Of a stretch of 37,309 bases of DNA, positions 1 through 37,309 are shown one piece after another. The stretch is taken from contig CAJXXI010000003.1 of the NCBI GenBank assembly GCA_913062615.1, positions 1-37,309 on the forward strand. The letters run 5' to 3'. This stretch comes from an uncultured bacterium. Lineage in GTDB: Bacteria; Planctomycetota; Phycisphaerae; Phycisphaerales; UBA1924. Below the pieces are notes generated by a model. That model did not search any database, was not told where the DNA came from, and saw only the letters and a program-made list of their open reading frames with translations. The stretch's first letter is position 1; the number at the start of each line of letters is the position of its first letter. The position numbers and the translations under genes were made by a program.

Positions 1-2
1 TA

Positions 3-347
3 CGATACGAACAACTTTACCGCCCAATAGCGAAAGTTGTTGGCACCAAGCACAACTCCAAAGACCCTGAAAATGTCGCCTACCACCAAGCCTACGGCAA
101 CGCGGTCGGTCGGCTCATGGCGCGATTGCACGAACGAGCAACCGCCAATCCCGACGCGGTCGTGCGCGGGCCGATGCGCGATACCCACGCGGGGATCGCA
201 TCGGTATGGGTGGATGACGAATCACTCGAAGAGCTCAATGATCTCCTCGCTCGGATATGGGAGATGTGCAACACATCCCAACCGGGCGAGAACAAACGCC
301 TGGTGAATATAGGAATCCTGCTCGCGACAGACCGTCGAAAAGATTAA
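3..347 (+). CDS. C-terminal part of a probable transcriptional regulator (5' end outside window)
   Basis: Frame is open from the window edge (RYEQLYRPIAKVVGTKHNSKDPENVAYHQAYGNAVGRLMARLHERA...ATDRRKD*) and is followed by an intrinsic terminator. The family call is a weak guess from overall look. Confidence 0.55.
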   Translation, partial: RYEQLYRPIAKVVGTKHNSKDPENVAYHQAYGNAVGRLMARLHERATANPDAVVRGPMRDTHAGIASVWVDDESLEELNDLLARIWEMCNTSQPGENKRLVNIGILLATDRRKD

Positions 348-374
348 GCAAACAGAGTGTACAAGCCAGAAGAA

Positions 375-408
375 AAAACACCAGCCCCGAAAGGCTGGTG
401 TTTTATTT
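375..408. terminator. Bidirectional intrinsic terminator between convergent genes
   Basis: Perfect 12-bp stem aaaacaccagcc / ggctggtgtttt (375-386 / 393-404) with loop ccgaaa, A-tract on the left and T-rich on the right, between a + gene ending at 347 and a - gene ending at 432. Confidence 0.9.
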
Positions 409-431
409 GATAGAACAATGAAGACTCGTGT

Positions 432-2315
432 TTATGGACAACCCGCAGCGAAGGCAGCGAGAAATGCTGACACATCGAAGAAGTTGTACAATCCATCACC
501 AGTGAAGTCCGCAATCGGATCGTTGGCAGCGAACGCACCAAGGAATGCACTCACATCAAAGAAGTTGAGCATCATGTCGCCGGTGAGATCGGCAGGGCAC
601 GCGGAAGGGAAGATCAATGTATCCACATCCATCTCAACAATCGGGCTCATGCCTGTCAAGACCCACTGGTCATAGATGACCTGCCCTTTATTGTCAGTGA
701 CATTTTCGTCACGGAGGAACTCGATGTATTCCTTGCTCGTTGACTGGTAGTACACACGGACAGTTGCCTTGGTCGCGCCCGCGGGGACGATGTACTGGGT
801 GTCGTCCCAATAGTCGCCATCGGTATAACTGTACGCGACGGGTTCGGACCCGATGAGCTCGAAGTTGGCGTTGGTGAACCCGCGTGGCGGGATACGGTTG
901 TCTTTGTAGCGGACATTGCTGAGCACGAAGTGGAAGTTTGGTCCTGCAGGCACGCCGGTGGCGTCTGATACCGCTTGGTCAGGGCCGAGCTTCGCTTCGT
1001 AGACCTTGGTGTCTGCGGTGATGAGCAGTGCGGTGTTGCTGTCGTATGCACCGAGCTCGCTTACGAGGGCATCCTTGGCATCGAAGAACTGGACATTGAT
1101 CCACATCCGCCGCCCTTCGGGATACCCGGACGGGAGCTTGTGCCCGGTCTGGTTGATGATGCGGACATTGAGATCCGACCCGACCATCGAGAGCTCCATG
1201 TCTGATGCATCGCGGAGCATTTCTTCGGTGCGGCTGACGGATTGTTCGACGAGCTCGGGGAGCAGCCCGGTGACGAAGTCGTTGGTTTCGATATTGCGGA
1301 TCGCGTTGAGCACCCAGTTGTTGCCGCCGTTGAAAGAATGGGTGGAGGCGTCCGGGCGATTTTCTTCGAATCGGCACGCCTGGACATCTGCCTCGGGCAT
1401 ATGACAATCTTGGCAGGTCGAAACCCCGGTGAGTGTGGTTTCGTACCGATCACCGATCTCGATTGGGCCTTGGGCAAAGTCGCTCATCAGCCATTCTGAG
1501 TAGGTGCGTTCGACCGGGAATGTGTCGTAGACATTGTTGGTTTCGTGAGGCGTATCCATGTCGTTGAGGGCGTATGTGCCGTCGGGTTGACGGGTGAACA
1601 CCGGGTTGGACACATCGTGACAGGCAGCACACATCTCCGAGGTCTGATGGAACGGCGATTGTTCCCACTCATGATAAAAGAAATCCGGACCTTCGTCGTA
1701 TGGCCCGCGTCTGCGGTCGAGTGGATCAACGACAAACGCTCCAGAGTGAACCTGTGAAGGCGTTGGGACATCTGGGCCGAGTGTGTTGAGAATCGCAACA
1801 TCAACAAATGGTGAGATGCCGGGTTTGTAATCGGGATCGACCATCCGGTGGCATGCATTACACGAGACACCCTGTTTATCGACATCGTTGAGCGCAGAGC
1901 CGTCGGTTGGTGTTGATCGCCCTTCGAGCCATCCGCCGGGGGTGTGACACCGCAAACACAGATCGCCAGCGAACGCCGCGTCTTGATTGGCGATGGTCAT
2001 CGCAGCAAGGAACAAGGGATCGCGCATCGCTTGGCCCATCATCGAGGCGGACCACGTTGAATACTGATCGTGTGCTGGATCAAAGAACCCGTGACAGCTT
2101 GCGCAGGTTTCTGCGCCAGCGATTGGATCAGTGAGCATGCCGGGCTGAGTGCCGGGCAGGACATAGTCGTTGAGCGTTGTTGGCACCTGGGTCTTCGGAT
2201 CGCCCGCGTAAGAAGCCGAGACAAACCCAGCAATCAGCCCGAGTCCAATAATATAACCGCTTGCGCGTGAACGTTTTATGTGCTTCAGGGTGCCGATACA
2301 AAAACCACCTTGCAT
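432..2315 (-). CDS. Secreted multihaem (5x CxxCH) cytochrome c with C-terminal dockerin-like GC-type module
   Basis: CASCH, CLRCH, CNACH, CAACH and CQDCH motifs; signal-like N-terminus; C-terminus CPADLTGDMMLNFFDVSAFLGAFAANDPIADFTGDGLYNFFDVSAFLAAFAAGCP*. The ATG at 2315 is preferred over 2342 because ggagaag lies upstream on the minus strand. Confidence 0.9.
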   Translation of the reverse strand: MQGGFCIGTLKHIKRSRASGYIIGLGLIAGFVSASYAGDPKTQVPTTLNDYVLPGTQPGMLTDPIAGAETCASCHGFFDPAHDQYSTWSASMMGQAMRDPLFLAAMTIANQDAAFAGDLCLRCHTPGGWLEGRSTPTDGSALNDVDKQGVSCNACHRMVDPDYKPGISPFVDVAILNTLGPDVPTPSQVHSGAFVVDPLDRRRGPYDEGPDFFYHEWEQSPFHQTSEMCAACHDVSNPVFTRQPDGTYALNDMDTPHETNNVYDTFPVERTYSEWLMSDFAQGPIEIGDRYETTLTGVSTCQDCHMPEADVQACRFEENRPDASTHSFNGGNNWVLNAIRNIETNDFVTGLLPELVEQSVSRTEEMLRDASDMELSMVGSDLNVRIINQTGHKLPSGYPEGRRMWINVQFFDAKDALVSELGAYDSNTALLITADTKVYEAKLGPDQAVSDATGVPAGPNFHFVLSNVRYKDNRIPPRGFTNANFELIGSEPVAYSYTDGDYWDDTQYIVPAGATKATVRVYYQSTSKEYIEFLRDENVTDNKGQVIYDQWVLTGMSPIVEMDVDTLIFPSACPADLTGDMMLNFFDVSAFLGAFAANDPIADFTGDGLYNFFDVSAFLAAFAAGCP

Positions 2316-2519
2316 AACTCTTCTCCGTCGATTATGAACCAAAGCTCGTGAGTTCGATGTGGAACCACATCTATGAGTTCGATTCTTTCCGAATCGGTAA
2401 AGAGTTGCAAGAACTATCTAGAAATAAGGGAAATTCATCCGGAATTCCTCGTTATTTCGGTACTTCAACCCAGTGAGTATTTCGGACAAGCAGGTCGTGT
2501 TTGTTTGTTCGCTTTGCGT

Positions 2520-3602
2520 TTATGGGCACCCCTCAGAGAATGCCTGGAGGAAGAGCGAGATGTCGAAAAAATTGAACAGCCCGTCGCTGTTAAAATCGGC
2601 AGCCTGGCCCATCGCAGCGAACGCGTTTAAGAACGCGCTGACATCGAAAAAGTCCAAGTTCCCATCGCCATTGAGATCCGCAGCACACACACTCTTGGTG
2701 CCGGTTGCCGAGATGGTCAATCCGATGGTTGCATTGAATGTGATCGTTTCTGGCACCAGGGTAAAGATCACCGACGCGGTGTCGGTGCCGAAGGTCGGCA
2801 GCTCAAGAGGAATCGGAGGCAATGTTGCCCCCTCGATGGGGACATCAAGGGTGATTGGTTCGGGCGCGATATCGATTGTAATCAAAAGCGTGCCATCGAC
2901 AAGTGTTTCGATCTGCCCGGCGATCGGAAGCACAACCGGGAGCGCATCGATCGGGGTGCTCGTTGGGTCTTGACCCGGAAGCGAAGCGTTGATCTCCATA
3001 TCGAGCTGCCCGGTGATGAGCATCGCGATGTCGAAGATGTTTGGATCATCGGTTGGCGAGAGCGTGCCCGCGCCGATCGCGGCTTGGGTGAGCACCGCTT
3101 GGGTGATGCCTCCGATTTGTCCCAACGGAAGCGTGATGGGCAATCCTCCGGGGTACAGGAACGAGGGGTTGATCGTGTGGAATGTGCCATAGAGCATGGT
3201 GACCGACAGATCGGTCCCGCCCTCTTGACCGTTGAGCAGGTCGATCACCAAGCCGTCGATCTCGACGAGCCCGAGATCAAAGTCGGGTGTGATCACGAAC
3301 GATCCAGCCGGGTTCGTATCGAGCAACGTATCGACCGCGGTCGAAAGCGATGTATCGATTGGGTTATTGCCCGAGCCGCCGAACAATCCGGGGATTGTCT
3401 TTGTGCCCGCGGGGTTTGTGTCAGCGTCATAATCGCCGATCAATGTGCCCAAAGAATCAAACACCATCGAGGCATCAAGGCTCGCCGAGCTCGACTTCGT
3501 ATCGACATTGCTGTCGAAGCTCTGTGCCCATGCGTTCGAACTGAGCACGACAGCGGGGATAAAGCCAGCCGACATGATTTGGCGGAGTGATCTGTTCTTC
3601 AT
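2520..3602 (-). CDS. Secreted protein of unknown function with C-terminal dockerin-like GC-type module
   Basis: Signal peptide-like MKNRSLRQIMSAGFIPAVVLSSNAWAQ; C-terminus CAADLNGDGNLDFFDVSAFLNAFAAMGQAADFNSDGLFNFFDISLFLQAFSEGCP*. Confidence 0.85.
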   Translation of the reverse strand: MKNRSLRQIMSAGFIPAVVLSSNAWAQSFDSNVDTKSSSASLDASMVFDSLGTLIGDYDADTNPAGTKTIPGLFGGSGNNPIDTSLSTAVDTLLDTNPAGSFVITPDFDLGLVEIDGLVIDLLNGQEGGTDLSVTMLYGTFHTINPSFLYPGGLPITLPLGQIGGITQAVLTQAAIGAGTLSPTDDPNIFDIAMLITGQLDMEINASLPGQDPTSTPIDALPVVLPIAGQIETLVDGTLLITIDIAPEPITLDVPIEGATLPPIPLELPTFGTDTASVIFTLVPETITFNATIGLTISATGTKSVCAADLNGDGNLDFFDVSAFLNAFAAMGQAADFNSDGLFNFFDISLFLQAFSEGCP

Positions 3603-3644
3603 ATAGTGGTCTCTCTCTTTAAACTAAAAAATGTGTATATATTT

Positions 3645-4475
3645 TTATGGGCACCCGGCAGCGAATGCTGCGAGGAATGCGCTGACATCAAAGAAGTTGT
3701 ACAACCCGTCGCCGTTTATATCCGCAGCCGGGTCCATCGCAGCAAACGCGCCGAGGAACGCGCTGACATCAAAGAAGTTCAACTCGCCGTCGCCATTGAG
3801 GTCTGCTTCGCATCCGGGGACAGTGCCAACAGCGACAATCGTTGCGGTGCCCGTGGTGGTGACCGTTCCGAGCTCGTTTCCATTCGAATCAATCAAAGGC
3901 AGGGTTGAATCAATGGGCAGCGTAGACGAAACAGTGATGGTGTCGCCATCGACCAACACACTGCCTGAGAACGCTGACCCGACCGAGCCTTGCTCGCCGA
4001 GATCGACAAGCTCTGAGCCCGAGCCGACGAGAAGGATGTCGTAGTTCACTTCGAGCAGCCCGCCGAGATCAGTCAAGACTTCTGTGAACACAAACGATCC
4101 CCCAGCAACAGGCACCGGGCCCGTCGGTGTTCCGGGCAGTGCATAGAACACGGTGCCATCGTTCAACGCCGCGTTTGCGGAGCCAAAGAATCCGAACGAC
4201 CAGTTATAATGCATCGGCTGATCGATAACGACCACCATGTCAACAAGGGTGATGCTTGACGGATTCCCCGCGTCATCAAAGTCCATCACAAGCGTGCCCG
4301 AGAGCGAGCTCGAGTCGGTGTCCGAGTCGTTGGCAATGCCAACATCAACCGTGATCGACAGGTCGAGCGATGACTGTGCCGGGTCAACCACGAGATCAAT
4401 CGGGGTGCCGATGGTCAGTGTCGATGTCATACAAAGGACACCAGCCCATGTCAAAGCATGTGAATGCGTATTCAT
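3645..4475 (-). CDS. Secreted protein of unknown function with C-terminal dockerin-like GC-type module
   Basis: Short hydrophobic N-terminus; strong SD (ggagggg) before the ATG; C-terminus CEADLNGDGELNFFDVSAFLGAFAAMDPAADINGDGLYNFFDVSAFLAAFAAGCP*. Confidence 0.85.
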   Translation of the reverse strand: MNTHSHALTWAGVLCMTSTLTIGTPIDLVVDPAQSSLDLSITVDVGIANDSDTDSSSLSGTLVMDFDDAGNPSSITLVDMVVVIDQPMHYNWSFGFFGSANAALNDGTVFYALPGTPTGPVPVAGGSFVFTEVLTDLGGLLEVNYDILLVGSGSELVDLGEQGSVGSAFSGSVLVDGDTITVSSTLPIDSTLPLIDSNGNELGTVTTTGTATIVAVGTVPGCEADLNGDGELNFFDVSAFLGAFAAMDPAADINGDGLYNFFDVSAFLAAFAAGCP

Positions 4476-4531
4476 ATTTTCCCCTCCAAGAGAAACGAAA
4501 TGTATAAAGCCCGTGCGGGAGATGCAAAATC

Positions 4532-4559
4532 GGGTTCGACCAAGGTATTGATCGAACCC
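4532..4559 (-). terminator. Candidate intrinsic terminator downstream of the PQQ dehydrogenase gene
   Basis: Inverted repeat gggttcga (4532-4539) / tcgaaccc (4552-4559). On the minus strand it is followed by gattttg. It lies just 3' of the gene ending at 4586. Confidence 0.55.
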
Positions 4560-4585
4560 AGAAAAAGTTCGTCAGTGCGAATCAG

Positions 4586-5962
4586 TTATGGACATCCAGC
4601 GCTGTAAGCAGCGAGGAAGGCGGAAACATCAAAGAAGTTAAAGTTTCCGTCGCCAGTAAAATCCGCAATCGGGTCATTCGAAGAGAACGCTGCGAGGAAC
4701 GCGGAGATATCAAAGAAGTTGAGCTCGCCGTTTCCATCAAGGTCTGCCGGGCATGGGTTTTCACATGCGTCGGGGATGCCGTTGTCGTTGTCGTCGGTTG
4801 GGTTGATGTTGATGATTTTGAACACTTGACCAGAGAATACATCTGAGGTGTAGAGTTCGCCGTCTTCGCCTTCGCCGAAGGATGCGAGCCCGAATCCGAA
4901 GTTGAACTCGGTGTTGCGAGCGTAGCCGTTGGACGCATCAAGTGTCCAGACGGATCCGCCACAGTAATCACCAAAGAAGTAGAGTCCTTGGTATTCTTCA
5001 CCGAGTTCACACCCGCGATAGACGTATCCACCGGTGACCGAACAGTTGCCCCCCGAGTGGTTGTAGACATGCTGAGGATCGGTCCAGCCCGTTGCGCTGC
5101 ATGATGAGAACCCAACGAGCCCTTCGCGACAGCGCCAGCCGTAGTTCACACCACCGGTGTTGCCGATGTTGTGGTTGATTTCTTCCCAAGCGCTCTGCCC
5201 GACATCAGCGATCCACATATCGCCGGTATCGCGGTCGAAGCTTGTGCGCCATGCGTTGCGCAGGCCGTAGTGCCAGATTGATTCGATTGCGCCAGCGGTA
5301 CCCACGAATGGGTTGTCTGCGGGGATCTCATAGTTCTGGTTTGGATCTGCCGGGAAGTCGTCGCCGCCATCGATATCGATACGGTGAATCTTGCCGAGCA
5401 TCTGGTTGAGTCGACTCGCGCGGTTGCCTGGGTCGCCGCCCGAGCCGCCATCGCCCGCGGAGATGTAGAGGTAGCCATCAGGGCCGAAGTCGATCCAGCC
5501 GCCGTTGTGGTTTGAGAATGGCTGATCGTAGAACATAATGATCCGAGCGGTGCCCGGGTCAGCGATGTTTGGATTGCCAGCAGAGACCTGGTACTCTGCG
5601 ATGCGTGTGTCGCCCCCGGAGCCGGTGTAGTTCACATAGAACTTGCCTTCGCCAGAAGCGCCGTCGGTTGCGTAGTCAGGATGGAACGCAAGCCCGAGGA
5701 GCCCTTGTTCGTTGCCGCCGCTGTCGCCACCGACGACGGTGCCATCGATATCCATGAACTTCGTTGGAAGAAGGTTGCCGGCCGCATCGATGATGCGGAT
5801 AGCGCCTTCTTGTTCGAGTACAAACAATCGTCCTGAGCCATCACCTGCGTTGGTGATGAATACTGGGCGGTCGATGCCGTTGACGACTTGTTGGGTTGTA
5901 AGCTGAGCACTGGCAGCTGTTCCGGTCGCGGCCAAAAGGCACGCACAAAGTACACGATTCAT
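4586..5962 (-). CDS. PQQ-dependent sugar dehydrogenase (glucose/sorbosone dehydrogenase-like) with C-terminal dockerin-like GC-type module
   Basis: GRLFVLEQEGAIRIID, GLLGLAFHPDY, FGPDGYLYISAGDGGSGGDPGNRASRLNQMLGKIHRID and NEQG/IWHYGLRNAWR motifs; SD aggagag; C-terminus CPADLDGNGELNFFDISAFLAAFSSNDPIADFTGDGNFNFFDVSAFLAAYSAGCP*. Confidence 0.93.
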   Translation of the reverse strand: MNRVLCACLLAATGTAASAQLTTQQVVNGIDRPVFITNAGDGSGRLFVLEQEGAIRIIDAAGNLLPTKFMDIDGTVVGGDSGGNEQGLLGLAFHPDYATDGASGEGKFYVNYTGSGGDTRIAEYQVSAGNPNIADPGTARIIMFYDQPFSNHNGGWIDFGPDGYLYISAGDGGSGGDPGNRASRLNQMLGKIHRIDIDGGDDFPADPNQNYEIPADNPFVGTAGAIESIWHYGLRNAWRTSFDRDTGDMWIADVGQSAWEEINHNIGNTGGVNYGWRCREGLVGFSSCSATGWTDPQHVYNHSGGNCSVTGGYVYRGCELGEEYQGLYFFGDYCGGSVWTLDASNGYARNTEFNFGFGLASFGEGEDGELYTSDVFSGQVFKIININPTDDNDNGIPDACENPCPADLDGNGELNFFDISAFLAAFSSNDPIADFTGDGNFNFFDVSAFLAAYSAGCP

Positions 5963-6184
5963 ATTCTTCTCTCCTGATCCGTTGATGATGGGTCGCCCAC
6001 CTCGGCGACGACACCATATTGGTCACTTGTTGGTTTCATGTTGACAAAAGCTGTCTGGTCGAAAAACGCCGGTTCAATGGGCGAATGCCCGTGATATATT
6101 ATTCGTCTCAATTCCAGTCCGGGTTGCCCGCAAGCCTGATATCGGCATCACAATTCACCCAAACAAAGCCCTTTAGCGATTCAA

Positions 6185-7195
6185 TTACGGACATCCTGCC
6201 GCGTATGCCTGCAAGAAGACCGAAATATCAAAGAAGTTAAACACCCCGTCGGCTTGTAAATCGGCACTCGGGTTCATCGCATTGAACGCCCCCAAGAACG
6301 CCGAGACATCGAAGAAGTCCAGGTTCCCGTCGCCAGTAAAATCGGCGATACAGATCGACGCACAATCAGCAGAGCCCGGCCCAAACCATGTGCCACCAAC
6401 AAGATCGCAAGTCGCCAGATCAAACTGCACGCACTGCTCGGTTGCCGGGATAAAACACGCGCCGAAGCAAACGACATCAACACACGCCGAGCCCGGCCCG
6501 TTCCACACGCCGTCCAATGCGATCGCGTCTTCTTCGGTCAATCCCTCCATGCACGACCCATCGGGCAAGCACACAGCGCCGAGCGCATTGGCGTTGTCAC
6601 AATCGATCACCGCACGGATCACCCAGTCGCCTGATACGCCGAGCGCACAGGAGTTGGTCCATGTCGAGCCGTTGACCTTGACCGTGTTTTTGCCGCCTTG
6701 GCATCCAGAATCCGACACGATCGAAGGCAATGTTGGATCAGTATGGTTGGATGTCAAGAACTTGAGCGAGACTACAAACTCTTCGCCAGCCGTGACCGGG
6801 ATCGAGATCGGGATAGTCTGGTTCTCATCTTTATAGCGATATTCGTTGAGCCCGCCGTCGGTCAGCACCGGCCCGCTGAACGAATCCTTCACCGCACCGG
6901 GGTTTGGGAAGTTGCCCGCTTCATACACAATAATCTCGTCTTGCAATGATTGAGCGCTCGCACCGCTCAATGACCGCCAGAAGATTTGGATCGCGACAAT
7001 GTTGCCATCACACGGGCTCGTCAGCCAAACGGCCGCTTCTTCGCCCGCAGCAAAGCACGGGCAGATCGCGACGGTGCCGCCGTCGACGAGCGAGTCATTC
7101 TGAACAGATACTTCATCAGCCAATATCGGCGAAGACCACGCAGCTGACAAAAGCAAAGCCGCGCCCGCAGCTGCGCGGAGTTTAAGTTGGAACAT
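6185..7195 (-). CDS. Secreted Cys-rich protein with C-terminal dockerin-like GC-type module
   Basis: Signal peptide MFQLKLRAAAGAALLLSAAWSSPILA with SD ggaggag; two Cys-rich repeats (GAVCLPDGSCMEGLTEEDAIALDGVWNGPGSACVDVVC and GACFIPATEQCVQFDLATCDLVGGTWFGPGSADCASIC); C-terminal dockerin-like module ending AAGCP*. Start moved from 7261 to 7195. Confidence 0.85.
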   Translation of the reverse strand: MFQLKLRAAAGAALLLSAAWSSPILADEVSVQNDSLVDGGTVAICPCFAAGEEAAVWLTSPCDGNIVAIQIFWRSLSGASAQSLQDEIIVYEAGNFPNPGAVKDSFSGPVLTDGGLNEYRYKDENQTIPISIPVTAGEEFVVSLKFLTSNHTDPTLPSIVSDSGCQGGKNTVKVNGSTWTNSCALGVSGDWVIRAVIDCDNANALGAVCLPDGSCMEGLTEEDAIALDGVWNGPGSACVDVVCFGACFIPATEQCVQFDLATCDLVGGTWFGPGSADCASICIADFTGDGNLDFFDVSAFLGAFNAMNPSADLQADGVFNFFDISVFLQAYAAGCP

Positions 7196-7283
7196 CGATT
7201 TCTCCTCCTGTTTCACACCAAGATACAAACACCGTCCCGATGCTGGATACGAGTGTACCACAAGATGCTCAAATACGAAGAAA

Positions 7284-7306
7284 AATCCCCCAAGTACCGG
7301 GGGATT
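7284..7306 (-). terminator. Intrinsic terminator of the MauG-like gene
   Basis: aatccccc (7284-7291), loop aagtacc, gggggatt (7299-7306). On the minus strand the stem is followed by a T-run. A second stem (tgcccg/cgggca, 7328-7347) lies between it and the CDS end at 7382. Confidence 0.8.
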
Positions 7307-7381
7307 CGATCATGCCTTGAGCAAGAATGCCCGGATATTATCGGGCAAAGTCTGTTCTTTTCATCTTTCGCTCGATCAGGT

Positions 7382-9241
7382 TTATGGGCAACCCGCACCG
7401 AAGGCGTTCAAGAATGCTGCGACATCGAAGAAGTTGAAGTTGCCATCGCCATTGAAATCGGCGCTCGGATCGTTCGCAGAATACGCCGCGAGGAATGCCG
7501 AGACATCGAAGAAGTCGAGCTCACCATCGTTGTTCAGATCGGCCGGGCATGGTATTGCACACGACGCGATCATCGAACAGAACGGCACAACCTCGGCGAC
7601 ATCGGACAACGCAAACCCGCCCACAGCACCCGGATCAGCAACAACCCACTGCATATAGAAAGTCTGCCCATCCATCGCCGGATCATCGAGCGGATAGAAC
7701 ATCGTCCCGAACCCATCGCCATTGCCCATGCCGTTGAGATCAATCGGCCCGACGAGTTCGTCCTGGGCAACCACACCGCTAACTGGTGGGCTGCTCGAAA
7801 TCGCGACCCATGCTTGTGCGCCACCAAGTGCGAAGTCGAGCCCGATCTTGAACTCGGTGTTCCCGATATTGGGAGGCGTCACCGCGATCATCTTGGGCAC
7901 GAACCCGCCGCTGCCCATTGAACCCGTATCAATCACCAACGGATTGTCAATCAACTCGCTCTGAAGCGTCGGGCGATCAAACGGGAAGGTCTGTGCCGCG
8001 AGCCGGGGATCTGTCAGCCCGGTGTTGAGGAAGTGTTTGACGATCTCTTCGTCCTCAGCAGAGAACAAAATCGGGAAGAACAATCTGAAATCTAAGTTCT
8101 CAGGGGAAGGCATCTGCCCGTTGCGATGCCCATAGAAATCGAAAACATCATCGAGGGATTCGAGCCCGCCGGTGTGCATGAAACGGTCACGATTACCCAT
8201 ATTCCGCAGCGAACTCATCCGGAATGCGCCCCGCTCAAAGCCCACCCCGGTGACGATCTGCCGACCACGATCTTCTTCAACCGGACGCACACCATCGACC
8301 GCAAACGCCATGGTTGTAAACAACGGGGCGACATGACAGTCATTGCATGTCGAGCTGCGATAGCGCTCCCAGCCAGCGAGCTGTTTTTCACTCATGCCAT
8401 TAGAATCACCACCAACCCAAACATCCCAAGGTGTTTGGTTGGGGACTAATGTTCGTTCGTAGTTCGCAATCGCATACCCGATGCGCGCCGGCGTTACTTC
8501 CGGATCTCCGAAGGCTTGCTCGAAAAGCGCTGGGTAGGAATCGTTTGCAGCAATCGCATCAAGCATATCTTGAGGGATATCCGATGCGAGCGCCAACGGC
8601 TTGACGGTTTCAAGCTTTGCGGTTACATCCGCCCAGTTGCGACCCAGATGAGACATTTCCACATCATTGAGTATTGGCATAAGTGATTGAACTTCGAGCC
8701 CCGCGCTCGCTAAAGACAATGTTTCGCCGGTGAGCGGATCAATATAGCTCCCCTCAGCCCGCCCATCCCAGAACAAGTTCCCAGCGTACATTGAGATAAA
8801 GTTGCTCATCGAGCGTCGCCCGGTGACCTGAGGCTCCAGATCATACAAATCCGAACGTAAATACTCGCCATTCGAGTCTGTCAAGATCAAGCCCGGAGAT
8901 CCCATTACATCGTCGGGGGTCGCAAAGATTCCATCGAAGGATGGGTTTACACCAATACGCGGGTCAACACCATCAGATTCTGTGATGTGACATGTGCCAC
9001 ACGAGATGGTGTTGTCGCTCGAGAGCTGTTCGTCCCAGAATAAGATTTTGCCCAGCACCCGCCGCTCTTCAATATTCGGATTCTCTGACGGTGCAAAAGG
9101 CTCCCAAAGACCAAAAAGTCCGCCTTCGGGATCATCACCAGCGACCGCAGAGCTACTGCTCGCAAATCCGATGATTGATCCGGCGATCAAGAGCGCCACT
9201 ACGCCAGAGTGAGCGATAGCCAGTGGGAAGCGGTGAGTCAT
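7382..9241 (-). CDS. Di-haem cytochrome c peroxidase / MauG-like protein with extra domain and C-terminal dockerin-like GC-type module
   Basis: LGKILFWDEQLSSDNTISCGTCH, STCNDCHVAPLFT and FRMSSLRNMGNRDRFMHTGGL are typical of the CCP/MauG family; C-terminus CPADLNNDGELDFFDVSAFLAAYSANDPSADFNGDGNFNFFDVAAFLNAFGAGCP*. Start chosen at MTHRFPLA (SD aagga). Confidence 0.92.
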   Translation of the reverse strand: MTHRFPLAIAHSGVVALLIAGSIIGFASSSSAVAGDDPEGGLFGLWEPFAPSENPNIEERRVLGKILFWDEQLSSDNTISCGTCHITESDGVDPRIGVNPSFDGIFATPDDVMGSPGLILTDSNGEYLRSDLYDLEPQVTGRRSMSNFISMYAGNLFWDGRAEGSYIDPLTGETLSLASAGLEVQSLMPILNDVEMSHLGRNWADVTAKLETVKPLALASDIPQDMLDAIAANDSYPALFEQAFGDPEVTPARIGYAIANYERTLVPNQTPWDVWVGGDSNGMSEKQLAGWERYRSSTCNDCHVAPLFTTMAFAVDGVRPVEEDRGRQIVTGVGFERGAFRMSSLRNMGNRDRFMHTGGLESLDDVFDFYGHRNGQMPSPENLDFRLFFPILFSAEDEEIVKHFLNTGLTDPRLAAQTFPFDRPTLQSELIDNPLVIDTGSMGSGGFVPKMIAVTPPNIGNTEFKIGLDFALGGAQAWVAISSSPPVSGVVAQDELVGPIDLNGMGNGDGFGTMFYPLDDPAMDGQTFYMQWVVADPGAVGGFALSDVAEVVPFCSMIASCAIPCPADLNNDGELDFFDVSAFLAAYSANDPSADFNGDGNFNFFDVAAFLNAFGAGCP

Positions 9242-9509
9242 GTATAGGTCCTTGCGTGGTTTAGGAACAGATCGGTTTCCTCTATCAGTATACACACATA
9301 CGAAGATTCTACAACCCAATAAAAGACAATCTAATCCGTTATTAATGCTGGTTATGGGGTTTTATTGGGCGAATGCCCTCCCCATCAGCCGGTTGATAGC
9401 CATCAAACGCGGATGTTTCGGAATTGCACCTTATCCGAAATGCCAAAATCCTGCAAGCAGATTTATAGAGATCACGCATAATTGCGATGCGATCCTTCGT
9501 CGAATAAGC

Positions 9510-10724
9510 TTACGAACCAACCAGCTCTTCATTGGTCTCAAAGCGGGACAGTGCAGCCAAAAGCTGCTCTACCTGCACCGGCGGCGGCATATTGAGCATC
9601 CGACGACGCAACGCCGTGATCGTCTGCAAAGGTTTATCTTCGATCAACAGATCTTCCTTACGCGTGCCACTGGCAGCGAGGTTGATCGCGGGGAACAGGC
9701 GTTTCTCAGCGATCTTGCGATCGAGGATCAGCTCCATGTTGCCCGTGCCCTTGAACTCTTCGAAGATCACCTGATCGCCCTGCGACCCGGTATCGACCAG
9801 GCAAGTCGCGATGATCGTCAGCGAGCCACCCTCTTCGGTATTGCGGGCAGCTCCAAAGATCTGCTTGGGCACCTCAAGAGCCTTGGAATCAATCCCGCCC
9901 GACAAGGTCCGCCCAGAGTTGGCGTGCTTGTTGGATCGGTTGAATGCGCGTCCCAGACGGGTCAGCGAATCGAGCACAATAAACACATGCTTGCCCGCTT
10001 CGACCATCTGCTTGGCGCGGTCGATGGTATTGACCGAAACCTCGACATGGCGCGCCACATCATGGTCATTGCTCGATGCGAACAGCTCGATCTGGTCCCG
10101 ATCCCAAGGCTTGTCCCACGCCTCATCCCCATCACGCTGGGCTGCATTCCCATGAAAAGTCCGCAAGAAATCTGTCACTTCTTCGGGTCGCTCGTCAATC
10201 AGCAGCGCCATCACATGCACATCAGGATGATTCAGCAGCACGGCGGTGGTGATGTCCTTGAGCAGCGTCGTCTTGCCCGCCTTGGGCGGCGAGACAATCA
10301 GCCCGCGCTGTCCACGCCCGATCGGGCAGAACAGATCAATCAATCGACAGACCGGTGGGCACCCAGGGTACTCAAGCGTGAGCCGAGGCGCCGGGTCGAT
10401 GCTTGTGAGATCAGCGAACTGCTTTCGGCTCGCGAAGTCCTCAGGGGACATCCCCTCGATCTCGATGAATCGTTCAACCACAGGTCTTGGCTGGCGTGGT
10501 CCAGATGGTCCTCGACCTCGGCGTCGTCGGCGAGGCTTTTTTTCGACAACCTCCACCTCGACATGAAGCCCATCGCGCAATGGCAGCTCCTCTCCGAAAT
10601 GAACGGGGACAAACGGGTCGTCGGGAGCTTGAAGCGTCTTTGATGTGGTATCAGACATCTGTCGGATACGACCCTCAGAACGCTTTGGCCATTCCAAAAT
10701 GCCGGTCAGCGTGGTTGTAGACAT
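9510..10724 (-). CDS. rho: Transcription termination factor Rho
   Basis: SPIGRGQRGLIV-like CPIGRGQRGLIVSPPKAGKTTLLKDI, ALLIDERPEEVTDF, LDSLTRLGRAFN, KQIFGAARNTEEGGSLTIIATCLVDTGSQGDQVIFEEFKGTGNMELILDRKIAEKRLFPAI. Confidence 0.98.
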   Translation of the reverse strand: MSTTTLTGILEWPKRSEGRIRQMSDTTSKTLQAPDDPFVPVHFGEELPLRDGLHVEVEVVEKKPRRRRRGRGPSGPRQPRPVVERFIEIEGMSPEDFASRKQFADLTSIDPAPRLTLEYPGCPPVCRLIDLFCPIGRGQRGLIVSPPKAGKTTLLKDITTAVLLNHPDVHVMALLIDERPEEVTDFLRTFHGNAAQRDGDEAWDKPWDRDQIELFASSNDHDVARHVEVSVNTIDRAKQMVEAGKHVFIVLDSLTRLGRAFNRSNKHANSGRTLSGGIDSKALEVPKQIFGAARNTEEGGSLTIIATCLVDTGSQGDQVIFEEFKGTGNMELILDRKIAEKRLFPAINLAASGTRKEDLLIEDKPLQTITALRRRMLNMPPPVQVEQLLAALSRFETNEELVGS

Positions 10725-11030
10725 GTGTTTTCTTGCTCAACAACAGACCGCATGCATAACACACATTCAAATCTGAAGTTTCGTTTTGTGCATCTCGGTC
10801 TGATTGCCCAACTGGCAATCCAGTTGATGACTCAGCGGGGCATCTCGAATCTTTTTCGAGTCAAGCCGTCGACGCGTATGGATGCATTGTACACCATCTG
10901 TCCGCAGAATCCTACTTAATTCCCCTGTCATCGTACAGAACATCAATTCCACGTCTTGTCTGGCTTACTTGCTAAGATAGGGCGTCGTCTTTATTTGAAA
11001 TGGACCGTCAGTTCACCCTGTGGAACCCCC

Positions 11031-12791
11031 ATGCAGACCCTGCGAGGCATCCCAGTATCCGCCGGCTTTGTCATCGGCAAAGTGTTCGTCATCGAAGACG
11101 AAGCGCGATTACGCGTCAAAAAACGCGATATTGACCCCGCCAATGTCCCCGCCGAGCTCGAACGTTATGACTTTGCTCGGATGGCTTCGATCTCAGAGCT
11201 CAACGATCTCCACCAAACCGCAGCCGACGAAATGGGCAAGGAAGCAGCCAAAATCTTCCTCTTCCATATAGGCGTTCTCAACGATCCTTCCATTCTCACC
11301 CCGATCAAAAAAATGATCGAAGACGAGATGGTCAACGCCGAATACGCGATCTCCTCCACCTTCGACACCATCTCCAAAAAATTCGCCAATCACCCAGACT
11401 CCACCTTCCAGTCCAAGGTCGACGACCTGCGCGACCTCGCGTCGCGACAGCTCCGAAACCTCGAAACCAACCAAAAAATCTCGATCGCCAACCTCGATGA
11501 AGGCACGGTCATCGTTGCCCGCGATCTCACCCCATCGCAGACCGCCGGGTTCGATCGCACCAAGGTCGCCGCCTTCGTCACCGCACTTGGCGGCCCAACA
11601 AGCCATACCGCGATCGTCGCAGGCGCACTCAACCTGCCAGCAGTGGTCGGGGTGCGCAACCTCTTATCACAGGCCAGCGACGGGCAACGGATCATCGTTG
11701 ATGGCGAAAAAGGACGCATCATCCTCGATCCAGACGAGGAAACGATCGATCAATACCACCAGGCCCAGCTCCGCGCCCGCCAGGTATCCCTCTCGCTCCA
11801 TGAATACGCCGAGCTCCCCGCGATCACCGCTGATGGCGTGCACATCACGCTCCTAGGCAATATCGAGTTTGCCCAAGAAATCGACCAAGTCATCAACGAC
11901 GGCGGCACCGGTATCGGGCTCTACCGAACCGAGTTCCTTTTCCTCACCCGGAAAACCGAACCCACCGAAGAAGACCACTATCAGGCGTATTCCGAGTGTG
12001 TGAAACAGCTCAAAGGCAAGCCTTTGACCATCCGCACAATTGATCTCGGGGCCGACAAATATACCCAAGAACAAGAAGAGAACCCCGAGCGAAATCCGTA
12101 TCTTGGCTTGCGATCCATCCGGTATTGCTTGGCCCATCAAGATATTTTTCGTACCCAGCTCCGCGCAATTCTCCGCGCCAGTGCCCATGGCCCAATCAAG
12201 GTCATGTTCCCGCTCATCACCAATATCGCCGAGTTCCGCACCGGCAAATATTTCATCCGAGAAGAGATGGAAGAGCTTGATGAGCAAGGGGTTGCATACG
12301 ATAAAGACATCGAGATCGGGATGATGGTCGAAGTCCCCGCTGCCGCCCTGATGGCAGGGTCATTTGCCCGAGAAGTCGACTTTTTTTCCATCGGAACCAA
12401 TGATCTTGTGCAGTACACCCTCGCGGTTGACCGAACCAATGAGCGGGTCGCGTCGTTATATACCCCGATCCACCCTGCGGTGCTCAAACTTATCCGCGAT
12501 GTCGCCCGTGCCGGGCGTCGAAACGACATCCCGGTGTCGTGTTGCGGGCAATCGGCTGCAGATCCAGCATTTGCAGCGTTGCTGCTCGGCCTTGGGGTGC
12601 GTACTATCTCTGCGACCAGTTCATCGCTTCCGATGCTCAAAAAGACCATCCGAGGCCTGACCGTGTCCCGTTGCGAACGGATTGCTAAAAAGGCAATCAG
12701 TTTCGATTCCGAAGCCGAGGCTGGCAGTTATGTCCAGTCAAGGCTCAGAAAACTTGTCCCCGAGGTGTTCGACGGGCGTCCCGTCGGCTAA
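11031..12791 (+). CDS. ptsI: Phosphoenolpyruvate-protein phosphotransferase (PTS Enzyme I-like)
   Basis: Phosphohistidine loop GGPTSHTAIVAGALNLPAVVG; GIGLYRTEFLFL; NPYLGLRSIRYCL; MMVEVPAAALMAG; FSIGTNDLVQYTLAVDR; C-terminal VSCCGQSAADP. Start MQTLRGIPVSAGFVIGK at 11031. Confidence 0.95.
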   Translation: MQTLRGIPVSAGFVIGKVFVIEDEARLRVKKRDIDPANVPAELERYDFARMASISELNDLHQTAADEMGKEAAKIFLFHIGVLNDPSILTPIKKMIEDEMVNAEYAISSTFDTISKKFANHPDSTFQSKVDDLRDLASRQLRNLETNQKISIANLDEGTVIVARDLTPSQTAGFDRTKVAAFVTALGGPTSHTAIVAGALNLPAVVGVRNLLSQASDGQRIIVDGEKGRIILDPDEETIDQYHQAQLRARQVSLSLHEYAELPAITADGVHITLLGNIEFAQEIDQVINDGGTGIGLYRTEFLFLTRKTEPTEEDHYQAYSECVKQLKGKPLTIRTIDLGADKYTQEQEENPERNPYLGLRSIRYCLAHQDIFRTQLRAILRASAHGPIKVMFPLITNIAEFRTGKYFIREEMEELDEQGVAYDKDIEIGMMVEVPAAALMAGSFAREVDFFSIGTNDLVQYTLAVDRTNERVASLYTPIHPAVLKLIRDVARAGRRNDIPVSCCGQSAADPAFAALLLGLGVRTISATSSSLPMLKKTIRGLTVSRCERIAKKAISFDSEAEAGSYVQSRLRKLVPEVFDGRPVG

Positions 12792-13164
12792 CTCATTTTC
12801 TCGTGGCCCCCCGCACAGTGTTTGCCCGTTTGGGTAAATCAGGCGGAGCCCGGAGATTGATCCTCGGCCAAAAACAACGACGCAGCCGTCGATTGAAACT
12901 CACCAAGAGTCTCATCGACAGGCCGCCGAGTATTTCCGGTTTGCTCGCGATGCGATTGATCTTGACACGATCAACCCCGCACCGAGCGCATAGCGTTTGT
13001 TCCATTTTGTGGAGCAATCGCGCACCGAAGATACGAAGTCGGCCGCTGCCACACTTCAGTGAGTATCGAGTGCCCATGCACCGCGCACATCTACAGACCC
13101 AAGAGAACTTGCATCGACGCACCTCCGCGTTGGCAAAGCTTTGTCTGTGCGCATCAACCGCTCA

Positions 13165-13181
13165 CTGACCAACAAGGTCAG
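13165..13181 (+). promoter_or_regulatory. Hairpin overlapping the probable SD of the RNase E/G gene
   Basis: ctgacc (13165-13170), loop aacaa, ggtcag (13176-13181). The only SD-like string (aagg, 13174-13177) is partly inside the stem; ATG at 13190. Confidence 0.4.
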
Positions 13182-13189
13182 CACTACCT

Positions 13190-16141
13190 ATGACAGACAC
13201 ACCAGAAAACACACCAGACAACAACACCGAGCCAGAAACAACTCCCAAGACTACAAAGAAAACCACCAAGAAGAAGACCACGAAAAAAACAACCAAGAAG
13301 CCCGTCGCCAAGAAGACCACCAAAAAGAAGGCTTCGAAGCGTGCTGCCAAGAAGACCGCCAAGAAGACCTCACGCACGAAGGTCGCCGAGACAGAAAACC
13401 AAGAGCAAGACGCTCCAGCGGTCGAGCCGATTGAGGAAGTGGTTGAATCGGCTCCAGAGATTCAAGAAGAATCCGCTCCTGAACCAGAAGCGCAAGATGA
13501 GTTTGAGCCTGAAATCGAATCTGATTCTGATTCGGAATCCGATTCAGAAGAAAAACCATCCCGGCGCCGTTCACGCACGAGCAAAAAAGCGGTTTCCAAG
13601 AAAACAACAAAGAAAACAGTAAAGAAGACCACCAAGAAGACAACTTCATCAAGGGTCAAAGCCGACAAGCCATTGCCCCAGGCCGAGATGATCATCAACT
13701 ATGTGCCCGGCGAAGAGTGCCGAATCGCGATGCTCGAAGACGGCAAGCTCGAAGAGCTCATGGTCGAACCGACCGATCGCGTCTCACGCGTAGGCAACAT
13801 CTATGTCGGTCGAGTCACCAACATCGAGCCCTCGATCCAGGCGGTATTCGTTGACTTTGGTACCGAAGAGAACGGGTTCCTCCATATCTCTGACCTGCAT
13901 CCAGAGTACTTCGCCAAAGGCGAAGAGAAAACCGAACGCGTCGGCAAAAAAACCCCACGCAAGAGCCGACCACCAGTCCAAGACTGCCTCAAGCGCGGCC
14001 AAGAGATCATCGTCCAGGTCCTCAAAGAGGGCGTGGGTACCAAAGGTCCAACGCTCACAAGCTACCTTTCGATCCCTGGTCGCTTCCTCGTCATGATGCC
14101 CGGCATGGACAAGGTCGGCGTCTCGCGCAAGGAAGAAGACGAGGACAAACGCAAAGCCGCCAAGCAAGTGCTCTCCCAACTCGATCTCCCCGAAGGATTC
14201 GGATTTATCCTCCGCACCGCCGGTTTCGATCGCAACAAGGCCGAGCTCAAACGCGACCTCTCTTACCTTGGTCGGCTCTGGAAAGACATGGAATCTCGGC
14301 GCAAGGGCGGCTCAAAGCCACGACTGCTTTATACCGAGTCCGATCTGCTCGTCCGCTCGATCCGCGACTTGCTCACCAGCGAAGTCTCGCGCGTCGTGAT
14401 CGACTCCGAGCCCGCACTCAAACGCGTCGCGCGGTTCATCAAAATCGCTGCACCGCGCTCGGGCGCAAAGCTCTCGCACTACACAGGCACCAAGCCAATC
14501 TTCCATGCCTTTGGTATCGAAACCCAAATCAACGAAATCCACGCCCGCGAAGTTGTGCTCCCATCGGGCGGGCGACTCGTCATCGACCAGACCGAAGCAC
14601 TCGTCGCCATCGATGTCAACTCGGGCAAGTCTCGCTCAGCGCGCGATGCCGAGACCAACGCATTCAGGACCAACATGGAAGCGGTCGATGCGATCTGTCG
14701 CCAGTTGCGTCTGCGCGACCTAGGCGGATTGGTCGTCAACGACATGATCGACATGCGTTTCCATTCCCACCGCAAGCAGGTCGAAGAACGATTCCACGAA
14801 CGCCTCAAACGCGATCGCGCCAAGTCGAGCACCGCGCCGATCTCAATGTTCGGGCTCCTCGAAATGACCCGCCAACGCATGCGTGGATCGATGGAGTCCC
14901 AGCACTTCGCCGACTGCCCGATGTGCCACGGACGAGGTTTGGTCAAACGTCCAGATTCGGTCGCTGCGAGCGCACTGCGCGATCTGGCAGCCCTGCTCGA
15001 TTACGATAAAGTCCACCGCGCCGAACTTGTCGTGAACCCGCGTGTCGCGAGTTCATTGCTCTCGACCAAACGCCAAAGCCTCACACGCATCGAACTTCTC
15101 TCGGGCAAAATGCTCGATGTCCGCGTGTCCGAATCGCTCCCGATCGACCGCGTCTCGTTCTACGCCTACGACGCATCAGGCGCCGATCTGGCCATCGACA
15201 AACTCAAACCCGCTAAACGCGCCGAACCAAGCGTGGTCATCTGGCGTGACGAAAGCTCCGCCGACGGCTCATGGGCGATGGACCCGCTCGACGAAGTCGA
15301 CGAAACCACAGTCCACAAACTCGCCGAGGAAATCGCACGAAAAGCCGAAGAAGCTGAACATGTGCAACTCCCCGTCGAAGGTGATCTAGATGACGACGGC
15401 GAACCATTCAAGAAAAAGCGCCGCCGCCGCCGTGGCGGGCGTGGACGCGGACGGTCTGGCGAATCAACCGATTCAGAAGATTCAAACGACACGACCGAAT
15501 CGACCGAATCGAGAGATTCGAAAGAACAATCAGAAGATCGTCCTGTCGAACTCGATGAGAACGGCGAGCCGATCAAGAAGAAGCGTCGTCGCCGTCGTCG
15601 CGGCGGGCGCGGTCGTTCAGGCGAATCCGACAACAACCAAGATTCAAACCAAGATTCAAATCGTGATTCAAACCGAGATTCCAATCAAGAATCAGAACAA
15701 GAATCGAACACCGATACGGATTCTTCGCCAGCAGAAGCTCGCGAAGACCAATCCGATGATCGCTCAGACTCCTCGCCGCGTCCTCGCCGACGCCCACGGC
15801 GCCGACCAGCGCGTGGTGAGGCAGCAGCCGAAGAATCTAGTGGTGAATCATCGGGTCAGGCAGAAACCAAAGAAGACACCAAGCCCGAAACCGATCGTGT
15901 CACCGAGCCAAAGCCCGAACGCAAACCGCGCCGACACTCGCGATCGAACAAGCCGGTTGCCCAACAAGCAGACAAGCCAGAAGCCGCAGCGGCTTCGAGC
16001 AAGTCACCGAGCAAGTCACCGAGTAAGCCATCGAGCAAGCCGGCGAGCGAAGCCGACAAGCCCAAGCCTCGGCGCGGGCTCTACTCCAACTCCCGTCGTG
16101 TGCTCTCGGCGAGTGAACTCGCTCGGCTTGGTTTAGAATAA
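13190..16141 (+). CDS. rne: Ribonuclease E/G family protein with Lys-rich N-terminal tail and Arg-rich/acidic C-terminal tail
   Basis: S1 segment NIYVGRVTNIEPSIQAVFVDFGTEENGFLHISDL; REVVLPSGGRLVIDQTEALVAIDVNSGKS; RQLRLRDLGGLVVNDMIDM; FGLLEMTRQRM; Zn-link CPMCHGRG. The assignment rne versus rng is not separable by eye. Confidence 0.95.
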   Translation: MTDTPENTPDNNTEPETTPKTTKKTTKKKTTKKTTKKPVAKKTTKKKASKRAAKKTAKKTSRTKVAETENQEQDAPAVEPIEEVVESAPEIQEESAPEPEAQDEFEPEIESDSDSESDSEEKPSRRRSRTSKKAVSKKTTKKTVKKTTKKTTSSRVKADKPLPQAEMIINYVPGEECRIAMLEDGKLEELMVEPTDRVSRVGNIYVGRVTNIEPSIQAVFVDFGTEENGFLHISDLHPEYFAKGEEKTERVGKKTPRKSRPPVQDCLKRGQEIIVQVLKEGVGTKGPTLTSYLSIPGRFLVMMPGMDKVGVSRKEEDEDKRKAAKQVLSQLDLPEGFGFILRTAGFDRNKAELKRDLSYLGRLWKDMESRRKGGSKPRLLYTESDLLVRSIRDLLTSEVSRVVIDSEPALKRVARFIKIAAPRSGAKLSHYTGTKPIFHAFGIETQINEIHAREVVLPSGGRLVIDQTEALVAIDVNSGKSRSARDAETNAFRTNMEAVDAICRQLRLRDLGGLVVNDMIDMRFHSHRKQVEERFHERLKRDRAKSSTAPISMFGLLEMTRQRMRGSMESQHFADCPMCHGRGLVKRPDSVAASALRDLAALLDYDKVHRAELVVNPRVASSLLSTKRQSLTRIELLSGKMLDVRVSESLPIDRVSFYAYDASGADLAIDKLKPAKRAEPSVVIWRDESSADGSWAMDPLDEVDETTVHKLAEEIARKAEEAEHVQLPVEGDLDDDGEPFKKKRRRRRGGRGRGRSGESTDSEDSNDTTESTESRDSKEQSEDRPVELDENGEPIKKKRRRRRRGGRGRSGESDNNQDSNQDSNRDSNRDSNQESEQESNTDTDSSPAEAREDQSDDRSDSSPRPRRRPRRRPARGEAAAEESSGESSGQAETKEDTKPETDRVTEPKPERKPRRHSRSNKPVAQQADKPEAAAASSKSPSKSPSKPSSKPASEADKPKPRRGLYSNSRRVLSASELARLGLE

Positions 16142-16165
16142 CCTGCGACTAGGTAAAGGATTCGC

Positions 16166-17404
16166 GTGGGCACCAACGCCGCCAACCCGTCTTCAACCAA
16201 GCGTGTGCTCATCCTCGGGTCCACCGGCTCGATCGGTGTGCAAACCATCGAAGTCATCGAGCACCTCAACGCCCTTTATTCAAAGGGGAAAACGCCAACT
16301 CGCTACGAAGTGGTGGGGTTGGCTGCGGGGTCAAAGCACGAGCATCTCATCACCCAGGCAAACAAGCTCGGGGTGCGCGATCTCGCATTGATGCAATCGT
16401 GTGGCGACATTGACCAGGCCGGATTCAACTTGCGAATCGGGAAAAACGCTGCCCGACAACTCGTCGAGGAGGTGCCCTGCGATCTAGTCGTCGGGGCAAT
16501 CGTCGGGGTCGCCGGGCTGGATTCTGTTCTCCGCGCTGTCCAGCTCGGCATCGATGTTGCGCTCGCCAACAAAGAGACCTTGGTCGCGGCCGGGGCATTG
16601 GTGATCGAGGCGGCGCAGCAATCAGGCGCCAAGCTGTTTCCTGTCGATTCTGAACACGCAGGCGTGTGGCAGTGTTTTCAATCTGTGTCTGGCACAGAGT
16701 ATTGCCCGCCGATGCCCGCGCCAGATTCGATCGATCGCGTCATCCTCACCGCATCCGGCGGCCCATTCCGACAACACACACGCGAGCAAATCAACAATGC
16801 CTCGCTCGCCGACGCGCTCAATCATCCCAACTGGTCGATGGGTGCGAAGGTGACAATCGACAGCGCAACGCTGATGAACAAAGCCCTCGAACTCATCGAA
16901 GCCCATTGGCTCTTCGGGCTCGATGCCGACCACTTGGGCGCGGTGATTCATCCGCAATCGATCGTTCACGCGATGATCGAATGCTGCGACGGCTCGGTCA
17001 TCACCCAGATGGGCGCGCACGATATGAGAGCACCGATACAGCACGCGTTGTGCTTTCCGAATCGATCGAGTGCATGCTCCTCAAGGCTCGATGTGACCAA
17101 GCTCGGACAGCTCGATTTCATCGAAATCGAAAACGAACGTTTTCCAGCGATCAATCTGGCGATGAATGCAATCACAGCTGGAGGCTCCGCCGGGACAATG
17201 CTCAACGCGGCCAACGAGCAAGCCGTGCTCGCGTTCATGGATGGGCGACTCGCCTTCGGGCAGATTGACCGTTGTGTCGAATCGGCAATGAACGAACTCA
17301 CCATATCACCGATCAAAGACATCGACGATGTCTACCGAGCCGACGCAGTTGCTCGCGAGTGTGTCGAACGGAAGTGCGCCACGAAAGCGGGGGGGGGCGC
17401 ATGA
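16166..17404 (+). CDS. dxr: 1-deoxy-D-xylulose 5-phosphate reductoisomerase
   Basis: GSTGSIGVQTIEVIE nucleotide-binding motif, ALANKETLVAAG, PVDSEHAGVWQCF, LTASGGPFR, NHPNWSMGAKVTIDSATLMNKALELIEAHWLF. GTG start with aaagga upstream. Confidence 0.98.
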   Translation: MGTNAANPSSTKRVLILGSTGSIGVQTIEVIEHLNALYSKGKTPTRYEVVGLAAGSKHEHLITQANKLGVRDLALMQSCGDIDQAGFNLRIGKNAARQLVEEVPCDLVVGAIVGVAGLDSVLRAVQLGIDVALANKETLVAAGALVIEAAQQSGAKLFPVDSEHAGVWQCFQSVSGTEYCPPMPAPDSIDRVILTASGGPFRQHTREQINNASLADALNHPNWSMGAKVTIDSATLMNKALELIEAHWLFGLDADHLGAVIHPQSIVHAMIECCDGSVITQMGAHDMRAPIQHALCFPNRSSACSSRLDVTKLGQLDFIEIENERFPAINLAMNAITAGGSAGTMLNAANEQAVLAFMDGRLAFGQIDRCVESAMNELTISPIKDIDDVYRADAVARECVERKCATKAGGGA

Positions 17405-19236
17405 GTAAGTCTTCCAAACATTTTCAACCAAAAAAACCAAGTATCACCCCAGCCCAACACGCCCGTGTCCGCGAGCAACTCACCGAGATTCTCAAGCAGA
17501 TCGCTGCCGGCCAACTCGATCGCGTCGCTTCGCCGATCACCCAACTCGTGCGTAAATACCCCACGCTCGCCGAGGTCAATCATGTCGCCTCTGGATTCTA
17601 TTCTCAAACAGGAAAACGCGATCAAGCGTTCTACTACGCCCAGCGTGCTGCCGAGATTGATCCAACGATCGCCGAGTATCACAGTGCGCTCGGGACGCTC
17701 AATGTTCAGGCGGGCGAACACAAGCAGGCAGTTGTACACCTCCAAAGAGCGTTCGAGATCAATCCTGATTTTCATCAAGCCTTAGGCACGCTCGGCGTGT
17801 CCTATATGGCGATCGGTCAAATCGCCAAAGCAAAGCGCACGCTCGATCAATCCATCGAGCGCTTCCCCGATGACCCAGAAGCCATGATGAACCGTGCATT
17901 GCTCGAATCGGATATCGCCAATGCGCACAACGCGGTCGAGCTGATGCACAAAGCAATCGCTCGTTTTCCTGACAATCCAATTTTGCACGACAGCATCGCC
18001 ATGTTTTCCTGCTACGACGACCAGCTCACTCCAGAGCAGGTTTACGAAATTCATCAAGCCTTCGGCAGATGCGTCCAATCCCGTGTCCGTACCCCAAGGT
18101 CCTATCCAAACACGCCAGAGCCAACCAAACGAATCCGCGTTGGATTTGTCTCCTCAGATTTTAAAACACACTCGATCGCTTACTTTATCGAACCAATCTT
18201 CGAGCACATCGATCACAACCGATTCGAGCTCTGTGTTTATCACACAAGCACGCATATCGATTCGATGACATCAAAGCTCAAAGCCCACGCAGACCTCTGG
18301 CGATCGTGCACATCAGGAATCGCCGCGACACACAAACAAATCGTTCAGGATCGCGTCGACATCCTCATCGAACTCAACGGCCACTTCGCATCCAACGCCC
18401 TGCCGATATTTGCAGCCAAACCAGCCCCGGTATCCGTCTCGATGATTGGCTACGCCAACACCACCGGGCTCGAATCCATCACCGCACGATTGGTCGATGC
18501 GATCACCGATCCAGAACCTTCAGCAGACAGGTTCGCTACCGAACAACTCGTCCGCGTTGAAGATTGCTTCTTGTGCTATCGCCCGCCGAAGGATTTGCCA
18601 GCGATCGAGCCATCAACCAATACCCGCCCGTTCACCTTTGGGTCATTCAACGACCTGCGAAAAATGTCTCCGAGCACACTGCGCACATGGGCAACGATCC
18701 TCAAGGAAAACCCAGAGACCCAGTTGGTGCTCAAGACATCGCGCCTCGCAGAGCAAGAAGTTTGCGACGATCTCAACTCTCGGTTTGAATCGCTCGGCGT
18801 GGAACCATCGCGTATCAAACTCCTGGGCAGAACCCCAACAACACGCGATCACCTCGCGCTGTACAATACCATCGATTGCTCCCTCGACACCTTCCCATAC
18901 ACCGGCACAACCACCACCTGCGAATCACTCGCGATGGGTGTCCCGATGCTGACGCTCATGGGCAACGCACACGCCGGGCGCGTGAGCGCATCGTTGCTCT
19001 GTGCAATCGGTCGATCTGATCTCGTTGCACCCGACGAACAAGCCTACATCGATCTCGCGACCAAACACGCACAGGCAGGTTTGCGATCACTCGAAGATCG
19101 TCAAACGCTCCAGAGCCAACTCAACAACTCGGTCCTCACCGACGAAGCGGGCTACACCAAAAAGATCGAATCAATCTTCGCTTCGCTCTGGAAAACATGG
19201 TGCGATAAACACACCAACACGGAGTCAAGACAATGA
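17401..19236 (+). CDS. TPR protein with O-GlcNAc transferase/SPINDLY-like glycosyltransferase domain (GT41-like)
   Basis: TPR-like helical repeats, then RIRVGFVSSDFKTHSIAYFIEPIFEHID, DRVDILIELNGHF, AKPAPVSVSMIGYANTTGL, FGSFNDLRKMSPSTLRTWATIL, DCSLDTFPYTGTTTTCESLAMGVPMLTLMG. ATGA overlap with dxr. Confidence 0.92.
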   Translation: MSKSSKHFQPKKPSITPAQHARVREQLTEILKQIAAGQLDRVASPITQLVRKYPTLAEVNHVASGFYSQTGKRDQAFYYAQRAAEIDPTIAEYHSALGTLNVQAGEHKQAVVHLQRAFEINPDFHQALGTLGVSYMAIGQIAKAKRTLDQSIERFPDDPEAMMNRALLESDIANAHNAVELMHKAIARFPDNPILHDSIAMFSCYDDQLTPEQVYEIHQAFGRCVQSRVRTPRSYPNTPEPTKRIRVGFVSSDFKTHSIAYFIEPIFEHIDHNRFELCVYHTSTHIDSMTSKLKAHADLWRSCTSGIAATHKQIVQDRVDILIELNGHFASNALPIFAAKPAPVSVSMIGYANTTGLESITARLVDAITDPEPSADRFATEQLVRVEDCFLCYRPPKDLPAIEPSTNTRPFTFGSFNDLRKMSPSTLRTWATILKENPETQLVLKTSRLAEQEVCDDLNSRFESLGVEPSRIKLLGRTPTTRDHLALYNTIDCSLDTFPYTGTTTTCESLAMGVPMLTLMGNAHAGRVSASLLCAIGRSDLVAPDEQAYIDLATKHAQAGLRSLEDRQTLQSQLNNSVLTDEAGYTKKIESIFASLWKTWCDKHTNTESRQ

Positions 19237-20015
19237 GCATCGTCTGGATCGCATCCTACCCAAAGAGCGGCAACACCTGGATCCGCTTCATGCTCTACTC
19301 CGCGCTCTATGGCCCCCCAAAATACTCGGGCGATGTCCCCACAAAGATCCCCGATCTCCACCGCAAACTCCCCTTCGTGAAACCAGAATCCGGCCCGGTA
19401 TACATCAAATCACACTTCCAACTCACCGATAAACACCCACAGCTCAACGACACACTCAAAGCAATCCACATCATCCGAAACCCACGCGATGTGATGCTCA
19501 GCGCCCTCCATTACCATGTCCTCACCAACAAAGATCCAGCGGAGTTGGCAAAGGAATCGTTCATTAAATCATTCCTTCAAGTTGGAGGCGATCTCCATTG
19601 GAAAACCATGGGCTTCGGCACCTGGGCTTCCCACGCACGAACATGGCGATCAACCACACTGTTTCCAGTGCTCCCGATGCGCTACGAAGAACTCAAAGCC
19701 GACCCGCGGGCCCAACTCGTCCGCATGCTCTCGTTCCTCGAAGTTTCTCGCACAGACGAACAAGTTGACCAAGCGGTCAAAGCCAGCTCATTCGATTCGA
19801 TGAAAGCGCTCGAGATCAGAGAAAAACAAGCCAACAAAGGCAACGAAAACGCCAAGCACATCTTCGTGGGCACCAAGAACGCCACACGCAAAGGCGTCTA
19901 CTTCATGAACCAAGGTAAATCCAATCAATCCCTCGATCAACTCATCCCAGGGCTCGACGAAAAGTTCAACAAGTACTTCAAAGAAGCCCTCGAAGAGTTC
20001 GGCTACGCATCATAA
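19233..20015 (+). CDS. Sulfotransferase domain protein
   Basis: IASYPKSGNTWIRFMLYSALY (PAPS 5'-phosphosulfate loop) and IHIIRNPRDVMLSALHYH. ATGA overlap with the upstream gene. Confidence 0.92.
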   Translation: MSIVWIASYPKSGNTWIRFMLYSALYGPPKYSGDVPTKIPDLHRKLPFVKPESGPVYIKSHFQLTDKHPQLNDTLKAIHIIRNPRDVMLSALHYHVLTNKDPAELAKESFIKSFLQVGGDLHWKTMGFGTWASHARTWRSTTLFPVLPMRYEELKADPRAQLVRMLSFLEVSRTDEQVDQAVKASSFDSMKALEIREKQANKGNENAKHIFVGTKNATRKGVYFMNQGKSNQSLDQLIPGLDEKFNKYFKEALEEFGYAS

Positions 20016-20806
20016 CCCATCAGCTCGCATGCACGCTGATAATCCTCATTCTTCCGGAACGCATCAAGCAGCGCATCGTCTATTGGTTTGCGTTCAAACG
20101 ACTCAATAGTCTTGAGTGTCGAACCCCGCCCGAGTTGAACATGGGTGTCGCCGGTGATTGTGGTGTACGCCTGCCACTTGGTGCTGTATGAGGCATCAAA
20201 CTTCAGATCAAGATCGTTGCAGATCGATTCAAGCACACCATCAGGGTCTTTCGTAAAATCTTCATACCGATAGAACCCGTGCTCGCTGGCATACTCAGCA
20301 AGCCGACGGCACCCAAGCAGGTACGCGTCGAAGTCGAGTTTTTGTGCAACGCTATCAAGTTGTATCAACGATAAATATTGATCAACCGGGTGTCGAACGG
20401 TCGTGACCACTTTGAGTTCATACGCTCCTTCAAGCGCATCGCTGAGCGCGAAGCCAAACTCTGGTTTCGCATACGGCACGCCGATGTAGTCCAGATGCGA
20501 CCAGTCCCGAAGCACGAGCGTCTCACCTTTTCCGCTCGCTCGCGTCTCGCACAACGACACAAACTGAAGCATGTTCGGCGGGCGGATCTTCCATCTCAAT
20601 ATGTCTTTGGTATTGATCAGGCCAAACCACTGCTGGGCCTGCCTCATCGGTGCGGTTGTTTTGAGATCGCCCGGATGAATCTCCGAGATCAGCGCCACAT
20701 TCTCCATGCACCCGATGCACTTGCCCACAAGGGTGCCGCCGGATCGTGCGAGGTTGCGCACAATCCGGATCACAGGCTTACGAGATGCTCGCTTAGCCAT
20801 CATCAA
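20003..20806 (-). CDS. Sulfotransferase-like P-loop protein
   Basis: NLARSGGTLVGKCIGCM P-loop, VVTTVRHPVDQYLSLIQ, YRYEDFTKDPDGVLESICNDLDL. Convergent 13-nt overlap with the previous CDS. Confidence 0.75.
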   Translation of the reverse strand: MMMAKRASRKPVIRIVRNLARSGGTLVGKCIGCMENVALISEIHPGDLKTTAPMRQAQQWFGLINTKDILRWKIRPPNMLQFVSLCETRASGKGETLVLRDWSHLDYIGVPYAKPEFGFALSDALEGAYELKVVTTVRHPVDQYLSLIQLDSVAQKLDFDAYLLGCRRLAEYASEHGFYRYEDFTKDPDGVLESICNDLDLKFDASYSTKWQAYTTITGDTHVQLGRGSTLKTIESFERKPIDDALLDAFRKNEDYQRACELMGYDA

Positions 20807-21801
20807 GAGTTCGCAACTCCCTCATGCTCTCGCATCCACGCCCACTGCAACGCAAGCCCATCGCGAATCGAAGTTGTAGGCCGATACCCGAGCTCACCGA
20901 GCGAGCGTTCGAGGTCCGCCCATGTCCGCTCTACATCGCCCGGCTGCATCCCCATCTCTTTGATCTTGGGTTCTTTGCCAACTACTTCGCCAATCGTTGC
21001 GATCATCTCGTTGAGCGAGATCGGATGATTCCCCCCAAGGTTCCACACCCGATACCCATGCGCATCAATCCGCCGATATGATTCGATAATCCCCGAGACA
21101 ATATCATCAACAAAGGTATAGTCTCGGCTCGTAGTCCCATCGCCAAAGCGATTGATCGTCTCGCCCTGGCTCACCAACGAGAGAAACAAACTCATCGCCA
21201 AATCCGGTCGCTGGCGAGGCCCAAAGACCGTAAAGAACCGCAGCATCCCGATCGGCAATCCACTCAGGTGATGATGCGCGTGGGCGATGAGCTCGCAGCT
21301 CACCTTCGTCGCAGCATACGGCGAGATCGGATGATTCACCTCATCCGTCTCCGCGAATGGTACCTTCGAGTTATTCCCATACACCGAACTCGACGACGCG
21401 CACACCGCCCGCTTGCATCCAGCATTCGACGCTGCGCTCAAGACCGATTGTGTGCCGAGAATATTCGTCTGCGCATACCCAACCGGATCAGGAATACTCG
21501 GACGAACCCCCGCCTTGGCTGCCAGATGAATCACCCCGGTTGCGTTCACCGCGTTCATCGCGTCTTCAAGCGATCCCTGATCGCAGATGTCGAGTTCGCG
21601 AAACGCAAACCGGTCATCCGCATCGCTGTCGTTGATCGCTTGCAGGTTGTGTTCCTTGCGGCTGCGCGAATAGAACGGGTCAAAGTTGTCTACACCCATC
21701 ACCGTCGCACCCCGCGCGAGCAGTGCTTGGCAAAGGTGCGAGCCGATAAAGCCGGCGGATCCGGTGACCAAAATGTGTTCGTTGCTCAACATAAAAACCA
21801 A
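20803..21801 (-). CDS. NAD-dependent epimerase/dehydratase (UDP-glucuronate 4-epimerase-like)
   Basis: ILVTGSAGFIGSHLCQALLARGATVMGVDNFDPFYSRSRKEHNL, HLAAKAGVRPSI, SSSSVYGNNSKVPFAE, YAATKVSCE. The start may be the internal ATG at 21792. Confidence 0.95.
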   Translation of the reverse strand: MVFMLSNEHILVTGSAGFIGSHLCQALLARGATVMGVDNFDPFYSRSRKEHNLQAINDSDADDRFAFRELDICDQGSLEDAMNAVNATGVIHLAAKAGVRPSIPDPVGYAQTNILGTQSVLSAASNAGCKRAVCASSSSVYGNNSKVPFAETDEVNHPISPYAATKVSCELIAHAHHHLSGLPIGMLRFFTVFGPRQRPDLAMSLFLSLVSQGETINRFGDGTTSRDYTFVDDIVSGIIESYRRIDAHGYRVWNLGGNHPISLNEMIATIGEVVGKEPKIKEMGMQPGDVERTWADLERSLGELGYRPTTSIRDGLALQWAWMREHEGVANS

Positions 21802-21873
21802 ACTCGTGTACTCGTTGCCGACAATCTAGATCGGATCATATTGGCATTTCATTCCCATAAAGAACCAGCCCAT

Positions 21874-21910
21874 AAAAAAAGCAGGGCGCCATGTTTCCAC
21901 GGCGCCCCGC
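21874..21910 (-). terminator. Intrinsic terminator-like hairpin upstream of the epimerase gene (orphan terminator or leader attenuator)
   Basis: Minus strand: gcggggcgcc-gtggaaacat-ggcgccctgc followed by ttttttt. 9 of 10 stem positions pair. Lies ~70 nt 5' of the epimerase start on the same strand. Confidence 0.7.
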
Positions 21911-22186
21911 TGGAGGAGAGAGAGATATATGTAATGTACAAAATTTTCCAATCTCAAGTCAAAAGATCAGTATTTTGACCCCAAAGATCACCTAAATTGA
22001 AGCAAAAGATCGATGTACGCCCGTTGTTCGTGTCCTTTTCTGCGCCAGCTTTGTGGATATTCATGTTGGCTTCCCCCCCAAATCACGATAAAGTATGAGT
22101 CAGTCAAGACATCGCTTTGGTTATTTGTCCGTGCAAGGGCACCAATACGATCCCAACGACCACCAGAACGTGACACCTCCGCCCCC

Positions 22187-22762
22187 ATGCACAAGCAAGC
22201 AACGCAAGCAGAACCTACCGAGCCAGATCAACCTCCCCCCGCTGATCAACCATCTACCTCGATCACGGTCGAACTCTTCGACGCGCTCTCGCTCATTGAT
22301 AACCACACCAGAACAACGCTCGCTGATCTCGCGTCGCGCGCACTCGCCCAGCTCCCCAACCAAGGGCAGGTCCGCGTGAGCATCGTCAACGACGAACGCA
22401 TGAGCAGTGCGCACGAACAGTTCTCAGGCATCACAGGAACCACCGATGTCCTGACCTTTGATCTTGCGCCCGAGACCAAAACCTTCGATCAAAAAATACT
22501 CGATACCGACCTCACCATCTGCTTCGACGAAGCAATGCGCCAAGCAGCCGCACTCAACCACCCCGTCGAGCACGAGCTCCTCCTCTACATCATCCACGGC
22601 ACACTCCACTGCCTGGGATACAACGACCACGACGATGACGAGTATCAACGCATGCACACTAAAGAAGACCAACTCCTCGCCGCCCTCGACATCGCGCCAA
22701 CCTTCTACAAGCCAGCCTTCAACAAAGAGAACACATCAACGCAACCGGAGAACGAATCATGA
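22187..22762 (+). CDS. ybeY: Endoribonuclease/rRNA maturation factor YbeY
   Basis: Metal motif IIHGTLHCLGYNDHDDDEYQRMHTKED (HxxxHxxxxxH). The start is more plausible at 22187 than at 22013. Confidence 0.93.
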   Translation: MHKQATQAEPTEPDQPPPADQPSTSITVELFDALSLIDNHTRTTLADLASRALAQLPNQGQVRVSIVNDERMSSAHEQFSGITGTTDVLTFDLAPETKTFDQKILDTDLTICFDEAMRQAAALNHPVEHELLLYIIHGTLHCLGYNDHDDDEYQRMHTKEDQLLAALDIAPTFYKPAFNKENTSTQPENES

Positions 22763-24114
22763 TCGCAGGCTGGTGGCTTATCGCAGGATTCATGCTCGCG
22801 TGCATCTCGGGGCTTTTCGCCTCGCTGACGCTCTCGCTCTACACGCTCTCGCGTATCCGCATCACATCCCAGCTCCAAGATTCCGATCACGATGCAGCCA
22901 ACACCCGCGTCCGCGCCATCCTCGAGGACATACAAGGGCATGCTGTCGCGATCGCGTTCTTTAAATCCATCTTCCGATTCTCCACCGCCATCACGATGGT
23001 CTATTGGGCAACCGCGATGCGCGCCCAAACCACACCCGATGCCATCTCACTGACCATCGGGCTTTTCTCCACGATCGTTCTGCTCTGGATTTCCTCTACC
23101 CTCGTCCCGATGGCCATCGCCAATCACGCGGGCGAACGCGCGATCATCCGACTGAGCCTGCTCATCCGCATCGCCCACATGGTCTTCGTCCCTGTGCTCC
23201 CGCTCTGGCACTTCACCAACGAGGTCATCCGCCGACTCTCGGGCACCGAACACAACAACAAAGACATCGCCATCACCGGATCCGACCTTCGCTCCATCGT
23301 TGTTGACAGCGAAGTCGAAGAAAAACTCGACGAGGTCGAACGCGACATGCTCGAAGCCGTCGTCGAGTTCCGTTCTACATCTGTTGAACAAATCATGACC
23401 CCCCGCACCGAGATCAACGCCCTCGAATACACCGACGACCTCAACGAGGTCCAGGCATTCGTCGACGAGCACGGGCACTCTCGCCACCCGGTCTATTCCG
23501 AAAATCTCGATCACATCGAAGGCATGCTCTACGCCAAAGACCTCCTCCGCTGGATCATCCACCACGGCAACAACGGCAAGCCCTTTGTCCTCTCCGAAAT
23601 CCTCCGCGAACCATCCTTCGTCCCAGAGACCAAAACCGTCCGCGAACTGCTCACCCAGCTCCTCGCCGACCAGGTCCACATCGCCATCATCCTCGATGAA
23701 TACGGCGGCACCTCCGGGCTCGTCACTATGGAAGATATCGTCGAAGAAATCTTCGGCGAGATCCAAGATGAATACGAAGACCCCGAAGAATCATCAGGCG
23801 TCGAAATTGATCAGGCCGGCACCAGCGCCGAAATCGACGCACGCACCGAAATTGACGACGCCAACGACGAGCTCGAATCCATTGGCATCGAACTCCCCGA
23901 ATCAGACGACTACGACACCGTCGCCGGCTTTATCAATACGCTGCTCGGACGCATCCCAGAACAAGGCGAAGAGTTCGACCACGAATCACTCCGGTTCGAA
24001 ATCCTTCAAGCAGAACGCACCCGAATCATCCGCCTACGCGTCTCGAGTGTGCCCGAAGATGACGCGCACGAACTCAACGCTATCAATGCCGACGCAGATT
24101 CATCATCATCCTAA
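22759..24114 (+). CDS. CorC/HlyC (CNNM + CBS) family membrane protein
   Basis: Hydrophobic N-terminal half (DUF21-like), VEQIMTPRTEINALEYTDDLNEVQAFVDEHGHSRHPVYSENLDHIEGMLYAKDLL, HIAIILDEYGGTSGLVTMEDIVEEIFGEIQDEYE. ATGA overlap with ybeY. Confidence 0.95.
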   Translation: MIAGWWLIAGFMLACISGLFASLTLSLYTLSRIRITSQLQDSDHDAANTRVRAILEDIQGHAVAIAFFKSIFRFSTAITMVYWATAMRAQTTPDAISLTIGLFSTIVLLWISSTLVPMAIANHAGERAIIRLSLLIRIAHMVFVPVLPLWHFTNEVIRRLSGTEHNNKDIAITGSDLRSIVVDSEVEEKLDEVERDMLEAVVEFRSTSVEQIMTPRTEINALEYTDDLNEVQAFVDEHGHSRHPVYSENLDHIEGMLYAKDLLRWIIHHGNNGKPFVLSEILREPSFVPETKTVRELLTQLLADQVHIAIILDEYGGTSGLVTMEDIVEEIFGEIQDEYEDPEESSGVEIDQAGTSAEIDARTEIDDANDELESIGIELPESDDYDTVAGFINTLLGRIPEQGEEFDHESLRFEILQAERTRIIRLRVSSVPEDDAHELNAINADADSSSS

Positions 24115-24135
24115 TTTATTAAACCTGGCGACAGC

Positions 24136-24819
24136 TCAGTCTTCATCGCCAATGCGTTTTCGTGATGAATCTTCAGCATTCAACCCAGCGATGTGCGCGA
24201 TACACGACAGCTCAACGCCTCGGGTCTTCTTGAGCTTGCGCCCGATCGATTCGCGATGATTCTCGATCGTCTTGACCGATCGAAACAACGCCCCAGCGAT
24301 CTCCTTGATCGACATCTTCTGTCCAAGGAGTGCCAACACCTCAAGCTCGCGTGGGGTGAGCGATTTAAGCTCGCCGAGCTGAATAAAATCAGAGTTGAAC
24401 ACTTCGTGCTCACCCTCAAGAAAGAACTTCGCTTCTTGGGTTGCGGGGATGCGCCGCGTGATGACAAGCACATGTTCTTTGTCCCCATCGCCGTCGGCAT
24501 CGATCAGGCTCATCCAACTAAACTGCTGCTTCCCATGCCAAACAGTCCGAAGCAGGATCGCCTCCCCGGTGGCTTTGATCTTCTCAAAGAGCTGAATCCG
24601 TTCGTCAACCCATTCTCTCGGAAAATCTAGGTCGTACAGCGATCGACCGGTCAGCGTGTTTGGGTCTCTTGTTTCATTAAAGAAGACCCGGGTAGATTGT
24701 TCGTTGATGTAGACCAAGGTGCCGTCAATCGTCACCACCGACACACCCGTAGTAGGGTCGGCGGTAAAAATATTCCAGATATCAGACTTCAAGTTGTCTT
24801 TGTGTGTGAGCTCGGTCAT
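24136..24819 (-). CDS. PAS-LuxR type transcriptional regulator
   Basis: PAS-like N-terminus (DPTTGVSVVTIDGTLVYINEQSTRVF...GRSLYDL) and LuxR HTH LTPRELEVLALLGQKMSIKEIAGALFRSVKTIENHRESIGRKL. Confidence 0.9.
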   Translation of the reverse strand: MTELTHKDNLKSDIWNIFTADPTTGVSVVTIDGTLVYINEQSTRVFFNETRDPNTLTGRSLYDLDFPREWVDERIQLFEKIKATGEAILLRTVWHGKQQFSWMSLIDADGDGDKEHVLVITRRIPATQEAKFFLEGEHEVFNSDFIQLGELKSLTPRELEVLALLGQKMSIKEIAGALFRSVKTIENHRESIGRKLKKTRGVELSCIAHIAGLNAEDSSRKRIGDED

Positions 24820-24862
24820 GCGTGAACCTTCAGTGGAGAATCAGGATTCAATAGACACGCCA

Positions 24863-24878
24863 GCGGGGCATGCCCCGC
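24863..24878. repeat. 16-bp perfect palindrome in the luxR-like/cysS divergent intergenic region
   Basis: gcggggcatgccccgc. Confidence 0.7.
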
Positions 24879-24900
24879 CAACCATCCTATCATAAAAACG

Positions 24901-26541
24901 ATGAATCTCAAAATGTATAATACGATGACGAAGAAAATGGAAGCCCTTGTGCCCGCAAACCCCAAAAAGGTCCTGTTTTACTCTTGCGGCCCAACCGTTT
25001 ACGACGATGCTCATATCGGTAATTTTAGATCTTTTCTAGCAGCAGATCTTTTACGCCGATGGATCGAATCTCCACTCTGTACCCTAAAAAATTCAGATGA
25101 TTCTCTCCACTCGGCCCCAAGAACCGTCGTACAGATTATGAACATCACCGATGTCGGACACATGACAGATGACGAAAATGCGGATGGGGGCGGCCAAGAC
25201 AAGATGGAGGTCGCTGCAGAACGCATACTCGAAGCAAAAAAAACTGGCAAAATCCCCCATAACGCGGGGGTCGACCAATCAGACCCCTTCACCATCGCAC
25301 GCTACTACGAAGCTCGATTTAAAAAAGACGCCATCCAACTCGGGCTCAAAGTCGCCATCGATGATCGCGATCGAGATTCTGAAACACCAACATTCATGCC
25401 CCGCGCCACCGACAATATCGAAAATATGATCATTGTCATCGAGCAGCTCCTCGCCGACGGATTTGCATACCCCGCGGGCGAACCCGGTGCCCGGGCCATC
25501 TACTTCGATGTCCAACGCTTCGAGCAGTACGGCCAACTCTCGGGCAACTCCATCGAACACCTCAAAGGCGGCGCCGGTGGCCGCACCTCCACCTCCAACA
25601 CACAACAAAAAAACCACCCGGCCGACTTCCTCCTCTGGAAAGAAGACGCCTCACACAAAATGAAATGGCCCTCGCCAATCATCCCCAACCTCGCAGAAGA
25701 CGAGCAGTGGGGGCAAGGCTACCCGGGCTGGCACATCGAATGCACCGCCATGGCACTCGCACGCCTCGCGACCGACGGGCTCAAGGGAGCCCGCAAAAAC
25801 CACGCCCAGATAGACATCCACTCCGGCGGCGAAGACAACATCTTCCCACACCACGAATGCGAAATTGCCCAATCATGCTGTTTCACAGGCAACGACTCCT
25901 TCGCCAGACACTGGTTCCACCCAAGGTTCCTCAAGGTCGAAGGCCAAAAGATGTCCAAGTCCAAAGGCACCATGTACACCCTGGGCGACCTCACCGCCAA
26001 AGGCATCGACCCCGCCGCCATCCGCCTAGAACTCATCAAAACCCACTACCGCGCCAACGCGGACTTTTCGATGCAAGGCTTAAAAGACTCCGCAAGAACC
26101 GTCGAACGCTGGCGCAAGTTTGTCGATGCCGGTGCACAAGCAGGTGCCGGAACAACCGACGAATCCGTCCGCGACGGGGTCGCTAAGGCCATGCACGACG
26201 ATCTCAATATCGCTGGCGCTTTGGGCATCATCAACAAGTGGATCAAGGACACCCCAAATCCAACCCAAGCCGACGCAGCACTCTTCAAGGTGTTCGACGG
26301 CTTCCTCTCAGTGCTATCACTTAAACAACTCGAACAAGCCAGTTCAAACTCCGGAATCGCCCTCTACCAACCCGGCGTCACCCCCTCGGAAGAAATCGAA
26401 TCCCTCCTCATCGCCCGGCGCGACGCCAAAGCGTCCAAAGACTGGGCGGCCGCCGACACCATCCGCGACCAACTCAAAGCCATGGGGCTCTCCATCATGG
26501 ACAAGCCCGCCGGCCAAGTAGAAGTCGCCCCCATCAACTAA
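24901..26541 (+). CDS. cysS: Cysteinyl-tRNA synthetase
   Basis: VLFYSCGPTVYDDAHIGNFRSFLAADLLRRW, GYPGWHIECTAMA, DIHSGGEDNIFPHHECEIAQS, KVEGQKMSKSKGTMYTLGDL. Confidence 0.98.
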   Translation: MNLKMYNTMTKKMEALVPANPKKVLFYSCGPTVYDDAHIGNFRSFLAADLLRRWIESPLCTLKNSDDSLHSAPRTVVQIMNITDVGHMTDDENADGGGQDKMEVAAERILEAKKTGKIPHNAGVDQSDPFTIARYYEARFKKDAIQLGLKVAIDDRDRDSETPTFMPRATDNIENMIIVIEQLLADGFAYPAGEPGARAIYFDVQRFEQYGQLSGNSIEHLKGGAGGRTSTSNTQQKNHPADFLLWKEDASHKMKWPSPIIPNLAEDEQWGQGYPGWHIECTAMALARLATDGLKGARKNHAQIDIHSGGEDNIFPHHECEIAQSCCFTGNDSFARHWFHPRFLKVEGQKMSKSKGTMYTLGDLTAKGIDPAAIRLELIKTHYRANADFSMQGLKDSARTVERWRKFVDAGAQAGAGTTDESVRDGVAKAMHDDLNIAGALGIINKWIKDTPNPTQADAALFKVFDGFLSVLSLKQLEQASSNSGIALYQPGVTPSEEIESLLIARRDAKASKDWAAADTIRDQLKAMGLSIMDKPAGQVEVAPIN

Positions 26542-26552
26542 CCCCTTCTCCT

Positions 26553-26572
26553 CTTCCTTCCTTCCTTCCTTC
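26553..26572 (+). repeat. CTTC tetranucleotide microsatellite (5 units)
   Basis: cttccttccttccttccttc-type run read directly at 26553-26572, within a polypyrimidine spacer. Confidence 0.8.
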
Positions 26573-26591
26573 CCTCTCGCCTTCTCTCTCG

Positions 26592-26647
26592 CCTCCCCCG
26601 GGCCTCCGGGGGAGGTGGCATGCGAAGCATGACGGAGGGGGTCTCCC
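26592..26647. repeat. 56-bp double-hairpin dispersed repeat, copy 1
   Basis: cctcccccgggcctccgggggaggtggcatgcgaagcatgacggagggggtctccc; 53/56 identical to 35719-35774. Confidence 0.9.
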
Positions 26648-26836
26648 TTTTCCCCCTCAATCTTCCTCCTATTCCCCCTCTTTCTCTTCTCTGTACCTCT
26701 GCGAGATCTTTACGTCCTCTGTATTAAACTCTTCTCTTCCCTCTCCATCCTCTTCTCTTTTTTGCTTCGAGTTCTTCGTGCCCTTCGCGTTGAACTCTTC
26801 TCCCCCCAATCCCTATTTCCCCCCTACCATCCCCCC

Positions 26837-28546
26837 ATGCTTTGGACCCTCTGGCGAGCCATCACATTCGAGTTCTGGCGATTACTGATCCTCACCGTTT
26901 CAGTCGTTGTCGCGACCATCGCATTCGCCATCACCATCAAACCACTCGCCGACGGCTTGCTCTCGATCGACCAAGCCATCCGGTTCATGTTCTACGCCAT
27001 CCCGCCGATGCTCGCCTACGCACTGCCCTTCGCTGCCGGGTTCGCCGCCACCCTCTCTTATCACCGCATGTCCTCCGAGAACGAGATCACCGCGGTCTAC
27101 GCTTCGGGCATCTCGCATAAAAAACTCCTTTTCCCCGCACTCGCTTCGGGCATCGTCCTCGCCGCCGGCATGTTCACGCTCAACGACCAGGTCATCCCAA
27201 AGTTCCTCAAAGAGATGGAACGGATGGTCACCCAAGACTTCGCCAAAATATTCGTCACCTCGCTCCAAAGCGGCGAATCCGCGATCATCGGCAACAACGA
27301 GATCCATGCCGACTTCGTCCAACGCTCAGAACTCCCCGCCGGATCGCCCATCATCGAGCAATATCTCCTCATCGGCGTCGTCCTCGTCAAAGCCGAACCC
27401 GACGGCACCGTCACCATCGATGGCACCGCCAAAAGAGCCTACATCCAAATCCGACCCGCATGGTCCCTCGGCGACGAAGACCGCGCACGCATCGATGACG
27501 ACAACGCCACCGCCGTCCTGATGAAGTTCATCGACCTCACCATCAACCGCGAAGGCTCGCCCATCACCGTCGATCCCTTCACGCTCCCCGCCTTCGCTAT
27601 CCCGCGTGTATTCAAAGACGATCCAAAGTTCATGACCAGCTCCGAGATGCGCATCCTCCGCGACAACCCAGACCAGATGAACTTTGTCGATTCCGTCCGT
27701 GTCGATCTCGCTAAAGGCATCGCCTCGATCCAGGTCTTCCGCGAGGTCGCGTCCCAAGCAAAGCAATCCGCCGCGATCGAGTTCACCTCCATACACACCG
27801 GAGGCAAGGTCTCCATCCTCGCCGGCGGGTTCAAACCAACCCAAGGCCAATGGATCCTCAAGCCTCACCAACAAACCGACCGAATCGAGATCGAAATCCT
27901 CGATGCCAACGGCCGAATCGATCGACTCCGCGCCAAAAGCGCAGTCATCCACCCAGAACACGCCTCGACCGACGATCCACTCACCGCGGTCGCAGCAGCA
28001 AAGCCCACCCTGAGCTTCACCCTCGCGCTCACCGGCGTAGAAGTCCTCGGGTCGATCGAAGAAGACCGCCCAAACACCGAAATAGATTCCACCGAATACA
28101 CCGGGTTGCACTTCCGCCAAGACCCACTCGACCAAATCCTCACGATACCCTCGACCGAGCTGATCGAATACGCCCAGCCCTACATCAATCCGTCATCCAT
28201 CGAATACGCCGAGTTCCTCGTTGCTCCCGCTGCCATGCTCGAGTATCGCCTCAACGATCTCCAAAAAGAAATCCTCTCCAAAGTCCACGAACGATGGGCG
28301 ATGGCATTTGCAGCAATGATCATGGTACTCGCAGGCTCAATCATCGCCCTTCAGCTCAAAGACGCCCAACCACTCGCGGTCTACCAATGGTCTTTCTTCC
28401 CCGCATTGGGCACCATCATCCTGATCTCATCAGGGCAACAAGCCATCCACCAAGAAGGCGCTGTCGCCATACCTTTGATATACTCGGGCGTCCTCGTCCT
28501 CTTCGTCTATGCATGGTTCGCCTTGCGAAAAGTAAGCAGGCACTGA
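26837..28546 (+). CDS. LptF/LptG (YjgP/YjgQ) family permease
   Basis: MLWTLWRAITFEFWRLLILTVSVVVATIAFAITIKPL..., SYHRMSSENEITAVYASGISHKKLLFPAL, C-terminal TM cluster. Confidence 0.85.
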   Translation: MLWTLWRAITFEFWRLLILTVSVVVATIAFAITIKPLADGLLSIDQAIRFMFYAIPPMLAYALPFAAGFAATLSYHRMSSENEITAVYASGISHKKLLFPALASGIVLAAGMFTLNDQVIPKFLKEMERMVTQDFAKIFVTSLQSGESAIIGNNEIHADFVQRSELPAGSPIIEQYLLIGVVLVKAEPDGTVTIDGTAKRAYIQIRPAWSLGDEDRARIDDDNATAVLMKFIDLTINREGSPITVDPFTLPAFAIPRVFKDDPKFMTSSEMRILRDNPDQMNFVDSVRVDLAKGIASIQVFREVASQAKQSAAIEFTSIHTGGKVSILAGGFKPTQGQWILKPHQQTDRIEIEILDANGRIDRLRAKSAVIHPEHASTDDPLTAVAAAKPTLSFTLALTGVEVLGSIEEDRPNTEIDSTEYTGLHFRQDPLDQILTIPSTELIEYAQPYINPSSIEYAEFLVAPAAMLEYRLNDLQKEILSKVHERWAMAFAAMIMVLAGSIIALQLKDAQPLAVYQWSFFPALGTIILISSGQQAIHQEGAVAIPLIYSGVLVLFVYAWFALRKVSRH

Positions 28547-28547
28547 G

Positions 28548-30158
28548 ATGACACAACAAGCCAGACCTCCAAAGACGCCGTGGTGGAACACGATCGCAGC
28601 CAAACCCATCGCGGTTTGGATTTTTATCCTCACAATCCTCGCCTTTCGCATCATCTGGCAGATCATCTCCCCCTACACCCTGATCGAAGACGAAGCACAC
28701 TACTGGGAATGGTCGCGCAACCTCGACTGGTCCTACTACTCCAAAGGCCCAGGGGTCGCGTGGGTCATCTGGGCATCTACCTCGATCTTCGGACACACCG
28801 AATACGCCATCCGTATCCCCGCAGCTGTCGCTGCAGCTCTGGGCACCCTCGCGGTCGCCAAAATCACCAAAGATCACTTCGAAGACCAGCGCCTCGTCTT
28901 CGTAAGCGCACTCCTCTACGCCTGCGTCCCCGGATTCGCTGTCGCAGCGATGATCATGACCATCGACTCGCCCTATATCGCTTCGTGGGCATGGGCATCC
29001 TTCTTCGCCCTCCGCGCAATCATCAAAGGGCATCACAAAAGTTGGCTCTGGTTCGGGCTCTGGATCGCCATCGGATTCATCTTCAAATACACCATCCTCC
29101 TCCTGCTCCCCGGCGTGCTCCTCGCCATCTTCATCTCACGAAAATCCACACCCAAACTCAACAACAAATACCTCGCCCTCGGCCTGCTCGTTTCACTCCT
29201 CGGGCTCGTCCCCGTCCTCATCTGGAATGCAAACCACGACTGGGCAACCGTCCGTCATCTGCTCGGGCACCTGGGCGCCCCCGGAGGCGACACCCAGCCC
29301 ACCGCCGCCTACCGCGCCGATCCGTGGACCATCCTTTGGATGCTCGAATATGTCTCCCTCCAGATGCTCGTCGCCGGCCCAGTCATCCTCCTCTCCGTCT
29401 TCGCACTCATCAACGCACGCAAGCATGCCAGCGAGCACACCCAGCTCGTCATCAAAGCCCTCGTCGCGATAGGGCTGCCCATCCTCATCTTCTACTTCCT
29501 CGTTTCGCTCGTCACCCAGACCGAAGGCAACTGGGCGATGGGCGCGTTCGTCACCCTGATCCCCGCAGCAAGCTGGGCCGTCCTCGATGGGGTGACGCGC
29601 GTCGATCATCCCGTCAAGTTCGCATGGGGCGCATCCATCACCATCGGCATCATCATCCTCATGCTCTTCCCCGGCGCGACCTGGCTCTCCAAACAACCAC
29701 TCGTAGGCCCGCTCGTCCCGCTCTACCGAATGACCGGCATGCGCGAGCACGCCGTTGCGGCAACCCAATCAATACACAATCTCCGAGAATACAGCTCCCA
29801 AGAACCACTCATCATGTCCGAGCACTATGGCAGGGCCTCGCTCCTCGCCTTCTATCTCCCTGGGCATCCAACCGTCTACTGCACCAGCGCACAAGTCGGA
29901 GGCCGAAAAACCCAATACGATATGTGGACCCACACCGACCTCGCCAACCCCCAAACCCTCGCCGACATACAAGGAAGACCCGGCATCCTCTTTGGCGGAC
30001 GCCCAGACCAATGGTCCTGTGCGTTCGATACCCTCTCCAACGTCGGCAAACTCGAAGCCGAACCCAAAGACGACAAAACCACCTTCATCGGATTCAACTT
30101 CCACACATTCGATTCATGGACGCCGCCAAACACAAACGATAAAACACAATCACCATGA
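28548..30158 (+). CDS. GT39/ArnT-like membrane glycosyltransferase
   Basis: Multi-TM; LIEDEAHYWEWSRNLDWSYYSKGPGVAWVIWASTSIFG and EYAIRIPAAVAAALGTL are typical of the PMT_2/GT39 family. Confidence 0.93.
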   Translation: MTQQARPPKTPWWNTIAAKPIAVWIFILTILAFRIIWQIISPYTLIEDEAHYWEWSRNLDWSYYSKGPGVAWVIWASTSIFGHTEYAIRIPAAVAAALGTLAVAKITKDHFEDQRLVFVSALLYACVPGFAVAAMIMTIDSPYIASWAWASFFALRAIIKGHHKSWLWFGLWIAIGFIFKYTILLLLPGVLLAIFISRKSTPKLNNKYLALGLLVSLLGLVPVLIWNANHDWATVRHLLGHLGAPGGDTQPTAAYRADPWTILWMLEYVSLQMLVAGPVILLSVFALINARKHASEHTQLVIKALVAIGLPILIFYFLVSLVTQTEGNWAMGAFVTLIPAASWAVLDGVTRVDHPVKFAWGASITIGIIILMLFPGATWLSKQPLVGPLVPLYRMTGMREHAVAATQSIHNLREYSSQEPLIMSEHYGRASLLAFYLPGHPTVYCTSAQVGGRKTQYDMWTHTDLANPQTLADIQGRPGILFGGRPDQWSCAFDTLSNVGKLEAEPKDDKTTFIGFNFHTFDSWTPPNTNDKTQSP

Positions 30159-30790
30159 CCTACCGATCCCCCAAAGAGAAAAAACAACGACGAGCCGTGC
30201 GCCTGCGCACGCTCGCGATCGTGCTCGCTGGGTTCGTCATCTTAACCCTGCTCGATTTCCCCTTGCTCCACATCTTCTATATGGGCGACGACCGATCGAT
30301 CGAGCACCATGATTGGTATCGTTTCCTCCGTATCCTCGGATTCCTAGGCACCTGGGCCGCTATCGGGTTCGTCTTCATCCTCCACGATCGAAACCGCCAC
30401 CGAGGTGCAGCTGTATTCCTGAGCGCACTGACATCGGGCGCACTCGCCGAACTCGCCAAGCTCATCTTCGCCCGCGAACGCCCCGTCGAGGGCAATCAGA
30501 TCCAAGAAGGCTGGTACCACTTCCGTGGGATGTTCTCCGGGTTCGCCGATGGCTCAAACCTCGGGCTCCCATCCTCCCATGCCGCCGTCGCCTTCGGCGG
30601 GTGCCTCATGCTCGCCGCCTTCATCCCCAACTCCCAAAGATTCCTCATCCTTCTTGCCCTGGGCTGTGCCATCACCCGAATGCTCACCGGCGCCCACTTC
30701 GCCACCGACATCTACCTCGGGGCAATCATTGGCTGGCAAGTCGCCCTCCTCTACACCAAACTCACCCCCCAAAGATACACCGCGATCTAG
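30155..30790 (+). CDS. PAP2-family phosphatase
   Basis: KLIFARERP, GLPSSHAAVAFGG, TRMLTGAHFATDIYLGAIIG (the three PAP2 motifs). ATGA overlap with the upstream gene. Confidence 0.93.
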   Translation: MTYRSPKEKKQRRAVRLRTLAIVLAGFVILTLLDFPLLHIFYMGDDRSIEHHDWYRFLRILGFLGTWAAIGFVFILHDRNRHRGAAVFLSALTSGALAELAKLIFARERPVEGNQIQEGWYHFRGMFSGFADGSNLGLPSSHAAVAFGGCLMLAAFIPNSQRFLILLALGCAITRMLTGAHFATDIYLGAIIGWQVALLYTKLTPQRYTAI

Positions 30791-30902
30791 CCTTCCTTCC
30801 TTTCTTCCCGTCTTCCTTCTGCTCTTTTCCGTACCTCTGTGTTGAACTCTTCTCCCTCCCAATCCCCATTCCCCAATCTCTGATCCCTATCCTTCCCCAT
30901 CC

Positions 30903-32027
30903 ATGACAATCCTCGACCGCTACATCGCACGCCAATATCTCTTCAATGTGTTCGCCCTTTTGGTGATCCTTTTTAGCTTTGTGCTCGTCATCGATGTCTC
31001 GCTCAATCTCGATCGGTTCCTCCGCATCGCCGACAGGCTCGCGACTTCAGACGCCGGCGATGCCCCGGGCGCAATCCGCCGATGGATCGTCACCCTCCTC
31101 CTTATCGCTGATCTATGGTGGCCCAAGCTCCTCCAACTCTACAACTTCCTCATCGGCATGGTCCTCGTCGGCGCGATGGGCTTCACCTTCTCCCAGATGA
31201 CCAAGCACCGAGAGTTCATCGCCATGATGGCGGCCGGCGTCGGGCTTCATCGTGTGATGCGCCCTGTCATCGTGATCGCCCTGTGCTTCACCGGGCTCCA
31301 GATCATCAACATGGAGTTCATCATCCCCAAGATCGCGCCGCTGCTCGTCCGCGATCATGGCGAAGCAGGAACTAGGCAGCTCGGGTCCGCGTCCGTCCCC
31401 CTCACACTCGACGGCTCGGGCACCCTCTTCCGCGCCGCCTCCTTCGATGCAGACACCGACACCCTCACCGGCGTCTACATCCTCGAACGAGATAGCCAAG
31501 GCAAAGCAACCCGCGCCATCACCGCAGACTCCGCCACCTACCGCGACGGCGGGTGGGACCTCGCCACCGGCCAAGCCCAATCCCGAGGCAAAGCCTACAT
31601 CGAAAAATCAGTCCCCATCGCCCGCATCGAATCCTCCCTCGACCCAACAGAGCTCCGCATGAACCGCTACGAGTCCTACTCGCAAGCCTTGAGTTTCATG
31701 CAGGTCTCCCAGATGCTCAATCGCGATACCCTGACCGACCCGGCCACACGCGCACGCTACACCCGCATCAAGTGGGGACGCTTCGCCGTGATGATTTCGT
31801 CCCTGCTCGCATTGGTCATCGCCATGCCCTTCTACATCACCCGCGAGCCAAAGAACATGGTCTTGCAATCCATCAAGTGCGCCCCCATCGCCATCATCTC
31901 CCTCATCGGCGGCGTCCTCGGTGCCTCCGCCTCCATCCCCGGCATTCCCCCCGCCCTCGGAGTCTTCATCCCCGTCATGCTCCTGAGCATCATCGCCATC
32001 TCCCAAGTCAGCTCAATGAAGACCTGA
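30903..32027 (+). CDS. LptF/LptG (YjgP/YjgQ) family permease
   Basis: MTILDRYIARQYLFNVFALLVILFSFVLVID; TFSQMTKHREFIAMMAAGVGLHRVMRPVIVIAL; C-terminal TM cluster. Confidence 0.92.
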   Translation: MTILDRYIARQYLFNVFALLVILFSFVLVIDVSLNLDRFLRIADRLATSDAGDAPGAIRRWIVTLLLIADLWWPKLLQLYNFLIGMVLVGAMGFTFSQMTKHREFIAMMAAGVGLHRVMRPVIVIALCFTGLQIINMEFIIPKIAPLLVRDHGEAGTRQLGSASVPLTLDGSGTLFRAASFDADTDTLTGVYILERDSQGKATRAITADSATYRDGGWDLATGQAQSRGKAYIEKSVPIARIESSLDPTELRMNRYESYSQALSFMQVSQMLNRDTLTDPATRARYTRIKWGRFAVMISSLLALVIAMPFYITREPKNMVLQSIKCAPIAIISLIGGVLGASASIPGIPPALGVFIPVMLLSIIAISQVSSMKT

Positions 32028-32133
32028 TTCTGACTTTTGCTACTTCACCGAACTTTCACACGAAACTTCTTGCTTCTCACAACAAACACACGATGATAAC
32101 CTTTGTGCCCATCGCACGAATCGGAGTTATCCC

Positions 32134-33426
32134 ATGGCCTCAATCGTCTTCTACTTCCAAGTCCACCAGCCACACCGCCTAAAGCCCTACTCCGTCTTCC
32201 ACACCGACCCCTTCTACTTCCACGAAGAGGCCAACGCCCAGATCGCCGAAAAAGTCGCTGACAAGTGCTACCGCCCGACGACCAAGCTCATGCTCGATCT
32301 CATCAAACGACACGAGGGCAACTTCCGCATCGCCTACTCCATCACAGGAACCGTCATCGAGCAATGGAAAAAATACACCCCCGATGTCCTCGACCTCTTT
32401 GTTGAGCTCGCCAACACCGGGTGCGTCGAGTTCGTCGCCGAAACATACTACCACTCGCTCAGCTTCCTCTACTCCCAAGACGAGTTCGCCCACCAGCTCG
32501 ACATGCACACCAACCTCATCGAACAACACTTCGGCCAAACCCCAAAGGTCTTCCGAAACACCGAACTCATCTACGCCAATCAACTCGCCCAAGCCCTTGC
32601 CAAAATCAAAGACAAGAACGGCGACCCAAGATTCCTAGGCACCATCTGCGAAGGCACCGACACCCACCTCGGCTACCGCTCCCCAGCCCACATCTACCAA
32701 CCGCCCGCACACGACGGCCAACCCATCATGGGCCCAAACAACCGCCCCCTAGGACTCCTCCTCAAAAACTACAAACTCTCCGACGACATCGCCTTCCGAT
32801 TCTCAAACAAAGGCTGGGAGGAATACCCACTCAATGCCGAAAAATTCGCCAAATGGGTGAACCAAATCAACGGCGACGGCTACCTCTGCAACCTCTTCAT
32901 GGACTACGAAACCTTCGGCGAACACCAATGGGCAGACACCGGAATATTCAAGTTCCTCGAAAAACTCCCCGAAGCAGTATTCGATGTCGCCAAAAAAGCC
33001 GACGGCTCAACCGAAAACCACTTCATCACACCAAGTGAAGCACTCCAACGCTTCGACCCCGTCGGCGAATACGATGTCCCCGAGTTCATCTCATGGGCCG
33101 ACACCGAACGCGACCTCTCCGCCTGGCGCGGCAACGCCATGCAACACAACGCCCTCGAAGAAACCTACCGCGTAGAAAAAATCATCAAAGACCGCCTGAT
33201 CGAGATCAAAGCCAACCCCGACCCAAAGCAATCAACCGAGATCGACCACATCCTCACCGACTGGCGCAAACTCACGACGAGCGACCACTTCTACTACATG
33301 TGCACCAAATACTGGGCCGACGGCGATGTCCACAAATACTTCTCCCCCTACGACTCCCCCTACGACGGCTACATCAACTTCATGAATGTACTCGATAATG
33401 TCAAGACACGACTCGCGAAGGTGTAA
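32134..33426 (+). CDS. Glycoside hydrolase family 57 protein (alpha-amylase-like)
   Basis: MASIVFYFQVHQPHRLKPYSVF, RIAYSITGTVIEQWKKYTPDVLDLFVELANTGCVEFVAETYYHSLSFLYS, FRNTELIYANQLA, LFMDYETFGEHQW. Confidence 0.93.
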   Translation: MASIVFYFQVHQPHRLKPYSVFHTDPFYFHEEANAQIAEKVADKCYRPTTKLMLDLIKRHEGNFRIAYSITGTVIEQWKKYTPDVLDLFVELANTGCVEFVAETYYHSLSFLYSQDEFAHQLDMHTNLIEQHFGQTPKVFRNTELIYANQLAQALAKIKDKNGDPRFLGTICEGTDTHLGYRSPAHIYQPPAHDGQPIMGPNNRPLGLLLKNYKLSDDIAFRFSNKGWEEYPLNAEKFAKWVNQINGDGYLCNLFMDYETFGEHQWADTGIFKFLEKLPEAVFDVAKKADGSTENHFITPSEALQRFDPVGEYDVPEFISWADTERDLSAWRGNAMQHNALEETYRVEKIIKDRLIEIKANPDPKQSTEIDHILTDWRKLTTSDHFYYMCTKYWADGDVHKYFSPYDSPYDGYINFMNVLDNVKTRLAKV

Positions 33427-33442
33427 TTTAGGTTCAAGGTGC

Positions 33443-33973
33443 TTAACACATAGTCCAGCTCCGCAATAGATCGACGGAGTGTTTGTCGAGAAATAATAAT
33501 GTTGATTGTTGTTTGTGCCGTAAGACACACGCGTGAGTTTCATTTCCGATTTGGTTTATCCATATCGAAGTGGATTCTCGGGGATACGAGGTTGTAGAAA
33601 ATGCTTTAGGGACACAGATATGAACCTGGTCGATGAGGACATATCCGTTTCGCAGTGGGAAAAGACCGAATATTGGCCATGCTACCATAAAGAAGCTTAG
33701 CGCGAATATATCGACGAAGTTGAATAGTTCGGTGTATGATTTGTTTGTATAAATAAATTGATACAAATAAACTGCAAGCATAAAAATAATACAACTAGCT
33801 ACACTGAGTTTTGTGCGGTCAAGCTTCAATCCGCTGAGCCGATGGACTTCGTGAAAGAGTTCGGGGTTAGGTTGAGAGCAAGCAGATAGCTTTGGGTATT
33901 TTGTGTGCACCGATTTTTTGTAAAAATAAGGCACAGAGAAAAAGACCACGATGGAAAAAACCAGTGTTATCAT
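33443..33973 (-). CDS. Hypothetical membrane protein
   Basis: ATG preceded by ggagagaagg; three hydrophobic segments; AT-richer than its surroundings. Confidence 0.6.
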   Translation of the reverse strand: MITLVFSIVVFFSVPYFYKKSVHTKYPKLSACSQPNPELFHEVHRLSGLKLDRTKLSVASCIIFMLAVYLYQFIYTNKSYTELFNFVDIFALSFFMVAWPIFGLFPLRNGYVLIDQVHICVPKAFSTTSYPRESTSIWINQIGNETHACVLRHKQQSTLLFLDKHSVDLLRSWTMC

Positions 33974-34000
33974 GTTTGATCCTTCTCTCCGCGTTTAAAT

Positions 34001-35041
34001 TTATGTGGGAATATCTGGGCAGTCGTCACCAAATGCATCGTGAGCGGCTTGTACCGCCCGGTCGTATGCGCGAGCGATGGCGTCTCGAGTGTTCTCGTAT
34101 GCGTTAAAGCAAGTGTTTAATGCAAGTTGCGCCCGTACGGTAGCCGCAATTCCGCAGCCTCCCATGGCAACTAGTGTTACCAAAGGGGCTATCCAACGAG
34201 TGAGAAAAGTCACGCCTACTGCGCCCCCTCCTGTGCAAATAGCCAGTTCGGCAATAAGTTGATTATTCATATTCTTTACACAGGTATTGTAAGTGCCGAT
34301 TGCGTCCTCCAAATCTGCGAGTTGTTCGTTCGCCGCATCTACTAAGGCTTGAGCACAATCTATTGCAGGCCCTGCATCTCCGTCTATAAACTGGGGCTGG
34401 AAATATACCCATTCAAGATCGTCAATAAATGATTGGTTGACAGTGTCTAGTATGAACAGAAATCGTACACGCTCATTGTCATCGAGTCGCGTTCCCTGCC
34501 AAACAAGTCCGGCAATGTTTATAGTTGATATAGCGGTGCTCATTGTTCCGACAAATGAAAGTATGTTGGAATCGTGTTCAGCTAAAGAGGCGATGTCGTC
34601 AGGGGTCAAGCTGCCGCCGGCCAAGTCGACATTGGTTAGGCTCGCAAACCGAATAATAAACTCATTGTCGATAATTGTTGATCCTATAAAATCAAAAAAC
34701 ACATCACCCTCATTGATTTCGTCGTCAAGATAATATCCAGCTTTTGAAACATCAAAGGCGTCGTCGAAGAGGGTGTCGGAAATTGTCTTGTTGAATTTTA
34801 CAAAATCTCTGAATGGGATAGGCTGGATATTGAATGCTTCATCCACAGATACTCCGGCTTCGACAGCATCCAGTGCATCAACAACCTGCTCAGCTGTCTG
34901 CGCCATCGGCTGTACAGGTTCTGCAAGCCTCCCAGATGCTTGAAATACAGGGAATGTCATTGCACTCAAAATCAACATTGTTCCGAATGTCGGGTTTGAA
35001 TACTCTTTTCTCTCTTGAATCCACTTTGTGATTCGATTCAT
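34001..35041 (-). CDS. Hypothetical exported/membrane protein
   Basis: AAGGAG 7-9 nt before the ATG on the minus strand; hydrophobic N-terminal segment; 346 aa with a C-terminal hydrophobic Cys/Gly-rich segment. No family recognised. Confidence 0.75.
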   Translation of the reverse strand: MNRITKWIQERKEYSNPTFGTMLILSAMTFPVFQASGRLAEPVQPMAQTAEQVVDALDAVEAGVSVDEAFNIQPIPFRDFVKFNKTISDTLFDDAFDVSKAGYYLDDEINEGDVFFDFIGSTIIDNEFIIRFASLTNVDLAGGSLTPDDIASLAEHDSNILSFVGTMSTAISTINIAGLVWQGTRLDDNERVRFLFILDTVNQSFIDDLEWVYFQPQFIDGDAGPAIDCAQALVDAANEQLADLEDAIGTYNTCVKNMNNQLIAELAICTGGGAVGVTFLTRWIAPLVTLVAMGGCGIAATVRAQLALNTCFNAYENTRDAIARAYDRAVQAAHDAFGDDCPDIPT

Positions 35042-35350
35042 ACGAAATCTCCTTATGTATGCGTACGAACACCTTGTTCATGACGCGTACAACAGATTGC
35101 AAGAAAATTCTAATTCTCGTAAACAGTGATTCGCTAAACCACAGGACTGGGTTTTTAACGACAGAACTATATCAAAAGCATAGGCATTATGATAGCGAAA
35201 CACAGAAATGAGTTTCTCTCCGATTTGCTTATCCACAATACATCCCTGCTTGTGCGCTTTTCTCCCCTCATCAACCACTCCCGTGCGCAAAATCCATGTG
35301 CTCCACTCCTCCCCCCTTGAGCCGCACCGCCGATGTGCGATAATTCCTGT

Positions 35351-36172
35351 ATGAGAATCAACACAGATCAAATCGAATCAAAGCCAACACTCACCAACGA
35401 ACTCCTCGAAGACCTCCTCGACCCTTCCATGTCCGCCTTCACCATGTGCAAAATCCACAGCCTCTCCCTCACCCAACTCGCCGACCTGCTCGAATCCGAA
35501 ACCTACTGCAACCTCACCGCCGACCTCGAGCGCATCTCAAACGCCCGCATCAAACTCATCGAACCCGAATCCCGCGCCCTGGCGAGCGCCCGCCTCGCCG
35601 ACCAACTCAAAGACAAACCAACAACCCCCGCCCACGCCGAAACCCAACGCAAGTCCGCCGCCAAAATCCTCTCTTCATCTCTGGTGGGACGGGCTTCCAG
35701 CCCGTCGTCCCCAACTCTCCTCCCCCGGGCCTCCGGGGGAGGTGGCACGCGAAGCGTGACGGAGGGGGCCTCCCCTTCCACTTCTTCTCCCGCCTCTTCA
35801 CCCACCACGCACAATACCCAGCCCATTGCGGATCGCGCCCCGCTCATACCGGGCACTGTGCATCGCCGAGGTGTCGAGCAGCTCGCCGAGTTGCACGCGG
35901 GTGATCGGAGGCAAACCATCAATCCCGAATCGTCGACTCAAGATAGTTCGATCCCGCTCGTCGAGTTGATCGAGCACCGATCCGAGCCGAGCATCGGGCA
36001 TCAGCCAACGATGCCAAGGGTTGACAATGTGTGTCCAATCGACGATCGCATGCCCGGGCGGAATCCGGCGCATCGCCTTGCCCGTGCTTGTCGGCTGGGC
36101 AATATCAGGTTGGTGCGAAGCAAACCGGGTGACCGCCAAACCAACCGGAGCCGCGATTCGACCTGTATGTGA
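35351..36172 (+). CDS. Small conserved-looking protein whose ORF continues through repeat sequence and antisense to the next gene (3' end suspect)
   Basis: Plausible protein to about residue 110 (MRINTDQIESKPTLTNELLEDLLDPSMSAFTMCKIHSLSLTQLADLLESETYCNLTADLERISNARIKLIEPESRALASARLADQLKDK...AAKIL), then repeat-derived SLVGRASSPSSPTLLPRASGGGGTRSVTEGASP. Confidence 0.5.
   Translation: MRINTDQIESKPTLTNELLEDLLDPSMSAFTMCKIHSLSLTQLADLLESETYCNLTADLERISNARIKLIEPESRALASARLADQLKDKPTTPAHAETQRKSAAKILSSSLVGRASSPSSPTLLPRASGGGGTRSVTEGASPSTSSPASSPTTHNTQPIADRAPLIPGTVHRRGVEQLAELHAGDRRQTINPESSTQDSSIPLVELIEHRSEPSIGHQPTMPRVDNVCPIDDRMPGRNPAHRLARACRLGNIRLVRSKPGDRQTNRSRDSTCM
35686..35710. repeat. Short palindromic repeat (gacgggct-tcc-agcccgtc)
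   Basis: Perfect 8-bp stem 35688-35695 / 35699-35706 flanked by ggg/ccc; adjacent to copy 2 of the 56-bp repeat. Confidence 0.75.
35719..35774. repeat. 56-bp double-hairpin dispersed repeat, copy 2
   Basis: cctcccccgggcctccgggggaggtggcacgcgaagcgtgacggagggggcctccc; 3 differences from 26592-26647, two of them a compensatory pair. Confidence 0.9.
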
Positions 36173-37309
36173 AGGGTTATACCGATCAATCGCATCGCTC
36201 GCGACCCGGATCCCGCCGAGCAACAAGAACGCAGCCCGCGATGGATCGAGCGTGTCGATCAACCCTTCGATCTGGATTTCGATTGTCGAGAGCACCAAGT
36301 GCAGCTGCGAACGGACGAGTTCTATCTTGAGCATCCCGGCATATCGTAGATCGGTTTCGATTTCGTCGAGTATCGGCCCAGAAGGTGTCGAACGATTGAG
36401 TGCTGCAAATCGATTCCCCGCGCGTGTCATCAGCAGCTCAAACGCCTTGCTCCGCATCTGTTCTTCATACACCACCGTAGGCTCGCGCGTCCGCATGGAG
36501 CTGATGAACGAGCACAGGTCGGTGTCGCCCTTGGTCATCAGCCCTTGGTTGACCGCTGGCGAATCGAGCACAGCATGGTCGATCGGCTCTTCGCCGATCG
36601 GCAGATCAAACGATCCGATCAACCCGGCACGCGCCGAGTTGATCGCGCGGAGGGTCGCGTTGTGCGATCGCCGAGCGTGCGCCGCGATCTGCGAAGGCTC
36701 GATCCCCCGCAGCACCGCCCGCAGCGCGAACATCTGATCGCGCGAGGTGGTTGGTCCTGGGTCGGTAAAGATCGGCTCGGCCCGTTCGTGATCGATCCGG
36801 ATCAAGGCTTTGCGGATACCCTCGTGCGAGTGCCCGGTCCGCATCGCAATCCGGGCGGCGGCTTGCGAGCGAGAGTAGTGCAGCCGATGCCGATACCCGA
36901 TCGCCCAGCGCTCGAACTTGGCGAGCTGGGATTCGACGATCCGATCAAACCGGGCGGCCTTGCCCAGCCGTTTGGTGTTGAGCGTTTCGAACCATTCGAC
37001 CGCCGATCGCATGAAGATGACGGATCGGCGTCCGCCCCCGAGATCGAGCCGACGGGCGATCAGTCCCAATCGCCGATACCGCTCGATGGTTTTGCGCGAG
37101 ACGCTCCAGCGTTTGGTGAGCGAGTCGATTGTTTCGTAGGGCTCGTGGATGTCGTCGGTGGTTAAGCCGGCGGCTTCGGAGATTTTTTCAGCGATGGCCG
37201 ACAGGTCGCCCCGGAGCGCTTCGCCGGGGACGAGATCCGGCGAGGTGATCTCTGGGCGATAGCCTGTGATCCGGAAGACGATCCAGTCTTGTGGGTAGAT
37301 GCCTTCGGG
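35798..37309 (-). CDS. Sigma-70-like protein with N-terminal MerR/excisionase-like HTH (5' end outside window)
   Basis: The frame extends past the listed ORF to the window edge (...ETIDSLTKRWSVSRKTIERYRRLGLIARRLDLGGGRRSVIFM...). Region-2-like MLKIELVRSQLHLVLSTIEIQIEGLIDTLDPSRAAFLLLGGIRVASDAIDRYNPSHTGRIAAPVGLAVTRFA; region-4-like LGSVLDQLDERDRTILSRRFGIDGLPPITRVQLGELLDTS. Confidence 0.75.
   Translation of the reverse strand, partial: PEGIYPQDWIVFRITGYRPEITSPDLVPGEALRGDLSAIAEKISEAAGLTTDDIHEPYETIDSLTKRWSVSRKTIERYRRLGLIARRLDLGGGRRSVIFMRSAVEWFETLNTKRLGKAARFDRIVESQLAKFERWAIGYRHRLHYSRSQAAARIAMRTGHSHEGIRKALIRIDHERAEPIFTDPGPTTSRDQMFALRAVLRGIEPSQIAAHARRSHNATLRAINSARAGLIGSFDLPIGEEPIDHAVLDSPAVNQGLMTKGDTDLCSFISSMRTREPTVVYEEQMRSKAFELLMTRAGNRFAALNRSTPSGPILDEIETDLRYAGMLKIELVRSQLHLVLSTIEIQIEGLIDTLDPSRAAFLLLGGIRVASDAIDRYNPSHTGRIAAPVGLAVTRFASHQPDIAQPTSTGKAMRRIPPGHAIVDWTHIVNPWHRWLMPDARLGSVLDQLDERDRTILSRRFGIDGLPPITRVQLGELLDTSAMHSARYERGAIRNGLGIVRGG

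Follow-up and report, generated by a model that had tools for sequence, protein, structure and literature searches.

Does a protein that joins helix-turn-helix (HTH) segments to a sigma70-like core, lacking the residues with which such factors melt and read promoters, still serve as a sigma factor, and if not, what has its sigma module become? This question is raised by a 503-codon open frame that reaches the end of the window, i.e. the entire contig of 37,309 nucleotides. Comparison with full-length relatives, which measure ~545-560 aa, indicates that ~50 N-terminal residues are absent from the window protein (Table 1). Searched on its own against Pfam, this protein gave a Sigma70_r4 match under the curated cut-off (E 2.9e-4) and a weak HTH_17 match (E 0.24); ten other, ordinary Sigma70_r2 genes are present elsewhere in the source genome. 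The first-pass annotation had proposed that one MerR/excisionase-like HTH was newly placed in front of a sigma core which had lost promoter melting and -35 reading while keeping its contacts to core RNA polymerase (RNAP), the product being a sigma-derived regulator or an anti-sigma-like competitor.

Table 1. Features of the gene for the eroded HTH-sigma protein; residues are those of the window protein.
Feature	Position	Strand	Remarks
Eroded HTH-sigma protein	35798..37309	-	C-terminal 503 aa + stop; N-terminus truncated by contig end
N-terminal module, residues 1-58	37136..37309	-	Conserved (YPQDWIVFRITGYRP...GEALRGDLSAIAEKIS); common to intact relatives
HTH 1, residues 59-110	36980..37135	-	MerR/excisionase-like (SLTKRWSVSRKTIERYRRLGLIARR); HTH_17/MerR_1 in relatives
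HTH 2, residues 126-176 (SRSQAAARIAMRTGHSHEGIRKALIRID)	36782..36934	-	Conserved in relatives; modelled helices pLDDT 61-80
HTH 3, residues 186-240	36590..36754	-	Homeodomain-like; HTH_23 in 24/26 intact, 6/28 eroded members
Region 1.2-like segment and next helix, residues 263-327	36329..36523	-	Profile alignment to intact relatives
Degenerate sigma region 2, residues 328-399	36113..36328	-	Profile alignment, residue columns, model
GRIAAPVGL, residues 383-391	36137..36163	-	Replaces FSTYATWW melting/-10 segment
Spacer between regions 2 and 4, residues 400-440	35990..36112	-	Short; too small for full sigma3 domain
Region 4 relic, residues 441-496 (LDERDRTILSRRFGIDG..)	35822..35989	-	HSARYERGAI replaces RERIRQIEAKAL helix

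A convergent open frame (MCDNSCMRINTDQIESKPTLTNELLEDLLDPSMSAF...; 35333-36172(+), noted over 35333-35700) is without a Pfam match, and its 3' part, which overlaps the eroded-sigma gene, is probably non-coding. Inside this frame and just downstream of the eroded-sigma gene lies the palindrome-like GGGACGGGCTTCCAGCCCGT (35686-35705(+)), which is found once in the window, against an expectation of 0.01 at <=3 mismatches, and resembles an arm of a small repeat element.

The intact relatives of the protein provide the key to its ancestry. Members of family f5 and of many families across the phylum display the same architecture with a canonical region 2 (FSTY..W) and region 4 (RQIE), as typified by VRANMRLVVSVARKH...GNRFSTYLTWALMRRFAQ and SAERARQIEHRAM in L040 and by KFSTYCSWAIMKNFART and TKERIRQIEARAL in L072. 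In these intact proteins and in the eroded ones alike the spacer between regions 2 and 4 has a median length of 44-45 aa, where sigma70 has its sigma3 domain. Profile-profile comparison (hhalign) of 28 eroded with 26 intact sequences yielded an alignment of 545 columns (E 1.2e-81, probability 100) that spans the N-terminal module through region 4 and places region 2 in the very segment where the first-pass annotation had put it. In searches against the PDB the intact profile recovered sigma factors at E 1.7e-53 and the eroded profile recovered SigA region 4 at E 3e-9, and the sigma similarity initially noticed by eye is thereby recovered with profile methods. Among the same sequences Pfam detects Sigma70_r2, at a threshold of E 0.01, in all 26 intact ones and in none of the 28 eroded ones; the corresponding counts are 26/26 and 21/28 for Sigma70_r4 and 23/26 and 15/28 for HTH_17, with MerR_1 in 4/28 eroded members. 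The MerR/excisionase-like character of the N-terminal HTH holds, and three HTH segments rather than one precede the sigma core. These are ancestral and not, as had been supposed, a new DNA-reading domain: acquisition as a novelty is rejected, since all of the intact relatives examined, from across the phylum, have them. Full-length orthology, the shared mqnA synteny described below and the tree of N-terminal columns together establish that the eroded protein is sigma70-derived by descent. Its sigma core has decayed behind an HTH domain that is old. Replacement of the f5 core by that of another sigma factor was judged unlikely because f5 shows FSTYxSWA, the pattern typical of the phylum, in which position 434 is occupied by Ala instead of Trp; the tree of the sigma part is too weakly supported to decide this point.

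The extent of the erosion was assessed in residue columns of 43 intact and 29 f1 members, with E. coli numbering verified on PDB chain 4jk1_X. D/E407, G408 and F427 are found in all 43 intact members, T429, Y430, E585 and R588 in 42 each, W433 in 40 and N409 in 38, and Ala takes the place of Trp at 434 in 41/43. N409, F427, T429, Y430 and W433 are each missing from all 29 f1 members; an acidic residue at 407 is retained in few of them only, and the canonical E585/R588 are absent among the residues listed for them. The columns bear out the replacement of RFSTYATWWI by RIAAPVGLAV and the absence of the RERVRQIE helix from a region 4 that is still recognizable, so that the melting loop is abnormal in the eroded members and the residues for promoter melting/-10 and -35 recognition are gone, as originally described. 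The claim that contacts to core RNAP are retained finds no support in the same comparison. Positions 403, 406, 407 and 409 of E. coli sigma contact the RNAP beta' coiled-coil (PMC8321222); intact members mostly carry E/D, S, D/E and N there, the f1 residues are scattered or hydrophobic, and the window protein has F, L, G and I. On the evidence of these columns the core-binding face is lost along with the promoter-facing residues; retained core binding is therefore unsupported. Thus, of the two roles initially offered, a sigma-derived regulator agrees with the sigma70 ancestry and with the maintenance of the gene, while a competitor still holding RNAP seems less likely. Erosion is accompanied by gains: GR[LI]AAP at 425-430 and HAARxER in the recognition helix are newly fixed in f1, across which the AAP motif and the DWT/W residues of the spacer are newly conserved.

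Structural modeling is in line with a surviving fold. An untemplated ColabFold model of residues 262-503, made with four sequences, has a pLDDT of 60 for this C-terminal half and of 70-80 in its region 2 part. Foldseek comparison with the PDB returned sigma-factor/RNAP entries in all of the best 50 rows, and SigmaA domain 2 (4x8k_A) was matched with a TMt of 0.65 on its own length over 135 columns (rmsd 3.7); given that the E-values are weak (0.012 at best), the fold match counts as support, not proof. At the modest confidence of this model, the sigma domain 2 fold seems to be kept in the eroded region 2. A model of the full-length 503 aa from four sequences had a pLDDT of 43 and was not used for fold assignment.

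The gene is present in 286/301 genomes of the order Phycisphaerales, usually as one full-length copy, with identities of 27-90% among the matches listed in the search of these 301 genomes. For pairs of close eroded relatives the whole-protein dN/dS is 0.10-0.26; the eroded region 2 gives 0.08, 0.15, 0.11, 0.25, 0.07 and 0.14 in the six computable pairs, mostly on a par with the HTH part, and region 4 is looser at 0.14-0.35. The near-universality of the gene, its mostly single copy and its low dN/dS rule out a pseudogene in the relatives, a possibility that the first-pass annotation had raised. The eroded gene is kept by purifying selection, and its sequence has been remodeled and is not decaying. 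Column conservation of region 2 is 0.74 in the intact members, where it is the most conserved part, versus 0.53 in f1, approximately the level of the HTH part; the corresponding values for HTH 1 are 0.65 and 0.64. In one locus (L021, G240:C36:115965-117552) the orthologue is split over two frames of 359 and 569 aa, due to a frameshift or an assembly error.

Of the 68 members examined in the order, six are the intact f5 proteins (the f5 member L147 is truncated by its contig end) and 62 are eroded, namely 29 in f1, 19 in f2, 1 in f3, 5 in f4 and 8 in f6. Region 4 is absent from all eight f6 members (L101-L107, L042), which stop right after region 2. The f4 member L161 (2280-3992(+); GQHFTAYMSFQMARAL, HPERGQHFTAYMSFQMARAL) keeps F427 and Y430 and has lost T429 and W433, and from these residues it looks like a half-eroded intermediate. 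The tree of N-terminal columns places f6 outside f5 + f1-f4 (99/86), and two erosions are therefore needed on that tree. A single eroded clade remains acceptable under the AU test (p 0.379), and in the RpoB tree f5 falls outside the group of eroded families, at a support that is weak (80/54). Erosion may accordingly have happened once or twice, the N-terminal tree favoring two events and the AU test and RpoB being compatible with one. We see an even chance for the broader scenario that an HTH-sigma70 fusion found across the phylum was converted, in one or two events inside a single order, into a near-universal transcription regulator without the residues for RNAP and promoter contact, with intact, half-eroded (f4, L161) and region-4-less (f6) stages all still living.

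The genomic neighborhood links these stages. In 58 loci of the order the gene immediately upstream, in the same orientation, is mqnA (Pfam VitK2_biosynth, PF02621, E 1.7e-40), of the menaquinone/futalosine pathway; among these loci are those of all six intact f5 proteins and of members of each of f1, f2, f3, f4 and f6. Since mqnA precedes intact and eroded genes alike, these are positional orthologues, one and the same gene at a shared location. The mqnA-linked loci include L036, L038, L039, L040, L042, L044, L045 and L101-L104; mqnA is missing upstream in L041, L046, L105, L158 and L164. Outside the order, no mqnA was observed in the vicinity of the gene in 39 loci, many of which have only ~1.5 kb of flank. 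The linkage suggests co-expression with menaquinone synthesis, which in itself identifies no regulatory target.

Taken together, we favor, with some confidence, the view that the protein has been inherited vertically, is orthologous to a sigma70-family factor of Planctomycetota and now works as a sigma-derived DNA-binding regulator, in which the sigma fold persists as a scaffold or as a domain for protein interaction. The ancestral plan would have comprised the N-terminal module, three HTH segments, sigma region 1.2, region 2, a short spacer and region 4. In f1-f4 and f6 the sigma core has lost its RNAP-facing and promoter-facing residues, with its helical fold apparently kept, and f6 has lost region 4 in addition. 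Such a protein would no longer form an initiating holoenzyme; as far as its sequence allows a prediction, it might regulate transcription by binding DNA with the HTH domains of its N-terminal part, and the sigma relic could mediate protein-protein contact, dimerization or a weak touch on RNAP or an anti-sigma-like partner. It is improbable that the protein is instead still a working sigma factor, highly divergent, that makes new contacts to the core and follows a new promoter code. Such a factor would account for a region 2 fold that is apparently kept and under strong purifying selection, for a recognizable region 4 and for the fixation of GR[LI]AAP and HAARxER in f1, and real ECF sigma factors are likewise without the FSTYATWW residues. 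Moreover, mutants of the sigma2.2 contact with beta' may be merely weakened in binding (PMC8321222), and the substitutions seen here may do likewise. However, the beta'-contacting positions were lost together with the melting and -35 residues, f6 keeps the gene without any region 4, and the conservation of region 2 is far under that of the intact members.

The absence of region 4 from f6 also speaks against a mimic comparable to PhyR, in which the relic would bind an anti-sigma factor or compete with a sigma factor, thereby freeing or blocking another sigma factor, and the HTH domains would set where and when. PhyR offers a precedent for a sigma fold with degenerated promoter and core surfaces (PMC8103513), the eroded module seems to have kept the fold and lost just those surfaces, and the ten other Sigma70_r2 genes of the genome are possible targets. 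Nevertheless, a receiver domain was detected by Pfam in 0/28 eroded members and no anti-sigma gene was recognized as a conserved neighbor, that neighbor being mqnA, and we regard this mode of action as unlikely. Still more doubtful is the notion that the sigma part has no function left and is slowly decaying, with the HTH domains alone being of importance. The faster evolution of region 4, its disappearance in f6 and the half-eroded f4 form (L161) would be expected of such decay, but a dN/dS that for most pairs is equally low in region 2 and in the HTH part and the newly conserved AAP motif and DWT/W spacer residues across f1 would not.

To our knowledge, there are few cases of a sigma factor becoming something else, and usually the end state alone is known. 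Here one orthologue, usually in one chromosomal place, is found in intact (f5 and many families of the phylum), half-eroded, fully remodeled (f1-f4) and region-4-less (f6) forms, and such paired orthologues make the use of a sigma fold after loss of the sigma role directly testable. As a practical warning, the eroded genes should not be annotated as sigma factors. A search of NCBIfam turned up no model dedicated to the HTH-sigma70 architecture, and a literature search among open-licence papers found none on this fusion family. A resemblance to MzaA, a defense-linked sigma, was dismissed as generic sigma similarity, far under the curated cut-off. Nor is the protein a MerR family member, which would combine a winged HTH with a C-terminal dimerization and effector domain; its C-terminal part is sigma-derived.

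With regard to known systems, the direct orthologues are the intact planctomycete HTH-sigma70 fusions (L040, L072, L077), which share the full-length architecture and, in f5, the mqnA neighbor with the eroded proteins; unlike these, they have canonical residues in regions 2 and 4 and are recognized by the sigma models of Pfam and NCBIfam. Planctomycetes ECFs with N-terminal extensions (former ECF87-89; PMC8103513) are similar in their extension and in having no sigma3, but from their description they are set apart as ECFs, whereas the HTH-sigma70 family has region 1.2 and, in intact members, FSTY/RQIE. The two-subunit sigma SigO-RsoA of Bacillus subtilis (PMC8103513) is likewise reminiscent in its unusual partition of sigma2 and sigma4 functions; however, SigO and RsoA together still initiate transcription, while the eroded protein has both parts in one chain and key residues missing in both. 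The closest parallel is with PhyR, the alphaproteobacterial response regulator with a sigma-like domain (PMC8103513), in that PhyR keeps a sigma fold with degenerated promoter-facing and core-facing surfaces and has given up the sigma role, as would probably hold for the eroded protein. PhyR joins an ECF-type mimic to a receiver domain and titrates NepR, whereas the eroded protein carries a sigma70 region 1.2-2-4 core behind three HTH segments, has no receiver domain and has orthologues with an intact core. Judged by this architecture, it is not a member of the PhyR family, and PhyR is its nearest known analogue.
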